Assembly: GCF_008386235.1 (NCBI RefSeq)
Contig: NZ_CP040671.1
Location: 2,358,001-2,422,000, forward strand
Direction of reading: 5' to 3'
Length of the DNA: 64,000 bases
Source of the DNA: Thermosynechococcus sp. CL-1
GTDB lineage: Bacteria; Cyanobacteriota; Cyanobacteriia; Thermosynechococcales; Thermosynechococcaceae
This document shows, piece by piece, positions 1-64,000 of the stretch. The notes under the pieces were generated by a model. That model had not been told where the DNA came from. It saw only the letters and a program-made list of their open reading frames with translations, and did not search any database. Position 1 is the first letter of the stretch; each line of letters starts with the position of its first letter. The position numbers were made by a program, and so were the translations under genes.

Positions 1-225
1 GCCCTAGAACCTCTCCTGACTTTAGTGGAGGCTCAGGAAATTCGCCCTGCCTTAATTATTGACGCTGCCCCCAATTTTCTCCCCCCCATTTTGGATCGCC
101 TGCAAAAGTCTTGGGTGCCCCACATCTCCATTAAGGGTTGCAAGGGGGGCGTGAGCGTTGCCACAGCAATTATGAACGGTTTACTCAAGTTGGCTTGGAC
201 GGCCTATGGTGACCCCCTTCCCTGA
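1..225 (+). CDS. C-terminal part of a probable precorrin-8X methylmutase (CbiC/CobH-like)
   Basis: Only the last 74 residues are inside the window; the reading frame is open from base 1 to the TGA at 223-225. The segment around PALIID, VPHISIKGCKGG and SVATAIMNGLLKLA follows the order of the CbiC/CobH C-terminus, where a Pro-Val-Gly-Phe-like strand is followed by VPYI, a G-R/K-GG turn and an Ala-rich helix ending in N-A-L-L. That family moves a methyl group within precorrin-8X during cobalamin synthesis. The match is from memory and the usual PVGF is replaced by APNF, so an unrelated protein is possible. Its end overlaps rimM by 20 nt, implying translational coupling. Confidence 0.45.
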   Translation, partial: ALEPLLTLVEAQEIRPALIIDAAPNFLPPILDRLQKSWVPHISIKGCKGGVSVATAIMNGLLKLAWTAYGDPLP

Positions 226-757
226 GACAAGTGAATGGCTCTGTATCGGCCAAATTGTCGGTGCCCACGGCCTGCGGGGGGAGGTGAAGGTCAAGCCCTT
301 TAGTGATTTTCCCGAACGCTTTACCGTAGCGGGTTCTCGTTGGTTGCGATCGCCCCGGCAGCTCCAACCCTATGCGGTTACCCTTGTGCGCGGGCGATTT
401 TTACCCCGTGTCGAACAGTTTGTGGTTACCTTTGCCGAAGTCAGCGATCGCACCGCAGCGGAGGCACTCAAGGGGGCAGAAATTTTAGTCCCCGCTAGCG
501 ATCGCCCACCCCTTGCTGCAAATGAATACCACCTCATGGACTTGATTGGACTCGCCGTGTATCACCACGGTGAGCGAGTTGGCGAAGTGGTGGGCTTGGT
601 CAATGCCGGCAATGACCTACTAGAAGTGCAGTTACTCGACCCAGCGCAAGAAGCCCGCCGATCAGTGTATATTCCTTTTGTGCCAGCCATCGTGCCGCTG
701 GTTGATCTAGCAGCCCGCAGAATTGAAATTGATCCCCCCTTGGGGCTGTTGCCCTGA
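206..757 (+). CDS. rimM: Ribosome maturation factor RimM
   Basis: The 183-residue protein has the RimM layout: an N-terminal RimM barrel (IGQIVGAHGLRGEVKV at about residues 13-28, then the FTVAGSRW and VTLVRGR strands) and a C-terminal PRC-barrel (EYHLMDLIGLAVYHHGERVG onward from about residue 107). RimM binds ribosomal protein S19 and assists maturation of the 30S head and 16S rRNA 3' domain. Length is normal for the family. The ATG at 206 lies inside the preceding gene; a GTG follows immediately and could serve instead. The reading frame contains GCGATCGC octamers, like most of the window. A candidate terminator follows directly. Confidence 0.95.
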   Translation: MVTPFPETSEWLCIGQIVGAHGLRGEVKVKPFSDFPERFTVAGSRWLRSPRQLQPYAVTLVRGRFLPRVEQFVVTFAEVSDRTAAEALKGAEILVPASDRPPLAANEYHLMDLIGLAVYHHGERVGEVVGLVNAGNDLLEVQLLDPAQEARRSVYIPFVPAIVPLVDLAARRIEIDPPLGLLP

Positions 758-760
758 TCA

Positions 761-803
761 ATCCCTACCAAAATCGTTAATAATAGGGATACTTCTATTT
801 TTT
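761..803 (+). terminator. Candidate intrinsic terminator after rimM
   Basis: ATCCCTA (761-767) and TAGGGAT (784-790) form perfect 7-bp arms around a 16-nt loop. They start 3 nt after the rimM stop and are followed by a run of six T at 798-803. The stem is AT-rich and the T run is offset by 7 nt, so termination may be weak. It would separate rimM from infB. Confidence 0.5.
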
Positions 804-876
804 AGCCCCGACTCTTGAGATTGTTGTTGAGTGAGTTGCCCCAACCCATCCCTTAAAACCCATTAATTCCACCTTG

Positions 877-916
877 ACGGTAGCCTTTACTTGAGCGATC
901 GCGATCGCCCTACCGT
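877..916 (+). promoter_or_regulatory. Hairpin in the infB leader
   Basis: ACGGTAG (877-883) and CTACCGT (910-916) are perfectly complementary 7-bp arms. The 26-nt loop carries a double HIP1 motif, GCGATCGCGATCGC. The structure ends 40 nt before the infB ATG. It could be a leader stem controlling infB expression or chance symmetry; nothing in the sequence decides this. Confidence 0.4.
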
Positions 917-956
917 TTGCCCCTTTGTAGAGATTTCAGAGCCTTTGAGAGACAGC

Positions 957-3842
957 ATGAGCATTGGTAAAGTTCGCATTTATGACCTATCAAAAGAACT
1001 CAACCTAGATAATCGAGATTTATTGGCGATCTGTGAACAGTTGGGAATTGCCTATAAAAGTCACAGCAGCACAATTTCCGATGCCGATGCCGATCGCATT
1101 CGCGAAGCTGCCAAAACCTATCAACCCCATAGTGCCTCTCCCCGTAAAGTTTCAAAAACACCTCCTCCTGTGAAGAAAGCCGCAGCCCCTCCAAAAACGC
1201 AGCAAATTGTTGCTGTCCACACTCAACCCCGCTCTGAGACACCAGAAGCGCCCAAGCCTCAATTACAACAACCTCCCGCTCGTCCCCAAGCACCGCAGCC
1301 CCCTGCGCGACCCACACCCCCTGCGCCGGTTGCCACCAAGCCAGTGGAACCTGTGGCGCCCAAACCCCCTACACCTCCCGCAAAACCCGAACCGACACCA
1401 CCGCGTCCAGCGCCTACTTTAGTCCCCCCGCCCGCCCGCCCCACCAAGAAAGCGGAAAAAGTCGCTGCGGCTCCCCCGCCCCGCAAAGAGCTAAAGGAAC
1501 CCCCCAAAAAAGAAAAGGTGGCGATCGCTCCTGCGAAACCCAGCAGTCAAGATCGCATTGAAATTGTCCAGCGGGCAGTTCCCCCGGCACCCGTCAAGCC
1601 CCCGGAAATGGCGCCCAAGCCAGCTTTACCAGAGCTACAACCGCCACCCAAACCCGTTGCGCCAGTCCTGCGGGCACCAAATCCACCCAAGCCCGTCACC
1701 GAAACCGTTGAGGTACTCGATGACAAGTCCGTTAGCAAAGTCATCAAAGACCGCCACCGTCACAAAGACTTTGATGATGAGGAGAACAAACGGAAATCCT
1801 CCCGCGTCGTCAAGTTGCGTGAAGAAGTCATCGACGAAGAGGAAGAACTAGAACTCACCAGCCGTTTGGTCGGGGTACACCAAGTAACCGTTGATGTCAG
1901 CCAATCGCTGCAACGGCCACCCAAGCCCAAGGCGCCTCGTCCTGCCCGCCCCGTTACACCAGCGGCGAAAACCGAAAAAAGCAGCGAGAAAAAACAACCC
2001 CGGCATCGCGATCGCCGTCACGAAGAGCCAGCCGAAGCACCACCGCCCGATCACATTACGATTGAAGGCCCGATGTCAGTGCAGGAGTTGGCCAGTTTAG
2101 TGCGTCGCCCCGAAGCGGAAATCATTAAAATTCTCTTCTTTAAGGGAATTGCCGCCACCATCAACCAAACCCTTGAGGTGGAAACAATTGAACTCGTGGC
2201 CAAGGAATTGGGGATTACGGTGGAAACGGCACAGCAGAAAGCCGAGGCCACAAAAGTCACCGAAATGCTGGAGTCGAGCGACCTCGATCACCTGCAACGG
2301 CGTCCACCCGTAGTCACGATTATGGGTCACGTGGATCATGGCAAAACCAGCCTTCTCGATGCCATTCGCAATGCCAAAGTGGCCCAAGGGGAAGCAGGCG
2401 GCATCACCCAACACATTGGCGCCTACCACGTGGATGTCGAACACAACGGCGAAAAACATCAGGTCGTCTTTCTCGATACCCCCGGTCACGAAGCCTTTAC
2501 CGCCATGCGGGCACGGGGGGCACGGGTCACCGATATTGCTGTTCTCGTGGTTGCTGCCGATGATGGGGTGCAACCTCAAACCATTGAAGCCATTAGCCAC
2601 GCCAAAGCAGCTAAAGTGCCGATCATTGTCGCCATTAACAAAATTGACAAAGAGTCTGCCCAACCGGAGCGGGTCAAGCAGGAACTCACCGAATACGGCT
2701 TGGTGCCCGAAGAGTGGGGGGGCGACACGATTATGGTTCCCGTCAGTGCCCTGCAACAGCAAAATCTCGATACGCTCCTAGAAATGATCCTGCTGGTGGC
2801 TGAGGTGGAGGATCTCTACGCCAATCCCGATCGCCCTGCCAAAGGCACCGTCATTGAAGCCCACTTGGATCGGGCACGGGGACCTGTGGCCACATTGCTG
2901 GTACAAAACGGTACTCTGCGGGTCGGCGATATTCTGGTGGCAGGTGCCTGTTTTGGTCGGGTTCGCGCCATGATTGACGATCGCGGGCAGCGTGTCGAGG
3001 CAGCAACCCCCTCCTTTGCTGTCGAAGTCTTGGGTCTGGCGGATGTCCCTGCTGCCGGGGATGAATTTGAAGTCCTCAGCGATGAAAAAGCCGCCCGTGC
3101 CCTTGCGCAGGAGCGAGCCGCCGCTCAACGCCAATCCCGCCTTGCCCAAGCCGCAGCCGCCCGGCGGGTCTCCCTTACCTCGTTGTCCAGTCAAGCCCGC
3201 GAAGGGGAACTCAAGGAACTCAATCTCATTCTCAAAGCCGACGTTCAAGGTTCCGTCGAGGCGATTTTGGCGGCCCTCAACCAACTGCCCCAAGATCAAG
3301 TACAGTTGCGAGTCTTGTTGGCTGCCCCCGGCGAAATTACTGAAACCGATGTTGACCTTGCCGCCGCCAGTAGTGCCGTCATCATTGGCTTTAATACGAC
3401 CCTTGCCTCAGGGGCACGCCAAGCGGCTGAGCAGCACAATGTTGATGTCCGCGAATACAACATCATCTATAAGCTCCTCGATGATATTCAAGGGGCAATG
3501 GAGGGGATGCTGGAACCCGAACTGGTCGAGGAAGAACTGGGTCAAGCCGAAGTGCGAGCTATCTTCCCCCTCAGCAAAGGAGCTGTGGCCGGTTGTTATG
3601 TCCTCAATGGCAAGCTCGTGCGCAACTGCAAAGTACGGGTGCTGCGCCAGCAAAGCGTCATTCACACAGGCATCTTGAGTTCGCTAAAACGCATGAAGGA
3701 CGATGTCCGCGAAGTTGCGGCGGGCTACGAATGTGGTGTGCGCTTGGATGATTTTCAACAATGGCAGGAAGGAGATATTATTTACGCCTTCCAAACAGTA
3801 ACAAAACGTCGTAGTCTTGGCAGCGGTAGCGATAGAAACTAA
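957..3842 (+). CDS. infB: Translation initiation factor IF-2
   Basis: IF-2 is the GTPase that places initiator fMet-tRNA on the 30S subunit and promotes 50S joining. The 961-residue product has an N-terminal IF2_N module ([19 protein letters not shown]), a long Pro/Ala/Lys-rich linker to about residue 300, a second IF2_N module near residue 371 ([12 protein letters not shown]), then the G domain with GHVDHGKT (about 456), DTPGHE (about 507) and NKID (about 561), followed by the beta-barrel and C-terminal domains. The frame stays open up to a TTG at 891, but the ATG at 957 starts the conserved [11 protein letters not shown] and is preferred. The length is typical of cyanobacterial IF-2, which carries a long linker. 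Confidence 0.97.
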
Positions 3843-3853
3843 ACTGAGTCAAA

Positions 3854-3888
3854 GTTGATCAATTGATAACTCTAAATTCAAGATCAAC
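3854..3888. repeat. Inverted repeat between infB and the binding-protein gene
   Basis: GTTGATC (3854-3860) and GATCAAC (3882-3888) are perfect arms separated by 21 nt. They lie between the infB stop and the next ATG. There is no T run after it, so it is a poor intrinsic terminator; it could be an operator or chance. Confidence 0.3.
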
Positions 3889-3907
3889 CTGATGTGAGGA
3901 GAGCGCT

Positions 3908-4825
3908 ATGGGACTGCACCGTCGTACGTTTTTGCGCCGTGTGGCACAGGGGATGGGGGCAATCGCGATCGCCACAGGGAGTAAAACCCTACTCACGGCC
4001 TGTGCCGGCAATGTCGATTCGACCTCTGGAACGTCAACTACGGGCACTGTCTCCAGCAAAGGTCTCCTCAATCCCGGTACATTGGCTTGGGGGGCTGAGG
4101 CGATTAGTGGTGCTCCCTACGTTTTTTACGACCCAGTTGATCCCGGTAAGTTGATTGGCTTTGAGGTGGAAATTGCCGACGCAATCGCCCAACTAATGGG
4201 GGTCAATGCCGTATTCGTTGCCACTGCCTACGATCAACTGTCCGCTGCCCTTGCCGCCAATCGCTTTGACATGATTCTTAACGGTTGGGAGATCACCACC
4301 GATCGCGATCGCACCCAACTCTTTTCCCAGCCCTACTATCGCTATGGCCAACAGATCGTTGTCCGAGCCAATGACCCCCGTTTTGAGCAATACACTGCCA
4401 CGAGTGAAGTCACACTGGCCAATCTGGCTGGCATGACTGTCGGCACTGGCATTGGCTACAAAGCCCAAGAAATTCTTGAAAGGGACAAAAACATTAAAAC
4501 CCGTGCCTACGATGGCAACCTGCCCTTTGATGATCTCGCCCAAGGGCGGATTGATGCCGTGATGCTAGACTATCCGATTGTTGCCTACTATGTTCTTGGC
4601 GCCGGTCCGGGGGGCACAGTGAACAATAGCCTGCGTCCAATTGGTGTCCCGATCTTTTTGAATAACTATGTGATTGCCTTTAATAAGAACAACCCCAAAG
4701 GAGAAACCCTCAAAACAGAAGTTGATCAAGCCATCGACATCCTCAAGAAGGACGGCACATTACGCCGCATCTACGAAAAATGGAAAATGTGGAATGATCA
4801 ACAGACCCAAATTGGGATTGTGTGA
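3908..4825 (+). CDS. Amino-acid ABC transporter substrate-binding lipoprotein (SBP family 3)
   Basis: The 305-residue protein begins with a Tat-type signal (RRTFLRR at residues 5-11), a hydrophobic stretch and the lipobox LTAC with Cys32, so it should be exported folded and lipid-anchored. The mature part has the family 3 solute-binding fold: GFEVEIADAIAQLMG, the AALAANRFDMILNGWEIT ligand loop, VGTGIGYKAQEIL and a C-terminal KDGTLRRIYEKW. Such proteins deliver polar amino acids to a HisM/GlnP permease. No permease or ATPase is adjacent; a HisM-type permease gene lies at 53209-53877, but a functional link is only a guess. A hairpin starts at the base after the stop codon. Confidence 0.88.
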   Translation: MGLHRRTFLRRVAQGMGAIAIATGSKTLLTACAGNVDSTSGTSTTGTVSSKGLLNPGTLAWGAEAISGAPYVFYDPVDPGKLIGFEVEIADAIAQLMGVNAVFVATAYDQLSAALAANRFDMILNGWEITTDRDRTQLFSQPYYRYGQQIVVRANDPRFEQYTATSEVTLANLAGMTVGTGIGYKAQEILERDKNIKTRAYDGNLPFDDLAQGRIDAVMLDYPIVAYYVLGAGPGGTVNNSLRPIGVPIFLNNYVIAFNKNNPKGETLKTEVDQAIDILKKDGTLRRIYEKWKMWNDQQTQIGIV

Positions 4826-4905
4826 CATCCTCCCGACGCTGACCCTACGGTTCTCAACCTCACTTCTCGCTTGTGGGGCAAGGGATGACTAAAATCGTGA
4901 GGATG
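4826..4905. repeat. Long-loop inverted repeat, possible insertion-sequence end scar
   Basis: The 11-nt arms 4826-4836 (CATCCTCCCGA) and 4895-4905 (TCGTGAGGATG) pair at 10 of 11 positions. They begin at the first base after the preceding stop codon. The left arm and the following CGCTGACCCTACGG resemble, from memory, the ends of IS200/IS605-type elements in cyanobacteria. No transposase frame is present between or beside the arms. It could also act as a transcript 3'-end structure. Confidence 0.35.
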
Positions 4906-4975
4906 GTATTAGGGAGCAGGGCAAGCAGGTTAATCCAGCGGCTCATACTTGGATCCTACTCCCTTGTATCCAGTA

Positions 4976-5338
4976 TTAACCCAATTGATTGAGGGGAGGC
5001 TGGCCACGCATTTGCCGTAAGGCATTTAGACACAGGGGACAATCACAGCCAAATAGCGCGATCGCGGTATTACTTTCTTCCTCAGTAAACTCTAGTACAG
5101 GAGGGGGCAGCGAACCATTATCACGACTGGCTTGCAGTTTTGTTTCCTGAGCGCCTAGGCGAGTACAGACCAGTTGAAACTTCTGGTGGGGATTAGTGAC
5201 ACACTCACTGCTTTCTGGAGGTGGCACGGGAATGGGGGTACTGAGTTGGGCATGGGCAGGTGCAATCAATGCGACCAAGCTCAGGACGGATCCCAAAAAG
5301 GTAGGGCTGACTAAAAGAGCGAGACGCAAAGCTGACAT
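4976..5338 (-). CDS. Small secreted cysteine-containing protein of unknown function
   Basis: The 120-residue product has a clear Sec signal peptide (RLALLVSPTFLG, hydrophobic to about residue 28, then the APAHA-Q cleavage-like site). The mature part is about 90 residues with a proline-rich start (STPIPVPPPESS) and four cysteines, two of them in CDCPLC near the C-terminus; the other two are in ECVTN and LVCTRLG. The cysteines suggest disulfides or metal binding in the periplasm, but no family was recognised. The start is supported by an AGGA ribosome-binding site in GTGAGGAAACCCT just before the ATG. It is transcribed away from the M16 gene's 3' end in the same orientation, with a 118-nt gap. 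Confidence 0.7.
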   Translation of the reverse strand: MSALRLALLVSPTFLGSVLSLVALIAPAHAQLSTPIPVPPPESSECVTNPHQKFQLVCTRLGAQETKLQASRDNGSLPPPVLEFTEEESNTAIALFGCDCPLCLNALRQMRGQPPLNQLG

Positions 5339-5456
5339 AGGGTTTCCTCACAACTTGTTACTTGATTTTGGAAAAGGTCTGTATCGCTAGTCTAACGATG
5401 ATTGCTTGATTTGGCACAGCCGCGCAATATTCTGAATGCGAAAGCTCATCTTGCTC

Positions 5457-6950
5457 TTAGGATTGAGATTGTCGTTGCTGGCAATTTGTCGTAGGGCAGG
5501 GGATGCGATCGCCCACAATCAGGGTACGCCACTGTTCTGGTTTTAGGCGGGTTTGTGCCACCCGTTGCAGATCTGCTGCCGTTGCGGCTTTAACGGCTCG
5601 CTGATAGCGGAAGATAAAATCCTTGGGCAAATCGTAGTATTCGTAGCGCAGGAGACGATTGAGAATTTGCAGGCGATCGCGAAAATTAAAGACAAAGGAG
5701 TTGAGAATACTGTCTTTGGCGTAGTTCAGTTCTGCGGCACTAACGGGTTCCTGTTGCAGTCGCTGGATTTCCTGCCGTAGGGCGCTGAGAAACTTGGCTG
5801 TGGTTTCTGTTTGCGTTTGGCCAACGCCATAAAACACCCCCGGATAGTCAAATTCGGGACTCCAAGCGGCATAAACACTATAGGCCAAGCCCTGGCGCGA
5901 TCGCACTTCATTGAAAAGACGCCCACCAAAGCCATTGAGAACCCCATTGAGAACATAGAAGTTAAACACGTCCGGATCTTTGAGCGTCCCCCCCAATTGC
6001 CCCGTGTAGATATAGCTTTGGGAGAGATGGGGGCGATTAATCACCACCGTTGTTGGCGACGTATCAACTGTTACCCTAGGTAAGGGGGGCAAAGGAGGTA
6101 AATTCGGTGGATCTTGCCATGAGCCAAAAATTGCTTCAAGGCGATCGCCCATTTGCGAGGCATCAAAGTCGCCCACCAAGCCCAAAATACAGCGGGAGGG
6201 AGCGAGGTACCTGCGGTAAAACTGCTGCACATCCGCCGGTGTGATCTTGGCAAGGGTCTCTAACTCTTGGGTGCGGGCATAGGGACTCTCAGCACCGTAG
6301 ATCAGCTTGTAAAATTCCCGTTCTGCTTGGGCATTGGGTTGATCATCGCGGCGTTGAATGATCCCTTGCCGCCGCCGAATCGCCAGTTCAAATCGCTCTG
6401 GTTCTACTGCTGGCGCTTGGAGCATCTCCGCTAGTTGGCTTAGAACCGCTTCACTGTGTTCCTTGAGGCTGTTGAAATTAATCCGCCCTAAACTTTTGCC
6501 GACACCCGATTCAATGGCTGCTGCTCGATCCTCAAGCCATTGGTCAATTTCAGCGGCACGATGAACTTGGGTGCCACCCGTGCGAATCAGGTCGCCACTG
6601 ACTTCTGCCAAACCCACCTGAGCCGGCGGATCCCAACGACTACCTGCCCGAAAGATTAAGGTGCCTCGCACCAAGGGCCACTCGTGATCCTCTAGGAGAT
6701 AGACCACCATCCCATTGGCCAACTGACGGCGTTCATAGGCCGGCACTTGAATTTCCGGTAAGGGGGGAAATGTCAGCTCAGTGTAGTGCTTGGGGGTCAT
6801 GGCTGCTGCCAAAGGGGGTGGGATCAACCATAGCAGGAGAGCCACTACGAGTCCAAGGCAAAGCGATCGCCCCACTGGACGGCGTCTTTGGAGCCAGACA
6901 GCCATCGAGAGAAAAAGAATAAAAATAATCCGATAGGATGAAGCCAACAT
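5457..6950 (-). CDS. M16 (pitrilysin/processing-peptidase) family protein lacking the zinc motif
   Basis: The 497-residue protein has an N-terminal membrane or signal segment (hydrophobic residues about 30-50) and two M16 domains: the first from YERRQLANGMVVYLLED through IFGSWQ, the second with FGGRLFNEVRSRQGLAYSVY. Active M16 enzymes carry HxxEH in the first domain; here the equivalent helix reads GLAEVSGDLIRTGG, so the zinc ligands are absent. It resembles the non-catalytic partner that pairs with an active M16 subunit in bacteria, but no active partner gene is adjacent. Likely periplasmic or membrane-attached. ATG at 6950; the 316-bp region upstream is shared with the divergent GGDEF gene. 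Confidence 0.85.
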   Translation of the reverse strand: MLASSYRIIFILFLSMAVWLQRRRPVGRSLCLGLVVALLLWLIPPPLAAAMTPKHYTELTFPPLPEIQVPAYERRQLANGMVVYLLEDHEWPLVRGTLIFRAGSRWDPPAQVGLAEVSGDLIRTGGTQVHRAAEIDQWLEDRAAAIESGVGKSLGRINFNSLKEHSEAVLSQLAEMLQAPAVEPERFELAIRRRQGIIQRRDDQPNAQAEREFYKLIYGAESPYARTQELETLAKITPADVQQFYRRYLAPSRCILGLVGDFDASQMGDRLEAIFGSWQDPPNLPPLPPLPRVTVDTSPTTVVINRPHLSQSYIYTGQLGGTLKDPDVFNFYVLNGVLNGFGGRLFNEVRSRQGLAYSVYAAWSPEFDYPGVFYGVGQTQTETTAKFLSALRQEIQRLQQEPVSAAELNYAKDSILNSFVFNFRDRLQILNRLLRYEYYDLPKDFIFRYQRAVKAATAADLQRVAQTRLKPEQWRTLIVGDRIPCPTTNCQQRQSQS

Positions 6951-7266
6951 ATAACTGTTTTCTAAATTATGGGATATGTGAGGGGGATATCATCCTCTCC
7001 CAGAGCAGCTTTCACAGTTTTAAGTGTGTTCCATCGATGTGAAAAAGACTGCCAGCCATGAAAATTACATTACACTGTTAAGAAATGCTTAACTTATTCC
7101 AAGTATTGTCAGGATAAAGACTGCACTGCAACCCAGTAAATTTTCTGTAAACAGAATAAAATCTCACGTCCTAGAATAGCAAGTGAGTCTCTTCATCAAT
7201 ACCGGCTTGATTGGGGAGTTTCTAGTGAAAACCGTTCCGTCATGAGAATTTGCCGAGGCGATTGAT
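6951..7266. promoter_or_regulatory. Divergent intergenic region with several inverted repeats
   Basis: This 316-bp gap separates the M16 gene (minus) and the GGDEF-EAL gene (plus) and holds no convincing reading frame. It contains TTTCACA (7010-7016) with TGTGAAA (7038-7044), a 7-bp inverted repeat, and the dyad GTTAAG-AAATG-CTTAAC (7077-7093). AT-rich -10-like elements occur between 7150 and 7185, including TAGAAT, but no consensus -35/-10 pair with good spacing stands out. Both genes probably have their promoters here. Confidence 0.5.
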
Positions 7267-9795
7267 GTGAAGTCTGATCCGCCGAAGAAGTGGCGCCATC
7301 TTCTCGTTATTGAGGATCAAGAGGGTCGGCGTACCATTCCCTTGGAAGCCAGTACCTATACAATTGGGCGACATCCCAGTAATACGATTGTTCTTAAGTC
7401 GCCAATGGTTTCCCGTCAGCACGCTGTTTTGCTACGGGTTTTGGATCCCAGCAGTGGTAATTTTTTCTTTCGCCTCATTGATGGCGATCTACAAGGGAAG
7501 CGCAGTGTCAATGGTCTGACGGTCAATGGCAAGCCCTGTCAATCCCACATTCTTCAGCATAAGGATTTGATCGTCTTTGGCGGTGATGTGCGTGCCCGCT
7601 ACCACGCGATCGCCAATATTTCTGACTCCGGGTTCAATCGCTACACCCGCGCCCTCGAAGCATCAAGTATCTCAGATCAAGACGTGGCCTCTTTGGGGGG
7701 TGCCTTCGTCAGCAGTGAAATGTCTGAGGTGACCGAAATCCAACTGCTGCGGTTGTCCTCCTTTCCAGAGTTAAGTCCCTATCCGATCATTGAACTGGCT
7801 CCCAATGGCCAAATTACCTATCTCAACCCAGCGGCCATTCAGGAATTTCCCGATCTTGGGGAACCAGATGTGCAGCATCCGCTGCTATCGCGCCTCAAAA
7901 GCTGGTCGTTGCAGGAAAAGCGATTTTCTGTTGAAGAAATCAACGTTGGCGATCGCACCTACGAAGTGACAATCCATCTGCTGCGGGAGAGCCAATTAAT
8001 TCGCTGCTACATTACCGATATTACTGAACGCAAACGTTCTGAACTCGCCCTGCGCATTAGTGAAGAACGCTATGCTCTGGCAGCTGAGGGCGCCAATGAT
8101 GGCCTTTGGGATTGGCAGATTAGCGATCGCTCGATGTATTATTCTCCCCGCTGGGAACTGCTGGTTGGCGAAACCCCCGGTACCCTACAACCCACCATCG
8201 AGGAATGGTGGCGGCGTGTCCACCCCGATGACCTAGAGCGGCTACGCCAGAGCATGAAGGAGCATCTTCTCAGTACCCGTCCCCATTTTGAGTGTGAGTT
8301 TCGGATTAAACACGCCGATGGCAGTTACCGTTGGATGCGATCGCGAGGCAAAGCCCTGCGCAATGAAGAGGGGCAGCCCTATCGCATGGCCGGTTCGATG
8401 ACCGATGTCACAGAGTACCACTTGATTCAGGAGCAAATTCTCCACGATGCGCTGCACGATGCCATGACGGGGCTACCCAACCGGGTGCTCTTTATGGATC
8501 GGCTGACGCAGGCCATTACCCGCCGCGTGCGACGTCCCAACTCCCTCTTTGCGGTGCTGTTTTTAGATGTGGATCGCTTTAAGGTGATCAACGATAGCTT
8601 GGGGCACTTAGCTGGGGATCAACTCCTGATTGGCATTGGCCAGCGACTGACGGCCTGTACCCGCGCTGAGGACACGATCGCCCGCCTTGGGGGTGATGAA
8701 TTTGCCATTCTCTTGGAGGAGTTAACGACTCCCGCCCAAGCGATCGAAGTGGCAGAACGAGTGCTAGTGGCTCTGAGCCGTCCCTTTCTCCTTGAGGGGC
8801 ATGAAGTCTTTACCAGTGCCAGTATTGGCATTGCCTTCCCCAGCGAGGAAAGCAAAACGGCTGAGGACTTATTGCGAGATGCGGATACCGCCATGTACCG
8901 CGCGAAATCCTTGGGCAAAGCTCGCTATGAAGTCTTTAGCATGACGATGCGTGCCCAGAGCATTGCCCTGATGCAAATGGAAACTGATCTGCGACGGGCG
9001 GCAGAGCGCGATGAATTTTTGGTGTACTATCAACCGATTGTTGATCTATCAACGCTCAATATTGTCGGCTTTGAAACGCTGCTGCGCTGGCAACATCCCG
9101 AACGGGGAATCGTCTCCCCTAGTGAATTCATGACTGTCGCCGAAGAAACGGGTCTGATCCTACCCATTAGTTGGTGGGTGATGGCAGAAGCCTGTCGGCA
9201 AATGCAACGCTGGTCAAAGGTGTTTCCCCGCAGTCGCGGTTTAAGCATTAGTGTCAACCTCAGCGGTCGTCATTTCCAGCAAGCGGATCTGCTGCTCAAC
9301 TTAAGATCAATTTTGTCAGAAACAGAATTTCCCGCTGAGCGACTGCGCCTTGAGGTGACCGAGGGCATCTTGATTGACAACAAGGAGGTGGCGATCGCCA
9401 CCCTTGAGGAAATTCGCGCCATGGGCATTGGCGTGTATATGGACGACTTTGGTACAGGATATTCTTCCCTGAGTTATTTGCACCGTTTTCCCATTGACAC
9501 ACTAAAAATTGATCGCACGTTTATTTCCGCTCTCAACAATGAGGAATCTTCGGCGACAATTGTGCACACGATTCTCATGCTGGCGCATTCTTTGCGGTTG
9601 AAGGTGGTGGCGGAGGGTATTGAAACACGCGATCAGTATCGCGTTCTTCAGGCGCTTGGCTGCAACTATGGCCAAGGTTATTTCTTTGCCCGCCCCCTCT
9701 CAGCTCAACAGGTGGAACAGTTATTTGCCAGCCAATTGTTGCCGCACCTAGTACGCCCCACTGCCAAAAAGCACAATACGCACCGTCTCCACTAA
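7267..9795 (+). CDS. FHA-PAS-PAS-GGDEF-EAL cyclic-di-GMP signalling protein
   Basis: The 842-residue cytosolic protein combines an N-terminal FHA domain (YTIGRHPSNTIVL, then SRQHAVL, about residues 25-110), a PAS-like region (about 170-255), a PAS_3 domain (about 264-390, ending in GSMTDVTE), a GGDEF domain and an EAL domain. The GGDEF motif is intact at about residues 474-478, with an RAED inhibitory site five residues upstream, so diguanylate cyclase activity is plausible. The EAL signature reads ETLLRW rather than EALLRW, but LEVTEG, DDFGTGYSS, KIDRTFI and AEGIE are present, so phosphodiesterase activity is also possible. FHA suggests phospho-threonine-dependent control. Translation starts at a GTG after GAGGCG. 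Its 3' end overlaps the convergent sugar transferase gene by 48 nt. Confidence 0.93.
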   Translation: MKSDPPKKWRHLLVIEDQEGRRTIPLEASTYTIGRHPSNTIVLKSPMVSRQHAVLLRVLDPSSGNFFFRLIDGDLQGKRSVNGLTVNGKPCQSHILQHKDLIVFGGDVRARYHAIANISDSGFNRYTRALEASSISDQDVASLGGAFVSSEMSEVTEIQLLRLSSFPELSPYPIIELAPNGQITYLNPAAIQEFPDLGEPDVQHPLLSRLKSWSLQEKRFSVEEINVGDRTYEVTIHLLRESQLIRCYITDITERKRSELALRISEERYALAAEGANDGLWDWQISDRSMYYSPRWELLVGETPGTLQPTIEEWWRRVHPDDLERLRQSMKEHLLSTRPHFECEFRIKHADGSYRWMRSRGKALRNEEGQPYRMAGSMTDVTEYHLIQEQILHDALHDAMTGLPNRVLFMDRLTQAITRRVRRPNSLFAVLFLDVDRFKVINDSLGHLAGDQLLIGIGQRLTACTRAEDTIARLGGDEFAILLEELTTPAQAIEVAERVLVALSRPFLLEGHEVFTSASIGIAFPSEESKTAEDLLRDADTAMYRAKSLGKARYEVFSMTMRAQSIALMQMETDLRRAAERDEFLVYYQPIVDLSTLNIVGFETLLRWQHPERGIVSPSEFMTVAEETGLILPISWWVMAEACRQMQRWSKVFPRSRGLSISVNLSGRHFQQADLLLNLRSILSETEFPAERLRLEVTEGILIDNKEVAIATLEEIRAMGIGVYMDDFGTGYSSLSYLHRFPIDTLKIDRTFISALNNEESSATIVHTILMLAHSLRLKVVAEGIETRDQYRVLQALGCNYGQGYFFARPLSAQQVEQLFASQLLPHLVRPTAKKHNTHRLH

Positions 9796-11169
9796 AATTT
9801 CCAAATCCAGATTGAGCGACCAATTGTCAATGTAGTAGAGGTCAAGGCGTGCCGCTTCATCAAAGTTGCCAATCTCAGAGCGGCCAGAAATTTGCCACAG
9901 CCCGGTAATCCCTGGCATCACCTGATGGCGAATATGGTGCCAAGAATGAAAACGGGCAACATCCCGCAGGGGTAGCGGACGCGGCCCCACTAAACTCATG
10001 TCTCCCCAGAGGACATTAAACAGTTGCGGCAGTTCATCAATGCTGGTCTTGCGCAGGAAACTGCCGAGGCGCGTGCAGCGGGGGTCGTTTTTGACCTTGA
10101 AGAGAATGCCATCGGCGGATTCATTTTGTGTTTCCAACTGCGCTTGGAGTTGCGGGGCATCGGCTCGCATGGTGCGAAATTTCCACATCTGAAAGACTTG
10201 GCCGTGGAGTCCTACCCGCTCTTGGCGGAAAAAGACAGGCCCTGGGGAGGTGAGTTTGATGGCGATCGCCACCACGATAAAGAGGGGTGCCAGCACCACG
10301 ATGCCAAAGAGTGCCAAAATCACGTCCAAATAGCGCTTCAGCCGATATTCCCAACCATTGAGATACGTCATATCTACCCGCAGGGTGGGCAAAGCCGCCA
10401 CAATTTCCGGGGTGCCGCGGCGGTAGAGCATTTCCAAGCTGGAGGGGATCAACCGTAGGGCAATGCCATGTTGGCGTAGCTGCCAATAGAGGGCTGAAGC
10501 GAGATGGGCTGGGGGGAGGCCTTCTACAATCACCTCTTGGGCTTGACAGTTGAGAATCTCGGTCAGGGTTTCCGGTTCATTGGCCATGGTGGCGATCGCC
10601 CTGCCGACAATCTTATAGTTCGAGCGTTGCTCTAGTAGGCTGCTGAGATGCTCCTGTCGCTCCGGGGGCGCCACCAGAAAAGCGCGAATCGGTTGCCGTA
10701 GGGTGCAAATTTTAAACGCCAGACTCACGGCTAAGCGCAAGATCACGGCGAAAACCACACTGAGACCCCAAGCACTAAAAAACAGTGAGCGAGGCAAATC
10801 TACCTTGGGATCATAGAAGTAGGCGATCGCCAGTGCCAACAAATAGCCCAAGCTCAGTACCTTAGCAAGGCGCAGATAATTTTTCCAATGGCCGCGCGGG
10901 TGATACAGCCCACTCACAGCAATCAAAAACAATAGACCAGTGGCAAAGAGCCAAAAGACACTGGGCAATCCCAGCCAGTACCACGCTGCTAAATCAGGGG
11001 GCAACGGCGCATAGAAGCGATTGAGTTGTAAGCCCAACTTCCAAGCCAACACCAACCCCACGAGGTCACTGGTCAATAGCAGCAGGGCAAAAGCTGTTTC
11101 TGAGCGCAACCACATCCGACGGCAGCGGGGTGCCCGAATATCACGGGGGGAAGCTTGAGACCGCATCAT
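9748..11169 (-). CDS. Polyprenyl-phosphate sugar-1-phosphate transferase (exopolysaccharide initiation)
   Basis: The 473-residue membrane protein has four N-terminal hydrophobic segments, a CoA-binding-like middle region, a further membrane helix (DVILALFGIVVLAPLFIVV) and a C-terminal bacterial sugar transferase domain with FFRQERVG, FQMWKFRTM, RKTSIDELPQL and MSLVGPRPL. Enzymes of the WcaJ/WbaP group transfer a sugar phosphate from a nucleotide sugar to undecaprenyl phosphate, starting a repeat unit for exopolysaccharide or O-antigen. The frame extends to a TTG at 11187, but the ATG pair at 11169/11166 is a better start. No other polysaccharide genes are next to it. Confidence 0.92.
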   Translation of the reverse strand: MMRSQASPRDIRAPRCRRMWLRSETAFALLLLTSDLVGLVLAWKLGLQLNRFYAPLPPDLAAWYWLGLPSVFWLFATGLLFLIAVSGLYHPRGHWKNYLRLAKVLSLGYLLALAIAYFYDPKVDLPRSLFFSAWGLSVVFAVILRLAVSLAFKICTLRQPIRAFLVAPPERQEHLSSLLEQRSNYKIVGRAIATMANEPETLTEILNCQAQEVIVEGLPPAHLASALYWQLRQHGIALRLIPSSLEMLYRRGTPEIVAALPTLRVDMTYLNGWEYRLKRYLDVILALFGIVVLAPLFIVVAIAIKLTSPGPVFFRQERVGLHGQVFQMWKFRTMRADAPQLQAQLETQNESADGILFKVKNDPRCTRLGSFLRKTSIDELPQLFNVLWGDMSLVGPRPLPLRDVARFHSWHHIRHQVMPGITGLWQISGRSEIGNFDEAARLDLYYIDNWSLNLDLEILVETVRIVLFGSGAY

Positions 11170-11303
11170 GGAGCAACACAACAACAATGGCTAGGGTTTA
11201 GTATTCCGCAGAACCCCAAGGGGCGATCGCGGTGCAATATCTCTTTGCAGACCCCCATAAATCCTTGACAATAAGAGACAAACAGTCCATTTACCCAACC
11301 TCC

Positions 11304-11819
11304 ATGTCCAGCGATTTAATTTATCCTTCCACTCTCTTACTCACGAGTCTCTTGGCCGTCGGATTTGTGTTTTTTATTCGTGCTTCCACCAAAGAACGCA
11401 TTGAAACCAAAGAATGGCTCATTGCCCAGCCCATTGCTGAACTTGCTCCCCGCCTCAAGCAGTATTTCCAGCAGCGGGGCTACCGCCTGCATACCGTCAG
11501 TGCTGATGGCAGTGAAGTGACGTTTCAGGGAAATGTTGCCGCTAGTCCCTTTTTGGCCGCATTGCTTTTTGGCCTTGCCGTCTCCGGTGCCACAGCGATC
11601 GCCCTTGTGTTGACCGTTCTCTTTCCCGATCGCGGCATTCTGGCCTTTGGTCTGATTGGCCTGACGCCCATTGCCCCGTGGTTCTATTGGCGAGGTGCCC
11701 AACGGCTCGAAACCGTCAAACTCTCTTTGCAACCCCATGCGATCGGTACCCAAGTCACCCTAGAGGGACACCGCGATGAACTAATGACTTTCGAGAACAC
11801 GGTGTTGGGAGCTTTGTAG
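11304..11819 (+). CDS. Cofactor assembly of complex C subunit B (CCB2/CCB4-like)
   Basis: The roughly 171-residue protein begins with a membrane helix (LLLTSLLAVGFVFFIRAS), followed by TKERIETKEWLI, a soluble segment, then two hydrophobic stretches around LLFGLAVSGATAIALVLTVLF and FGLIGLTPIAPWFYW. This matches the cyanobacterial/plastid family named after Chlamydomonas CCB2/CCB4, which act in covalent attachment of heme ci to cytochrome b6 (family knowledge). The frame can extend to a GTG at 11232, but the ATG at 11304 begins where family members normally start. Assignment rests on the FFIRAS-TKER signature and topology. Confidence 0.75.
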   Translation: MSSDLIYPSTLLLTSLLAVGFVFFIRASTKERIETKEWLIAQPIAELAPRLKQYFQQRGYRLHTVSADGSEVTFQGNVAASPFLAALLFGLAVSGATAIALVLTVLFPDRGILAFGLIGLTPIAPWFYWRGAQRLETVKLSLQPHAIGTQVTLEGHRDELMTFENTVLGAL

Positions 11820-11896
11820 GCTGCCTTCTTGGCTGAGGTGCATAACGGAAAAAACATCACAGGATAATCTTTTGACGACCTGTGAGGGACTTCGCG

Positions 11897-12475
11897 ATGA
11901 CCTACTCGCAAACCACCACCACCACTGATGAGCGTACCTTTGGTCAACTCCTGCTTGAACTCGACATCCACCTCAGTCCCGAAGAAGTGGATCGTTTAGA
12001 GAAAAACTTTCGGGTGTATCTCGCCTGTGAAGGCTACCCCCTCACTAAAGTTCCCCACTGCGCTGTCGAGCGTCAGGTAGATAGTCATGGTCGCTTGATG
12101 GCTGAAACGGTCAAGCCCAGTTCCCTAGAGACCAACGCCGCCTTTGAGCGGGCTTGTCAATGTGCTCAGATGTCCCTGAGTCACCTCAGTGCGATGACCG
12201 AACGCTTCCTAGGGGATCTCCAAGACTTGGCCACAAGCCACGGTTACCCCAAACGGTTGGGAACTGACCTTGCGCGGGGAATTCTCGCCAACTATTGGCA
12301 ACAGTGGGGTCGGGAGCGATTTTACCAATGGGTGATTTGGTTGGTGGAAAATTACACCAATGAATCCACGGAAGAAATTCGTGAATTGAGCGAACTCTAT
12401 GAAACAGCGTTAGAAATTTATGATCAACTGTTTCGGGATTATTGCGGCTTTTCACCGCGTCTAGGGGCGAAATAA
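11897..12475 (+). CDS. Conserved hypothetical protein, soluble
   Basis: The 192-residue product (ATG at 11897; an in-frame GTG lies at 11882) is acidic, has no signal or membrane segment and is mostly predicted helical. Visible features are a Thr-rich start (TTTTTDERTFG), the segment LSPEEVDRLEKNFRVYLACEGYP and two cysteines in RACQCAQM. I recognise no family. It sits between the complex C assembly factor and dxs on the same strand, with about 77 and 104 nt gaps, and gives no contextual clue to function. Confidence 0.75.
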   Translation: MTYSQTTTTTDERTFGQLLLELDIHLSPEEVDRLEKNFRVYLACEGYPLTKVPHCAVERQVDSHGRLMAETVKPSSLETNAAFERACQCAQMSLSHLSAMTERFLGDLQDLATSHGYPKRLGTDLARGILANYWQQWGRERFYQWVIWLVENYTNESTEEIRELSELYETALEIYDQLFRDYCGFSPRLGAK

Positions 12476-12579
12476 TGCCCAACTTCGGTGGGGGACTTTG
12501 CTAGAATCAGTCAACAGATAGTTTTTCTGTGGTCAGCGGTAGGCTATCGCTCCTAGGTATCTTGCGAGGTCGGGTTTCT

Positions 12580-14493
12580 ATGCACTTAAGTGAACTCACC
12601 CATCCCAACCAGTTGCATGGGTTGTCCATTGCCCAATTGAGTCAAATTGCCGCCCAAATCCGCGACAAACATTTGGAAACGGTGGCAGCAACGGGGGGAC
12701 ACCTTGGACCGGGCTTGGGGGTTGTCGAACTCACCCTCGCACTCTACCAAACCCTTGACTTAGATAAAGATCGCGTGATTTGGGATGTGGGGCACCAAGC
12801 CTACCCCCACAAAATGTTGACGGGTCGCTACAACAACTTCCATACCCTGCGGCAAAAGGGAGGAATTGCTGGCTATCTCAACCTCCGCGAAAGCCCCTTT
12901 GATCACTTTGGTGCCGGTCATGCCTCCACCAGTATTTCCGCGGCCTTAGGGATGGCGATCGCCCGCGATCTCAAGGGAGAGAAGTTCAAAGTCGTGGCCA
13001 TTATTGGTGATGGTGCTTTAACTGGGGGGATGGCGCTAGAAGCAATTAACCACGCCGGCCACTTGCCCCACACCAACCTGATGGTGGTGCTGAACGACAA
13101 TGAGATGTCCATTTCCCCCAATGTGGGCGCGATTCCCCGCTATCTGAATAAAATCCGCCTCTCGCCGCAGGTGCAATTTATTACTGATAACCTCGAAGAG
13201 CAGTTCAAACATATCCCCTTCTTTGGTGAAAACCTAACCCCGGAGATGCAGCGCATCAAGGAGGGCATGAAACGCCTTGCGGTTCCTAAGGTGGGCGCCG
13301 TCTTTGAGGAACTGGGCTTTACTTACGTTGGTCCGGTGGATGGCCACAATTTGGAAGAACTCATTACCACATTTCAACATGCCCATACGATTTCCGGTCC
13401 TGTCTTGGTTCACGTGGCAACGGTTAAGGGCAAAGGCTACGCGATCGCCGAGAAAGACCAAGTGGGCTACCATGCACAAAACCCCTTTGATCTCGTCACT
13501 GGTAAGGCCAAACCCTCCAGCAAACCCAAGCCCCCCAGCTACTCCAAAGTCTTTGGCGAAACCCTGACTAAACTCGCAGAAAACGATCCGCGCATTGTTG
13601 GCATTACAGCGGCGATGGCCACGGGTACAGGGCTAGATATCCTCCAAAAACGGGTGCCCAACCAATACATTGATGTCGGCATTGCCGAGCAGCACGCCGT
13701 AACAATGGCCGCCGGCATGGCCACCCAAGGAATGCGCCCCGTAGCGGCGATTTACTCCACCTTCTTGCAGCGCGCCTACGACCAAATTGTTCACGATGTC
13801 TGCATCCAAAAGCTACCCGTCTTCTTCTGCATGGATCGGGCGGGGATTGTCGGTGCTGATGGCCCGACCCACCAAGGGATGTACGACATTGCCTATTTGC
13901 GCTGCCTGCCCAATATGGTGCTGATGGCACCCAAGGATGAGGCGGAATTGCAACGTATGATTGTAACGGGCATCAACTACACCGATGGCCCGATCGCCCT
14001 ACGCTATCCCCGGGGCAATGGCTATGGTGTCGCCCTCATGGAGGAAGGCTGGGAACCCCTCGAAATCGGCAAAGGGGAACTCCTGCGCCCCGGTGAAGAG
14101 ATTCTCTTGGTGGCCTACGGCTCAATGGTCTATCCGGCGATGCAAGTGGCAGAAATCCTCAAGGAACACGGCATGAGTGCCGCAGTGATCAATGCCCGCT
14201 TTGCCAAACCGCTAGATACTGAGTTGATTCTGCCTTTGGCGAAACAAATTGGCCGCGTGGTCACCTTAGAAGAAGGCTGCCTGATGGGGGGCTTTGGCTC
14301 GGCGGTACTCGAGGTACTCCAAGAGGCGGATATTCTGGTGCCTGTGTTGCGTTTGGGGGTACCGGATATCTTGGTTGAGCACGCTAGTCCCGAAGAATCA
14401 AAAGCTGACTTAGGACTCACACCCCCACAAATGGCTAAAACGATCATGGAAAAGTTTGGGGTGGCTCAACCAAGGGTGGTCACTGCCTCCTAG
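12580..14493 (+). CDS. dxs: 1-deoxy-D-xylulose-5-phosphate synthase
   Basis: Dxs condenses pyruvate and glyceraldehyde-3-phosphate in a thiamine-diphosphate-dependent reaction, the first step of the MEP isoprenoid pathway that supplies carotenoids, phytol and squalene. The 637-residue protein shows [12 protein letters not shown] near the N-terminus, [17 protein letters not shown], the ThDP motif [15 protein letters not shown] with NDN, the transketolase pyrimidine domain ([15 protein letters not shown]) and the C-terminal domain. The frame is open to 12529, but the ATG at 12580 gives the usual start (MHLSELTHP). The last 4 nt overlap the convergent ketoacyl synthase gene. Confidence 0.97.
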
Positions 14494-15584
14494 GGAGGGG
14501 CGAGGACAATCGCGGCATTTTGCCCCCCAAAGCCGTAACTACAGCAGAGAATGTGCTCTAGAGGGGCAGAACGCGTCTGTTGGACAATGTCCAAGTCAAA
14601 GTCGGGAGTCTCACAGCCAACACAGGGAGGAATCTGCTGCTCCCGTAAGGATAAGCAAGAGAGGGCGATCGCGATCGCGCCAGCAGCACCTAGGGTATGC
14701 CCAAGGGCCCCTTTGTGACTGGTGACCGCAACCCCTTGACCAAAAAGGGTTTGCATCCAAGTGGCTTCGGCGGCATCGTTACGCTGTGTGCCCGTACCGT
14801 GACTATGGATACAGTCGATCTGTGGCGGTGTTAGCCCCGCCTGAGCCAAGGCCTTTTGAATGGCTAGGAGAGCACCGGTTTGGTGGACACTGGGGGCAGC
14901 CATATGCTCGGCATCAGCACTGAGACCCACTCCAGCAATTCGGGCATAGGGGTCAATGCCTCGCGATCGCGCCCGTGCCTCAGATTCTAGGACGACAATA
15001 GCACCGCCGGCCGCTAAGCCAAATCCCTGCCGCTGGCGATCGAAGGGGGCCGCACGCTCCTGAGCCAATACCCCCAACTGCCGAAATCCCGCCAAGGTCA
15101 AGGGGGAGACGGCGGACTCGACCCCTCCCGCCAACACCAGATCACACTGGTTCTGCTCAATGAGTAATGCCCCTTGGGCGATCGCCCACATTCCCGTGGC
15201 ACAGGCGGCTGTGGGGTTGAGCACTATCCCCTGAATGCCTGCAATTTGTGCTACCTGCTGCGAGACAGTTGCTGGCAAGGTTTGTAACCATGTTTCTCGC
15301 GATAGAGAAGGCTGCCGTAACCACGTTTCCCACTGTGCTTGAAAGCCCCGACTGGAGCCAACCACCACTCCAGCATCGCCTAGGGGAACCGTTAATTTTG
15401 CGTCGTTGAGCGCTTGAGTTGTCGTCGCAGCAATAATTTTCTCAATCGGTAAGGTCGTTGCACCCACCAGTCCTTTAGGCGTGGCGATGAGTGCCGTTTT
15501 TCCTTGACAGTAGCGCCGCCATGTGGCGATCGCGCTCTCCCCCAGAGCTGTCCACAGACCAATACCGGTAATAACAACATTCAC
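14490..15584 (-). CDS. Beta-ketoacyl-ACP synthase-like protein (KAS II type, short)
   Basis: The 364-residue thiolase-fold protein carries the KAS Cys-His-His set: NPTAACATG with Cys128, SHGTGT with His262, and [14 protein letters not shown] with Lys291 and His296. KAS II enzymes extend acyl-ACP by two carbons using malonyl-ACP. FabF proteins are usually about 410 residues, so this one is some 45 residues shorter, with a reduced first half, and is more likely a secondary synthase than the main FabF. The genes beside it (dxs, cutA) are not fatty-acid genes. Active-site residues are complete, so activity is expected but the substrate is open. Confidence 0.88.
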
Positions 15585-15666
15585 TGCACGATTTTATTCA
15601 AGATTTGTTCAGGATATGATCGACATCATCAAGCGTGACGTGAGGACAGCAGGCTTGGAAGCGGCA

Positions 15667-15993
15667 ATGGAGTATTGTGTGGTGATGGTTACCACGGCCA
15701 CAGAAGCTGAGGCACTCTCCTTGGCCGATCAACTCGTGGCTGAGCACCTCGCTGCCTGTGTGCAAATTCTGCCTATTCAATCAATATACCGCTGGCAAGG
15801 AACCGTACATCGCGATCCAGAATGGCAATTGCTCATTAAAACTCGCATCACTTTATTTGAGCAGGTGCGCGATCGCCTGCTGGCATTACACAGTTATGAA
15901 GTTCCAGAAATCATTGCCCTGCCAATTATTGCCGGTTCTCCTGCTTACTTGAGTTGGGTCAAAGAACAAACTCAAAAAATCTCTAGAGGTTAA
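15667..15993 (+). CDS. cutA: Divalent-cation tolerance protein CutA
   Basis: The 108-residue protein from the ATG at 15667 has the normal CutA length and signature: YCVVMVTTATEAEALSLADQL, LAACVQILPIQSIYRWQG, EWQLLIKTR and EVPEIIALPI. CutA forms very stable trimers; a role in copper tolerance was proposed in E. coli but its true function is unsettled. The frame is open upstream to 15523, inside the divergent ketoacyl synthase gene, but those extra residues are unlike CutA. The next gene begins 2 nt after the stop, so cutA and the darTG fusion are probably cotranscribed. Confidence 0.93.
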   Translation: MEYCVVMVTTATEAEALSLADQLVAEHLAACVQILPIQSIYRWQGTVHRDPEWQLLIKTRITLFEQVRDRLLALHSYEVPEIIALPIIAGSPAYLSWVKEQTQKISRG

Positions 15994-15995
15994 GA

Positions 15996-17162
15996 ATGCC
16001 TGAACCCAAAATCAAAAGCTTATATTACATTACCCATGTGAACAACCTCTCCTCTATATTCCAACACGGAATTCTTGCACATGAGCAAGTCGTAGAACGC
16101 GGTCTTTCCCCGACACCTATCTATAACGCAGACATCGTTGCGCATCGGCAACACCGCCTCGCACCAAATGGTCAGAGTCTATGGCAATATGCCAACCTCT
16201 ATTTTCAACCCCGAAATCCCATGCTTTATAAAGTATTAAGTGAAATCAATAAAAACAATGTTGTCATTTTAGGAATTAAACCCCGTATCCTAGATATCAA
16301 AGGAACCTTCATTGCTTTAGGGAATGCAGCCCACTTCGTTACTGAAATCCGCGATGCTAAAACTGGACTACAAATCATCCATCGCGATTATTGGAGCATT
16401 CTCAATAATGACTGGTGGAAAACTGAAGATGGTACAAAGCGAAAAATTATGGCGGAATGCTTGGTTCCAAAAGTGGTTCCCCCCACTGAGATTCATTCTG
16501 TTTATGTTGCAAGTCAGGAGATGGCAGAGCGCCTTCGACAACAGTTCAGTTCTGTTGAAGTCGTAGTTGAACCCCACATGTTTTTCCAACCCCGACGACG
16601 TGCTGCAATTACGACTCATCTATCTTGGGTGGATGGAGATATGTTCTTCTCCCAAATGCAAACCCTAACAATCAGTGTCAATACCGTCGGTGTAATGGGT
16701 AAGGGATTAGCCTCACGGGCAAAATATCAATTTCCGGATATGTACGTCGTCTATCAAGATGTCTGCAAGAAAAAGCAACTTACAATGGGGAAACCATATT
16801 TGTATAAACGTGAAGCTTCTCTAGACAGCGATCTAGCGGATGAACCTTTGAGCTTACCCAACTTGAATGCCAATAAATGGTTTTTACTCTTTCCGACTAA
16901 AACTCACTGGAAACGATCGTCTGACATTACAGGAATTGAGCGAGGTTTGCAATGGTTAGTGGATAGCTATCAAGCAGAAGGCATTCAATCTCTTGCTGTT
17001 CCCGCCCTTGGCTGTGGCTTGGGGGGTCTAGACTGGAGGGAAATAGGACCACTGATGTGTCGTTATCTTTCACAAATGCAGATTCAAGTGGCTATTTACT
17101 TGCCCCAGGAACAAGAGGTACCAGCAGAGTTTTTAACTAGGGATTTTTTACTAGCCGCCTAA
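15996..17162 (+). CDS. darTG: Fused DarT DNA ADP-ribosyltransferase and DarG-type macrodomain
   Basis: A single 388-residue frame joins two proteins usually encoded as a toxin-antitoxin pair. Residues 1-200 match DarT (DUF4433): YYITHVNNL with His14, a VAHRQHR segment, NPMLY at 74-78, and AECLVPKVVP with Glu154 at the position of the catalytic Glu of T. aquaticus DarT. DarT ADP-ribosylates thymidine in single-stranded DNA. Residues 208-378 match the DarG macrodomain that removes the mark: VNTVGVMGKGLA (228-239), FPTKTHW with Lys302, and PALGCGLGGLDW (336-347). The C-terminal extension of DarG seen in other systems is missing. No stop or frameshift interrupts the frame. The gene is AT-rich (17 of 60 G+C at 16201-16260) and contains no GCGATCGC, unlike its neighbours, suggesting transfer. 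It starts 2 nt after cutA. Confidence 0.9.
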   Translation: MPEPKIKSLYYITHVNNLSSIFQHGILAHEQVVERGLSPTPIYNADIVAHRQHRLAPNGQSLWQYANLYFQPRNPMLYKVLSEINKNNVVILGIKPRILDIKGTFIALGNAAHFVTEIRDAKTGLQIIHRDYWSILNNDWWKTEDGTKRKIMAECLVPKVVPPTEIHSVYVASQEMAERLRQQFSSVEVVVEPHMFFQPRRRAAITTHLSWVDGDMFFSQMQTLTISVNTVGVMGKGLASRAKYQFPDMYVVYQDVCKKKQLTMGKPYLYKREASLDSDLADEPLSLPNLNANKWFLLFPTKTHWKRSSDITGIERGLQWLVDSYQAEGIQSLAVPALGCGLGGLDWREIGPLMCRYLSQMQIQVAIYLPQEQEVPAEFLTRDFLLAA

Positions 17163-17232
17163 GGTGGCCGTTTTTTCCCCAACTGCCTAGCACGGTCTAG
17201 ACATGTCCCCATCGCAAACTTAAGATAGAAAA

Positions 17233-18414
17233 ATGGTTTCCCTTGCCCGCAAAAATCTCTTAGAAGACTTTAGTCGCTTTCTCGTGGCTCAACTAGGCAT
17301 CACGTTTGCCGTCAGTCTCGTCACCATTCAAACGGGACTCCTTGAGGGATTTGGGCGATCGGCCACTCTCTTGGTGAACAAAAGCCAAGCGGATTTCTGG
17401 ATTGCCTCCAGTGAGTTGCGCTATTTTGGCTTAACGTTGCCTATTGAGTATCAAGTTGTCCTCGATGCCCAGGCAGTTGCAGGGGTTGTAGCCGCAGAAC
17501 CTCTGTTGATCCAGTCAGCGATGTGGCGCCGTTCAGAGACAGAGGCGATCGATCCAGTGCAGGTGGTGGGTATTGAACCAACAGGCACCTTGCTGCCCTT
17601 GACGACAGTTGCTGGTGCAACCCTGACGGAGCTAGAGGAACCCTACAGTGTCATCGTGGATCGCATTGACCTCAATGCCCTTTCCCTTACGGCTCTAGGG
17701 GAGCAAGGTCGCGTGAATAACTACCCAGCGACGGTCACTGGCTGGACGCGCGGTGTCAAATCCATTGTCTCTAGCCCCTATGTCTTTACCTCGTTAGAAA
17801 CGGCGAACCTTTACTTGAACTTCCCGCGGTTTGATACCAGTGAGCCGGTTCCCGAATTTCTGCCGTTGGTGTCCCCCAGTACCCGCATCACCTATGTTAT
17901 GGTAAAAGCCAACCCGGCAGAGGATCTAGCAAAAGTGCAGGAGCGCTTGCGGGCAGCCTTTCCCAACTATCAAGTGCTCAGTCGTGCCGCCCTGAGTGAA
18001 ATGACGCGGCGCTATTGGTTGGCCAGTACCAGTGTGGGGTTCATTTTGGGGCTAGGAGCAGGGGTGGGCATCGTTGTAGGGATAGTGATTGTCAGTCAGA
18101 TTCTCTATTCCTCGGTGAGCGATCGCCTACAGGAGTATGGCACCCTCAAAGCAATGGGGGCTTCTGACGGGTACTTGTATCGCATTATTATTGAGCAAGC
18201 CCTGTGGATGGCCGTACTGGGTTATCTGCCCGGTTTAGGCCTGTGCTGGGGACTGGGGATGTGGACCATGCAAGCCCGTGCCATCCAAATTATCATTACT
18301 CCCCAACTTGCCCTCGCCGTTTTTAGTGCCACCGTAGCCATGTGTGTCAGTGCTTCCCTATTGGCGATTCAAAAAGTGATGCACCTTGATCCCGCCCAAG
18401 TTTTTCGAGCTTGA
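17233..18414 (+). CDS. DevC-like ABC transporter permease (FtsX fold)
   Basis: The 393-residue protein starts with an N-terminal membrane helix (LARKNLLEDFSRFLVAQLG, then FAVSLVTIQTGLL), has a large periplasmic domain (about residues 45-265), and ends with three helices (FILGLGAGVGIVVGIVIVSQILY, a helix near 320-345 and LALAVFSATVAMCVSASLLAI). The QILYSSVSDRLQEYGTLKAMGA segment is the cytoplasmic coupling motif of MacB/DevC permeases. DevBCA exporters move glycolipids or other substrates in cyanobacteria. No DevB adaptor or DevA ATPase is adjacent; the next gene, 3 nt downstream, is a GH57 protein. Confidence 0.85.
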   Translation: MVSLARKNLLEDFSRFLVAQLGITFAVSLVTIQTGLLEGFGRSATLLVNKSQADFWIASSELRYFGLTLPIEYQVVLDAQAVAGVVAAEPLLIQSAMWRRSETEAIDPVQVVGIEPTGTLLPLTTVAGATLTELEEPYSVIVDRIDLNALSLTALGEQGRVNNYPATVTGWTRGVKSIVSSPYVFTSLETANLYLNFPRFDTSEPVPEFLPLVSPSTRITYVMVKANPAEDLAKVQERLRAAFPNYQVLSRAALSEMTRRYWLASTSVGFILGLGAGVGIVVGIVIVSQILYSSVSDRLQEYGTLKAMGASDGYLYRIIIEQALWMAVLGYLPGLGLCWGLGMWTMQARAIQIIITPQLALAVFSATVAMCVSASLLAIQKVMHLDPAQVFRA

Positions 18415-18417
18415 ATC

Positions 18418-19887
18418 ATGCCCCGCCCTACCCTCCCTTGGTCAACCTGTCCGCCTCAAGGAGAACCTGTCCTCAGTGGTTGGGAACAGGCGTTGAGTGA
18501 AGTGCCCCGTTGCCCCCCCTTGCCCCCCCAAATGCTCCCCTCTATTCGCGCGGCCTTTGCCTGTGCCCTCCATATGCACCAGCCGACCATTCCAGCGGGG
18601 GAGGGCGGCAGCCTCATCAGTCACTTGCAGTATATGCTGATGCATCCCCACGAGGGGGACAATCACAACGCAACCCAATTTCTCTGGTGTTATCGACGCA
18701 TGGGGGACTGGATTCCCCAGTTGGTGGCTGAGGGCTGTCAACCGCGGATTATGCTCGATTACTCCGGCAACCTCCTCTGGGGGCTGGAGCAGATGGGACA
18801 GGAAGAGGTGCTGGACGCCCTACGGCGGATTACCGTGGATGCCTATGCTCCCTATGTGGAATGGCTGGGCACCTGCTGGGGACATGCGGTGATTCCCTCC
18901 ACTCCAATCGCTGACATTGAGTTGCATATTCGCGCTTGGCAGCATCAATTTGTGGCCCTCTTTGGGGTTGAGGCGCTGCAACGGGTACAGGGCTTTTCAC
19001 TGCCAGAAATGCATTTGCCCAACCATCCGGATACGCTCTTTACCTTGGTGACCTGCCTCAAACGCTGTGGATACAGTTGGTTGCTGGTACAGGAGCACAG
19101 TGTTGAACAGTTGGATGGGTCGCCGCTACCCTACGCTGCCAAGTATGTACCGAATGTCCTTGTGGCGCGCAACTCCCAAGGAGAGGTGGCGGAAATAACG
19201 GTGCTGATTAAAACCCAAGGCTCGGATACGAAACTTGTGGCGCAAATGCAGCCTTATCACGAAGCTAAGCATCTGGCCACTCACTGGCAGGCTCCCCTTG
19301 GTCCCCCCTGTGTGAGTCAAATTGCCGATGGTGAAAACGGTGGTGTGATGATGAATGAATATCCCCGCGATTTTATGCCGGTGTGGCATGAGATAAAAGC
19401 GAATCCAGAGGCGGGGGTGGTGGGTCTCAATGGCAGTGAGTACCTTGCCCTCTTGGCGGCTCAGGGAGTGACTAGCGATCGCTTTCCTCGCTGTCAAGCG
19501 GTACACCAACATCTACTCTGGCAGACCTTAGGGGATAGCCCGATGACGCCAGAAAGGGTTGCGGCAGCGATCGCCCACCTTGAACAAACCAATCCCCACT
19601 TCTCCATGGCGGGTGCCTCTTGGACGAATCACCTCAGTTGGGTCAAGGGCTATGAGACCGTTCTGCAACCGATGGAACGCCTGAGTGCCGAGTTTCACCG
19701 CATCTATGATCCTTTGGTGGCGACTGACCCGCAAGTGACCCAAAGCCCTGCCTACCGCGAAGCGCTCCTCTATGTGCTGACATCGCAAACCAGTTGTTTT
19801 CGCTACTGGGGCAGTGGCCGCTGGACAGACTATGCAAAAACGATTTGCGATCGCGGGATGGCACTGTTGCAAGAAACTAGTGTTTGA
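18418..19887 (+). CDS. Glycoside hydrolase family 57-like protein
   Basis: The 489-residue protein resembles the GH57 family of thermophiles and cyanobacteria: an early HMHQP motif (CALHMHQPTIPAG), the IMLDYSGNLLWGL segment, a GTCWGHAVIPSTP region and GFSLPEMHLP, which align with conserved regions of GH57 alpha-glucan enzymes. Members cleave or rearrange alpha-glucans, but many cyanobacterial ones are uncharacterised; the nucleophile Glu (probably in LPEMHLP) is a guess. No signal peptide is seen. It begins 3 nt after the DevC-like permease, implying cotranscription. Confidence 0.82.
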   Translation: MPRPTLPWSTCPPQGEPVLSGWEQALSEVPRCPPLPPQMLPSIRAAFACALHMHQPTIPAGEGGSLISHLQYMLMHPHEGDNHNATQFLWCYRRMGDWIPQLVAEGCQPRIMLDYSGNLLWGLEQMGQEEVLDALRRITVDAYAPYVEWLGTCWGHAVIPSTPIADIELHIRAWQHQFVALFGVEALQRVQGFSLPEMHLPNHPDTLFTLVTCLKRCGYSWLLVQEHSVEQLDGSPLPYAAKYVPNVLVARNSQGEVAEITVLIKTQGSDTKLVAQMQPYHEAKHLATHWQAPLGPPCVSQIADGENGGVMMNEYPRDFMPVWHEIKANPEAGVVGLNGSEYLALLAAQGVTSDRFPRCQAVHQHLLWQTLGDSPMTPERVAAAIAHLEQTNPHFSMAGASWTNHLSWVKGYETVLQPMERLSAEFHRIYDPLVATDPQVTQSPAYREALLYVLTSQTSCFRYWGSGRWTDYAKTICDRGMALLQETSV

Positions 19888-19920
19888 GAGGGAGTTTGCC
19901 AAGAATTCGTAAAATAAGTT

Positions 19921-21489
19921 ATGGCATGGCAGAACTGGTGCATACCTCCTTTAGGAGCGATTGTGGCGGGTTCCCTCGCCGTCGCCCTTACCCGTGAACC
20001 GCTTCCTGTGGTGGCGGTCAGTTCTGCGGGGGCATGGGTGGGCACTTGGGTGCAAGATCGTCAACGTCATTCCCTAACCCCCCAGATCGAAGACCTCCTC
20101 CAACGTTTAGAGGAAAGACTGCAACACCTTGAAACCCGCACTTCTGGAAATGGCCCGCGTCGTACCGCTATTTTCTACGACATTGAAAACCTGATCAAAG
20201 GCTACAACATCAAAGCCGCAGATGTGGCCAAAATCTCCCTCGCTGCCATCCAAGCCCATATTCGCCAAGCCTACCCCATCGAGCGGGTGCTGCTGCAACG
20301 TGCCTATGCCAACTGGAGTGATGCTCGCCTTGGGCCACTGCGCCGGGAAATGCACCAATTGGGCATTGAGCCTGTACAGGTCTTTGGCTTTTCCTACGAA
20401 AATCGCAAAAATGCTGCTGATATTCAATTGGCGATTGATGTGGTGGATTTGATTTTTCAGGATGACCGCTTTGATACGTTTGTGATTGTCTCCGGCGATG
20501 GTGGCTTTGGCTCCCTTGCCAAGAAGTTACGGCAGTACGGCAAAACAGTCATTGGCTGCGCCTACGAAGATGCGGCTGGCAAGAGTTTTCAGGCCATTTG
20601 TGATGCCTTTGTCCACATCCCTGATCCAACCGTAAAACCCCGCCCACCTGTCGCCAGTCCCGCTCCCCCCATTGAAGCGCCGCCGCCCAGCATCCCATCC
20701 TCCGCCATTCCCTTAGATCCTGATAATCGTCGTTTGTGTGCGGATTTAAGTATCAGCTTGGCTCGCCATGCCGAGGGGGCGATCGCCAAAACGCGGCAGA
20801 TTCTCGATTGGTACCGCCGTGATTCGGAGTGTGGCAAGCTCCTGCGGCAGGAAGGGCTACCCATTAGTAAAGTCCAAGGGGCGGTACAAGCCCTGCTGCC
20901 CAACTTTGACATTTTGCAGTTGGGGATGGTCAAGTTCTCGGAATACTTGCGCTACGTCTGCAAAAACACGATCTTCTGCGTCTTTCATCGGCAGGGCAGT
21001 GCCAATCAACTGCGTCTTGGCCTACGGGAGCATCTTCCCCCCAGTGCTGTGGTGATGGCCAATTTTGAAAAGCGTCCCCTCCATAGTCTGGCAACCTATC
21101 GCGCTTTGCTCAGTCACGAACGGGTGGCGATCGCCCAACCCCCAGCCTTAGCCTATGTTTTAGCGTGGCTCCTTGACCATCGCGATTGCGCTGCCACCCT
21201 AGAAGAACTGGCCACCATGATTGAGCAAACCGCCCCAGCGGAGATTGGTGGCAGTCAAATTGAAATTGCCTTGAATAACTGCCAAGCGGCCAATATTCTT
21301 GTGCCAGCTCCCCACAGTGGCGATCGCTATTTTGTTGCTGCGAAAATCACAACCCTTCCCGCAAGCTATGCCGCACTGGCGCAGTGGCTAGATCAGACCC
21401 TTCGGGTGTTTTTTGAACGGGTAGGGGCGCATCCGAAACCAGAACTGTTGCGGGCACTCATTGAGCCATCTGTTTCTGTGCACCAGTAA
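19921..21489 (+). CDS. NYN (LabA/Limkain-type PIN-like) nuclease with OST-HTH (LOTUS) domain
   Basis: The 522-residue protein has an N-terminal hydrophobic segment (LGAIVAGSLAVAL, residues 11-23), a short coiled coil (IEDLLQRLEERLQHLETR), then a NYN domain from about residue 80: AIFYDIENL (Asp87, Asn90), ADIQLAIDVVDL and IVSGDGGFGSLAKKLRQYG supply the acidic residues of PIN-like RNases. After a proline-rich linker comes an OST-HTH/LOTUS-like region (ILDWYRRDSECGKLLRQEG to KFSEYLRYVC, about 285-345), a fold thought to bind RNA, followed by an alpha-helical C-terminus. LabA-like proteins affect circadian output in Synechococcus. A membrane-tethered RNase is an inference. Confidence 0.88.
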   Translation: MAWQNWCIPPLGAIVAGSLAVALTREPLPVVAVSSAGAWVGTWVQDRQRHSLTPQIEDLLQRLEERLQHLETRTSGNGPRRTAIFYDIENLIKGYNIKAADVAKISLAAIQAHIRQAYPIERVLLQRAYANWSDARLGPLRREMHQLGIEPVQVFGFSYENRKNAADIQLAIDVVDLIFQDDRFDTFVIVSGDGGFGSLAKKLRQYGKTVIGCAYEDAAGKSFQAICDAFVHIPDPTVKPRPPVASPAPPIEAPPPSIPSSAIPLDPDNRRLCADLSISLARHAEGAIAKTRQILDWYRRDSECGKLLRQEGLPISKVQGAVQALLPNFDILQLGMVKFSEYLRYVCKNTIFCVFHRQGSANQLRLGLREHLPPSAVVMANFEKRPLHSLATYRALLSHERVAIAQPPALAYVLAWLLDHRDCAATLEELATMIEQTAPAEIGGSQIEIALNNCQAANILVPAPHSGDRYFVAAKITTLPASYAALAQWLDQTLRVFFERVGAHPKPELLRALIEPSVSVHQ

Positions 21490-21498
21490 GCGATCGCC

Positions 21499-22203
21499 AT
21501 GGAATTTCCTTGGTTGGTGTGGCTAGAAACCTGTGAGAGCACGAATACATGGGCATTGCACCATGCCGATCAACTCTATGGCGGTCAAGTCATCTACACT
21601 CAGGCACAAACACGGGGGCGAGGTCAGTACAACCGCGCTTGGCAGTCCCCAAAGGGGGTGTTGACGGCCTCCTTTATCCTGCCGCAGTCGGCGGCGATCG
21701 TTGCTCCCAGTGTCCAAGCAGGGATAGCCGTGATGCGGGCGTTGAGTGGGCTGCGACCAACGGTGGAACGCCATCTGCAATTGAAGTGGCCGAATGATGT
21801 GATGGTTCAGGGCAAGAAACTGGCGGGAATTCTCTGTGAACGCCGTTCCCCTTGGCTGGTGGTGGGGGTGGGACTGAACCGCTGTGTTGATGTTGCCGCA
21901 ATGGGTCTTCCCCAAGCCATTAGCCTCCACACGCTGCTTCATTCTCCCGAAGCGGTGCCTACGGATCTGGAACTGCTAGCGGCGATTCGCGCTGAGCTTT
22001 TGTGGTGTTGGCAACAGTCCCAAGGGGTGCAGATCACGGCGCAGCGGGATTTTTTACGGGGGCGATCGCTGACTCTTGTTCAAGGAGCACAAAGGTGGCA
22101 GGGCATCGGTGTGGGCATTAGCGATCGCGGGACGTTGCAGGTGCGTCTCAGCAATGGCGAAGTGCGGGAATTTAGCAGTGGCCATGTGATCTACAACGCT
22201 TAG
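21499..22203 (+). CDS. birA: Biotin--[acetyl-CoA-carboxylase] ligase
   Basis: The 234-residue protein is the catalytic BirA core without the N-terminal DNA-binding domain: ETCESTNTWA, GRGQYNRAWQSPKG (biotinyl-AMP loop), LKWPNDVMVQGKKLAGILCE and VVGVGLNRC. It attaches biotin to the carboxyl carrier protein of acetyl-CoA carboxylase. The C-terminal domain (QRWQGIGVGISDRGTLQVRLSNGE) is present. The loop reads GRGQYNR where E. coli has GRGRRGR. Lack of the HTH means it cannot act as a biotin operon repressor. It starts 9 nt after the NYN gene. Confidence 0.95.
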   Translation: MEFPWLVWLETCESTNTWALHHADQLYGGQVIYTQAQTRGRGQYNRAWQSPKGVLTASFILPQSAAIVAPSVQAGIAVMRALSGLRPTVERHLQLKWPNDVMVQGKKLAGILCERRSPWLVVGVGLNRCVDVAAMGLPQAISLHTLLHSPEAVPTDLELLAAIRAELLWCWQQSQGVQITAQRDFLRGRSLTLVQGAQRWQGIGVGISDRGTLQVRLSNGEVREFSSGHVIYNA

Positions 22204-22272
22204 AATTGATTGCGGAAGTGGGTAGCCCATCTGCGAAAATTGTCCTTGGTACTACAACCATCTGAGGTGGGC

Positions 22273-23616
22273 ATGAAGGGTTGGCAGGTCTGTTGGCAAC
22301 GGGCGATCGCTTTCGTTCTCAGCATCGTTCTCCTGTGGTCAGTGGGGGGCATCGCAGCGGCAAAATCCAGTGGCTCGCTAGCAGAGGTGGCGGCTCCTGT
22401 AGCCATTGAGGATATGAAGGATTGGTTCGATCGCTATGAACCGCGGCTGAAAATTCTCACCCCCGAAGCCAACCAAACCCTCCAAAGCCGCAACGTCACC
22501 GTCAAGCTGAGTGTCCAAGGGCTACGCCTGTTTCAAGATCAGCGCACAGGGTTAGGCCCCCATGTGGAGGTGGTGCTCGATGATCTGCCCAGCCGCAGTG
22601 TCTATGACCTGAACACCCCCATTGAATTTACGAACCTTGAGCCGGGAACGCACCTTCTCCGTGCTTTTGTTGTGTACCCTTGGGGTGAAAGTCTGAAACA
22701 TCCCCTTGCCTATGCTCAAACGGCCTTTCATCTTTACACTGCAGATGAGGACACTCGATCTGCTAGTCTTCCCCTGCTCACCTACAATCAGCCCAGCGGC
22801 ACCTATGGCGCTGAACCAGTGCTCCTTGATTTTTATCTCAGCAACCTGCCGTTGGATCAACAATTAAACAATGAGAAAGTCTGGCAGGTGCGCTGCACGA
22901 TCAATGGTCAATCCTTCACGGTCGATCGCTGGCAGGCCTACTATCTCACTGGACTCCAGCCGGGGGATAACTGGGTACGGCTCGAACTTCTGGATGGCAA
23001 TGGTCAGCGTATCCCCTCTCCCTATAATCCCATTACCCGCCTTGTGACCTATCAACCCAATGGCAAGGATGTCCTCTCGCGCCTGCTGCGGGGAGAACTG
23101 GCCGCCAAAAATCTTCAAAGTAGCCTCAGTCCGGATCTCCCCAGCAACCTCCCTCCTGAACCGACCCCAGAGCCAACACCCGTCGTTGAGGAATCCGCCG
23201 CTCCCTCCGAGCCGACCCCAGAGCCAACAGCTGTTGTTGAAGAATCTGCCGCTCAGACCCCCGTTGCTGAGGAACCTACACCAACGTCGGCAGTAGAGGC
23301 ACCAACACGCACCGTTGAACCTGTAGAGGAAACGCCCGTTGCACCAGAGCCAACCCCAGAACCCACCGTCAAAGCAGCCGAAGAGACACCGCCCCCCACG
23401 CCGCAAAAGCCCTTCTGGCAGCGCCTGAATCCCTTTAAGAAAGCAGAAAGCCCGACTCGTTCTGTTCTCGTTAGCCCGCGAGTTCCATCCAAGCCGTCCC
23501 CACCTTTGGAGCAACCGACTCTAGAGACCACTGCACCTGAGGTCACTGAACTGGAAACTCCTCCCACTCCAGAGGATTTGCCACAATTAGAAGAACCGAC
23601 GACCCCTCAGGAGTAG
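22273..23616 (+). CDS. Exported Ig-like protein with Pro/Glu/Thr-rich repeat tail
   Basis: From the ATG at 22273 the product is 447 residues; the frame is open to a TTG at 22210. It has a signal or anchor segment (RAIAFVLSIVLLWSVGGIAAA), a middle part with beta-rich, Ig-like sequence (VTVKLSVQGLRLF, LEPGTHLLRAFVVYPWGES, LQPGDNWVRLELLDGNG) and a C-terminal half made of repeats such as EPTPEPT, VVEESAA and VEETPV, ending in QKPFWQRLNPFKKAE and a further Pro/Glu-rich stretch. The tail could span the periplasm or cell wall. I recognise no named family. It is followed 9 nt later by DUF3119. Confidence 0.8.
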   Translation: MKGWQVCWQRAIAFVLSIVLLWSVGGIAAAKSSGSLAEVAAPVAIEDMKDWFDRYEPRLKILTPEANQTLQSRNVTVKLSVQGLRLFQDQRTGLGPHVEVVLDDLPSRSVYDLNTPIEFTNLEPGTHLLRAFVVYPWGESLKHPLAYAQTAFHLYTADEDTRSASLPLLTYNQPSGTYGAEPVLLDFYLSNLPLDQQLNNEKVWQVRCTINGQSFTVDRWQAYYLTGLQPGDNWVRLELLDGNGQRIPSPYNPITRLVTYQPNGKDVLSRLLRGELAAKNLQSSLSPDLPSNLPPEPTPEPTPVVEESAAPSEPTPEPTAVVEESAAQTPVAEEPTPTSAVEAPTRTVEPVEETPVAPEPTPEPTVKAAEETPPPTPQKPFWQRLNPFKKAESPTRSVLVSPRVPSKPSPPLEQPTLETTAPEVTELETPPTPEDLPQLEEPTTPQE

Positions 23617-23625
23617 AGTAAAACC

Positions 23626-24030
23626 ATGCAAGGAACCTCACTGGCCACAGTACGTCTTCAACCCTCATTTGCTGTTCCTCTAGGGGTTCTGCTGTTAAGT
23701 CTGCCCCTGTGGTGGCTGCGCTGGTGGCTGGGCTTGCCCCTTTCGCTCTTTGCGATATTTTTGGCTGTGCAGGCGGCGACGCTGCGCTTGGAGTTTACGG
23801 CAACCGCTCTCGATGTCTATCGGGGCAGCCAACAGATTCGTCACTTTCCCTATCAGCAATGGCAGCACTGGGAGGTCTTTTGGCCGGCCTTCCCCGTCCT
23901 CTTTTATTTTCGGGAGGTCAAGAATATCCACTTTCTGCCGATTCTGTCTGACGTCAAAACTTTAGTACAATGCCTCCAAGAACGCTGCCCACGCACAGCC
24001 TTTATTTCCACGGTTCGCAATGACGGATGA
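23626..24030 (+). CDS. DUF3119 family membrane protein
   Basis: This 134-residue protein has two closely spaced membrane segments (FAVPLGVLLLSLPLWWLRWWLG and LPLSLFAIFLAVQAATL) and a PH-like C-terminal part (LRLEFTATALDVYRGSQQIRHFPYQQW, then LFYFREVKNIHFLPILSD). It is a conserved cyanobacterial/plastid family of unknown function. Its last 11 nt overlap the start of the DUF3086 gene, and plsY follows, an arrangement I recall from other cyanobacteria. That context hints at membrane lipid metabolism but is only suggestive. Confidence 0.85.
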   Translation: MQGTSLATVRLQPSFAVPLGVLLLSLPLWWLRWWLGLPLSLFAIFLAVQAATLRLEFTATALDVYRGSQQIRHFPYQQWQHWEVFWPAFPVLFYFREVKNIHFLPILSDVKTLVQCLQERCPRTAFISTVRNDG

Positions 24031-24988
24031 CCCTACGGTGACTGATGCCTCTGAACCTACCCCAGAGGAACTAACTGCCCTCAAAGCTCAACGGGATGCC
24101 CTCAAAGCTGAAATTCAAGCCCTTGATGCTGAGTTTCATCGTCTCGTCCACGATCGCCTCAAGTCCCTTGAAGAGCGGCAACAAAGTCTGCAACTCACGA
24201 TTGAGCAACTAGAACGGCGCAAGGAACGCATTGAACAGGAGCTCCGCCGCAACTTTGTGGGTGCCTCCCAAGAACTCGCGATTCGAGTGCAGGGGTTCAA
24301 GGAATTTCTCGTCAAGAGCATGCAGGAGTTGGCGGCCACCGTTGAGGAAATGGAATTGCTGCCCCCGACGCCCGCTGTCGTGGAAACTGCCCCTGCCCCA
24401 GCAGCAACAGCGACAACGCCGCCCAAGTTAGTTCTCGATGAGGGATTTCAGGAGGAAGCGGATCGGATTCGCCGTTTGCTAGAGCAATATCGGAGTAGCC
24501 CCAACTACTATGGCCCTCCTTGGCAGTTGCGACGCACGTTTGAGCAAGTTCATGCTGAGCGGGTAGAAAGTTGGTTCTTTGATCTTGGGGGACGGGGTGC
24601 CCTGCGATCGCTCCCCAGTCGGTTGCAAAATATCCTTGTTGCCTCGGCAATCATTTCAATCCTGCGGGACTTCTATGGCGATATGTTGCGGGTTTTGGTC
24701 TTAGCTGATTCCCCTGAGCGGCTGGGGGACTGGCGACGCGGCTTGCAGGATTGCTTGGGCATTAGTCGCCAAGATTTTGGTCCCGATCAGGGGGTGGCGC
24801 TCTTTGAATCTGCGGATGCCTTGGCCTTTCGTGCCGATCGCCTCGAGCAGGAGGACTACATCCCTCTAATTCTTATTGATGATTCCCAACCCCAAGTCAG
24901 CCTTTCACTACTGCAATATCCCTTGCTCTTGGGCTTTGCCCCTGAACCCCAGTTGCGTCCTAGCCGTAGTTCTGATTTCTTTGAGTAG
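24020..24988 (+). CDS. DUF3086 family coiled-coil protein
   Basis: The 322-residue soluble protein starts with an acidic segment and a long coiled coil (about residues 18-110, ALKAQRDALKAEIQALDAEF to ERIEQELRR), an Ala/Pro linker, and a C-terminal globular domain (PPWQLRRTFEQVHAERVESWFFDLGGRGALRS through PLILIDDSQPQVSLSLLQYPLLLGF). This is the cyanobacterial DUF3086 family; function unknown. The start overlaps DUF3119 by 11 nt and plsY begins 10 nt after the stop, so the three genes probably form an operon. Confidence 0.85.
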   Translation: MTDDPTVTDASEPTPEELTALKAQRDALKAEIQALDAEFHRLVHDRLKSLEERQQSLQLTIEQLERRKERIEQELRRNFVGASQELAIRVQGFKEFLVKSMQELAATVEEMELLPPTPAVVETAPAPAATATTPPKLVLDEGFQEEADRIRRLLEQYRSSPNYYGPPWQLRRTFEQVHAERVESWFFDLGGRGALRSLPSRLQNILVASAIISILRDFYGDMLRVLVLADSPERLGDWRRGLQDCLGISRQDFGPDQGVALFESADALAFRADRLEQEDYIPLILIDDSQPQVSLSLLQYPLLLGFAPEPQLRPSRSSDFFE

Positions 24989-24998
24989 GGAGGCTCCT

Positions 24999-25634
24999 GT
25001 GACCACTGCACTCATCCTTGGACTGCTGGCGCTCGCTAGCTACCTGCTCGGCTCGATTCCCACGGGCTACCTCTTGACCAAAGCGCTGCGGGGGATTGAT
25101 ATTCGTGAGCATGGCTCTGGCTCAACGGGGGCGACCAATGTGCTGCGGGTAGTGGGCAAAGGCCCCGGACTAGTGACGTTTTTAGTCGATGTGGGCAAGG
25201 GACTAGGGGCAGTTCTTTTGGCGCGATGGGTTCTGGGGCAATCTTGGAGTACAGTACCGACCACTTGGTTGGAATTTGTGCTGCTGGCGATCGCCTTCAT
25301 TGCGGTTCTAGCCCACAGTAAGCCGATTTGGTTGGGCTGGCGCGGCGGCAAATCCGTTGCCACTGGTTTAGGGGTGCTCCTTGCCCTCAATGCCCCCACG
25401 GCTTTGGCCACCTTTGGGGTGTTTCTCGTGGTCTTGGCGGCCAGCCGCATTGTCTCCCTGAGTTCAATCACTGCTGCTATCTCCTTGCCCTTCTGGTTTT
25501 GGTTCTTTACACAGTCGTGGCCCTTTGTCGGCTTTAGCGTGATTGCAGGTGCTTTTGTGATTTGGCGACACCAGAGTAATATCCAACGCCTGCTTGCAGG
25601 GACAGAGCCACGGTTGGGCGCCTCGGAAGGATAG
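24999..25634 (+). CDS. plsY: Glycerol-3-phosphate acyltransferase PlsY
   Basis: PlsY transfers the acyl group from acyl-phosphate to glycerol-3-phosphate, the first step of membrane phospholipid synthesis. The 211-residue membrane protein carries the family motifs YLLGSIPTGYLL, GSGSTGATNVLRVVGKG and AHSKPIWLGWRGGKSVATGLGVLLAL, and about five membrane helices. The start is the GTG at 24999, preceded by a GGGAGG ribosome-binding site; the frame extends further upstream inside DUF3086 without matching the family. Confidence 0.94.
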   Translation: MTTALILGLLALASYLLGSIPTGYLLTKALRGIDIREHGSGSTGATNVLRVVGKGPGLVTFLVDVGKGLGAVLLARWVLGQSWSTVPTTWLEFVLLAIAFIAVLAHSKPIWLGWRGGKSVATGLGVLLALNAPTALATFGVFLVVLAASRIVSLSSITAAISLPFWFWFFTQSWPFVGFSVIAGAFVIWRHQSNIQRLLAGTEPRLGASEG

Positions 25635-25775
25635 ACCTCTTAGAAGGTGACTTTTGGACGGGTTCGGCGTTCCTTAATGCCCCCCATATTTTAGAAAAGG
25701 GTTGTATTTGTACATTTGGAAGACCTCTGAGGTTGCTACCATGAGTGGATACCAGTTTTGGTGGGGAGATTTGTG

Positions 25776-26690
25776 ATGGAAACACTGCGGGGGCGTGATT
25801 TGCTGAGCATCGCCGACCTCTCACGGGCAGAGGCGGAATATCTGCTGGATTTAGCAGCACAGATGAAAATCGGCAAGGTGGCTCCCCAGTGTCCTAAGGT
25901 CTTGGGGCTGCTGTTTCAGAAGGCTTCGACCCGTACCCGTGTCAGCTTTACGGTGGCGATGTACCAACTGGGCGGCCAAGTCATTGACCTGAATCCCCAA
26001 TCCATGCAGGTGGGGCGTGGTGAACCGTTGCCCGATACAGCACGGGTATTGGATCGCTATTTGGATGCGGTGGCGATTCGCACCTATGGTCAGGCAGAAC
26101 TGCAACTTTTTGCCGACTATGCCCGGATACCTGTGATTAATGCCCTCACCGATCGCGAGCATCCCTGTCAGATTTTGGCGGATTTGCTGACGCTCCGGGA
26201 ATCCTTTGGCACATTGGCAGGACTGACCCTCTGCTACATTGGCGATGGCAATAATGTGGCGCATTCCTTACTACTGGGCTGTGCCCTCTTGGGGGTGAAT
26301 ATTCGGGTGGCTTCGCCACCGCCGTTTGCCCCTTTGCCCGATATTGTGACGCAAGCCAAGGCATTGAGTGGCGGTAAGAGTGAAGTGACCGTTCTCACGG
26401 ATCCGCAGGCCGCGGCTAAGGGTGCCCATGCGCTTTACACGGATGTCTGGGCGAGTATGGGACAGGAAGCAGAAGCGGGCGATCGCCAGCCCATTTTTCA
26501 GCCCTACCAAATTAATGATCAACTGCTAGCCCTTGCGGATCCACGGGCGATCGTTCTCCATTGCCTGCCGGCTCACCGCGACGAGGAAATTACGGCCAGT
26601 GTTCTTGAAGGGCCGCAGTCTCGGGTTTGGGAGCAGGCGGAAAATCGTCTCCATACCCAGAAGGCTCTACTTGCCACTCTCTTGGGATAG
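25776..26690 (+). CDS. argF: Ornithine carbamoyltransferase
   Basis: ArgF makes citrulline from ornithine and carbamoyl phosphate in arginine synthesis. The 304-residue protein has the carbamoyl-phosphate motif STRTRVSF, EHPCQILADLLT, the ornithine-binding region DVWASMGQE and HCLPAHR with the active-site cysteine. The start is set at the ATG at 25776 (METLRGRDLLSIADL), with GGGGAG about 8 nt upstream; a TTG at 25758 is in frame but less likely. Carbamoyl phosphate and ornithine pathway genes are not nearby. Confidence 0.96.
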   Translation: METLRGRDLLSIADLSRAEAEYLLDLAAQMKIGKVAPQCPKVLGLLFQKASTRTRVSFTVAMYQLGGQVIDLNPQSMQVGRGEPLPDTARVLDRYLDAVAIRTYGQAELQLFADYARIPVINALTDREHPCQILADLLTLRESFGTLAGLTLCYIGDGNNVAHSLLLGCALLGVNIRVASPPPFAPLPDIVTQAKALSGGKSEVTVLTDPQAAAKGAHALYTDVWASMGQEAEAGDRQPIFQPYQINDQLLALADPRAIVLHCLPAHRDEEITASVLEGPQSRVWEQAENRLHTQKALLATLLG

Positions 26691-26694
26691 GGTG

Positions 26695-27546
26695 ATGCTC
26701 TACTCCCGTTGGCAGAAATTCAGCCTCTCGGATCGGTTATTGCTGGTGGGGGCGGTCATTTGTGGGGCTTTTTTGCTGCTGGCGGTTCTTGCTCCCCTTG
26801 GCCAAGCCCTCGGTTGGATTGCCAATCCCCAAGAATTTCTTGACTTTCCGATTCACGCGCCGCCTTCGCCGCAGCACTGGTTTGGTACGAATCGCTTGGG
26901 CTATGATGTCTTTTCCCGCACGATTTTTGGTGCCCAAGCGGCTTTGCAGGTGGTCTTGGTGGCAACGCTTTTGAGCTTGGTGGTGGGGGTGCCCTTGGGA
27001 TTGTTGAGTGGCTACCGCGGGGGCTGGCTCGATCGCGGGTTGCTCTTTTTCATGGATACGATTTACACGTTGCCGGGGCTACTCCTAGCGGTAACGGTGG
27101 CCTTTGTGGTCGGCAAGGGGGTGCTCAATGCGGCGATCGCCCTTAGTGTCGCCTATATTCCCCAGTACTATCGCGTTGTGCGCAACCACACGGTGAGCCT
27201 AAAAAATGAGGTCTTTATCGAAGCTGCCCGCGCCCTTGGTGCCTCGACCCCCCGCATTCTGCAGCGGTATCTTTTGGTGAATGTGCTTCCCAGTATCCCC
27301 GTGCTCTTTACCCTCAATGCTGCCGATGCCATCCTGACCTTGGCAGGGCTGGGGTTCTTGGGCTTAGGGTTACCGCCGCAGGTACCAGAGTGGGGGCAGG
27401 ATCTACGACAGGCCTTGGATGGGTTGTCGGTGGGCATCTGGTGGACGACGCTCTTTCCGGGGCTAGCCATGACATTGCTGGTCGTGGGTCTGTCGCTCCT
27501 TGGTGAGGGTTTGGGAGAACGTCTTGATCCCCGACAGTTGAGTTAA
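26695..27546 (+). CDS. DppC/OppC-type peptide/nickel ABC transporter permease
   Basis: The 283-residue membrane protein begins 4 nt after argF at the ATG 26695 (a GTG lies one codon upstream). It has the N-terminal OppC segment, HWFGTNRLGYDVFSRTIFGAQ, the BPD_transp_1 domain with EAARALGASTPRILQRYLLVNVLPS (the EAA coupling loop) and about six helices. Such permeases pair with a DppB subunit, a binding protein and ATPases. None is adjacent, so the rest of the system must be encoded elsewhere. The substrate (dipeptide, oligopeptide or nickel) cannot be told from this subunit. Confidence 0.9.
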   Translation: MLYSRWQKFSLSDRLLLVGAVICGAFLLLAVLAPLGQALGWIANPQEFLDFPIHAPPSPQHWFGTNRLGYDVFSRTIFGAQAALQVVLVATLLSLVVGVPLGLLSGYRGGWLDRGLLFFMDTIYTLPGLLLAVTVAFVVGKGVLNAAIALSVAYIPQYYRVVRNHTVSLKNEVFIEAARALGASTPRILQRYLLVNVLPSIPVLFTLNAADAILTLAGLGFLGLGLPPQVPEWGQDLRQALDGLSVGIWWTTLFPGLAMTLLVVGLSLLGEGLGERLDPRQLS

Positions 27547-27562
27547 CCAACAGTGCCTAATC

Positions 27563-28129
27563 ATGCCTGATCATGTCTTGGTGACCGGTCCGAGTCGCAG
27601 TGGCAAGAGTGAATGGGCAGAAGCCGTTGCTACCCAAAGCGAACAACCGGTGATTTATATTGCGACGGCGATCGCCCCCCCAGAGGATACAGAATGGTTG
27701 CAGCGGATTGAACAGCACCGTGCTCGCCGCCCCGCTGAGTGGCAATTGCGGGAGTGCCCCCTCGAACTGGCTGCCCTGCTGCGTGACCTGCCGCCTGATC
27801 ATTGTGCCCTTGTGGATTCCTTGGGAACATGGGTGGCCAATTGCCTAGATCAATCTCAAGATCAATGGCAAGCAACCGTTACTGAATTCCTAGCGAGTGT
27901 GCAAGGGTGTGCCGCTCAACTCATTTTTGTTGCTGAAGAGGTGGGCTGGGGAGTTGTTCCTGCCTATGCCAGTGGCCGCTGTTTTCGCGATCGCCTAGGG
28001 GAACTGTGTCAGCAATTGAGTCCGTTGATGGCGGAAGTGTATCTTGTCACAACTGGCTTTGCACTGCCGCTGCACCAATGGGGTATTTGTCTCAGACATC
28101 TTAGGGATAAATTGGACTCGCAAGGATAG
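27563..28129 (+). CDS. cobU: Adenosylcobinamide kinase / adenosylcobinamide-phosphate guanylyltransferase
   Basis: CobU phosphorylates adenosylcobinamide and then transfers GMP to it in late cobalamin assembly. The 188-residue protein has the P-loop VTGPSRSGKSEWAE at the N-terminus, IYIATA, the HRARRPAEW region with the His that carries GMP, ALVDSLGTWVAN and FVAEEVGWGVVPAYASGRCFRDRLG. It lies 16 nt after the permease gene and converges with radA. No cobalamin riboswitch was recognised upstream. A probable CbiC fragment at the window start is the only other cobalamin gene seen. Confidence 0.92.
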   Translation: MPDHVLVTGPSRSGKSEWAEAVATQSEQPVIYIATAIAPPEDTEWLQRIEQHRARRPAEWQLRECPLELAALLRDLPPDHCALVDSLGTWVANCLDQSQDQWQATVTEFLASVQGCAAQLIFVAEEVGWGVVPAYASGRCFRDRLGELCQQLSPLMAEVYLVTTGFALPLHQWGICLRHLRDKLDSQG

Positions 28130-28132
28130 CCC

Positions 28133-29524
28133 TCAGGGGGATTCCTCAGTGGTCATGGCGGCAAGGGCAGCCACAATGGCATCGGTGACACGATGTACAG
28201 GATAAATTTCTAGCCCCGCGATCGCACAGGCTTGGCTTTCGGGAATAATGGCACGGCGAAATCCCAACTTCAGCGCCTCCCGCAGCCGTAATTCTAACTG
28301 GGAAACCGCTCGCACCTGTCCCCCTAAGCCCACTTCGCCAATGATCACGGTTTGGGGTTGTACCCAGCGATCGCGAAAACTGGCCACAACAGCCACCGCC
28401 ACCCCGAGATCAGCAGCGGGTTCCGCCACATTCAGCCCGCCAGCGGACGCCACGTAGGCATCTAGCTTCGAGAGGGGCACCCCTAGGCGCTTTTCTAGGA
28501 CGGCGAGAATTTGCAAAAAGCGATTGTACTCAATGCCCGTGGCCGTGCGGCGCGGAGAGGGATAACTGGTGGGGCTGACCAAACTTTGCAACTCAACCAC
28601 AAGCGGACGGGTGCCTTCACAGGCCACAATGGTGGCGGTACCGGGGGTTGGCTCGCGATCGCCCAAAAACAGCGCGGAAGGATTTGTGACCTCGGCTAAG
28701 CCCTGCGCGCCCATTTCAAAAACGCCAATTTCTTGACTAGCACCAAAGCGGTTTTTGACAGCGCGTACGAGGCGGTGACTGGCAAAGCGATCGCCCTCAA
28801 AGTAGAGCACGGTATCCACCAAATGTTCCAGCACCTTCGGACCGGCGATCGCCCCTTCCTTTGTGACATGCCCCACAATAAATAAACTCATTTGCTCCCG
28901 CTTGGCTAAGCGCATCAAGGCGGCTGTGCCCTCACGGACCTGAGACACCGAGCCGGGGGCAGCCGTCAGTTGGGGCAGATACACCGCTTGGATGCTATCA
29001 ATAATCGCCAGATGGGGTTGCAGATGGGTAAGTTCCTGCAGGATGACCTCTAAATCCGTCTCGGCCAAGAGATAAAGGGAAGGGGGGGCAGCAATGCCCA
29101 AGCGTTGCGATCGCAATTTCACCTGCTGCGCCGATTCCTCTGCACAGACATAGAGCACCCGCTGCTGTTGCCCCAAGGTGGCTGCCATCTGCCACAAAAG
29201 CGTGGACTTGCCAATTCCCGGTTCGCCGGCCACCAACACGAGGGAGCCAACCACAATCCCCCCTCCCAAAACCCGATCCAACTCAGCAAATCCAGAGGCA
29301 GAACGGCTCTGGGTCTGTTCGCTAATCTCTCCTAAGGCCTTGGCGCTGAGGGGGTGGGGAGCGGTCGATTTTCGGGAGGTTGTGCGTCGAGCAGCGGTCT
29401 CTACAGGGGTAACCACCTGCTCATCAAGGGTATTCCACTGACCACAGTTGGGACAGCGACCAAAGTATTGCAGAGACTCGGCACCACACTCGCGGCAGAT
29501 ATACAGTACCTTGGCCTTGGGCAT
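28133..29524 (-). CDS. radA: DNA repair protein RadA (Sms)
   Basis: RadA is a RecA-like branch-migration helicase that works with RecA in recombination and repair. The 463-residue protein has an N-terminal zinc finger (CRECG and CPNCG), the Walker A motif GEPGIGKST, the RadA-specific KNRFG motif, and a C-terminal Lon-protease-like domain (DAYVASAGGLNVAEPAADLGVA, GEVGLGGQVRAVSQLELRLREA). Length is normal. Three nucleotides separate its stop from that of cobU on the opposite strand. Confidence 0.96.
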   Translation of the reverse strand: MPKAKVLYICRECGAESLQYFGRCPNCGQWNTLDEQVVTPVETAARRTTSRKSTAPHPLSAKALGEISEQTQSRSASGFAELDRVLGGGIVVGSLVLVAGEPGIGKSTLLWQMAATLGQQQRVLYVCAEESAQQVKLRSQRLGIAAPPSLYLLAETDLEVILQELTHLQPHLAIIDSIQAVYLPQLTAAPGSVSQVREGTAALMRLAKREQMSLFIVGHVTKEGAIAGPKVLEHLVDTVLYFEGDRFASHRLVRAVKNRFGASQEIGVFEMGAQGLAEVTNPSALFLGDREPTPGTATIVACEGTRPLVVELQSLVSPTSYPSPRRTATGIEYNRFLQILAVLEKRLGVPLSKLDAYVASAGGLNVAEPAADLGVAVAVVASFRDRWVQPQTVIIGEVGLGGQVRAVSQLELRLREALKLGFRRAIIPESQACAIAGLEIYPVHRVTDAIVAALAAMTTEESP

Positions 29525-29542
29525 CCCTTGCCGAGTTCAATC

Positions 29543-30031
29543 CTATTGCACACCCAAAAGTTCAACGTCAAAAATCAGCGTCGCATTAGGGGGAATGACC
29601 CCGCCGGCACCGCGTGCACCATAGCCTAGGTTCGGGGGAATAATCAGCCGCCGCTGCCCCCCGACGTGCATTGAGCCAACTCCTTCATCCCAGCCTTTGA
29701 TGACTTGACCGACACCAATTTGAAATTGGAAGGGCTGACCGCGATCGCGGGAGCTATCAAAAATGCGGCCATCGGTGAGCATTCCTGTGTAGTGCACCGT
29801 TACCCGATCGCCCACTTGAGGCTGCGCCCCTGAGCCGACAACCATATCTTCGTATTGCAAACCTGAAGGAGTGGTCACCACCTTTGGATTCCCCATAAGT
29901 CCCGCAGCCTCCGTTGACGCTTCCAGCGGCACACTGGCGATCGCGATCGGAGCGGCCACCAACCATACCACTACTAGGACAATACCACAGAGGAGCCAGC
30001 CGTAGGCTCGATGCACCCGTTGTCTTACCAT
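29543..30031 (-). CDS. FKBP-type peptidyl-prolyl cis-trans isomerase, membrane-anchored or exported
   Basis: The 162-residue protein has an N-terminal hydrophobic helix (WLLCGIVLVVVWLVAAPIAIA) and a C-terminal FKBP domain: GDRVTVHYTGMLTDGRIFDSSRDRG, VIKGWDEGVGSMHVGGQRRLIIPPNLGYG and a VIPPNATLIFDVELL ending. FKBPs speed up X-Pro isomerisation in folding proteins. The location is likely periplasm or thylakoid lumen. Active-site aromatic and Asp residues are conserved. Its start overlaps the upstream coiled-coil gene by 7 nt, so the two are probably translationally coupled. Confidence 0.93.
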   Translation of the reverse strand: MVRQRVHRAYGWLLCGIVLVVVWLVAAPIAIASVPLEASTEAAGLMGNPKVVTTPSGLQYEDMVVGSGAQPQVGDRVTVHYTGMLTDGRIFDSSRDRGQPFQFQIGVGQVIKGWDEGVGSMHVGGQRRLIIPPNLGYGARGAGGVIPPNATLIFDVELLGVQ

Positions 30032-30345
30032 GAGCGATTTTTTAACTCCCTAACGTCCCGTTCTAGGCGATCAATGCGTCCCCGCAGTTCATCAATTTCT
30101 GACTGTTGTGGCACCCCCAAGCTCTCTAGAAACTGGCGCGTTTGTCGTTGCACCGCTTCATCGAGGGAGGCGGCATCTTCTTTGAGGTGGGCAAGGACTT
30201 CATCCACCATTGCCTTGGCCTGATCGGCATTGAGGCGTCCCTCTTTCACCCATTGGTCGCTCACTTGACGCAACTTCTCGGCCACAAGGGAGGTGGTGCC
30301 GACACCAATTAAAAGCAATTGCTGAAGCAGATTTTGCTGGTTCAT
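30025..30345 (-). CDS. Small coiled-coil protein, phasin-like
   Basis: The 106-residue protein has a short hydrophobic N-terminal segment (LLQQLLLIGVGTTSLVAEKLRQV), a central helix (ADQAKAMVDEVLAHLKEDA) and a C-terminal heptad-like coiled coil (IDELRGRIDRLERDVRELK). The layout resembles PhaF/phasin-like proteins associated with polyester granules, but also other small coiled-coil proteins, and cyanobacterial members are uncharacterised. It overlaps the FKBP gene by 7 nt. Confidence 0.75.
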   Translation of the reverse strand: MNQQNLLQQLLLIGVGTTSLVAEKLRQVSDQWVKEGRLNADQAKAMVDEVLAHLKEDAASLDEAVQRQTRQFLESLGVPQQSEIDELRGRIDRLERDVRELKNRSW

Positions 30346-30454
30346 GGGGCACGTTCAAAACGCCTATCTTGTATTGTGCCATTGGCTCCTAGGCTTGCGG
30401 TAAGATGAGGGAGAGGTCAAGTTGTATAGATTCGCATCGCCAGCGAGGTTGAGG

Positions 30455-30688
30455 ATGATTGAAAAAATTGCCATTGGTCTGTGGGCATTTTCAGCAGTTG
30501 GCCTGATTGTATTGGTCTTGCTCCACAGTCCCAAGGGGGATGGCCTCGGTGGTATTGGCGGTCAAGCCCAGCTCTTTACCAGCACCAAAAGTGCAGAAGC
30601 GACCTTAAACCGTGCCACGTGGACTTTGACAGTGTTGTTTATGGCGCTTACCGTTGCTCTGAGTGCTGGTTGGCTGCGCTCAATTTAG
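30455..30688 (+). CDS. secG: Protein translocase subunit SecG
   Basis: SecG is the small accessory subunit of the SecYEG channel. The 77-residue protein (ATG at 30455; a TTG at 30422 is in frame) has two membrane helices, IAIGLWAFSAVGLIVLVLLHSPKG and WTLTVLFMALTVALSAGWL, separated by the conserved glycine-rich GDGLGGIGGQAQLFTSTKSAEATLNR loop. A GAGGTTGAGG ribosome-binding region precedes the ATG. Confidence 0.93.
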   Translation: MIEKIAIGLWAFSAVGLIVLVLLHSPKGDGLGGIGGQAQLFTSTKSAEATLNRATWTLTVLFMALTVALSAGWLRSI

Positions 30689-30699
30689 TTTGGGTTAGC

Positions 30700-31197
30700 G
30701 TGTCTTTCTCCTTTGCGATTCGTGCAGCGACCCCGGCGGATGTTCCAATCATCTTCCAACTGATCCAAGCGCTTGCAGCCTATGAAAAGCTCAGCCACGC
30801 AGTAACGGGCACAGAGGAAGCGCTGCGGCAGCATTTGTTTGGCGATCGCCCCTATGCCGAGGTACTCCTTGCCCATACCCCCACAGACGTTATTGGCTAT
30901 GCCCTGTTTTTCACCACCTACTCCACATTCCTCACCCGCCCCGGCCTTTGGCTAGAGGATTTGTTTGTCCTCCCCGCCTATCGGCGTCAAGGGGTGGGCA
31001 CTGCTCTTCTGAAGGCATTAGCCCGGCTAGCCAGCGATCGCGACTATGGCCGTATCGAGTGGAGCGTCTTGGACTGGAATACTCCCGCGATTCAATTCTA
31101 TGAGCGCATCGGTGCGACTGTGCTACCTGACTGGCGTATCTGCCGCCTCAGTGGTGATGTTCTCAAGCACTTCGGACATCCTGACGAGCCTGTGTGA
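30700..31197 (+). CDS. GNAT family N-acetyltransferase
   Basis: The 165-residue product (GTG at 30700) matches the diamine/thialysine acetyltransferase-like GNAT group: FAIRAATPADVPIIFQLIQALAAYEKL at the start, GYALFFTTYSTFLTRPGLWLEDLFV, the acetyl-CoA loop YRRQGVGTALLKALA and DWNTPAIQFYERIGA. The order of these motifs is that of spermidine/spermine or thialysine acetyltransferases, but the substrate is open. It begins 11 nt after secG, and its 3' end overlaps the convergent kinase gene by 35 nt. Confidence 0.88.
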   Translation: MSFSFAIRAATPADVPIIFQLIQALAAYEKLSHAVTGTEEALRQHLFGDRPYAEVLLAHTPTDVIGYALFFTTYSTFLTRPGLWLEDLFVLPAYRRQGVGTALLKALARLASDRDYGRIEWSVLDWNTPAIQFYERIGATVLPDWRICRLSGDVLKHFGHPDEPV

Positions 31198-32611
31198 CCC
31201 GTCGCCCCAGATAGCGGCCAAGGGTGTAGGCCAACCATTCCAGATCCCTTGAGGTCACGCTAAGGGCATTTTCAGTCAGTTCGATCGCTTGGCTACCGGC
31301 ACGAATCACCAGTTTGCTCGATAGCTCTTGGCGATCGCCCTCGCGATCGCGGTACGTGCTGTGGGGCTGAAATTCAATCTGTTCAATCACTTCAAGCGGC
31401 AGGACTTTGGGACGACGCCAGCGGAAACCAAGGATATGTTCATAGAAGCGCAGATCCTTACGGGTGACCATCAGCACCTGCCATCCCAATAGCATGTAAA
31501 GAATGCCGCCAATGAGGCCTAAACCGACAGCAAGATGACCAGTAGCAAAAACAGCCATCAGCCAAAAGCCAGAACTAATCGCTAGACTGTACCAGACGAC
31601 CAAAAACCCATTCCAAGCCACTGCAAAGGGAATCAGGAAGAGGAGACTGACATTAAATCCAACCGGGGGAATTTGCACCAGTAGCCCTTGGGGTGTTTCT
31701 CTCACCTGTAGGCGGGAGCCGTAGGGCGGCGTTTTTGTTATGAGTGAGGCCTCGTGGGGTGATGTGTCCAGTCGCTTTAGGGCTTGGCGAGCCGCAGTCG
31801 CGGAGTCAAATCGCTCCTCAAGGGCGGGCGCGACCATTTTTTCGAGCCAGCGGATAAAAGGGGGACTCAAGGAGACCAAGGGTTGAAATTGAACCCGCAG
31901 TTCCTTTTGCGGCAGCTCATCGGGGGGAGTGCCGGTTGCTAAGTAGATGAGGGTCATGCCCAAGGCGTAGAGATCACTGGCGGGTAGGGTTTTACCGCCG
32001 AATTGTTCCGGGGGCATATAGCCATAGGTACCCACCACGGTTCGGGTGCTGCCTGCGATCGCGGTTTGTACCGCCCCAAAGTCCACAAGATAGACCTTGC
32101 CAAGATCATGACCGGAGCGATCGCCCAAGAGAATATTTGTCGGCTTAATATCGCGGTGAATCACCGGTGGTTGACGGCCATGGAGATAGATCAAAATATC
32201 CAGCAGGCGATCGGCCAACAGCCGCAAATCCTCTTCACTAAACACTCGTCCTTCTGCTTGCCATGTGGCGAGGGATTTTGCCTCAATGTAGGTTTGCACC
32301 AAAGCAAAGCCCTTGAGATCAGGGGTATTGATTTCAAAGTAGTCGAGATAGCGGGGAATGGCCGGATGATCCAAGGTTTGCAGCACAGCCGCTTCCCGTT
32401 CAAAGAGCTTAAAGTCGTCCCATGTCATGCCGCCACCAAAAAGCAGCAGCTTCAGCACCACCTGTTCATAGCGCCGCCGATCCAACGCCAGATAGGTGCG
32501 CCGCCCCGGATGAGACCCCAGTTCGCGCAGGAGTTCATAGCGATCGCCCAAAATTTCACCAATGAGCTGCGCCACAGCGTTCTCCAAGCTGGCTACCCCT
32601 ATCTTAGCCAT
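31163..32611 (-). CDS. Serine/threonine protein kinase with C-terminal membrane segments
   Basis: The 482-residue protein begins at ATG 32611. Its kinase domain runs from about residues 20 to 270: the LGDRYELLRELGSH start, a Lys in VVLKLLLFGG, the catalytic HRDIKPTNILLG, the VDFGAV metal-binding motif and YGYMPPEQFGG. After a linker, two hydrophobic stretches (SLLFLIPFAVAWNGFLVVWY and LMAVFATGHLAVGLGLIGGILYMLL) anchor it, followed by a soluble tail. Hanks-type kinases of this layout are common in cyanobacteria; targets are unknown. Its first 8 nt overlap the upstream phosphorylase gene. Confidence 0.9.
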   Translation of the reverse strand: MAKIGVASLENAVAQLIGEILGDRYELLRELGSHPGRRTYLALDRRRYEQVVLKLLLFGGGMTWDDFKLFEREAAVLQTLDHPAIPRYLDYFEINTPDLKGFALVQTYIEAKSLATWQAEGRVFSEEDLRLLADRLLDILIYLHGRQPPVIHRDIKPTNILLGDRSGHDLGKVYLVDFGAVQTAIAGSTRTVVGTYGYMPPEQFGGKTLPASDLYALGMTLIYLATGTPPDELPQKELRVQFQPLVSLSPPFIRWLEKMVAPALEERFDSATAARQALKRLDTSPHEASLITKTPPYGSRLQVRETPQGLLVQIPPVGFNVSLLFLIPFAVAWNGFLVVWYSLAISSGFWLMAVFATGHLAVGLGLIGGILYMLLGWQVLMVTRKDLRFYEHILGFRWRRPKVLPLEVIEQIEFQPHSTYRDREGDRQELSSKLVIRAGSQAIELTENALSVTSRDLEWLAYTLGRYLGRRVTQARQDVRSA

Positions 32612-33254
32612 TGAGTTGCTGCACAATCTCTGGGGCAATTCTTGTGAGCACCTTGAGGGCTTTGAGGCTACCTTGAATCAAGTGTGCCGCCCCACGGGGG
32701 TTGCGCAGCATTGCAATAGCCAGTGGCCCCGGCCGCAAATTGCCTTGAGCATCAAAGGCTTGACTCAAATCGGGGAGGTCGCGATCGCCACCATCACTGA
32801 TCACCCGCACCATCACCACCGGCATTCCCGCTAAAGCCTTGAGGAGTGGCACCCCTTCCATATCCACCACCTCCACCCCCCAGCGAACCGCAAGACTCTG
32901 TTTTTCCTGAGCCTGAGAAAGGGTTCTTGCGGTTGTGATGCCTTTTACCCGTCGCCAAGCAGGCGCTAATTTCGCCGATAACGTCTGGTCTAAAGAATAC
33001 GTTTGCCCTGTTTCATCCTGACACGTGGCATAAACCACCACTTCACCGATGCGATCATCAGGACGTAAGCCGCCACAGACCCCCAAGATGAGAACCATGG
33101 CAGGCGATTCCCTGAGGGCACTGATCAATGCCGGTGTGGTCACTGTGGCTGCCCCCGCTCGGATCGGAATAATCACCCCCTTGGACGCCTGTAGCCCCCG
33201 TTGTACCGCTTGATATTCTGCCCCTTGGGGCACAAGGACGAGGCATGAGGTCAT
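32604..33254 (-). CDS. Nucleoside phosphorylase-like protein (PNP/MTA family, possible HpnG)
   Basis: The 216-residue protein has the PNP_UDP_1 fold features: a PQGAEYQAV start, ILGVCGGLRPDDRIGEVVV, VVDMEGVPLLKAL (the substrate-binding Met-Glu) and VRVISDGGDRDLPDL with the catalytic Asp. In hopanoid producers a related phosphorylase (HpnG) releases adenine from adenosylhopane, and squalene synthase lies divergently 393 nt away here, so HpnG is plausible. A methylthioadenosine or S-adenosylhomocysteine nucleosidase role cannot be excluded. Confidence 0.75.
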   Translation of the reverse strand: MTSCLVLVPQGAEYQAVQRGLQASKGVIIPIRAGAATVTTPALISALRESPAMVLILGVCGGLRPDDRIGEVVVYATCQDETGQTYSLDQTLSAKLAPAWRRVKGITTARTLSQAQEKQSLAVRWGVEVVDMEGVPLLKALAGMPVVMVRVISDGGDRDLPDLSQAFDAQGNLRPGPLAIAMLRNPRGAAHLIQGSLKALKVLTRIAPEIVQQLNG

Positions 33255-33647
33255 TGTTTTATCATTACCGTCTTAACTTTTGGATAGACCGATCGCGGGC
33301 AATTTAGAAACTGACCAATGGAAAGAGTGTCACACTCAAGCGTCCGCTATGGTGGACGAGAGGCATTTTCCGCCAAATCTGATACCGTTGTTAATTGTTG
33401 AAGCTATGTTATTGTTCTGGCAAATTGTGAGCTATCCACCATTCTACCTCAGGCAATCTCGGCAACTGTCACAGGCCACCTAGACAAACAAAAATGAGTA
33501 TGATAGCTATAGATTTTGCTCAATCCTTGTTTGTGGAAGTCGTCCCCTGCTGGGTTGCGATCGCGAGACCCCTTTGGAGAATCGTGAATTGACTGCCCTA
33601 GAGTGTTGGCCTGAGGAACGGTCGAGGATTGACTCAACTATCGATCA
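33255..33647. promoter_or_regulatory. Divergent intergenic region with two adjacent dyads
   Basis: No convincing gene is seen in these 393 bp between the phosphorylase and squalene synthase genes; a 67-codon frame at 33280-33483 looks non-coding. GAGTGT-C-ACACTC (33325-33337) is a perfect 13-bp dyad, and CGTCC (33341-33345) with GGACG (33354-33358) forms a small stem 4 nt later. A TATGAT near 33499 could be a -10 for the squalene synthase transcript. These are candidate operator or promoter elements only. Confidence 0.4.
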
Positions 33648-34727
33648 ATGCGTGTAGGAGTGAACCCCCATATGATTCAAATGGTGCTGGAGAACCCAGT
33701 TTCCGTCAAGGATGCTGAGCGCTTTTGCCAAGAGATACTCCCCCAAGTCTCGCGCACATTTGCCCTCAGTATTCGCTTCCTCCCCGGAAATTTGGGTCGG
33801 GCGGTTCTTGTGGCCTATCTCATCTGTCGCATTGCCGATACCGTTGAGGATGATCCGGTCGCCAGTATCCCCGCAAAAACAGCTCTATTGGATCACCTGC
33901 TGGAGTGTTTTGACAGTGCCGATCTAGCCAATAGCTATGGTGAAACGGCACGGGGGGTTCAGGGGGAGCCAGCCCATGTCCAACTGGTGAAAAATACGAG
34001 ACTCGTCTTTGCCCTCTACCGTTCTTTGCCCCTCACGTCCCAACAGCACGTCCAACGCTGGGTGAGCGAAATGGTGCATGGGATGAAAAAGTTTATTAAC
34101 CTCTATCCCAATGGCATTCGCATTCAAACCCTCGATGAATATAAGGAGTACTGTTATTACGTCGCGGGTACCGTTGGCTATCTCCTGACGGATTTGTGGT
34201 ACGAGCATTCCCCCAGCATTGGTGCCGATGAATACCAAGTACTCCTCAAGCGCTGCGCTGCCTTTGGTGAAGCGCTGCAAACGGTGAATATTCTCAAGGA
34301 TATTGCTTGGGATGCGGAGCACGAAAACTCGATCTATATCCCCAATGAATCTCTGCTGCTCCAAGGCAGTAGCCACCAGTCCATCCTCAGTGCTGAACAT
34401 CTTGAGCAAAATCATGCCGCCATTAAGGAATTGATTGCCCTTGCTTGGCATGATCTCGATGAAGCTCAAGCCTACTTGCTATCCGTGCCCAAGGCGGCAA
34501 TTCCGATTCGCCTCTTTTGCGTGCTGCCGCTGCTCTTTGCCTATGCCACCCTACGGGAACTCACTCACTCGACGGCGATGCTGCAACCGGGAGGGGTAGT
34601 TAAAATTAGCCGTGCAGAGGTGAAATCCCTGATGGTCATGGGGCCTTTATCGATTCTCAGTAACCACAGTCTGCGCTGGCTGATTGGCCAAGTACGGCAA
34701 AAGCCTTTCATCCTTGGCGGACTTTAG
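33648..34727 (+). CDS. sqs: Squalene synthase
   Basis: Squalene synthase joins two farnesyl diphosphates and reduces the product to squalene, the precursor of hopanoids. The 359-residue protein has SRTFALSIRFLPGNLGRAV, the first Asp-rich motif in YLICRIADTVEDD, the YCYYVAGTVGYLLTDLW segment, and the second Asp/Glu-rich region NILKDIAWDAEHE. These follow the eukaryote-like squalene synthase order rather than phytoene synthase. The T. elongatus enzyme has been studied biochemically (literature knowledge). A second ATG 8 codons in is an alternative start. Hydrophobic C-terminal residues are consistent with membrane association. Confidence 0.88.
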   Translation: MRVGVNPHMIQMVLENPVSVKDAERFCQEILPQVSRTFALSIRFLPGNLGRAVLVAYLICRIADTVEDDPVASIPAKTALLDHLLECFDSADLANSYGETARGVQGEPAHVQLVKNTRLVFALYRSLPLTSQQHVQRWVSEMVHGMKKFINLYPNGIRIQTLDEYKEYCYYVAGTVGYLLTDLWYEHSPSIGADEYQVLLKRCAAFGEALQTVNILKDIAWDAEHENSIYIPNESLLLQGSSHQSILSAEHLEQNHAAIKELIALAWHDLDEAQAYLLSVPKAAIPIRLFCVLPLLFAYATLRELTHSTAMLQPGGVVKISRAEVKSLMVMGPLSILSNHSLRWLIGQVRQKPFILGGL

Positions 34728-34820
34728 GGAAATGTGCCAAAAAAGCCAATGGTTGGGGGAACCAGAATCCGTTAGGATAGGGGGAGATTGCTGAATTGTT
34801 GCAAATCTTCATAACTTGAC

Positions 34821-35693
34821 ATGAATTGTATTATTCACCGCCGTGCTGAGTTTGCCGCCAGTCATCGCTACTGGTTGCCAGAATGGTCTGAAGCAGAGAA
34901 TTTGGCTCGGTTTGGTGCCAATAGTCGCTTTCCCGGCCACGGTCATAACTATGAGTTGTTTGTTTCAATGGGCGGCGTTGTTGATGACTTTGGCATGGTG
35001 TTGAACCTATCGGATGTCAAGCACATCATTCGCCGTGAAGTCATTGAACCCCTGAATTTTTCCTATCTCAATGAGGTGTGGCCAGAGTTTCAAGCCACAT
35101 TACCCACGACTGAACATATTGCACGGGTGATTTGGGATCGACTCTCTCCCCATTTACCCCTTGTGCGCATTCAACTGTTTGAACACCCCCGCCTTTGGGC
35201 GGACTACACGGGAGGCCCTATGGAAGCCTATCTTTCTGTTGGTGCTCACTTTAGTGCGGCGCATCGTCTAGCCCTTGAGGATCTCAGCTACGAAGAAAAC
35301 TGCCGCATCTATGGCAAGTGTGCTCGCCCCCACGGCCATGGCCACAACTACCACGTGGAGATTACGGTCAAGGGGGCGATTCATCCGCGGACGGGCATGA
35401 TTGTTGATTTGATCAAGCTCGAGGAGGTGCTCAAGGAACAGGTGATTGAACCTTTGGATCACACGTTTTTGAATAAAGATATTCCCTATTTTGCGACGGT
35501 GGTGCCGACGGCAGAGAATATCGCCATTTACATTGCCCAGTTGTTGCAGGAGCCGATTCGCCAGTTGGGGGCGACGCTGCATAAGGTGAAGTTGATTGAA
35601 AGTCCCAATAACTCTTGCGAAATTCTCTGTGAGGAATTGCCCCCTCGCGATGGGGTGCTCAGTGGTGTGCTGCCAGTGTTGGAGCGAGTCTAG
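34821..35693 (+). CDS. Tandem 6-pyruvoyl-tetrahydropterin synthase / QueD-like protein
   Basis: The 290-residue protein contains two PTPS/QueD domains. Domain 2 (about residues 134-290) has zinc ligands His144/148-like and HGHGHNY, catalytic Cys167 in GKCARPHG, and Asp213-His214 in PLDHTFLN. Domain 1 (about 1-130) keeps the zinc histidines (His15, His40, His42 in PGHGHNY), but the Cys position is Asn34 (FGANSRFPG) and the Asp-His pair is Asn79-Phe80 (PLNFSYLN), so it is probably inactive. Such enzymes convert dihydroneopterin triphosphate in pterin or queuosine synthesis. An N-terminal regulatory or structural domain is inferred. MAPEG follows at once. Confidence 0.9.
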   Translation: MNCIIHRRAEFAASHRYWLPEWSEAENLARFGANSRFPGHGHNYELFVSMGGVVDDFGMVLNLSDVKHIIRREVIEPLNFSYLNEVWPEFQATLPTTEHIARVIWDRLSPHLPLVRIQLFEHPRLWADYTGGPMEAYLSVGAHFSAAHRLALEDLSYEENCRIYGKCARPHGHGHNYHVEITVKGAIHPRTGMIVDLIKLEEVLKEQVIEPLDHTFLNKDIPYFATVVPTAENIAIYIAQLLQEPIRQLGATLHKVKLIESPNNSCEILCEELPPRDGVLSGVLPVLERV

Positions 35694-36107
35694 GTGATGT
35701 TGAGCAATATCCCTTGGCTACTAGCCGCCAGTTTACTGACAGCAACGCTGCTGATCTATTTCCCCTACATTTTTGTTGTGGTGGGGCGCTTGCAGGCGGG
35801 CTTTGATATGGCGGCTCCCCGTGCCCTCTTTGAGAAACTGCCCCCCTTTGCGCAGCGGGCGGTGTGGGCACACGAAAATAGCTTTGAAACCTTTATGCCC
35901 TTTGCGGCGGCAGTGTTGCTGACCCTTTTTGCGGGGGTGCATAATTCAACGGTGGCGATCGCCAGCCTCAGTTTCGTTGCGGCTCGCTTTTTGTACAGCA
36001 TCTGCTATATTGCCAACTTTCCCCTTGGTCGCTCCCTCATGTTTGGTGTCGGCACAGCAGCCACCTTGACGCTTTTTTGGCAAAGTCTCACCGCCCTTGG
36101 CCGTTAA
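35694..36107 (+). CDS. MAPEG family membrane protein
   Basis: The 137-residue protein has four predicted membrane helices and the MAPEG pattern: FDMAAPRALFEKLPPFAQRAVWAHENSFETFMPFAAAVLL followed by ARFLYSICYIANFPLGRSLMFGVG. MAPEG proteins include microsomal glutathione transferases and eicosanoid enzymes; bacterial ones are largely uncharacterised. The start is GTG 35694 or ATG 35697, directly after the previous stop codon, implying translational coupling with the tandem pterin synthase. Confidence 0.87.
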   Translation: MMLSNIPWLLAASLLTATLLIYFPYIFVVVGRLQAGFDMAAPRALFEKLPPFAQRAVWAHENSFETFMPFAAAVLLTLFAGVHNSTVAIASLSFVAARFLYSICYIANFPLGRSLMFGVGTAATLTLFWQSLTALGR

Positions 36108-36157
36108 TATAGTTTATAAAATCCTTGAGGAAATGCACTGAGCATAGAGTATTCTAA

Positions 36158-36643
36158 ATGTCTCTTAATAATCTCCGCACTCTCTACCAGCAAGTCATCC
36201 TAGAGCACTACAAGAAACCTCGCCACCGTGGCCGCACTCAGCCTGTGGATCGTCAGCAGCGGGGACATAACCCTTCCTGTGGCGACACAATTGATTTAAC
36301 TGTTGCCCTAGGCACCAATGAGCAGGGGGAGACAATCATTCAGGATATTCAGTTTGAGGGGGAAGGCTGTGCGATCGCCATGGCCTCAGCGGATTTGATG
36401 GCCGATGCCCTGCGGGGGCAACCCGTGAGTCGTGCCCTCCAAATGGTGGAGCAGTTCCAAGCGATGATGAAGGGGCAGTTTGAGTTCCCTCGGGAGTTTC
36501 GCAAGCTCAATGTCATGCAGGGGGTGGCTCAGTTTCCGGTGCGGATTAAGTGTGCGACATTGACATGGCATACCCTGCGGGCAGCGTTGCAGCAGGATCA
36601 AACCCCTGGGAATGGTTTTGTCAGTAATGAGGAGGAAGAGTAG
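36158..36643 (+). CDS. sufU: SufU-type iron-sulfur cluster scaffold / zinc-dependent sulfur acceptor
   Basis: The 161-residue protein has the IscU-like fold with the SufU cysteine set: NPSCGDTIDL, FEGEGCAIAMASADLM and VRIKCATLTW. The insertion between the second and third Cys typical of SufU is present (GQPVSRALQMVEQFQAMMKGQF, and so on). SufU acts with the SufS desulfurase; related IscU proteins scaffold clusters. The acidic C-terminal tail (SNEEEE) is unusual but not informative. Its stop overlaps the next gene's GTG by 1 nt. Confidence 0.92.
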   Translation: MSLNNLRTLYQQVILEHYKKPRHRGRTQPVDRQQRGHNPSCGDTIDLTVALGTNEQGETIIQDIQFEGEGCAIAMASADLMADALRGQPVSRALQMVEQFQAMMKGQFEFPREFRKLNVMQGVAQFPVRIKCATLTWHTLRAALQQDQTPGNGFVSNEEEE

Positions 36644-37131
36644 TGCTGACCCCCGCCGATTTTGCCACCTATAGCCGCTGGGCTGGCATTGCCACCCTTG
36701 TCATGGCTGGCTTAACCGCACTCACATTTGTTTTTCGCTGGAGTGTACGCTTTCGCTTTGTTGGTATTACGGGGTTTCTCGGTGTTGTGACAGTGGGACT
36801 CTTTGCCTTGAGTATTGTACCGATTGTGCACTCCCCAGTGCCCGGTGCTGGCAAATACACCCTCGTCTATGACAACGGAGCAACGCAAGTCGTGATCACA
36901 GTGCCCCCGGACATTGAGAGCAGTACCCTTGAGGCAACGCTGGTACAGGCAGCGAATGATTTATTTTCCTTGGGACGGCTCGGCCGAGGGAGCGATCGCC
37001 TGACCGTGATTGCACGAACCATCGAACATCCTGAACCGGGGGTGACTGAGCCAGTGGTTTTAGGGGTGGCCACCCGCTCCTTGAGCGATCGCACGGATAC
37101 AAATGTGACGGTCAAATTGCTCAAAACCTAA
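36643..37131 (+). CDS. ycf51: Ycf51-like protein (DUF2518)
   Basis: The 162-residue protein has two membrane helices (WAGIATLVMAGLTALTFVF and FVGITGFLGVVTVGLFALSIVPIV) and a soluble C-terminal domain (GKYTLVYDNGATQVVITVPPDI onward). This matches Ycf51, a conserved membrane protein of cyanobacteria and red-algal plastids with no settled function. The GTG start overlaps the sufU stop codon by one base, so the two are translationally coupled. Confidence 0.85.
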   Translation: MLTPADFATYSRWAGIATLVMAGLTALTFVFRWSVRFRFVGITGFLGVVTVGLFALSIVPIVHSPVPGAGKYTLVYDNGATQVVITVPPDIESSTLEATLVQAANDLFSLGRLGRGSDRLTVIARTIEHPEPGVTEPVVLGVATRSLSDRTDTNVTVKLLKT

Positions 37132-37143
37132 GCGCATGTATGG

Positions 37144-37149
37144 TATATT
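37144..37149 (+). promoter_or_regulatory. Extended -10 promoter element for tRNA-Val
   Basis: TATATT is preceded by TGG (TGn extended -10 pattern) and sits 11 nt before the 5' end of the tRNA gene. No well-spaced -35 is visible; the nearest TTGCTC (37117-37122) is 21 nt upstream. Confidence 0.45.
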
Positions 37150-37160
37150 AGTAATTCCGA

Positions 37161-37234
37161 GGACGCATAGCTCAGTTGGTTAGAGCACCACGTTGACATC
37201 GTGGGGGTCACTGGTTCGAGTCCAGTTGTGTCCA
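37161..37234 (+). tRNA. tRNA-Val (anticodon GAC)
   Basis: A 74-nt cloverleaf: acceptor GGACGCA pairs with TGTGTCC, D arm GCTC/GAGC, anticodon stem CCACG/CGTGG around TTGACAT giving anticodon GAC, a 5-nt variable region and T arm ACTGG-TTCGAGT-CCAGT. Discriminator A at 37234; CCA is not encoded. It reads GUC and GUU valine codons. Confidence 0.97.
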
Positions 37235-37325
37235 TTTTTCTAAATCTGCACTATGGGGAAGCTTGCTGCCACCCCTTTCTTAAGAGTGAATTGCAAACTT
37301 TGTACTCAATTGCTAATCCCTAGGA

Positions 37326-37407
37326 TGCGGACGGAGGGACTTGAACCCACACACCTTGCGGTACTAGAACCTAAATCTAGCGCGTCTGCCAATTCCGCCA
37401 CGTCCGC
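37326..37407 (-). tRNA. tRNA-Leu (anticodon UAG)
   Basis: An 82-nt gene on the minus strand with acceptor GCGGACG/CGTCCGC, anticodon stem CTAGA/TCTAG around TTTAGGT (anticodon TAG), a long class II variable arm and T arm with GTTCAAGTCCC. No intron; the cyanobacterial group I intron occurs in tRNA-Leu(UAA), which this is not. Encoded CCA absent. Confidence 0.96.
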
Positions 37408-37450
37408 AGCAAACCTAGTCTAGCGCACTTTGGGTAGGGAGTGCCCAAGT

Positions 37451-39166
37451 TTAGTAATGGTTTCCCACTTTGCGATGGTGCACAGCAGTCATGCCATCGG
37501 GTTTTGAGACGCGGCCACTGTCAACAGTACTATAGACAATCCAGTGATCGTGGGCATCAAGACGGCTGACTACTGTGCATTCCATGTAAGCAAGGGCATC
37601 GGCCAAAATGGGACTGCCATTACTGGCTGGATAGGTTTTCACATGGGCAAAGCGATCGGCGCCCGGTGGAAAGCGCTTCAGGAAATGGCGCATCAGGGGC
37701 TGGTAGTTCCCTTCTTCAAGAACATTGAGGACAAAGGTATCCCCCACGTGTAGAAAGGACTCAATGGCCCGATCCTTGGCCACCGCAATGGAAACCCCAA
37801 GAGGTTCGGTACTGGCCTGCGCCACCCAAGAGGCCAACATGGCACTGTTAATGGCACCTTTTTGGGCGGTGATAATGTATAGCCCACCGCTCAGGCGACC
37901 CAAGGCTTTATCGAGGTCAGTATCCAAGGCTTTCATCTGCTTGACGGTGCGATCGCGCAACAGCCATTGACCCATGTCGGTACCCGCTTCTTCCGCCTCT
38001 TGAAAGAGGGCATCGGTGGGAGTTGCTGTGACCCGAATCACAGGAAATGAAGGCGTCAGTCCCGCATCCCGAAACTGGTTGAGCAGGGGATAGGCCGGTT
38101 CAGCATCGGCCACACCACTTTCAAAGACCCCAATCGCCTGCTTGGCATGGGCAGCAACGCGAATGGTACTCAGTGCCGTTTTCGCCACGGCAGTGGTGGG
38201 TGGGGTACCAATAATGATTCCTGCAGCAATCTCGGTGAGTTCGCGAATATCTTGGGGTTCAGCGGTGAGCAGATCCATTTTTTCAACCACCACACCGGTT
38301 TTGGCTGCCCCCCGTTCGATCGCTTCGGCAAGAGCATTGGCATAACCATAGTTGGCGGCGTAGAAAATAGCCACCGTCGTTGCCGCTTTGGCCTGTTCTT
38401 GACTCCAGTTGCGGTAGGAATCTAGCCATTGCGGGAGATGATAGCGCAGCAGTGGGCCATGGCCTGTGGCCACCAATTGCACGGGGGGCAGGGGTTCCAA
38501 GCGCTTGAAGGCCGAAAGAACGGAGCGGGCATTAGGCCCCATCAGACAATCGTAGTAAAACTTGAAATCGGGTTCTAGTAGTTCCGGTTCGCTGTCAAAA
38601 GGATCATCATTGCAGAAGTGGGCACCAAAAACATCACAGGTAAAGAGGGTCTGGGTGCCGTGATCAAATGTGAGGATGGTGTCGGGCCAGTGGAGATTGG
38701 GTGCCATGACAAATTCAAGAATATGCCCTTTCCCCAAGTCAAGGCGATCGCCATTTTTCACCTGTCGCTGACTAAAGGGCTGATGGATCAAATCCCCCAG
38801 AAACTGCAATGCCACCTTTGAGGCCACCACGGTTACATGGGGGGCTTTTGCCAATACATCCTTGACGAGGCCACTGTGGTCGGGTTCGGTATGGCTGACG
38901 ATGAGATAGTTCAAGTCACTGGGGTTCACTAGTTGCCAGAGTTGCTCGAGGTAGCGATCACCAAACTTGGCATGGGACGTATCTACGAGGGCAATCTGTT
39001 CCCCTTTGATCAGAAAGGAATTGTAGGTGGTGCCATTTTCAAGGGCAAACTCAATATCAAAGCGATCGCGATCCCAATCTAGGCAGCGAATTGCCGTCGT
39101 CTCAGGGGCAATGTCCAACACCTGAAGCGTTAAGCGCGGTGGACGTTTGGGCGTAGTGACGGCCAT
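37451..39166 (-). CDS. flv3: Class C flavodiiron protein (Flv3-like)
   Basis: The 571-residue protein has three domains: a metallo-beta-lactamase-like diiron domain (SHTEPDHSG with His92, Glu94, Asp96 and His97; further ligands in TCDVFGAHF and GHGPLL), a flavodoxin-like domain (about 262-400, IFYAANYGYANALAEAI) and a C-terminal flavin reductase domain (about 425-571). Such proteins reduce O2 to water downstream of photosystem I. The full canonical ligand set points to Flv3 (or Flv4) rather than Flv1, whose ligands are replaced. The Flv3 name is inferred from ligands alone. The Flv1 partner is not in the window. Confidence 0.9.
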   Translation of the reverse strand: MAVTTPKRPPRLTLQVLDIAPETTAIRCLDWDRDRFDIEFALENGTTYNSFLIKGEQIALVDTSHAKFGDRYLEQLWQLVNPSDLNYLIVSHTEPDHSGLVKDVLAKAPHVTVVASKVALQFLGDLIHQPFSQRQVKNGDRLDLGKGHILEFVMAPNLHWPDTILTFDHGTQTLFTCDVFGAHFCNDDPFDSEPELLEPDFKFYYDCLMGPNARSVLSAFKRLEPLPPVQLVATGHGPLLRYHLPQWLDSYRNWSQEQAKAATTVAIFYAANYGYANALAEAIERGAAKTGVVVEKMDLLTAEPQDIRELTEIAAGIIIGTPPTTAVAKTALSTIRVAAHAKQAIGVFESGVADAEPAYPLLNQFRDAGLTPSFPVIRVTATPTDALFQEAEEAGTDMGQWLLRDRTVKQMKALDTDLDKALGRLSGGLYIITAQKGAINSAMLASWVAQASTEPLGVSIAVAKDRAIESFLHVGDTFVLNVLEEGNYQPLMRHFLKRFPPGADRFAHVKTYPASNGSPILADALAYMECTVVSRLDAHDHWIVYSTVDSGRVSKPDGMTAVHHRKVGNHY

Positions 39167-39275
39167 AGGCAGTTCCTCAATCTTTGAAACTACCTTTTAT
39201 CCTGACATATGAAGAAAGGTAACAGGATTCAAAGTTTTTAATAGCGGTGATAACAGGCTTTACAAAGGGCAATGC

Positions 39276-39560
39276 CTATGCGGGTTCAAGGGGTGCCATT
39301 GTCAGCCCCGCCCGCAAAAGTTGCTCATGGTACAGTTCCGCCTGTTCTTGGGGTCCCACCCAAACAATGGCTTGGCCTTCGTAATGAACTTGATTCGTTA
39401 ATGCCCACGCGCGATCGCTGGTCATATTGGGAATGTATTTCATCAAACAGGCAGCCACGTGCTGAAACGTATTGACGTCATCGTTGAGAACAATGACTTT
39501 GTAGTTGGGGTAGTGCTTGCGAGTAACCTGTTGCCGCTCTTGGGGAACAACGCTAGGCAT
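39276..39560 (-). CDS. clpS: ATP-dependent Clp protease adaptor ClpS
   Basis: The 94-residue protein has the ClpS core: NYKVIVLNDDVNTFQHVAACLMKYIPNMTSDRAWALTNQVH with the substrate-binding acidic residues and the VHYEGQAIVWVG segment, ending in LYHEQLLRAGLTMAP. ClpS delivers N-degron substrates to ClpC/ClpA. The sequence is close to what I recall of cyanobacterial ClpS. clpP lies 12 kb away on the same strand. Confidence 0.93.
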   Translation of the reverse strand: MPSVVPQERQQVTRKHYPNYKVIVLNDDVNTFQHVAACLMKYIPNMTSDRAWALTNQVHYEGQAIVWVGPQEQAELYHEQLLRAGLTMAPLEPA

Positions 39561-39695
39561 AGGTCAAACATTTTTGTAGCTACACTGCCCCTTAGTTTAA
39601 CTTATTTGTGAAGGATTGGTTGGTTTGCTGTAGGAACATTGGGAAACCTCCTATGCTATAGCTAGACTTAGGTTGATGACTTAGGGGCATTGGTG

Positions 39696-40073
39696 ATGAC
39701 GGCAATGAATGTGTTGGGAACACCCCTGGTGTGCTGCTGTCAAAATCCACTCACAGGATTCTATCGCGATGGTTTTTGTCGGACGGGGGCAGGAGATGTC
39801 GGTGCCCATGTGGTCTGTGCGGAAATGACCGCCGAATTTCTCACCTTTACCCGTTCGCGGGGCAATGATCTTTCGACGCCAGTGCCCGCCTATCAATTTC
39901 CGGGGCTGAAACCGGGCGATCGCTGGTGTCTGTGTGCCTCCCGTTGGCGGGAAGCCCTAGAGGCTGACGTAGCTCCCCCAGTAATTCTGGAAGCAACCCA
40001 TGTCAGTGCCCTTGAGTATGTCTCCCTAGAGGATTTGAAAGCCCACGCCCTTGGTGGTAACCAGCAACCGTGA
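39696..40073 (+). CDS. DUF2237 family protein
   Basis: The 125-residue soluble protein (in-frame TTG, GTG and ATG lie at 39690, 39693, 39696; ATG chosen) carries the DUF2237 pattern: NVLGTPLVCCCQNPLTGFYRDGFCRTG, DVGAHVVCAEMTAEFLTFTRSRGNDLSTP and KPGDRWCLCASRW. It is rich in cysteine (CCC near the N-terminus, CLC later), suggesting metal or disulfide chemistry. Members are widespread and uncharacterised. The next gene starts 18 nt downstream. Confidence 0.85.
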   Translation: MTAMNVLGTPLVCCCQNPLTGFYRDGFCRTGAGDVGAHVVCAEMTAEFLTFTRSRGNDLSTPVPAYQFPGLKPGDRWCLCASRWREALEADVAPPVILEATHVSALEYVSLEDLKAHALGGNQQP

Positions 40074-40091
40074 TCTGGGGAATACTCAAGT

Positions 40092-42155
40092 ATGCCCGAT
40101 CCAGAATCCGATTTTCGCTTAGATCCTCGCTATATTGCGGGTTTAGCGGCCTTTAATCGCGGAGATTATCAACTGGCGATCGCCGCCTTCAAAGCCGTCA
40201 TTGCCAGCCACGGTCAACGCCGCGAAGGTCTAAAGGCTCATCTGCACCTGATTAAAGCCTATGCCCACACCCACCAGTGGCAAGAGGCCATTGATCTGTG
40301 TCAACTCTTGGCGCGATCGCCCCTCCCCTCCATTCGGGCTTGGGCAGAAAAACATCTGCCAGAGTTAGAACGCTATTTGGATGAGGAACCCACTTCCTCC
40401 TACCTTGAGTGTGTTTCAGCGCCTAGTTTAAGGCGGCCTATGCAACTGCGGCAGATGCCTCGCATTTATCTCTGGCTGAGTCAGGGGGCAACACTGCTGC
40501 TAATTGCTTGGCTGCTGCAAGGGCTGCTCCAAGGGATGATTGCGGGTCTCCTCAACTATGCCAATGATCAACTGGCACTCCTGCGGGGCTGGGAAGGGGT
40601 GATGGCGTGGTTTTTGCTGGGCTGCTTGGGGCTGGGGCTGCTCAGTGGTGACAGTTGGCTGTGGTCGTGGCGATTGCGTGCCCGTTATGGTCTGCGTCCC
40701 GTGAGTCTCGGCGAACTTGAGGAGTATAGTGCGGAAACGGTGATGCTCTTGGGGCGTTTGTCGTGGTCATGGTGGCAACCCCGTCCCCAAATAGGCTGCT
40801 TGATGACGGCAGCACCGATCATTTTTAGCTATGGACGCTGGCAGCGCCGCATTATTGTCAGCGAAGGTCTATTGCGATCGCTCTCTGGCGAGGAACTGCT
40901 GGCTTTAATGGCCAGTGAAATTGCCCAACTACGGCTGGGGCTGAATACCCTAGTGACCCCCCTTGTACTGCTGTTGCAACTGCCCTATGACCTGTACTGT
41001 TGGTGCAGCCGTTGGGGCGATCGCCTTGCGCCTCCCTATGGCAACAACTGGGGACGGTGGATCATCAGGGGTACCCTCTATCTCCTCTGTGCCATGGTGG
41101 GTCAGGGGAGTTATCTTCTCTTTCGTGGGCTGGAGATGCTCTGCTTCTGGAGCAATCAGTTGCGGCAGTATTATAGCGATCGCCAAGGGGCAGCCTTGAT
41201 CGGTAATCCCAATACCCTTGTGATGGCTTGGTTGCGCCTCATGGCAGCCACAGCAACGACGGTGTGTGCCCAAGGGGAAATCGGTGCCCCCCTAGAATCC
41301 TTGCGCCTGCTCCTACCCCTAAATCCAACCCAAGCTGCCCTGTGGGGCAATCAACCCCTCGATTGGCCAATGCTGCTCCGCTGGGATACCGCCCATCCCC
41401 TGCGCTATTGGTTTCGCTTGACCTCCTCCCATCGTCCCCTTGGACTACGCCTGCAAGCCCTGATGACCGATGCGCGGCAATGGCGACTGGAACCCCTGCT
41501 TTCCCTGCCCTCGACTTCCTCCCTTCGCTGTCAACGGGCCTGGCTACAACTGGCTCCCTTCTGGGGGGCGATCGCGGGAGTCATCACGACGATTATCCTC
41601 ACGGGCGTTGGTCAATTTGCACTGCGGGCGGGGACGATCGCCTTTCCTCTGTGGTGGTTGGCGGATGGGTTAACCTTGGCACGGGGCTTCATTCCCATTG
41701 GCCTTGGGTTAGGTCTCTTTTTACGTCTGAATGCCTACTACCCGCCTCGGCCTCCCCAAACCTACACCTTGGGTCAGCTTCTCCATCGTCTTTTGCCCCT
41801 CGATAGTCCCGTTGCCGAGCTAAAGGGGCATTTACGGGCAGTGACCGGCTTGCGCAATGGTCTAGGACAGCACCTGTGGCTGGAGACGGATCAGGGCTTG
41901 TTTCCCCTGCGCTGCCATCGAGCTTGGGGGCCGATTTGGCCAATCCTTGAGCCAGCCTATCTGAAAACCTTGGCGGGGCGATCGCTGGTGGTACGCGGCT
42001 GGTTTCGACGTGGGACAGTTCCCTTTGTTGAGGTGAGTGAGTGGCACTCCCTGGATTTACAGCAAAAGCAATCTTGGGCTGCCCCCTATTGGGCGATCGC
42101 CATTGCCACGCTGTGGATTCTCTACGGCCTCATGACACTATTGGGTTGGATCTAG
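40092..42155 (+). CDS. TPR-containing membrane protein with a degenerate M48 peptidase domain
   Basis: The 687-residue protein starts with TPR-like repeats (YIAGLAAFNRGDYQLAIAAFKAVI and so on, about residues 14-100), then membrane helices (about 125-190), an M48/HtpX-like region and two C-terminal helices plus a short membrane tail. M48 enzymes have HExxH in the EEL..AHELGH helix; here that helix reads GEELLALMASEIAQLRLG, without either His. The later Glu region reads YYSDRQGAALIG and the substrate helix SSHRPLGLRLQAL. The zinc site is therefore lost and it is probably a non-proteolytic relative. It is 11 nt upstream of the RecB-like nuclease. Confidence 0.8.
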   Translation: MPDPESDFRLDPRYIAGLAAFNRGDYQLAIAAFKAVIASHGQRREGLKAHLHLIKAYAHTHQWQEAIDLCQLLARSPLPSIRAWAEKHLPELERYLDEEPTSSYLECVSAPSLRRPMQLRQMPRIYLWLSQGATLLLIAWLLQGLLQGMIAGLLNYANDQLALLRGWEGVMAWFLLGCLGLGLLSGDSWLWSWRLRARYGLRPVSLGELEEYSAETVMLLGRLSWSWWQPRPQIGCLMTAAPIIFSYGRWQRRIIVSEGLLRSLSGEELLALMASEIAQLRLGLNTLVTPLVLLLQLPYDLYCWCSRWGDRLAPPYGNNWGRWIIRGTLYLLCAMVGQGSYLLFRGLEMLCFWSNQLRQYYSDRQGAALIGNPNTLVMAWLRLMAATATTVCAQGEIGAPLESLRLLLPLNPTQAALWGNQPLDWPMLLRWDTAHPLRYWFRLTSSHRPLGLRLQALMTDARQWRLEPLLSLPSTSSLRCQRAWLQLAPFWGAIAGVITTIILTGVGQFALRAGTIAFPLWWLADGLTLARGFIPIGLGLGLFLRLNAYYPPRPPQTYTLGQLLHRLLPLDSPVAELKGHLRAVTGLRNGLGQHLWLETDQGLFPLRCHRAWGPIWPILEPAYLKTLAGRSLVVRGWFRRGTVPFVEVSEWHSLDLQQKQSWAAPYWAIAIATLWILYGLMTLLGWI

Positions 42156-42167
42156 ACATCTAAGACT

Positions 42168-42938
42168 ATGCAACTTTCCCAAGCCCATCTGCGCACCCTG
42201 CAAACCTGTGCACGGCAATATCAGTACCGCTATCTTGACAGCTTGATACTGCCAGAGGCCACACAATTAACGGAAACCACTGCCCAAAAGCAGGGTCGCG
42301 ACTTCCACCGCCTGATGCAACAGCACTTTCAAGGACTCGATATCCGCCCAATTCTTGAGGCGCAGCCCGAATTACAACCGTGGTTTGCGGCCTTTCAAAC
42401 CATGCCACCGCCGATGATCGAGGGCCAAGGGGAAGCAGAGCATGTCCGCAGTCTGGGCTGGCAGGAATTCACCCTTGTGGGCGTGTATGACTACGTGATT
42501 TTTGGCCAAGGGCAAGCGCAGATCCTCGATTGGAAAACCTATGCCCATCTGCCCACCCCAGCGACTCTAATTCGCCATTGGCAGACTCGCCTTTACTGTT
42601 ATCTACTGGCAGCCACTAGTTCCTATCTCCCCAGCCAGATTTCCATGACCTACTGGTTTGCCCAAGGAGAAAAGGGGGCAAATTTCTACACCTTTCCCTA
42701 CAGTGAGGCGATCCACCAGCAAATCCACCATACCCTAGAGCAGTGCCTTAGCCAACTGCGCCAATGGTTACAAGCCTATGAGCAAGGACAGGAGCTGCCC
42801 CAAGTGCCCCCAGCCCAGATTCGGAAATACTGCGATGCGTGCGCCTTTAATGAGCGGTGTCAGCGTGGCCAGCCAACTTCTGTTTCGACCATTGACCCAT
42901 TCCTAGCCGTGCTCAAAGACTTGAGTGTAGCCCGCTAA
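42168..42938 (+). CDS. PD-(D/E)XK nuclease with predicted 4Fe-4S cysteines (RecB/Cas4-like)
   Basis: The 256-residue protein has the RecB-type nuclease core: an N-terminal SQAHLRTLQTC with Cys14, GRDFHRLMQ, the active-site strands LVGVYDYVIF and AQILDWKTY (Asp and D-x-K), and QTRLYCYLLA. Near the C-terminus CDACAFNERC gives Cys-x2-Cys-x5-Cys, so together with Cys14 it matches the 4Fe-4S cluster of AddB and Cas4 nucleases. No cas genes or CRISPR are nearby, so a DNA repair role is more likely than adaptation. Its 3' end overlaps the convergent exonuclease gene by 36 nt. Confidence 0.85.
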   Translation: MQLSQAHLRTLQTCARQYQYRYLDSLILPEATQLTETTAQKQGRDFHRLMQQHFQGLDIRPILEAQPELQPWFAAFQTMPPPMIEGQGEAEHVRSLGWQEFTLVGVYDYVIFGQGQAQILDWKTYAHLPTPATLIRHWQTRLYCYLLAATSSYLPSQISMTYWFAQGEKGANFYTFPYSEAIHQQIHHTLEQCLSQLRQWLQAYEQGQELPQVPPAQIRKYCDACAFNERCQRGQPTSVSTIDPFLAVLKDLSVAR

Positions 42939-43538
42939 ATCCAGATCGACAATCGCGGGTAGACAACTCAGAGCCGTTTGGAATAACTCAAAGCGTTCTT
43001 CCCGTTTCAGCATGGCCGTGAGCTGCTGCCGCAGAGGAATTAGATAGCGCACATCATTAGCGGCATAACGGATTTGATCCTCCCGCAGTGCCATGGCATT
43101 CCCCCAGTCGGAGCTTTGCGCGGATTTATCAATTTCTACCCCCAACAGATCCAGAACCAAATCCTTAAGGCCGTGGCGGGGGGAATAGGTGCGGGCAATC
43201 TTACTGGCAACTTTGGTGCAGAAAACGGGATGAACACGGATCCCCAAATGGTAGCGCAAGGTGGCCAGATCAAAGCGGGCGTAGTGAAAGATTTTGGTAA
43301 TGCGGGGGTGCTCTAGGAGTTGCTGAAGGTGGGGGGCTTCGGTTTGGCCACGACCAATCTTGACAACGGCCACTTGCCCCTCGGGGTCACACACCTGCAC
43401 CAGACACAGGCGATCGCGGGGGATATTCAAGCCCATGGTTTCCGTATCCACGGCCAACTGATCGGCATTGAGAAAGTGCGCTAAGGCTGTAGCACTCAAG
43501 TCGTACTCAAAACACTCAAGGGGAAATTCCAGATCCAT
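42903..43538 (-). CDS. Ribonuclease D-like 3'-5' exonuclease (DEDDy)
   Basis: The 211-residue protein has the three DEDDy exonuclease motifs: VDTETMGLNI (Exo I), FHYARFDLATL (Exo II) and YAANDVRYLIPL (Exo III, with the Tyr of the DEDDy subtype). It lacks the HRDC domains of full RNase D (about 375 residues), so it is the short form common in cyanobacteria. It probably trims RNA 3' ends such as tRNA precursors. The gene is convergent with the PD-(D/E)XK nuclease. Confidence 0.9.
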   Translation of the reverse strand: MDLEFPLECFEYDLSATALAHFLNADQLAVDTETMGLNIPRDRLCLVQVCDPEGQVAVVKIGRGQTEAPHLQQLLEHPRITKIFHYARFDLATLRYHLGIRVHPVFCTKVASKIARTYSPRHGLKDLVLDLLGVEIDKSAQSSDWGNAMALREDQIRYAANDVRYLIPLRQQLTAMLKREERFELFQTALSCLPAIVDLDLAGYTQVFEHG

Positions 43539-43552
43539 GATTCGCTCGCAAA

Positions 43553-43882
43553 CTACGTCGGGGGCAATTCTGAGGACTGCTCTTTGGCGACATCAATGCG
43601 TTCCAATTGCCAGAGAATTTGGTTGCTTTCACGGCGCACCCGCGAAATCTGCCAATTGCGCCATGTCCATTCTTCACCGCGACTGGTGACGGCACTGGCG
43701 TGCACATCCATCAATTCTGCCAATTCACCACTGGTAATCAAGTATTTACCAGCCGCCAATTCATCGGCAACCCGCAGTGTCACAATTAATTCTTCAAGGC
43801 GGGCGCGGCGCTCAGACCACTGGGGCGATTTTCCCCCCAACCACTCGCCGTCACCATCAAGCCCCAAGGATGGTTGCACCAT
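43553..43882 (-). CDS. Conserved cyanobacterial hypothetical protein
   Basis: The 109-residue protein (ATG at 43882) has a charged start (SPQWSERRARLEELIVTLRVADELAAGKYLI) and a helix-turn-helix-like stretch, TSGELAELMDVHASAVTSRGEEWTWRNW, followed by ISRVRRESNQILWQLERI. I recall similar short cyanobacterial proteins but no function. The HTH-like helices could bind DNA or a protein. It ends 14 nt before the RNase D-like gene on the same strand, so they may be cotranscribed. Confidence 0.75.
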   Translation of the reverse strand: MVQPSLGLDGDGEWLGGKSPQWSERRARLEELIVTLRVADELAAGKYLITSGELAELMDVHASAVTSRGEEWTWRNWQISRVRRESNQILWQLERIDVAKEQSSELPPT

Positions 43883-44025
43883 GGCTCCCTTCTCGCGATC
43901 AACATTGCTCCAAAAATCTTAGCGAGAAACGATGTGATTTTTAACCCACCTAGGCGATCGCCCACCACGCCGAGGATAGGGCTAGAATGGTTTTAAGATT
44001 TGTTAATTACATTGAACCGAACACC

Positions 44026-45366
44026 ATGACGGTAACCTTGACCCCTGCATCCACCCTCCACGAGCGGGTCGTGATGATCGCCCGCCGCCTTGGTATTGAG
44101 AAATTTGACCTTGGTGGCTCCCATGTGGATGAGGTGAGTGTCCAAGTGCAGCAGGGAGAACCCAAACAGGTGAAGGCCTCCCAGCGATCGGGGATTACCG
44201 TGCGGGTGTGGAACTCAACGGGTCGCCTAGGGGTTGCCAGCACCACCCAATTGGACGATCGCGGTCTGGAAACAGCCCTAGAAATGGCCAAAGAAGCCAG
44301 TGCCTTTGGCGTCACCGAGGACATTCCCGACTTTAGTCCCTTGGCCACAGCGCCCCTTGGGGAGACGACGCTAACGACGGCTGATGTGCCCCTTGCCCCG
44401 GCGAAAACCCTCTTGGATCAACTGATTGCTGCGGAACGAGACCTCTTGGAACGCCACCCAGCGATCGCCAGTGTGCCCTACAATGGCCTGAGCCAGCGAC
44501 GGTTAGAACGGTTTTATCTCAACAGTGAGGGTGCCAATCGCCAGCAAACCACCACCACAACCACGCTCTATCTCTACAGCAAAACCGATGAGGCGGGTCG
44601 CAAACCCCGCAGTGCGGGTGCCATTCGCATCAGTCCCGATCTTGAGCACTTAGACATTGCGGGCTGCATTGATGAAGTGGCCGACAAAACCATTCGCCAC
44701 TTGGCCTATGAACCCATTGTTTCGGGTCAGTACCCCATTCTTTTTTCACCCGCCGCCTTCCTCAGCCTGCTCAATGCCTTTAGCAATCTCTTTAATGCCC
44801 AAAACATTTTGGATCGTCAAAGCCTTTCGACGCCGGAGTCCCTGCATCAGGCGATCGCCAGCCCCCTTCTCAGCATCTATGATGACGCTCGCCACCCTGA
44901 AAATGTCGGTCAACCCCTCTTTGATGGCGAAGGTACCCCCACCCGCCGCACCCCTTTAATTGAGCAGGGGATTCTCACGGGTCTCTACCACAGTGCTGGT
45001 ACGGCGCGTCGCTTTCAAACCCAGCCCACGGGGCATGCCAACTTAGGGGCAAAGGTGACAGTGAGTGGTCACTTCTACGATGTCCCAGCGGGTGAAGGGG
45101 GCGATCGCGCCGATGGCCTTGTTTGGATTGATGAACTCCATGCCCTCCATGCGGGCGTGAAAGCCCTCCAAGGCTCATTTTCCCTCCCCTTTGACGGTTG
45201 GTTACTGCGTAACGGCGAAGCCATCAGCATTGAAGCGGCCACCGTGGCCGGGGACATTCGCAGTCTGCTGAAAAATATCCTCCATCTGGGCACTGAGGTT
45301 GAAGTGACCCCCTACGGTTGTTGTCCGTCCGTGTGGGTGAGTCCCCTTGCGATTACAGGGGAATAG
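44026..45366 (+). CDS. pmbA: TldD/PmbA family metallopeptidase subunit (PmbA/TldE)
   Basis: The roughly 446-residue protein (ATG 44026 preferred; an ATG at 43987 also in frame) has the TldD/PmbA features: a LHERVVMIARRLGIEKFDLGGSH start, VRVWNSTGRLGVASTTQLDD, SEGANRQQTTTT and a C-terminal LIEQGILTGLYHSAGTARRF and SFSLPFDGWLLRNGEAISIE. TldD-TldE complexes cleave peptides such as leaders of modified peptides. The zinc-bearing HExxxH of TldD is not seen, as expected for the PmbA/TldE partner. Its stop abuts the deoC stop on the other strand. Confidence 0.9.
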   Translation: MTVTLTPASTLHERVVMIARRLGIEKFDLGGSHVDEVSVQVQQGEPKQVKASQRSGITVRVWNSTGRLGVASTTQLDDRGLETALEMAKEASAFGVTEDIPDFSPLATAPLGETTLTTADVPLAPAKTLLDQLIAAERDLLERHPAIASVPYNGLSQRRLERFYLNSEGANRQQTTTTTTLYLYSKTDEAGRKPRSAGAIRISPDLEHLDIAGCIDEVADKTIRHLAYEPIVSGQYPILFSPAAFLSLLNAFSNLFNAQNILDRQSLSTPESLHQAIASPLLSIYDDARHPENVGQPLFDGEGTPTRRTPLIEQGILTGLYHSAGTARRFQTQPTGHANLGAKVTVSGHFYDVPAGEGGDRADGLVWIDELHALHAGVKALQGSFSLPFDGWLLRNGEAISIEAATVAGDIRSLLKNILHLGTEVEVTPYGCCPSVWVSPLAITGE

Positions 45367-46020
45367 CTAAACCTGCATCAAGTCGAGACTACGGGAGGTG
45401 CCCAAGCGGGTGGCACCGGCATCAATGAGTTCAAGGGCTTGCTCCCGGGTACGAATGCCGCCAGAGGCCTTTATGCCGACGCGATCGCGACTCAAGCGCT
45501 TGAGCAAACGCACATCCGCAACCGTGGCACCACCGCGCCAGCCGGTACTGGTTTTCAGGAAAGCCACCCCCGCGTCCAAGCAAATATCCACTGCCAGTTG
45601 TTTTTCTTCCTCTGTCAGCACCGTGGTTTCCAAAATTGCCTTAACGGTTACCCCCGTTTCCGCGCAGATTTGGGCGATGTCGCGATAGACGGCCTCGGTG
45701 TTGCCCTCCTTGAGCCAACCCAAGTTAATGACCACATCCAACTCAGTTGCCCCACTGTCAACCGCCTCCTGCGCCTCATAGAGTTTCGTGGCACTGGTGT
45801 GGGCACCACTGGGAAAGCCAATGACGGTACACACTTTCACGGGTGTGCGATGGAGCAACTGGACTGCGGTCTTCACCCACACGGGCATGACACAGACGGC
45901 GGCAAATTTCCACTGTTCGGCTTCGGCACAACACCGTTCAATCTCTGCTGGGGTTGCCAAGGGGTCAAGCTGGGTATGATCAATGTAGGGTGCAAGGTCA
46001 AACAAATCACGTTCCGTCAT
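45367..46020 (-). CDS. deoC: Deoxyribose-phosphate aldolase
   Basis: DeoC cleaves 2-deoxyribose-5-phosphate to acetaldehyde and glyceraldehyde-3-phosphate. The 217-residue TIM-barrel protein has [49 protein letters not shown], the Schiff-base Lys in [10 protein letters not shown] and the second Lys in [11 protein letters not shown]. Length is typical. It is transcribed toward pmbA, and the two genes end at adjoining bases. Confidence 0.96.
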
Positions 46021-46092
46021 AGGAATTCACCCAGAACAACCCTATTTTTATTAACTAAATAATAATAAAAACGGGGACGGAAAATGAGACCT

Positions 46093-46111
46093 TGGGAGAT
46101 CGGTTCTCCCA
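46093..46111. repeat. Perfect 7-bp hairpin upstream of the DUF760 gene
   Basis: TGGGAGA (46093-46099) and TCTCCCA (46105-46111) are perfect arms around the 5-nt loop TCGGT. It lies in the 185-nt gap between deoC and the DUF760 gene. No T run follows on the plus strand, and none on the minus strand, so it is not an obvious terminator; a leader structure is possible. Confidence 0.4.
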
Positions 46112-46205
46112 CCCCCCACCTAAAATTCACCCTTGCTAGATTAAAACTAGGCTATCACAGACACGATGACCTGTTGGCCAGACTACCTTTTTGGGAGGAC
46201 ACTCT

Positions 46206-46532
46206 ATGGAGCCAACCATGAACCCTCGCAATCTTCAAGAAAGTGCTGATTCCCTCTGGAACTATCTGCAAAGTTTGGATGCAGAAGTGGTGGCTCGCCT
46301 GTCCCGTCCCGCGTCGCCGGAAATGGCCATTGTGATGGAACGCCACATTGGCAACCTGCTGGGCTACTTGCCACCGGAGGGGTTTGAGGTTTCCATTACC
46401 ACGAATCGGGAGCACCTTGGGCGTCTCTTGGCTTCGGCAATGATGAGTGGTTACTTCTTGCGCGGTGCCGAGCAACGTCTTGAATTCGAGCGATCGCTGC
46501 AAGCGGCTGCCCAAGGGGAAGACAGCAAATAA
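46206..46532 (+). CDS. DUF760 family protein
   Basis: The 108-residue protein from ATG 46206 (GGGAGG ribosome-binding site 8-13 nt upstream) has the DUF760 core: MNPRNLQESADSLWNYLQSLDAEVVARLS, then MERHIGNLLGYLPPEGFEVSITTNREHLGRLLASAMMSGYFLRGAEQRLEF. DUF760 is found in cyanobacteria and plants and has no settled function, though plant members are linked to chloroplast proteins. mutY begins 3 nt after its stop, so cotranscription is likely. Confidence 0.88.
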   Translation: MEPTMNPRNLQESADSLWNYLQSLDAEVVARLSRPASPEMAIVMERHIGNLLGYLPPEGFEVSITTNREHLGRLLASAMMSGYFLRGAEQRLEFERSLQAAAQGEDSK

Positions 46533-46535
46533 CCC

Positions 46536-47642
46536 ATGCCAACGGTACAGGACCGTGGGGGCGGGTATACACTACCTGCCCTTCGTTTTGCACTTTTACA
46601 GTGGTATCAGCAGCAGGGGCGGGATTTACCTTGGCGGCACACGCGCGATCCCTATGCCATCTGGGTCTCAGAAATCATGCTGCAGCAAACCCAAGTGGCC
46701 ACGGTGATTCCCTACTATCAGCGTTGGCTAGCCACCTTTCCCGCGATCGCCGACTTAGCGATTGCCGATTTGGAAACCGTCTTGAAACTGTGGCAGGGAT
46801 TGGGCTACTATGCACGGGCACGCCATTTGCACCGCGCGGCTCAACAGATCATGGCCGATCATGGGGGGCAATTTCCCTGCACCTACGAGGCCGTGGTGGC
46901 GTTACCGGGAATTGGTCGCAGTACCGCAGGTGCGATCCTCAGTGCTGCCTTTAATCAGCCCCAGCCGATTCTCGATGGCAATGTCAAACGGGTGCTTGCC
47001 CGTCTCTATGGACTCACGATCCCCCCCAAGCAAGCGGAAGCCCAACTCTGGCAGTGGTCGGCGCAACTGCTGTGTTCCCAAGCCCCCCGCGATTTTAATC
47101 AAGCCCTGATGGATCTGGGGGCAACCATCTGTACACCCCGCCAACCCCTGTGTCATGCTTGTCCTTGGCAAGATCATTGCTTGGCGCATCGCCACCAGTT
47201 AACCCATGAGATTCCTCGCAAAATGAGCCGTTCCCCCTTACCCCATAAAAAGATTGGTGTCGCGGTGATTTGGAATGCGGCAGGTCAGATTCTCATCGAT
47301 CGGCGGCCACCAACAGGTCTATTGGGGGGACTATGGGAGTTTCCGGGGGGCAAAATTGAACCCAATGAGACGGTTCAGGAGTGTATTCAGCGGGAAATTC
47401 GTGAGGAATTGGGCATTGAGATTAGTGTTGGTGAGCATTTGATTGACATTGATCATGCCTACACCCATTTTCGGGTGACGCTCCATGTCTATTACTGCCA
47501 GTATCTTTCAGGAAGTCCTCAGCCCTTGGGGTGCGATGCCATCCGTTGGGTGACCCCTGAGGAATTGGAGCAGTTTCCCTTTCCAAAAGCCAATACTGCA
47601 ATTATTCAGGCCATTCACGAACGGGGCAGACCCACAGCCTAG
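46536..47642 (+). CDS. mutY: A/G-specific adenine glycosylase MutY with an intact Nudix box
   Basis: MutY removes adenine mispaired with 8-oxoguanine. The 368-residue protein has Glu46 (SEIMLQQTQ), the HhH with catalytic Asp147 (LDGNVKRVL) and the 4Fe-4S cysteines Cys199, Cys206, Cys209 and Cys215 (C-x6-C-x2-C-x5-C). The C-terminal MutT-like domain is unusual: residues 272-294 keep every position of the Nudix consensus (G-x5-E-x7-RE-U-x-EE-x-G-U), whereas most MutY C-domains have lost it. A nucleotide hydrolase activity is therefore possible but is inferred. It lies 3 nt after the DUF760 gene. Confidence 0.93.
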   Translation: MPTVQDRGGGYTLPALRFALLQWYQQQGRDLPWRHTRDPYAIWVSEIMLQQTQVATVIPYYQRWLATFPAIADLAIADLETVLKLWQGLGYYARARHLHRAAQQIMADHGGQFPCTYEAVVALPGIGRSTAGAILSAAFNQPQPILDGNVKRVLARLYGLTIPPKQAEAQLWQWSAQLLCSQAPRDFNQALMDLGATICTPRQPLCHACPWQDHCLAHRHQLTHEIPRKMSRSPLPHKKIGVAVIWNAAGQILIDRRPPTGLLGGLWEFPGGKIEPNETVQECIQREIREELGIEISVGEHLIDIDHAYTHFRVTLHVYYCQYLSGSPQPLGCDAIRWVTPEELEQFPFPKANTAIIQAIHERGRPTA

Positions 47643-48364
47643 GCGTTTGCAACGACACCCTCAGCCGCCGCCGCATCCAAAAACCAAAGGGCATTGCCAG
47701 TAATCAGCCGTGCTGGATAGAGATGGGGATCAGTTGTCCCAGAGAAAATATGACGTAGGGCAGTTTGTTTATTGGCACCCGTCACAAGAAAGAGAATTTG
47801 ACGGGTATGGTTAATCAGGGGCACTGTGAAGGTGAGGCGGGGCTGGCCATCCTTGTTGCCCACGGTAATCAAGCGATCGCCCACCGTCAGCGCTGCTGTG
47901 TGGGGAAACAGGGAGGCCGTATGGCCATCGGGTCCCATACCGAGCAAAATCAGATCAAAGCTGGGAACTTCTCCTTCACGGATGCCAAAGGTTTGGCGCA
48001 GGATTTGCTCATAGCGATCGGCAGCGGTCTGCGGATCCGCATCCGCCGTTGGCATTGGGTGAATCTGATTTTTGGGAATCGGTACATGATTGAGCCACGC
48101 CTGAAAGGCCATCCCCGCATTGCTGTCGGGATGATCGAGGGGAACATAGCGTTCATCCCCCCAGAAAATGTGCCACCGTGACCAAGGGGTATCCGCACAG
48201 ACAAGGCTTTCATACAACGGTTTAGGCGTGTTGCCGCCGGCAAGGGCAAGCGTAAATTGTCCCCGTTGGGCGATCGCCCCAGTGGCCTGCTCAAGCACAA
48301 ACTGCTTTGCCGCCGCCGTCAGGGCAGCCAAATCTGGAAAAACACGTACATTGGGTGTTGGCAT
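47639..48364 (-). CDS. pgl: 6-phosphogluconolactonase
   Basis: Pgl hydrolyses 6-phosphogluconolactone in the oxidative pentose phosphate pathway. The 241-residue protein has the SugarP isomerase-like fold: FTLALAGGNTPKPLYESL, HIFWGDERYVPLDHPDSN and LGMGPDGHTASLFPH, the family motifs. Length is normal. The stop overlaps mutY by 4 nt on the opposite strand. The gene is 12 nt downstream of the LptD-like gene's stop on the same strand. Confidence 0.94.
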   Translation of the reverse strand: MPTPNVRVFPDLAALTAAAKQFVLEQATGAIAQRGQFTLALAGGNTPKPLYESLVCADTPWSRWHIFWGDERYVPLDHPDSNAGMAFQAWLNHVPIPKNQIHPMPTADADPQTAADRYEQILRQTFGIREGEVPSFDLILLGMGPDGHTASLFPHTAALTVGDRLITVGNKDGQPRLTFTVPLINHTRQILFLVTGANKQTALRHIFSGTTDPHLYPARLITGNALWFLDAAAAEGVVANA

Positions 48365-48376
48365 AGAAGCATCCTC

Positions 48377-50329
48377 CTAATTGGAGCGAATCACACCATC
48401 GGTCGCCGTACCCAGTCCGGGACTGGAAAAGGGATCAGCATTGCCGCGCCAGTTAAACCCATTAATGCGCAAAAGAATCGTCGCCAACTGGCGATCGAGG
48501 TTATAGCGAAACACCACCCCATAGGTGCGACGGCTATATTCCACAATAATGTTTGTATCAAAAACTCTCCCTGTGTCCACATTAATTTGCATTTGGGCAC
48601 CCGCTCGCAGCGGCCCGTAAATCTGCTGCAACAATCCCACGTTGAGCACACTAAAGTCAGTAATCCGATCAAAGAGAAAGGGGGAGGATGGCTCACTCAA
48701 TGTCTGTGTAAATCCCACATCAAAACTGGTGTAGTCAAACCAATGACGAGAAAAATGACCCACTTGACCCCGAAACCCTGCCCCTGCAACTAACGCGGGT
48801 TGGGTACTGCCATTGGTATAGTAGTTCGCTACACCGCCTACCTGACCATAGAACTGCAAGAAGGGTTGGACAGGACGGGGGCTATAGCGCAGGCCTTGGG
48901 TTCGCGTCGGCGGCAAGGGAGTGCCCCGCCAAATGGGCATCACCCAGTTAAGACTTGCGGCAGCTTGAAGACGACCTAGGCTTGGCTTAGGGGGTAGGGA
49001 GGGATCATCACTGGCTGCCGTGACGTATTGACCTCCCAGAAGATAACTGAGTGCTAGGCCCTGAGTTAAGGGAATACCTGTACCACTGAACGTGCCGCCA
49101 AAGCTACTGGTAATTTCTTGCTCCCCAAGGGAACGATTAAAAACCCGTTGGCGATAAAGGGCAGAAACAGTTAGGAGATTGCGGGCATCAAAATTGTAGA
49201 ACAAGTCTACCCCTGCGCGTGACGTACTCGGCCAGTCGTTAGGGTTGAGCGTATTCAAGAAGCCGTAACCGCGCACACGAGTCTGCGGCGTGAACCGATG
49301 GCCTAGCTCGATCGCCGCCCCGTAGCTTTTAGCATCAAAAACATCAAAGTCATTGTTGATGATCCGTTCTAAATAAATGGATGGCAGGAAGGTGATTTGG
49401 GTATTGGGAGTGTTGATCGCTCTGTAGCGATAGGCGAGAAATACGCCGCCGCGATCTTGTTCATCATAGCCAAACTCAAAGGGCAACACTTCGTAGGGAC
49501 GACCTACAACAAACCGCCGCAGCACAATGGGTAAGGCCACCCGCTGATCAAAGACCACACGACCCCGTCGTACCTTGAGCAGGGTTTCATCGGCACTGAG
49601 GGGTTCTGCTGTTGCTTCCTGAGCCCGTGCCTCCAGTTCTGGTGGACTAAAGGGGTCATTGGTAATCCGTAGATTGGTAGCAAACCAGCGGCGGCCATCA
49701 AACTCTAGGCGATCGGCCTCAAAGCGCAACCGATCAAATGTTTCTGTCACTTCGGCTTGGGGATCTGTGCCCTGTTCGTCAAGACCGGGGAGAGGGCTAA
49801 GGGGTGGGGGGCTAGGAGAGCGGGTCAGGCTCAGGTCTTGATCCACCCTAGCGGTATTGACGACGCCGCGAGCATTCGTGAGAGAGCCTTGATCGAGTCT
49901 GAGGTTATATTCCAAGCGATCGCCCTGCAGGACTTGATCGCCGCGCGTAATTGTCACATTACCTTCCGCCACCAGAATTTGGGCGTCAATATCGGTTTGA
50001 ATACGATCAGCGGTGAGTTCAGCTTCCTTGAATCGGAGGAAAACATTGCCAATGGCATTAAATAATCGCCGCATCAGATCAAACTCTTGGCGATCGGCCG
50101 TCACCTCTAAGGGTTGATCACGGACAACGGGCGTTTCAGCATTGGCCTCCCCAAGACGGAGGGGGGCTGTAAAATCCGGTGTTGGCCTCGGGCTGATCGG
50201 CGTTGTACTGCTGAGGTCAGGAGCTACCGTTGTTCCAAGTAGCTCCGCTGGTGATGCGCCACTGACCTCAGTAATTTCTGCGGGTTGTGTCGGGGGGGGC
50301 AGACTAGCAAAAAGGGGTAAAAACAACAA
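48377..50329 (-). CDS. LptD-like outer-membrane protein (DUF3769)
   Basis: The 650-residue protein has an N-terminal Pro/Ser-rich part, an LptA/OstA-like segment (EVTADRQEF, EAELTADRIQTDIDAQILVAEGNVTITRGDQVLQGDRLEY, about residues 70-145) and a C-terminal beta-barrel part rich in alternating hydrophobic residues ending in RRTYGVVFRYNLDRQLATILLRINGFNW. This is the cyanobacterial DUF3769 relative of LptD, which inserts lipopolysaccharide into the outer membrane. No ATG is found; the first start is TTG 50329, leaving only a weak signal peptide, so the true start is uncertain. Confidence 0.85.
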   Translation of the reverse strand: MLFLPLFASLPPPTQPAEITEVSGASPAELLGTTVAPDLSSTTPISPRPTPDFTAPLRLGEANAETPVVRDQPLEVTADRQEFDLMRRLFNAIGNVFLRFKEAELTADRIQTDIDAQILVAEGNVTITRGDQVLQGDRLEYNLRLDQGSLTNARGVVNTARVDQDLSLTRSPSPPPLSPLPGLDEQGTDPQAEVTETFDRLRFEADRLEFDGRRWFATNLRITNDPFSPPELEARAQEATAEPLSADETLLKVRRGRVVFDQRVALPIVLRRFVVGRPYEVLPFEFGYDEQDRGGVFLAYRYRAINTPNTQITFLPSIYLERIINNDFDVFDAKSYGAAIELGHRFTPQTRVRGYGFLNTLNPNDWPSTSRAGVDLFYNFDARNLLTVSALYRQRVFNRSLGEQEITSSFGGTFSGTGIPLTQGLALSYLLGGQYVTAASDDPSLPPKPSLGRLQAAASLNWVMPIWRGTPLPPTRTQGLRYSPRPVQPFLQFYGQVGGVANYYTNGSTQPALVAGAGFRGQVGHFSRHWFDYTSFDVGFTQTLSEPSSPFLFDRITDFSVLNVGLLQQIYGPLRAGAQMQINVDTGRVFDTNIIVEYSRRTYGVVFRYNLDRQLATILLRINGFNWRGNADPFSSPGLGTATDGVIRSN

Positions 50330-50394
50330 CGGCCAAACTTCCTCACGACCACTGCCTAGTTACGTTACCCGATGCCCACCCCCTTTGGCGAGGA

Positions 50395-50511
50395 TTACTC
50401 GAGATCCTTACGCTTAGGGTTACGAGCTGGGTCACCCGAGAGGAACCCGAAAACAAAGAGCAGGACAAAGAAGGTCACAACGATATAAACGGTAATTTTG
50501 AGTGTTTCCAT
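50395..50511 (-). CDS. psbI: Photosystem II reaction centre protein PsbI
   Basis: PsbI is a single-helix subunit beside D1 and CP43 that helps photosystem II assembly and dimer stability. The 38-residue product begins [11 protein letters not shown], has one membrane helix ([19 protein letters not shown]) and ends in the charged stroma-facing [12 protein letters not shown]. As I remember it, the sequence is identical to T. elongatus PsbI. The TATGAT at 50544-50549 (minus strand) may be its -10. It lies between tic20 and the LptD-like gene. Confidence 0.96.
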
Positions 50512-50550
50512 GATGTTGTCGTTTTTCGTAGCGTCACCTTCTGATCATAC

Positions 50551-50575
50551 GGGATGAGGGACTCCCTCGCATCCC
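50551..50575. repeat. Stem-loop between tic20 and psbI
   Basis: GGGAT...GAGGG pairs with CCCTC...ATCCC across 50551-50575 with a 2-nt bulge and a short loop. It starts immediately after the tic20 stop. No T run follows on the minus strand, so it may stabilise or attenuate the tic20 transcript rather than terminate it. Confidence 0.4.
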
Positions 50576-51049
50576 CTAAAACACTTGGCTTTTTGTGGCA
50601 TCCGACAGCGTGGGAATTTCGGCATAGATGCCGCGTACAGACTGCACCACCGCATAGATGACGCCAATCAACGTGGCAATAAAGACAAAGTTGAAGAGCA
50701 CTTTAATCAGCAGGTCAAAACTAGCAACGCGGACCAGCAGTTGTACCAGTAGTTGGACAATAAACAGCACAATCCCCATCAACAGTGCCTGCATCGTGTT
50801 ATAGCGAATAAAAAGGCTGATACGACTGTTGCGCACCACCAGCAGGTACAACAGCATAAAAACAATTAGGCCAGCAAAGGGAATGGAGTAGATCAAGGCT
50901 ACCGGTAAAACCACTAACACCAGTGCTTGCAGTGGTGGAAACAAATCAAACAAAAAGCCACCAAAGGGCATGACGTAGAAGAGCGGCAGCAGATACGCTA
51001 AGCTGGCAAAGATACGATCTAACGCAGTGGTCGTGGCACGCCAAGTCAT
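50576..51049 (-). CDS. Tic20 family membrane protein
   Basis: The 157-residue protein has four membrane helices (LLPLFYVMPFGGFLFDLF, ALVLVVLPVALIYSIPFAGLIVFMLLYLLVV, ALLMGIVLFIVQLLVQLLV, LIKVLFNFVFIATLIGVIYAVV) with RISLFIRYNTMQALLM between, the Tic20 signature. Tic20 is part of the plastid inner-envelope import channel; in cyanobacteria its role is unclear. It starts 12 nt after the exported-protein gene on the same strand, and psbI follows. Confidence 0.87.
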   Translation of the reverse strand: MTWRATTTALDRIFASLAYLLPLFYVMPFGGFLFDLFPPLQALVLVVLPVALIYSIPFAGLIVFMLLYLLVVRNSRISLFIRYNTMQALLMGIVLFIVQLLVQLLVRVASFDLLIKVLFNFVFIATLIGVIYAVVQSVRGIYAEIPTLSDATKSQVF

Positions 51050-51061
51050 GGGTTGCTCCTT

Positions 51062-51490
51062 TTAGGGGTTGGAGGGGGATTGACTCATGACCTTCAGCAG
51101 TAGATCCGCCGAAATCATGTTGCATTCCACAACTTTACTGACCAGCGGTGGCCCCACTCGCGAGACAATGATCCCTTGCAGCTCCGGATTATTTCTGACT
51201 GACAGGATAGCAGCACCGATGATGGAACCGGAATCGGGAGCTGGGTTAGTACCATTGGTGGGTAGCATTTTGAGCAACTGGGCGATATCTGTACAACTTG
51301 CCCGTGACACATATTTTGCCAAGGAATCACTCAGCTGCTCAACCATGGTCTTCATCATTTCCGGAGGCAGCGGGCTGGCGCCTTGGGCACGCACTGGTTG
51401 ACCTGCTCCTAGGACAAGGATGCCACCCATCACAAGGGGAATGCCGATAGCCGACTTGAGCAATTGCAACATGTTCAACCTCATGTTCAT
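51062..51490 (-). CDS. Small exported protein of unknown function
   Basis: From ATG 51490 the 142-residue product has a signal peptide (MLQLLKSAIGIPLVMGGILVLGAGQPVRAQG with an Ala-rich cleavage site) and a mature domain including MKTMVEQLSDSLAKYVSRASCTDIAQLLKMLPT, two cysteines (ASCTD and VECNM) and LQGIIVSRVGPPLVSKVVECNMISADLLLKVM. The frame extends to a TTG at 51538 inside clpP, which is less likely. No family was recognised. It lies 28 nt after clpP and 12 nt before tic20 on one strand. Confidence 0.75.
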   Translation of the reverse strand: MNMRLNMLQLLKSAIGIPLVMGGILVLGAGQPVRAQGASPLPPEMMKTMVEQLSDSLAKYVSRASCTDIAQLLKMLPTNGTNPAPDSGSIIGAAILSVRNNPELQGIIVSRVGPPLVSKVVECNMISADLLLKVMSQSPSNP

Positions 51491-51518
51491 TTGAACTCTC
51501 AGCCAATGTGCCAGCAAA

Positions 51519-52115
51519 CTAGCTGTGACGCTCCTCAATCACCCGATCAATCAAGCCGTAGTTTTTTGCCTCTTCGGCGGACATAAAGAAGTCACGATCC
51601 ATATCCCGCTCAATTTTTTCGAGGGGCTGGCCGGTATGGTAGGCGTATAGCTCATTGAGTTGTCGCCGTACCCGTAAAATTTCGCGAGCTTCGATCTCAA
51701 TATCCGTTGCTTGGCCACGGGTACCACCAGAGGGCTGGTGAATCATGATGCGGGAGTGGGGTAGTGCCAACCGTTTGCCTTTGGTACCGGCTGCAAGGAG
51801 GAAAGACCCCATCGAGGCAGCCAGACCCACACAAATGGTGACGACATCGGATTTAATATGTTGCATCGTGTCATAGATTGCCATGCCAGCGGTGACGGAG
51901 CCACCGGGGGAGTTGATGTAGAGCATGATGTCTTTGCCCGGATCTTCGGAGTCAAGGTAGAGCATCACCGCCACAATTTGGTTGGCAATCTCATCATCGA
52001 CTTCTTTACCAAGGAAAATAATCCGCTCGCGATAGAGACGGTTGTAGATGTCAATCCACTGGGTGTAGGGTTCACCGGGCATCCGGTAGGGGACTTTGGG
52101 TACTCCGATGGGCAT
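51519..52115 (-). CDS. clpP: ATP-dependent Clp protease proteolytic subunit
   Basis: ClpP forms the protease chamber served by ClpC/ClpX. The 198-residue protein has the catalytic triad Ser101 (LAASMGSF), His126 ([10 protein letters not shown]) and Asp175 ([11 protein letters not shown]), plus [18 protein letters not shown]. The start is supported by AAGGA before the ATG. The Ser-His-Asp triad is complete, so this is an active ClpP and not a ClpR. The exported-protein gene follows on the same strand. Confidence 0.96.
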
Positions 52116-52207
52116 AGAATCCTTCCACGCTGAGCTATCAACGCCGCAACCTGAGCCACGAAGGCGGCTTTTCTCCCTGATTCTAACCTATTCCAAAGAC
52201 CTTCGCT

Positions 52208-53179
52208 CTAAACCTGGCAGAGGCAGAGGGCAAACCACTGCTGAGGGTCGGTAAAGGCCTTGATCCATCGAAATCCAGCAGCCGTTAATGCCGCCTTGAG
52301 GGCAGCAAGATCAAACTTGCGGGAAATTTCGGTGAGAATCGGTTCACCCACAGTAAAAGTGCACTGAAAATCAAGGGCAGCCAAGGTAACGGTTTGCCGC
52401 TGCTGTGAATCGAGATACATTTCAATTTGCTGGGCAATCGGGTTATAGATGGCGCGATGGGCAAAGGCTGCGGGCTGAAAATTTCCTTGAAAGCGCCAGT
52501 TGAGGTGATGGAGGAGATTGCGGTTAAAGGCAGCCGTCACCCCTTGGGCATCGTTGTAAGCAGGGAGCAAAATACTCGTGTCTTTGATCAGATCCACGCC
52601 CAGCAGGAAATAGTCCCCGTCCCTAAGAACCTGATGAATCTGTTGAAAAAGGGTCTGGCATTCGCTGGGGGAGAGGTTGCCAATGGTGCTACCGAGAAAG
52701 CAGAGCAAGCGCCGAGGTGCCAAGGGGGGCGGTAGGTGCTCTAAGCCCACTTGATAGGTGCCGACAAGACCATGAATACTGAGCTGCGGATAGTCGGCAA
52801 GAAGAGCCATGGCACTGGTTTTGAGGATTGAGCCACTGACATCAATGGGACGATAGTAAAGCCGAGGTTGTACGTGGGCATAGGCCGATAGGAGAAGGCG
52901 AATCTTGCGATCGCTGCCACTGCCAAGTTCCACCAGTTCACAGGCGCCCGTGAGTTGGGCGATCGCCCCGGCGGCGGTCTCTAAAATGCCCAATTCTGTA
53001 CGGGTGGGGTAGTATTCCGGCAGCTCACAGATTTGCTCAAAGAGGCGTGATCCCGCAGCATCGTAGAAGTAGTAGGAGGGAAGAGACTTGGGTTGCTGAG
53101 TCAGACCTCGGATAACATCTTGGCCGTCCCGTTCTGTGGCGAGACTGGGTAAGTGGGTCAGGTGCAGGCGATCGCTCAC
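52208..53179 (-). CDS. egtD: L-histidine N-alpha-methyltransferase EgtD
   Basis: EgtD trimethylates histidine to hercynine, the first step of ergothioneine synthesis, using S-adenosylmethionine. The 323-residue protein (GTG start) has PSYYFYDAAGSRLFEQICELPEYYPTRTELGIL, VELGSGSDRKIRLLLSA, YRPIDVSGSIL, FLGSTIGNLSP and LGVDLIKDTSILLPAYND, all in the order of the EgtD family. EgtB (the sulfur-inserting partner) is not in the window. It lies 29 nt downstream of the permease gene. Confidence 0.93.
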   Translation of the reverse strand: MSDRLHLTHLPSLATERDGQDVIRGLTQQPKSLPSYYFYDAAGSRLFEQICELPEYYPTRTELGILETAAGAIAQLTGACELVELGSGSDRKIRLLLSAYAHVQPRLYYRPIDVSGSILKTSAMALLADYPQLSIHGLVGTYQVGLEHLPPPLAPRRLLCFLGSTIGNLSPSECQTLFQQIHQVLRDGDYFLLGVDLIKDTSILLPAYNDAQGVTAAFNRNLLHHLNWRFQGNFQPAAFAHRAIYNPIAQQIEMYLDSQQRQTVTLAALDFQCTFTVGEPILTEISRKFDLAALKAALTAAGFRWIKAFTDPQQWFALCLCQV

Positions 53180-53208
53180 AGGGAAAGCGGCTCCAGAATG
53201 TGCAGACC

Positions 53209-53877
53209 TTAAGATATTTTAGCCTTTAGCCGCTGCTCCAAACGCCGTCCCCACCACGCGATCGGCAAACTCATTAGCAGGTAGAGAATTAAGGCCAGCG
53301 CATACAGAGGAAATGGCTGGCTACTGTTGCGAATCACCCACACCCGCATCACTGAGGTTAAGTCCACGCCGGCAATCACACTGACAATGGCCGAATCCTT
53401 GAGCATGTAGATAAAGTCATTGACGAGGGGTGGGATCACAATTTGAATGGCTTGGGGCAAAATGATGCGCACAAATCCCTGTTGTTGACTCATGCCTAGG
53501 GAGAGAGCCGCTTCCCGTTGCCCCACATCCACCGCTTGCAGACCCGCACGAAAGACCTCTGCTTCATAGGCGCCATAGTTGAGCGCCAGGGCTGTCACCC
53601 CCGCTGTCCACGCATTCACCCAAGTCGCAAGATTCATCTGGGCTAATACTGCACCGACGCCGTAGTAGAGCAGGAGCAGTTGGGTGATCATGGGGGTATT
53701 GCGCATTAGCTCAATAAAGCCAAGTGCTGGCCAGCGCAGAAACAGAAAGGGGGAGGTGCTCATGGCGGCGAGGACAATGCCTAGCAACACCGCTAGCGGA
53801 AAGGAAATGCCACAGTAAATGAGTGTATTTAGTGCTCCCCGCAAAAAGGCCGGCAGGGCAGCTTGGATCAGTTCCAT
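53209..53877 (-). CDS. Amino-acid ABC transporter permease (HisM/GlnP family)
   Basis: The 222-residue membrane protein has about five helices and the HisM motif ELMRNTPMITQLLLLYYG plus the EAA loop GQREAALSLGMSQQQGFVRIILPQAIQIVIPP. Such permeases act with a family 3 binding protein, like the one at 3908-4825, and an ATPase; neither is adjacent. The ATG is at 53877. It is the first gene on the minus strand after a 532-bp stretch with an insertion-sequence remnant. Confidence 0.92.
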   Translation of the reverse strand: MELIQAALPAFLRGALNTLIYCGISFPLAVLLGIVLAAMSTSPFLFLRWPALGFIELMRNTPMITQLLLLYYGVGAVLAQMNLATWVNAWTAGVTALALNYGAYEAEVFRAGLQAVDVGQREAALSLGMSQQQGFVRIILPQAIQIVIPPLVNDFIYMLKDSAIVSVIAGVDLTSVMRVWVIRNSSQPFPLYALALILYLLMSLPIAWWGRRLEQRLKAKIS

Positions 53878-54047
53878 CGAAGAGATTGGGTTACACCTGT
53901 TGCTCTAACTTAATGAGGGGTTCAGGGAGCTATCAGTCCCGCGCTCTACCTAAAAGGTGAGCGACATGGACTCCCCGCACCTGTCGATTTTCCACCGCGA
54001 CGCGGAAGCCAGCTACGATGGGGACGAGATTAAGTCTTTATCGTACA

Positions 54048-54230
54048 CTACAGTCCAGTCATGTAGTCCTCAATCTCCACCCACACCTCTGCACCACAGA
54101 GGACGGCACAGATGGTCAGACCAATGATGTCAAGGAGTTGATGCTCTAGCAAGTGTTCTGCGCGGGGGTCTTGTAGGGTTTTGACGTGGTCGAGCAGACC
54201 GGCAGAGGGTCGGCATGGTGACATTCCCAC
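54048..54230 (-). pseudogene. Truncated ISAs1/H-repeat family transposase, N-terminal remnant
   Basis: The 60-residue frame ends in LLDHVKTLQDPRAEHLLEHQLLDIIGLTICAVLCGAEVWVEIEDY, the DDE_Tnp_1-associated N-terminal domain of ISAs1 transposases (typical: DPR...R.H.L..IL..AICA...GA..W.EIE.). A stop follows soon after EIEDYMTGL, and no catalytic domain or terminal repeats were found nearby. It is a degraded insertion sequence. Confidence 0.75.
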
Positions 54231-54286
54231 AAACGATTGGCTTACTTTTCTACTATGCGTTTGCTCTAGAAATCCTCGTCCTAGGG

Positions 54287-54316
54287 TTGCGATCGCGCCC
54301 AGCCCCTTGATATACT
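54287..54316 (+). promoter_or_regulatory. Candidate sigma-70 promoter of rpsD
   Basis: TTGCGA (54287-54292) and TATACT (54311-54316) are separated by 18 nt, close to the -35/-10 consensus. The element is about 94 nt upstream of the rpsD ATG. The -35 overlaps a GCGATCGC octamer. Confidence 0.5.
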
Positions 54317-54409
54317 AGGCAAGCTGATTAAGTTGCCCTCGGCACATCAGTCTATTTCTTGCCCATTTTTGGTTGGACACCATCATCACTGTAGGTTGGG
54401 TATAGTTGC

Positions 54410-55018
54410 ATGGCTCGATATCGTGGCCCTCGTTTGAGAATTGTCCGTCGTCTGGGTGAACTGGCTGGTCTCACCCGCAAAGCCCCCAAGCGGAGCTATC
54501 CCCCTGGTCAACACGGCCAAGCCCGCAAAAAGCGCTCGGAATATGCCCTGCGCCTTGACGAAAAGCAAAAACTGCGCTTCAACTACGGGGTTTCGGAGCG
54601 GCAACTGGTGCGCTATGTGCGTAAGGCCCGTCGGGTCAGTGGTTCCACGGGGCAAACCCTTCTACAGTTACTGGAAATGCGGCTGGATAACACCGTTTTC
54701 CGCCTTGGAATGGCACCAACGATTCCAGCCGCCCGCCAACTGGTGAATCATGGCCATATTCTGGTCAATGGTCGCAGCGTTTCTATTCCCAGCTATCAGT
54801 GCCGTCCGGGGGACGTGATTACGGTTCGCGATAATGAGCGATCGCGCCGCTTGGTGGAAACCAACCTGCAAAATCCCGGACTTGCCAATCTTCCCAGCCA
54901 CTTGGAACTGGATAAAAGCACCCTCACCGGCAGAGTCACCGGTATTGTCGAACGGCAATGGGTGGCTCTCCAAGTCAATGAACTCCTCGTGGTTGAGTAC
55001 TACTCCCGCAAACTCTAG
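54410..55018 (+). CDS. rpsD: 30S ribosomal protein S4
   Basis: S4 nucleates assembly of the 30S subunit and binds 16S rRNA. The 202-residue protein has the N-terminal region [16 protein letters not shown] (without the zinc-binding CxxC pairs seen in some bacteria), [31 protein letters not shown], and the S4 RNA-binding domain [34 protein letters not shown]. Prokaryotic length is normal. prfA follows 18 nt later. Confidence 0.97.
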
Positions 55019-56131
<1,113 letters not shown>

Positions 56132-56140
56132 GAGGATCAA

Positions 56141-56410
56141 ATGACCAAATTTGTGGCTTGGGGACGCTACTGTGAAGATGTCCTTGAACGGCGTTCCCCC
56201 CATCGCCAAGCACACCTCGACGGCCTTGCGGTTCAAAAAGCCCAAGGGGTGCTCATCACCATTGGTCCTACGAAAGACCTGCGCTACTTTTTTGCCATTT
56301 ACGAGGCGGATAGCGAAGAGACCGTGCGCCAATTGATTGAAAACGACCCCTACTGGCAGCATCAGGTGTGGACAGAGTACAGCATTCATGAGTGGATCCA
56401 AGCCCTCTAG
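56141..56410 (+). CDS. YCII-related protein
   Basis: The 89-residue protein has the YCII fold: FVAWGRYCEDVLERRSPHRQAHLDGLAVQKAQGVLITIGP, TKDLRYFFAIYEADSEETVRQLIENDPYW and HQVWTEYSIHEWIQAL. The His/Asp pair in RSPHRQAHLD and NDPYW resembles the pseudo-catalytic pair of YciI. These proteins have no firm function. Start AGGAGG precedes the ATG. It is 9 nt downstream of prfA. Confidence 0.9.
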   Translation: MTKFVAWGRYCEDVLERRSPHRQAHLDGLAVQKAQGVLITIGPTKDLRYFFAIYEADSEETVRQLIENDPYWQHQVWTEYSIHEWIQAL

Positions 56411-56435
56411 AGGCGAGGGCGGATCCGAAACTCAC

Positions 56436-57644
56436 TTAGGGCGCAAGGGCATTGCCCCGCATCAGGCTACCAATCGTTTTTGCCGTAATTTTCAACTGCA
56501 CTAAGGGATTAGCCGGCACCACCGTCTTGTAGAGGTAGCTATCGAAGGTGAGCTTCTGTACATCAATATCGCTACACATCTCCACAAAGGCCTCACGGGT
56601 GGCATCGGAGCGATAAAAGACCCGTTGCAACAGATCTAACACTAGGTACGTCATGCCGTAGGCTTTGTCCCAGCGCTTCAGGTACAGCTTGAGATCTGCT
56701 TCGGTGGGGATACGGCGACCGCTGTTGGAGGTTTCAACAATCGTTTCAGCGCACATGCGGGCTGACTTGGCGGCAAAGTAAATGCCTTCCCCTGAAGATT
56801 TCGTGACCGTACCGGCTGCATCTCCCACCAGAGCCACGCGACCGACCACCCGCCGCGGCCGAGGATGCTCAGGAATGGGGTGAGCTTCCACTTTAATAAT
56901 TTGCCCCCCTTCCAGTTTGGCAGCAGCACGGGCGCGGATTCCCGCCTGCAGCTCCCGAATGCGGTCTTTGTTGACCTTCATGGTGCCGGTACCCACGGCC
57001 ACATGGTCATATTTCGGGAAAACCCATGCATAGAAGTCTGGGGACACGTCATCCCCCACGTACATTTCTGCCAACTCGTTGTAGTAGGCCATTTTGTCCT
57101 CAGGCAGGCGGATGCGCTCCTGATAGGCAATGGCGTAGTTGTAATCGCCGGCATCAATTTCCTTGGCAATGCGGGAATTTGCCCCATCGGCACCAATCAC
57201 CACATCCACTTCAAGGGTCTGAGCTGTGCCATCCTCTTGGACATAGTGGAGGGTGTAGGGCTGATCGCTGGTGGCGGGCTGCTCCAGCTTAAAGACGGTG
57301 CCATTGATCAAGTTGGCGCCCAAATCCGCTGCCCGATTGCGCATAAAGCTATCGAGGACTTCGCGGCGACACATACCGATATACTCGTGGTCTTTGAGGG
57401 TATGGCCAATGTTCACCTCGATATTGGAGGGGGAAATCATCTTCATTTTGCGCACGCGGCGGTCAATGATTTCCGGCGGCAAGTCAAATTCACTGACCAT
57501 GCACAGGGGGATCGCACCGCCACAGGGCTTGGCATTGTCTAATTTACGTTCAAAGAGATAGGTCTGGATTCCGGCTTTGGCTAAGGTTTCGGCGGCTGAG
57601 GAACCCGCTGGACCACCACCGACCACTGCTACCCGAAGTGACAA
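56436..57644 (-). CDS. chlP: Geranylgeranyl reductase ChlP
   Basis: ChlP reduces the geranylgeranyl group of chlorophyll and free geranylgeranyl diphosphate to phytyl. The protein starts with LRVAVVGGGPAGSSAAETLAKAG (FAD Rossmann motif), then CGGAIPLCMVSEF, EYIGMCRREVLDSFMRNRA, DVVIGADGANSRIAK and PRRVVGRVALVGDAAGTVTKSSGEGI. There is no ATG; TTG codons lie at 57671 and 57644. The later TTG (start MSLRVAVV, 402 residues) has GGGAG 8 nt upstream and fits the candidate promoter, whose start point would be close to 57677, so it is preferred. Confidence 0.95.
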   Translation of the reverse strand: MSLRVAVVGGGPAGSSAAETLAKAGIQTYLFERKLDNAKPCGGAIPLCMVSEFDLPPEIIDRRVRKMKMISPSNIEVNIGHTLKDHEYIGMCRREVLDSFMRNRAADLGANLINGTVFKLEQPATSDQPYTLHYVQEDGTAQTLEVDVVIGADGANSRIAKEIDAGDYNYAIAYQERIRLPEDKMAYYNELAEMYVGDDVSPDFYAWVFPKYDHVAVGTGTMKVNKDRIRELQAGIRARAAAKLEGGQIIKVEAHPIPEHPRPRRVVGRVALVGDAAGTVTKSSGEGIYFAAKSARMCAETIVETSNSGRRIPTEADLKLYLKRWDKAYGMTYLVLDLLQRVFYRSDATREAFVEMCSDIDVQKLTFDSYLYKTVVPANPLVQLKITAKTIGSLMRGNALAP

Positions 57645-57683
57645 CGGACGACTCCCAATTTTGGCTAACAAACAACAGCTTGG

Positions 57684-57712
57684 ATACTATCACGGCAATT
57701 TTTTGTCTTCAA
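57684..57712 (-). promoter_or_regulatory. Candidate promoter of chlP
   Basis: On the minus strand TTGAAG (57707-57712) and TAGTAT (57684-57689) are separated by 17 nt. Transcription would start near 57677, leaving about 33 nt of leader to the TTG at 57644. Confidence 0.45.
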
Positions 57713-57840
57713 GGATTTAATCCCGAAAAGCCGCATCTGTAACAGTTTTCAACATTTGGCCATCGTTGATCCGTTAGGATAGATCTATCTATGGATTCAG
57801 AATTGATCCAGCGTGCGGACTGTAGCAGAAGCTACCCAAT

Positions 57841-57869
57841 TTGTCTCTCGCGGTGGAGAATGGTATCAT
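57841..57869 (+). promoter_or_regulatory. Candidate promoter of gpmI
   Basis: TTGTCT (57841-57846) and TATCAT (57864-57869) are separated by 17 nt. The element lies 58 nt upstream of the gpmI ATG. Confidence 0.4.
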
Positions 57870-57926
57870 TTGCGAGGTTGTACAATTTACACCATTTCCC
57901 AGAGAAGTTTAAGGTAGGGCATTCAC

Positions 57927-59522
57927 ATGGCATCGTCTCCTGTTGCGCCCGTTGTTTTGATGATTTTGGATGGCTGGGGCTATCGCGAAGAGACCTACGG
58001 TAATGCGATCGCTAGCGCCAATACGCCTGTCATGGACAGTTTGTGGCAAGCCTACCCCCACACATTGATTTGCACCTCTGGGAAGGCGGTGGGACTCCCC
58101 AAGGGTCAAATGGGTAACTCCGAGGTGGGGCACTTAAATATCGGTGCTGGGCGCATTGTTCCCCAAGAGTTGGTGCGCATTTCCGATGCCGTTGAAGATG
58201 GTAGCCTCTTTAGCAATCCCGTCCTTGTGAAGCTCTGCCAAACTGTGCAGGAGCGCAAGGGCAAGCTGCATTTTATCGGCCTGTGTTCTGCAGGCGGGGT
58301 GCATTCCCACATTGATCATCTGTACGGCTTGGTGGAACTGGCCAAGCGCCATGAGTTACCGGCCTGTATTCATGCCATTACCGATGGTCGCGATACACCC
58401 CCCCGCGATGCCGCAGGTGTCCTTGAGGAATTGGAGCAACGCCTGAAAACCATTGGCTGCGGACGAATTGTGACGGTGAGTGGTCGCTACTATGCCATGG
58501 ATCGCGATCGCCGTTGGGATCGCACCGAGGCGGCCTACCGCGTCATGACCAGCAATGAGAATATTCAACCCCTGCGGGCGGTGGATGTGGCCAGTAAGTC
58601 CTATGCCCAAGATATTGGCGATGAATTTATTGTCCCCACGCGCATTGCTGAAGGAGCCGTTGAACCCGGCGATGGTGTGGTGTTCTTTAATTTCCGTCCC
58701 GATCGCGCCCGCCAACTCACCCAAGCCTTTATTGACCCTGATTTTAGCGGCTTTGAACGGACGCTAATTACGCCCTTGGAATACGTGACCTTCACCCAAT
58801 ACGATGTTAACTTTAAATGTGGTGTCGCCTTCCCGCCCCAAAACCTCAATCATATCCTTGGGGAAGTGATTGCCGAGCATGGCCTGAAGCAACTGCGGGC
58901 AGCGGAAACGGAAAAATATGCCCACGTCACCTATTTCTTCAATGGCGGCCTTGAGGAACCCTTCCCCGGCGAAGATCGCATTCTTATCCCCAGTCCAATG
59001 GTGGCCACCTACGATCAAGCGCCAGCCATGTCTGCCCTTGCCGTAACAGAAGCGGTTAAGGAGGCCATTGAGAAACAGGAATATGCCCTAATTGTGGTGA
59101 ACTTTGCTAACCCCGATATGGTGGGGCACACGGGGCAGATGGAAGCTACCATTCAAGCCATTGAAACTGTGGATCGCTGTGTAGGCGTATTGGTGGAAGC
59201 AACAACAAAGGTGGGGGGCACGCTGCTGATTACCGCTGATCATGGCAACGCTGAGTACATGATTGACGAGGACGGTAACCCTTGGACGGCTCACACCACC
59301 AACCCCGTTCCCTTCATCTTGGTGGAAGGGGAGAAACGCAAAATCCCCGGCCATGCTACAGATGTGAGCCTGCGAGAGGATGGGTGTCTGGCGGATATTG
59401 CGCCAACAATTCTGGAAATTTTGGGGCTGCCTCAACCCCCTGAGATGACCGGGCGATCGCTGATTGCCAGTGCCCCCTATGAAACGCGCCTCAATCGCAC
59501 CCCAGTCTCTGTGAAGGTCTAA
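57927..59522 (+). CDS. gpmI: 2,3-bisphosphoglycerate-independent phosphoglycerate mutase
   Basis: GpmI interconverts 3- and 2-phosphoglycerate with two Mn ions. The 531-residue protein has VVLMILDGWGYREE, the phosphoserine site MGNSEVGHLNIGAGR, ITDGRDTPPRDAAG, GRYYAMDRDRRWDR and the second metal site LLITADHGNAEYM and TAHTTNPVPF. Length is typical. It has its own candidate promoter and lies upstream of the ABC exporter gene, separated by a 76-nt gap. Confidence 0.96.
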   Translation: MASSPVAPVVLMILDGWGYREETYGNAIASANTPVMDSLWQAYPHTLICTSGKAVGLPKGQMGNSEVGHLNIGAGRIVPQELVRISDAVEDGSLFSNPVLVKLCQTVQERKGKLHFIGLCSAGGVHSHIDHLYGLVELAKRHELPACIHAITDGRDTPPRDAAGVLEELEQRLKTIGCGRIVTVSGRYYAMDRDRRWDRTEAAYRVMTSNENIQPLRAVDVASKSYAQDIGDEFIVPTRIAEGAVEPGDGVVFFNFRPDRARQLTQAFIDPDFSGFERTLITPLEYVTFTQYDVNFKCGVAFPPQNLNHILGEVIAEHGLKQLRAAETEKYAHVTYFFNGGLEEPFPGEDRILIPSPMVATYDQAPAMSALAVTEAVKEAIEKQEYALIVVNFANPDMVGHTGQMEATIQAIETVDRCVGVLVEATTKVGGTLLITADHGNAEYMIDEDGNPWTAHTTNPVPFILVEGEKRKIPGHATDVSLREDGCLADIAPTILEILGLPQPPEMTGRSLIASAPYETRLNRTPVSVKV

Positions 59523-59554
59523 GGGCATTCTCAACCCAAGAGCGACGGCAGAAA

Positions 59555-59574
59555 ATTTTAAGAAATCTTAAAAT
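59555..59574. promoter_or_regulatory. Twenty-base dyad upstream of the ABC exporter gene
   Basis: ATTTTAAGA-AA-TCTTAAAAT is a perfect 9-bp inverted repeat with a 2-nt centre, 24 nt before the ABC exporter ATG. A similar TTAAGAAAT-CTTAA core occurs at 7077-7093. It could be a regulator-binding site, though AT-rich symmetry also arises by chance. Confidence 0.45.
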
Positions 59575-59598
59575 AGGAACAGTGCTTGTCCTGTTTTT

Positions 59599-61410
59599 AT
59601 GGCCACGTTTCGCTCCATTCTGGGTTACTACCGCGCCTATCGGGGGATGGCGATCGCCAGTATTACCGCAGCTAGTCTCTGCGAACTGGTGGATTTGCTC
59701 GTGCCCTATGCCATTGGTCAAATTCTCAACCTGCTCTCGCAACAACCCCTCGATCCGCCAGTGGTGGCTATCGCCCATACGCTGCAAACATGGACGGGCT
59801 GGAACAATGCCTTTGGCGTCAATCTCACCGTTCTCGGCAGTATTGTCTTTTTGGCCACTGTGGTGCGTGCCCCAATTCAACCGTGGCTGGGGGTATGGTT
59901 CCACTGGTGGATTGCCTTGGCTGCCCGCCGCGACCACACTCGCAAAGCCGTCGAGAAAATCCTGACGCTGCCCCTAGAATTCTTTGAGGAAAATAACCCG
60001 GGTCGCATTGCCAACCGTGTTAGCAAAGGGATTTCCAACCATACGTGGAGCTATCCTGAGATTGCCGGCCAACTGATTCCCAAACTGGTACGGGTGCTGG
60101 GGATTGGCCTGATTGTCTGGTGGCTTGATTGGCCGATCGCCCTTGGACTGTTGCTCTCCTTTACAGTGATCTTGGTGCTGACCCTGCACACCCTACGGCG
60201 CATTATTCAAAAAGAAGAAATCCTCGACAGCCACATCGAAAGCACAGAAAGCCGCACCTCAGAAATCATTACCAATATCAAAACCGTCAAAGCCTTTGCC
60301 ACTGAAGCCCGTGAACTTGCTCGTCAACAGCAGCGTCTCGATCGCGAGTTCAAGATGGTCATTGACCGCATCCATCGCGGCTATATGCACCTGATTACTT
60401 GGCAGGGAACCGTAGTCCAGTTCTGTCTTTTCAGTTTGTTGGGGTTTTCCCTAGCGGCCACGATCGCCGGCCGGGTCTCCATTGGTCACTTTATTACGAT
60501 TTACACCCTTGCCAGTATGGCCTATGCCGAAATTACCCCCCTCTCGCAGGTGTCGGAGGTGTTTGCGCGCCGCTATGCCTCCATTTTGCGCTTCCATGAA
60601 TTTATGGAATTGCCCCCCGGTCGCGATGCCATTGATCTGGAGCAACAGGAGATTCCTAGCCTGAAGTTTTCGGGCAAAGTGGATTTTCAGCACGTTTGGT
60701 TTAGCTACACGCCGGGGCGTCCCATTCTGCGGGATATTAACTTACTCATTGAACCCTGCCAAACGGTGGCCTTGGTGGGGCGATCGGGTTCCGGGAAATC
60801 CACCCTGATCAAGCTTCTCTTTCGCTACTTCCAGCCGGATCAGGGGCAAATTCTCATTGATGGCCAAGATATTCAAACCCTCGATGTCCGCGCCTATCGC
60901 CGCCGGCTGGCCATTGTCCACCAAGAAGTGGATGTCTTTAATGGCACCCTCTGGGATAACCTCACCTATGCCAACCCCGAGGTCAGTGCCGACGCCGTCT
61001 ATGAGGCCTGTGCTATTGCGCGGGTGGATGAATTTGTGCAGCAGTTGCCCTTGGGCTATCGCACCATTGTCGGTGAACGGGGCTTGCGGCTTTCGGGGGG
61101 ACAGCGGCAGCGCCTAGGGATTGCCCGTGCCCTCTTAGCAGATCCCGATGTCCTGATTTTTGATGAGGCCACCTCAAGTCTCGACTATGAATCGGAGCGG
61201 GAAATTCAACTGGCCCTGCGCTCCATTACGGGTACTCGCACAATGATTGTGATTGCCCACCGCCTCAGTACGGTTCGGGATGCCAATCAAATTGTGGTCT
61301 TGGATCAAGGGACAATCCGTGAGCAGGGAGACCATGAGACACTCCTCGCCCAAGGGGGATTGTATGCCCATCTCTACTCGATTCAGCGCGATCGCGCCCC
61401 TCGTGCCTAA
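59599..61410 (+). CDS. ABC exporter, fused permease-ATPase
   Basis: The 603-residue half-transporter has six membrane helices (first near residues 15-40) with PLEFFEENNPGRIANRVSKGI and TVKAFATEARE in the coupling helices, then an ATPase domain with Walker A GRSGSGKST, the signature LSGGQRQRLGIARALL, Walker B VLIFDEATSSLD and the His switch IVIAHRLSTV. It resembles lipid/drug exporters of the MsbA/MDR type; no substrate is clear. The gene overlaps the convergent P-type ATPase gene by 4 nt. A 20-nt dyad lies in front of the ATG. Confidence 0.93.
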   Translation: MATFRSILGYYRAYRGMAIASITAASLCELVDLLVPYAIGQILNLLSQQPLDPPVVAIAHTLQTWTGWNNAFGVNLTVLGSIVFLATVVRAPIQPWLGVWFHWWIALAARRDHTRKAVEKILTLPLEFFEENNPGRIANRVSKGISNHTWSYPEIAGQLIPKLVRVLGIGLIVWWLDWPIALGLLLSFTVILVLTLHTLRRIIQKEEILDSHIESTESRTSEIITNIKTVKAFATEARELARQQQRLDREFKMVIDRIHRGYMHLITWQGTVVQFCLFSLLGFSLAATIAGRVSIGHFITIYTLASMAYAEITPLSQVSEVFARRYASILRFHEFMELPPGRDAIDLEQQEIPSLKFSGKVDFQHVWFSYTPGRPILRDINLLIEPCQTVALVGRSGSGKSTLIKLLFRYFQPDQGQILIDGQDIQTLDVRAYRRRLAIVHQEVDVFNGTLWDNLTYANPEVSADAVYEACAIARVDEFVQQLPLGYRTIVGERGLRLSGGQRQRLGIARALLADPDVLIFDEATSSLDYESEREIQLALRSITGTRTMIVIAHRLSTVRDANQIVVLDQGTIREQGDHETLLAQGGLYAHLYSIQRDRAPRA

Positions 61411-63887
61411 CTGAGATCCACACCAAGGAAGCGATCCAAGAGTCGATAGCGCCAAAAGCTGCGCAGGAAAATCACCCATAGCAAAACAATCAGTACAATC
61501 AATGCCCACAGCGACCACGAAAGGGGTTCCAACTCAGCCACTGCCCGTAGGGTCGGCGAAAAACTAATTGTCAAGAAGGCAGCCAGCAGGGCTAAAACCA
61601 CAGCAACATAACGCCAGTTGCCCACTAAAGGCGCACCGCCAACCCATGTGGGATGGGGAGGTTTGAGAAACAGGACTAAACAAAGGGAGGCCAGCATCAG
61701 GGTCGTCACCAAGGCCGTGCGGGCGATCGCCACACTCTGCCCTAGTTCTAAGAGCACCTCGCGGCCATTCAACAGCGTTGGATCAAAGCGTCCTTGGAGC
61801 AATGCCACAAGGGGCGTCAGTTCCCGTGCCAACACCCCCAAGTACATGAAAATGGCCAACAGTGCGAGGCTTAGGGTGGCGGGGATGACAAAGTGCAGCA
61901 ATGAACGAATCAGCGATCGATGGGGACGCGGCCCCGGCACTGCCCAAAAAGCCACCGCCAAGGTCGGCAGACCCACTCCCCATAGGGTTAGCAGGCTATT
62001 GTGCTTAATCAGCAGCGGAAAGGCGCGCCCTGCCATGACCGTGACTAGACAAAGCAAACTAAAGCTAAACACCCGCACCAGAAAGAGCTTCGTGACATCT
62101 TGAATGCCGTTGTAGATGCGCTGTCCCTCACGAAAGGCTGCTGGTAAGGCGGCAAAGGAATCCGCAAGCAATACAATATCAGCCACATTTCGGGTAATGG
62201 CACTGCCACTTTCCATGGCGATGCCCACATTGGCCTGCTTCAGGGACAGCACATCATTGACACCATCGCCAATCATGGCCACCTGATGCCCGAGGGCACG
62301 CAGTCGAGTCACGAGTTTCGCCTTTTGCTCGGGGGTAATGCGACCAAAAACCGTGGCTTTCTCGGCCATTTGATCAAAGCTAGGATCATCCATGGCGGCG
62401 AGTTCTGTGCCGGAGATGGCGATCGCCCCCGCATCGAGGCCGACTTGTTTACCGAGGGCAACCACCGTTTCCGCATGGTCACCGGAAATAATTTTGATTT
62501 GAATTCCAGCCTGTTGAAAGCGTTGCAAAACATCGCGGGATTGGGGTCGCAGGCGATCGCCCACCCAAATCACTGCTAAGGGTTCAAGATCTGGGGGCAA
62601 GAGGGGAGTCTCCTGCCGCTCATCCCATTGAGGATCACTGCAACTACGGGCAAAGAGAAGCACCCGCAATCCCTGCTGCCGTCCCCGCTGGAGTAATTCA
62701 GTCACCTCAGGGGAGAGGTCTTCAGCCTTGAAGAGGACATCCGGTGCCCCCAAAATAAATGCTTCTGAGTCATGCCACGCTGCGGCACTCCACTTGTAGG
62801 CGGAGGAAAAGGGAATTTCGAGGCGTAGGGGCTGGGGCCTGCCGTCAAAGGCCTCCGTGAGGGCAACAATGGTGCGGTTCGGAGCACTAACACTGGCGGT
62901 AAACGTGGCGAGAGCCGCTTTTGTCTTTTCCTCTGTATCAGTGAGGGCGTACCAGCTATGGAGTTCAAGGGCATTGGCCGTCAGTGTGCCCGTTTTATCA
63001 AGGCAGAGAATATCGACGCCACTGAGGGATTCAATGGCATTTACCTGCTGCACCAAGACATTGGCACGGGAGATACGCAGTGCCCCCAAGGCATAGGTGA
63101 GCGTAATTGTCAGATACAAGCCCACGGGGACAAGACCCGCCACCACTGCCGCCGTTTGCACACTCATTTGTAGGGTGGTCAGGCGTACCAATAGCGAGAG
63201 CAGCACCAATAGCCATAGGAAAACCGCCAGCGCCAGAATGACGCGGATAATCAGGTTAATTTCCCGTTGCAGGGGAGTGAGTTTGTGGTGGTGGGTTTTG
63301 GCGGCAGCAGTCAGTTGATGGGCGGTACTGGCTTCCCCCACCTGTTCGGCGACATAGGCAGCGGCACCGCGCACACAAAAGCTCCCGGAGTACAGGCGAT
63401 CGCCCGCTTGCTTGGAGATGAGATCCGACTCCCCTGTGAGCAAGGACTCATCCACTTGGATCTGTCCATCACCAACGACAGTGCCATCGGCAACGATTTG
63501 ATCCCCCGGCTCCAAAAGCAGAATATCCCCTTCTACGACTTCTGCAGGATCAATAATGGCCTCTTGGCGATCGCGCAGCACCTTGACACGGGGACGGGTG
63601 AGGAGGCTAATTTCATCCAACTGCCGTTTGGCGCGAATTTCCTGCAGGATGCTAATGATGGCATTGAGAAACACCACCACGATGATGGCGGCCACATCCC
63701 CCGGACGACCTAAAAAGAGCAAAATGACGCTAATAAAAGCAAAAACCCCATTGATAAACGTGAAGAGGTTTTCCCGCAAAATGTCGCCATAGGTGCGATT
63801 GCTTTCACTCGCTTGACGGTTAATGCAACCTCTGGCTTGCCGCTCCGCCACTTCCGCCGCTGTCAGACCCGTCAATGGTGCTGTCAT
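61407..63887 (-). CDS. P-type ATPase (CtpE-like cation pump)
   Basis: The 826-residue protein has actuator motif LTGESD, phosphorylation site DKTGTLT, GDGVNDVLS hinge and helices consistent with a P-type ATPase without N-terminal metal-binding domains. Helix M4 reads VAGLVPVGLYL; related CtpE and Ca2+-type pumps typically have PEGL here, so the acidic ion ligand is replaced by Val. Ion specificity is therefore uncertain. CtpE-type pumps have been linked to Ca2+ in mycobacteria. The ATG is 3 nt after a universal stress protein gene's stop, indicating an operon. Confidence 0.9.
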   Translation of the reverse strand: MTAPLTGLTAAEVAERQARGCINRQASESNRTYGDILRENLFTFINGVFAFISVILLFLGRPGDVAAIIVVVFLNAIISILQEIRAKRQLDEISLLTRPRVKVLRDRQEAIIDPAEVVEGDILLLEPGDQIVADGTVVGDGQIQVDESLLTGESDLISKQAGDRLYSGSFCVRGAAAYVAEQVGEASTAHQLTAAAKTHHHKLTPLQREINLIIRVILALAVFLWLLVLLSLLVRLTTLQMSVQTAAVVAGLVPVGLYLTITLTYALGALRISRANVLVQQVNAIESLSGVDILCLDKTGTLTANALELHSWYALTDTEEKTKAALATFTASVSAPNRTIVALTEAFDGRPQPLRLEIPFSSAYKWSAAAWHDSEAFILGAPDVLFKAEDLSPEVTELLQRGRQQGLRVLLFARSCSDPQWDERQETPLLPPDLEPLAVIWVGDRLRPQSRDVLQRFQQAGIQIKIISGDHAETVVALGKQVGLDAGAIAISGTELAAMDDPSFDQMAEKATVFGRITPEQKAKLVTRLRALGHQVAMIGDGVNDVLSLKQANVGIAMESGSAITRNVADIVLLADSFAALPAAFREGQRIYNGIQDVTKLFLVRVFSFSLLCLVTVMAGRAFPLLIKHNSLLTLWGVGLPTLAVAFWAVPGPRPHRSLIRSLLHFVIPATLSLALLAIFMYLGVLARELTPLVALLQGRFDPTLLNGREVLLELGQSVAIARTALVTTLMLASLCLVLFLKPPHPTWVGGAPLVGNWRYVAVVLALLAAFLTISFSPTLRAVAELEPLSWSLWALIVLIVLLWVIFLRSFWRYRLLDRFLGVDLS

Positions 63888-63890
63888 ACC

Positions 63891-64000
63891 CTAAGTTTCC
63901 GCTGACTTAACCACAAACACCGAACAGGGGGCATCCGCCACAACGGCGCCACTTACTGAGCCTTGCACAACCCGCTCAACCCCCGTGAGGCCGCGACTCC
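63891..64000 (-). CDS. Universal stress protein (UspA family), C-terminal part
   Basis: On the minus strand the frame entering from the window end reads SRGLTGVERVVQGSVSGAVV, ADAPCSVFVVKSAET and stops (TAG, 63891-63893). SRG-x9-GSVS-x-V with a following APCSVFVV is the UspA nucleotide-binding C-terminus. About 35 residues are visible. It lies 3 nt upstream of the P-type ATPase gene and is probably cotranscribed with it. Confidence 0.9.
   Translation of the reverse strand, partial: SRGLTGVERVVQGSVSGAVVADAPCSVFVVKSAET

Follow-up and report, generated by a model that had tools for sequence, protein, structure and literature searches.

A one-gene fusion of DarT and the DarG macrodomain in Thermosynechococcus sp. 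CL-1: architecture, distribution and a proposed writer/eraser mechanism

A single gene of Thermosynechococcus sp. CL-1, the fused darTG at positions 15,996 to 17,162, encodes a DarT domain followed by a DarG macrodomain in one polypeptide of 388 aa. Positions are those of the window, i.e., the whole 64,000-nucleotide stretch of DNA that was analysed, and every feature given from it lies on the forward strand. The protein probably acts as a self-contained writer and eraser of thymidine ADP-ribosylation on single-stranded DNA (ssDNA), with its net output set by the balance of the two activities; we put the probability of this reading at about 0.72. The first-pass annotation of this DNA had implied that such a fusion was new, which did not hold: one-chain DarTG is an already known and structurally solved kind, and the window protein is not new in kind.

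Domain architecture and active sites

The gene reads as one open frame, 388 codons long, that begins with ATG and has no internal stops. Its identification draws on the ORF list, PF14487, NF048014, PADLOC and orthologues in genomes G001 and G007, and in a search of its own genome the only match to it was darTG itself. Toxin and antitoxin thus share one ORF, where type II and type IV toxin-antitoxin systems would have them separately encoded. The first-pass annotation had read the gene as a DarT-DarG macrodomain fusion with the toxin first and the C-terminal domain of DarG missing, and had suggested searches with PF14487 and macrodomain profiles; such searches matched both domains in an uninterrupted frame and confirmed this layout. 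The DarT (DNA thymidine ADP-ribosyltransferase) domain, residues 10–197 (16,023–16,586), covers the entire PF14487 profile (E 1.3e-45; 156 bits vs a Pfam gathering score of 22.5) and resembles Thermus DarT 7omv (VIA Z 22.6). The DarG macrodomain (DNA ADP-ribosyl glycohydrolase), residues 207–372 (16,614–17,111), resembles T. aquaticus DarG 5m3e (VIA Z 23.3). The DarG profile NF048014 aligns to residues 211–377 (E 1.4e-45) at profile positions 3–155 of 338 only; the C-terminal domain of DarG is accordingly absent from the fused protein. PADLOC assigns both DarT (1.8e-38) and DarG to the protein. Both halves fall below the NCBIfam equivalog cut-offs, DarT at 104 bits vs 150 for NF048013 and DarG at 156 bits vs 250 for NF048014, the latter being a cut-off for full-length DarG with its C-terminal domain; these scores count against the writer/eraser reading.

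Three further segments distinguish the fused family. The interdomain junction, residues 198–206 (16,587–16,613), adjoins the invariant F196 and F197, has P199 in 74 of 75 aligned fused relatives, and belongs to a block modelled with pLDDT > 90. Residues 266–295 (16,791–16,880) form a macrodomain insertion, seen as an alignment gap against the DarGs of T. aquaticus and M. tuberculosis, both of which are shorter there; P267, Y270, E273 and W295 within it are conserved among the fused relatives. Where DarG would have its C-terminal domain there is a short conserved tail with the motif LTxxFLL (17,112–17,159), in which L385 is invariant and L380 and L386 are nearly so across the 75 relatives. An internal translation start yielding a free macrodomain was considered and appears unlikely, as the ribosome site for M195 was unconvincing by eye and a start at M216 would truncate the first strand.

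The motif strings NPMLY and GCGLGGLDW reported earlier are present, and the two catalytic residues named with them, Glu154 and Lys302, survived a proper alignment. Across the 75 fused relatives R73, N74, E154, N229, K302, G339, G341 and G343 are invariant, so that the three glycines of the ADP-ribose-binding loop (GCGLGG) never vary. Arg51 (codon 16,146–16,148), the putative NAD-site arginine of DarT by analogy with known DarT structures, is retained in 74 of the 75. Glu154 (16,455–16,457) aligns with E160 of T. aquaticus DarT, the catalytic glutamate whose replacement in E160A gives a dead mutant, and Lys302 (16,899–16,901) with K80 of T. aquaticus DarG in the motif FPTKxHW, loss of which abolishes hydrolase activity (PMC5179494). 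Judged by these residues, nothing points to a dead half in the fused protein.

The closest characterised split system is DarTG2 of T. aquaticus, EPEC and M. tuberculosis, which shares both enzymatic domains and the catalytic residues (Z 22–23 for each half); unlike the fused protein, it comprises two genes, and its DarG has a further, C-terminal domain by which DarT is sequestered (PMC7003065). DarTG1 shares the DarT fold (8baq, Z 18.0) but pairs DarT1 with a NADAR antitoxin, a hydrolase, and targets guanine (PMC11543638), whereas the fused protein has a macrodomain. Human TARG1 has the macrodomain fold and the catalytic lysine (Z 17.9), but is a stand-alone hydrolase without a transferase.

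Structure prediction of both domains gave a confident model that could be compared with a solved homologue. A template-free AlphaFold model built from an alignment was used (pLDDT 91.9, pTM 0.87), and a single-sequence model was discarded (pLDDT 37). PDB entry 7OMU, “Thermosipho africanus DarTG in complex with ADP-ribose” (released 2021-06-23), is a one-chain fusion matched by phmmer over residues 4–386 (E 5.8e-132) and by the model with a Foldseek E of 6.7e-51 and a VIA Z of 48.8 (rmsd 1.5 Å over 373 residues, 52% identity). The orientation of the domains in the model agrees with the crystal across both of them. The two proteins are alike in domain order, length, fold, natural catalytic residues and the missing DarG C-terminal domain; they differ in sequence (at the identity given), in host lineage, and in that the crystallised chain carries a Glu-to-Ala change in its DarT site. 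A natural Thermosipho protein (L083) matches the 7OMU chain over its full length with this change as the single visible difference, and Glu154 of the window protein aligns with that alanine. The fused form was thus crystallised as a toxin-dead mutant, which hints that a macrodomain in cis may leave the toxin half harmful, although the mutation was possibly just routine. The entry belongs to a paper of 2021 in Nature on how DarT works. In the literature searched, which excludes that paper, none was found that discusses the DarTG fusion or the function of the fused form.

Distribution and origin of the fused form

A scan of one genome per species yielded 80 loci, to which loci from a search for relatives and the window's own locus were added. 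One uninterrupted fused ORF of 386–404 aa was found in 76 of these loci, the window's own included, so that the survey suggested earlier places the fused form in many phyla. Its hosts include Chloroflexota (many), Cyanobacteriota, Poribacteria, Planctomycetota, Calditrichota, Bacteroidota, Pseudomonadota, Thermodesulfobacteriota, Thermotogota and the archaeal Nitrososphaerota; many of the genomes are metagenome-assembled, and single placements may reflect binning errors. Among cyanobacteria, 32 of 291 genomes gave matches, of which five are full-length fusions and the others mostly split pairs, single domains and remnants. On one Poribacteria contig (L098), ORFs of the fused family that encode DarT only (3322–3978 and 4056–4400) lie upstream of a full fused gene (4829–6022).

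No fused copy was found in 72,556 plasmids among the matches listed (15 of the 19 with at least 80% coverage), whose annotation assigns the toxin and the macro protein to different genes. Viral contigs yielded none, nor did 50,697 phage records, where the single record with at least 80% query coverage has two separate ORFs. All but one of the phage matches listed cover the macrodomain part only (residues ~213–369, 39–42% identity). They include stand-alone DarG-like macrodomains of jumbo and phiEco32-like phages (e.g., LR881104.1 4293–4706 and EU330206.1 34836–35252), which conceivably serve counter-defence.

In separate trees of the DarT and macrodomain halves, the sampled fused proteins group together. 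With the full set of rows the fused label changes seven times in one half-tree and twice in the other, and the extra changes trace to contig-edge or broken members (L105, L107, L108, L109 and L098) and to the long-branch pair L110. Reduced trees that omit these and the long-branch L155 and L147, built by a quick search without a mixture model, separate fused from split proteins by one change in both (support 100 and 99). Within the sampled set, for which the window protein was the bait for fused members and unrelated fusions elsewhere could be missed, fused DarTG therefore appears to be a single clade in the trees of both domains. The L110 pair itself consists of a split DarT (5001–5591) and a macrodomain-only DarG (5639–6226); its very long branch lies within the fused clade or close to it, and the pair is possibly a secondary fission or a transitional form.

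Both trees nest the window gene with Anaerolineae-type Chloroflexota genes (65–75% identity). Other cyanobacterial fused copies fall apart from it, and one from its own family pairs with a Planctomycetota gene. This placement suggests separate horizontal acquisitions, and the window copy was likely acquired by horizontal transfer. The split DarTs nearest the fused clade include a second lineage of cyanobacterial DarTGs (e.g., L006, L013, L126, L128, L131, L133). The partner DarGs of these nearest DarTs match NF048014 in the macrodomain part only, compared with all 338 profile positions for a canonical plasmid DarG. Unlike the fused form, this lineage has two genes and DarGs with variable C-terminal extensions; no Pfam domain was recognised with confidence after the macrodomain in the split partners. 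The canonical C-terminal domain of DarG may thus have been lost or missing before the fusion arose.

Genomic context and loss within Thermosynechococcus

A cutA-like gene (15,523–15,993; PF03091) ends 2 nt before the start of darTG, in an order common to G001 and G007, and is likely co-transcribed with it. Downstream lies an FtsX/MacB-type permease gene (17,233–18,414; PF02687, PF12704), which flanks the insertion site and is conserved there in every Thermosynechococcus species examined. Among 11 species of the genus, darTG is intact in three (its own included), reduced to a remnant in place in five and absent in three. The two further intact copies are likewise 388-aa fusions, at 95% and 87% identity. 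The remnants (L111, L112, L114, L117, L118) lie between cutA and the permease; four of the five retain both ends around a deleted middle, with at least two deletion patterns, while the fifth (G002) clearly keeps only the gene start. Breakpoints are apparently common to the G004 and G005 remnants, and likewise to those of G006 and G009. In the three empty species, 24–36 nt lie between the matched end of cutA and that of the permease; two of the three are the most diverged at the flanking genes and may never have had darTG. Given these remnants and absences, darTG is dispensable in the genus and lost without visible trouble, which is easy if toxin and antidote leave together.

Further afield, no conserved partner gene was found among 372 neighbours of fused darTG, which show lineage-specific synteny only. 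Screening of 120 neighbour genes with PADLOC and Pfam, without a matched control set, gave few defence matches and mostly housekeeping genes. In four close Anaerolineae-type relatives, an Eco57I-type DNA methylase gene directly follows the fused darTG (L031:6168–7727, L033:6183–7736, L035:2444–3964 and L036:6176–7720). In Nostoc, the end of a protein-kinase gene and the start of the fused darTG overlap (L063:3856–4998 and its orthologues at other Nostoc loci).

Proposed mechanism and rival readings

In the mechanism that we propose, the N-terminal half would use NAD+ to add ADP-ribose onto thymidine of ssDNA, and the C-terminal macrodomain would strip it off again by the mechanism of DarG and TARG1, with Lys302 as the catalytic residue. 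The eraser is covalently tethered, with both halves held in a fixed relative orientation, as suggested by the FF/P junction, the confidence of the model and its agreement with 7OMU. EPEC DarG protects both by macrodomain hydrolysis and by C-terminal sequestering of DarT, either of which suffices alone; as its macrodomain alone neutralises EPEC DarT, the missing C-terminal domain is compatible with protection (PMC7003065), and the fused protein would keep the hydrolysis route only. As parts of one molecule, writer and eraser are made and degraded 1:1, so that decay or differential stability of an antitoxin cannot act as a trigger, and the gene is not a classic addiction module. The in-place decay of darTG in five congeners agrees with a non-addictive module. 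Net modification would instead be set by the balance of rates, the exposed ssDNA and NAD+/ADP-ribose. It would accumulate only where writing exceeds erasing, whether through abundant ssDNA (during phage replication or at stalled forks) or through product inhibition of the macrodomain, and would then stall replication. For this protein we infer the activity, the identity of the substrate, the balance mechanism and any role in defence or growth control. Given the Glu-to-Ala change in the 7OMU construct, fused DarTG with an intact toxin site could be toxic even with a macrodomain in cis, which counts against this mechanism.

What such an enzyme is for can be read in more than one way. Anti-phage abortive infection like that of split DarTG2, with the protein quiet in healthy cells and causing net DNA modification during phage replication, falls a little short of even odds in our estimate; it is a role for the writer/eraser mechanism and not another mechanism. 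Split DarTG1 and DarTG2 both protect against phages (PMC11543638), and the patchy distribution and frequent loss of the fused gene, as well as the methylase gene just downstream in four of the closest relatives, fit a defence gene. The genomic context lends little to this role, since defence-model matches are a small minority of the 120 neighbour genes and the window's immediate neighbours are non-defence genes; the absence of a fused copy from the plasmid matches listed also speaks against it. The same absence, together with that from phage and viral contigs, would suit the alternative raised in the first-pass annotation, a dedicated reversible DNA-marking enzyme that is no toxin and that signals by placing and clearing ADP-ribose at chosen ssDNA sites, tuning replication or transcription. 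The stability of the one-chain form across many phyla, archaea included, at loci with mostly housekeeping neighbours, would suit it too, and a regulatory role has been put forward for M. tuberculosis DarTG (PMC12170906). We nevertheless consider this improbable: a patchy, horizontally moving distribution with repeated loss in one genus is unlike that of a core regulator, and crystallisation required, or at any rate employed, an inactivated toxin site.

That one half is vestigial, e.g., with DarT dead and the protein reduced to a repair hydrolase of ADP-ribosylated DNA, is a reading that selection within the genus bears on. Between the window copy and the intact L002 and L003, dN/dS is 0.15–0.21 for the DarT half and 0.03–0.04 for the macrodomain, about four to eight times higher in DarT, as a decaying half would have it. 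The DarT values are still well below 1, however, and both halves are under purifying selection; with the invariance of R73, N74 and E154 and the near-invariance of R51, this makes a vestigial half highly improbable. A sequencing or assembly error joining two genes, which the first-pass annotation had named as a risk, has nothing in its favour, and its chance is practically nil, as the fused frame recurs in 76 loci, in two congeners and in one crystal structure.

The additions made here to what was known of one-chain DarTG, namely the distribution, origin and loss of fused darTG, are useful but modest. Tentatively, and at rather long odds, fused DarTG could be a distinct, single-origin branch of DNA ADP-ribosylation from a DarTG lineage without the sequestering DarG domain, one that left the addiction mode and became a self-balanced writer/eraser reporting chromosomal ssDNA load. 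Having toxin and antidote in one chain would remove the usual toxin-antitoxin trigger, loss of the antitoxin, and would offer a clean way of asking what turns DNA ADP-ribosylation on; the intact and decayed darTG copies among Thermosynechococcus species provide a natural comparison.

Follow-up and report, generated by a model that had tools for sequence, protein, structure and literature searches.

Why should a pterin synthase carry two copies of its fold in a single chain when one of them has lost residues needed for catalysis? The question is raised by a gene of Thermosynechococcus sp. CL-1, located within the 64,000-nucleotide stretch of DNA that was analyzed as a whole (hereafter the window) and encoding a protein of the 6-pyruvoyl/6-carboxy-tetrahydropterin synthase (PTPS) family (Table 1). 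The reaction typical of the family converts dihydroneopterin triphosphate to 6-pyruvoyltetrahydropterin. A preliminary description, made from the sequence, had interpreted the gene as a two-domain PTPS with a catalytically dead first domain (D1) and an intact second domain (D2). Its open reading frame, coordinates and every residue that it named proved correct: D1 has His15, His40 and His42 but Asn34 and Asn79-Phe80 at the catalytic positions, and D2 has Cys167 and Asp213-His214.

Table 1. Features of the tandem PTPS gene, in window positions; residue counts refer to the 188 distinct bimodular proteins described in the text
Feature	Position	Strand	Evidence
Bimodular 6-pyruvoyl/6-carboxy-tetrahydropterin synthase family gene, 290 aa	34821..35693	+	Two PF01242 domains
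Domain 1 (D1), residues 1-131, non-catalytic PTPS T-fold	34821..35213	+	PF01242 match; catalytic positions substituted
D1 zinc ligand His15	34863..34865	+	H in 185/188
D1 Asn34 at the catalytic Cys position	34920..34922	+	C 131, G 29, N 10, T 10, A 3, H 2, S 2, F 1 (n=188)
D1 zinc ligands His40 and His42 (HGH)	34938..34946	+	Each H in 185/188
D1 Asn79-Phe80 at the catalytic Asp-His position	35055..35060	+	His at second position in 0/188
Interdomain turn, residues 130-135	35208..35225	+	Tyr129-His143 spacing; strand–loop–strand in each AlphaFold model
Domain 2 (D2), residues 134-275, catalytic PTPS T-fold	35220..35645	+	PF01242 match; phmmer 2.3e-35 to rat PTPS 1b66; catalytic and zinc residues all in 188/188
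D2 catalytic Cys167	35319..35321	+	188/188
D2 catalytic Asp213-His214	35457..35462	+	188/188

The tandem protein among known PTPS types

The Pfam model of PTPS, PF01242, matched the 290-amino-acid chain twice (whole-protein E value 7.5e-62), in agreement with the two domains described earlier. Position 34 of D1 aligns with Cys167 of D2 (FGANSRFPGHGHNY versus YGKCARPHGHGHNY) and positions 79 and 80 align with Asp213-His214 (LNFSYLN versus LDHTFLN); the constant offset across the motifs and the scores of each domain above the Pfam cut-off rule out a chance similarity or misalignment of the two domains. The zinc site of D2 consists of His148, His173 and His175, and Cys167 and Asp213-His214 complete the set expected of an active enzyme, whereas D1 alone, with Asn34, Asn79 and Phe80, lacks the Cys and the Asp-His pair. 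The comparison with QueD and PTPS structures, proposed in the preliminary description, placed the D2 model on human/rat-type PTPS (3i2b; Z score 19.4, 136 residues, 1.2 Å) and the D1 model on E. coli QueD (4ntn; Z score 16.6, 117 residues, 1.6 Å).

A two-domain enzyme of this kind is a published type, bPTPS-II, and no peculiarity of this genome. Kong and colleagues are said to have reported in 2006 that the cyanobacterial PTPS-II, from Synechococcus PCC 7942, is of the bimodular form. The title of that study names bacterial PTPS-II with "single or dual domain structure" (Kong et al. 2006, PMID 16920111, as given in the reference list of PMC3546692). Our protein resembles the type in having two PF01242 stretches in one chain, in the zinc-binding His residues, Cys, Asp and His of D2, and in the motif CxxxxxHGH, given for PTPS-II in an excerpt of PMC5041015 and present in D2 as C167-ARPHG-H173-G-H175. 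D2 is ~46% identical to rat and human PTPS (1b66, 1gtq, 3i2b) and shares their zinc and catalytic residues, but these enzymes have a single domain and no inactive module. QueD or PTPS-I (E. coli 4ntk, 4ntn) has the same fold, and its signature CxxxHGH also fits D2 (C167-ARP-H171-G-H173); it differs in being a single domain that serves the queuosine pathway. The ExxHGH motif of PTPS-III, the folate bypass enzyme, is absent, the position of its Glu being occupied by Phe37 in D1 and Pro170 in D2.

The surroundings of the gene were variable: none of its own neighbors recurred close to the gene in more than 2 of 80 relatives, and the context therefore gives no function. A gene of the MAPEG family (window 35694-36107, +) begins right behind the PTPS stop codon. 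Elsewhere in the window, an HpnG-like phosphorylase (below the cut-off) lies next to a gene of the squalene/phytoene synthase family (window 32604-33254, −, and 33648-34727, +), a possible triterpenoid pair.

Active-site residues in bimodular homologs

To obtain homologs we searched 291 genomes of the phylum with the tandem protein, retrieved the best 30 matches as loci and added 100 further stretches, 93 of which contained bimodular or three-domain genes and 6 single-domain genes while 1 was useless (10 bases). A contig collection was also scanned with the same protein and its best 80 loci, all close relatives, were included. A full bimodular open reading frame was present at 192 loci, giving 188 distinct proteins as the basis of our counts; omitted from these are 11 three-domain frames, the single-domain frames and two additional loci representing the gene of the window itself, and four genomes with listed tandem matches (G161, G225, G247 and G259) stand outside the survey.

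This survey of two-domain homologs, also called for in the preliminary description, gave a sharp result. D2 was complete in all 188 proteins, with every zinc and catalytic position tested identical. The catalytic His of D1 was found in none of them, its position being taken by Phe (145), Tyr (33), Asn (4), Gly (3) or, once each, Leu, Ala and Cys; the preceding position had Asp in 164, Asn in 22 and His in 2. As His is missing from D1 in 188 of 188 proteins while Cys is kept in 131, the loss of His is the universal defect, and the missing His rather than the missing Cys characterizes the family. The same holds in the 112-row species sample alone, where D1 had the Cys in 74 rows and the His in 0. 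The earlier view of D1 as dead was thus right about the absent residues and misplaced in its emphasis on Cys, which is replaced by Asn in 10 proteins. On a gene tree (a quick tree, computed with the catalytic and zinc columns excluded), the parsimony minimum was at least 20 state changes for the D1 Cys and one change for the D1 zinc site. The loss of the D1 Cys is late and repeated, and it is not the cause of D1 inactivity.

The combination of Asn34 with Asn79-Phe80 was also seen in two other genomes of the genus surveyed, and two further Thermosynechococcus loci had His34 with Asn79-Phe80; in the Thermosynechococcus rows surveyed, either Asn or His thus occupies the position of the Cys. Because genomes of the same genus show the same or similar residues, the substitutions are not a sequencing quirk. 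A reactive Cys elsewhere in D1 would have overturned the earlier description, and the single candidate considered, Cys3 (window 34827-34829; present in 187/188), is more constant than the catalytic Cys position of D1; lying in the first strand, 12 residues ahead of the zinc ligand His15, it is unlikely to be catalytic, judging from the geometry that we infer. A pairing of Cys3 with Cys266 across the seam of a presumed ring is weakened by the presence of Cys266 in just 142 of the 188 proteins.

The remainder of the D1 pocket was highly conserved. Each of the three zinc His residues was retained in 185 proteins, Glu98 in 188 and Glu121 in 185, and the three His, Glu121 and the Thr-Thr-Glu motif were all present together in 184. 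The mean pairwise identity was 0.724 for D1 and 0.737 for D2 (17,578 pairs), and Nei–Gojobori dN/dS values in ten Thermosynechococcus pairs were 0.034–0.082 for D1 and 0.033–0.124 for D2. With low dN/dS and an identity close to that of D2, D1 is functional by that measure and, as it lacks the catalytic residues yet is under purifying selection, a non-catalytic role is a sensible inference. The spacing between the domains was similarly fixed, Tyr129 and His143 being separated by 13 residues in 185 of 188 proteins.

Domain arrangement and origin of the fusion

Two AlphaFold models of the whole chain, one built with 52 sequences (pLDDT 89.9, pTM 0.82) and another with an Acaryochloris protein as lead and 26 sequences (pLDDT 89.0, pTM 0.81), predicted D1 and D2 to lie side by side as in chains with tandem T-folds, such as urate oxidase. 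The two models matched single urate oxidase chains with Z scores of 12.9 (221 residues, 4.1 Å) and 13.2 (223 residues, 4.1 Å) and GTP cyclohydrolase IB with 11.8 (199 residues, 4.4 Å) and 12.0 (200 residues, 4.3 Å), the matches spanning residues 1 to ~275 and thus both domains. The sequence identity in these structural alignments was 5–11% and the chemistry of the enzymes is different, so the likeness is one of arrangement only: two T-folds adjacent within one chain, as predicted for ours. The side-by-side placement could also merely reflect the handling of the short turn by AlphaFold.

According to an excerpt of PMC5138847, a urate oxidase monomer contains T-folds in tandem, the barrel is built from two such monomers with two T-folds each, and the tetramer has four active sites at the dimer interfaces; the active sites are fewer than the T-folds. 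PTPS, as outlined in part of PMC7546909, is a dimer of trimers with active sites between three monomers, and its catalytic triad is intersubunit according to the title of Burgisser 1995 (reference list of PMC2229834). Given an intersubunit triad, the residues missing from D1 cannot be assigned to D1's own pocket without knowing the assembly. We take the assignment of pocket residues to subunits to follow the geometry of the rat enzyme. If D1 and D2 are indeed neighbors, whole two-domain chains could not make up a three-membered ring, while a ring of four would be possible.

Two adjoining single-domain PTPS genes were found in each of two genomes from a deep relative (f34; L204, 4827-5851; L205, 4989-5856). 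The genes share 4 bases in L204 and lie 1 base apart in L205. Their first gene has the Cys and the zinc ligands but Asp-Phe at the position of Asp-His, while the second has the full set. In trees, the first gene clusters with cyanobacterial D1 (support 100/93 and 98/95), and the gene pair is likely the pre-fusion state. Gene order, the Phe and the tree together suggest that the His of D1 was lost before the genes were fused. Adjacent PTPS genes were present in 2 of the 18 genomes searched in the class of this relative, and the neighbors of the two pairs were unrelated. The AU test rejected neither a duplication after the split (P = 0.088) nor one within f34 (P = 0.078). The split into D1 and D2 types is probably older than the fusion, which makes the word "duplicate" misleading; of the earlier proposal that a duplicate domain was retained for a non-catalytic role, the role agrees with the purifying selection on D1 and the term does not fit. 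The open-licence literature searched yielded no adjacent pair of D1-like and D2-like genes. Among plasmid records 20 matched, one of them in two pieces across most of the query (34% identity) and the others partially. Three genomes of another family (f2; L201, L202 and L203) carry an extra solo gene of D2 type, a 171-aa open frame, besides a tandem gene elsewhere in the genome.

Two groups of proteins depart from the common form. One family (f9) has three bimodular proteins (L198, L199 and L200) in which D1 is kept without the three zinc His, the Cys, the catalytic His and Glu121, and many residues of its strands, turns and helix are still invariant there. A further 11 proteins (L172, L186, L188 and L190–L197; open frames of 430–439 aa) have three domains in the order D1, a middle domain derived from D2, and D2; such forms were not met in the open-licence literature searched. 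The middle domain is a copy of D2 with a D1-type last strand and a complete site, and the six middle domains placed in the tree form a single group (100/95). One zinc His of the first domain is gone in all 11: in seven of them His15 has become Arg, Gly, Cys or Ser, and in four His40 has become Gln. A D1 zinc ligand was thus lost in 11 of 11 three-domain and 3 of 188 bimodular proteins, a contrast that a Fisher test overstates because the 11 share ancestry; the variety of replacement residues points to several losses rather than a single one among them. Tentatively, and with more doubt than confidence, these observations could be joined into one history: a four-membered barrel of the urate oxidase kind, with live D2 and dead D1 in alternation, would have replaced the three-membered PTPS ring through fusion of an older heteromeric gene pair whose D1 partner already lacked the His, and one cyanobacterial lineage would then have formed a chain of three domains that could complete a three-membered ring alone, its D1 zinc being lost afterwards.

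Function of the first domain and of the tandem

Cyanobacteria make pterin glycosides at high levels. For Synechococcus PCC 7942, an excerpt of PMC5041015 reports in vitro PTPS activity of PTPS-II and finds PTPS-I dispensable for BH4. The CL-1 genome contains two FolE genes, QueC, QueF and a QueE-like radical-SAM protein below the curated cut-offs; in its 2.65 Mb (one contig), the tandem gene is alone in exceeding the Pfam cut-off for the PTPS family, and the same search gave no separate QueD. The queC, queE-like and queF genes are all located away from the tandem gene, without the clustering looked for in a QueD or PTPS-I gene. The chain passes the TIGR03367 model with 115 bits against a cut-off of 89.25, the score being summed across the two domains. 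Among 145 genomes of the class, QueC was present (E value 1e-30 or better) in 110; exactly two PF01242 matches, which we took as the tandem alone, were found in 51 of these 110, and three or more in 56 of the 110 versus 0 of the 35 without QueC, a count of three including the possibility of one three-domain gene. These counts suggest that in many species the tandem may also serve queuosine synthesis. A dual QueD/PTPS motif with His171 as the explanation of the tandem-only genomes was unsupported, as His171 was found in 8 of 15 tandem-only and 11 of 20 other QueC-bearing genomes.

The reading that we consider the most probable, and hold with reasonable though guarded confidence, is that in cyanobacterial bPTPS-II D2 is the sole catalytic unit and D1 its obligate partner, a non-catalytic domain needed to complete the barrel and in most cases still equipped with a zinc and pterin pocket. 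D2, with its zinc site, Cys167 and Asp213-His214, would putatively perform the family reaction, which D1 would be unable to complete because the Asp-His donor is missing. The last strand of D1 would lead through the short fixed turn to the first strand of D2, and this strand–turn–strand join is predicted to make the two domains one continuous half-barrel like that of urate oxidase and GTP cyclohydrolase IB. A barrel of four T-folds may then arise from two chains, and two such barrels may stack with D2 opposite D2, so that the intersubunit triads of Cys and Asp-His would form among D2 units only. The D1 pocket, where kept, may add stability or hold a ligand. The persistence of D1 without zinc ligands and Glu121 in 3 of 188 proteins would count for a structural role. 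The proposed ring of four T-folds, set against the known PTPS rings of three, counts against the model, and the retention of the D1 pocket in 184 proteins seems to exceed the needs of a bare scaffold and favors a bound ligand.

That ligand leads to a rather unlikely but still serious alternative, in which D1 is a regulatory sensor: it would hold a pterin, be it the substrate, the product or an end product, at its zinc without turnover and alter the activity of D2. It would explain why the pocket is intact in 184 of 188 proteins although the His is always gone and the Cys drifts, and why all 11 three-domain proteins, having gained a domain with a complete site, lost a D1 zinc ligand by varied substitutions, as if the job of the pocket had passed to the extra domain; the three f9 proteins, however, keep D1 without any pocket. 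Conservation of the zinc site, the Cys of 131 proteins and the intersubunit triad (Burgisser 1995, by its title) would suit hybrid active sites, in which the zinc and Cys of D1 meet the Asp-His of a D2 unit and D1 is catalytic wherever the Cys is kept. We find this improbable: the D1 Cys has changed at least 20 times and is absent from the Thermosynechococcus rows surveyed while that of D2 is invariant, and a D1 facing D2 would leave the site of D2 itself without its His partner.

The scarcity of other PTPS genes could be accounted for if D1 catalyzed a different pterin reaction, such as cleavage of the side chain or, in queuosine synthesis, the 6-carboxytetrahydropterin step, since the tandem is the only family member above the cut-off in a genome with QueC, QueE-like and QueF genes and apparently so in the 51 QueC-bearing genomes with two matches. 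It is nevertheless very improbable for a domain that here lacks Cys, Asp and His and that is zinc-less in the QueC-bearing f9 genomes, and if the tandem does replace QueD, D2 is the candidate for the task. We give as little credence to D1 being a functionless relic in slow decay: repeated loss of the Cys, and loss of zinc in a single lineage of bimodular proteins as well as in every three-domain protein surveyed, would agree with decay, but dN/dS near 0.05 and an identity equal to that of D2 would not. The solo D2-type genes indicate that D2 without D1 is possible, but each of their three genomes has a full tandem elsewhere, and replacement of the tandem by the solo gene was not observed there, which also speaks against a relic.

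For annotators, the relevant points are that the chain passes the QueD model and that about half of the sampled QueC-bearing cyanobacterial genomes seem to have no other QueD candidate in the PTPS family. The family also provides a natural series of two genes, a fused pair, a zinc-less pair and a three-domain chain, in which one domain is still under selection after its catalysis was lost, and which therefore makes the division of labor within a T-fold ring directly testable.
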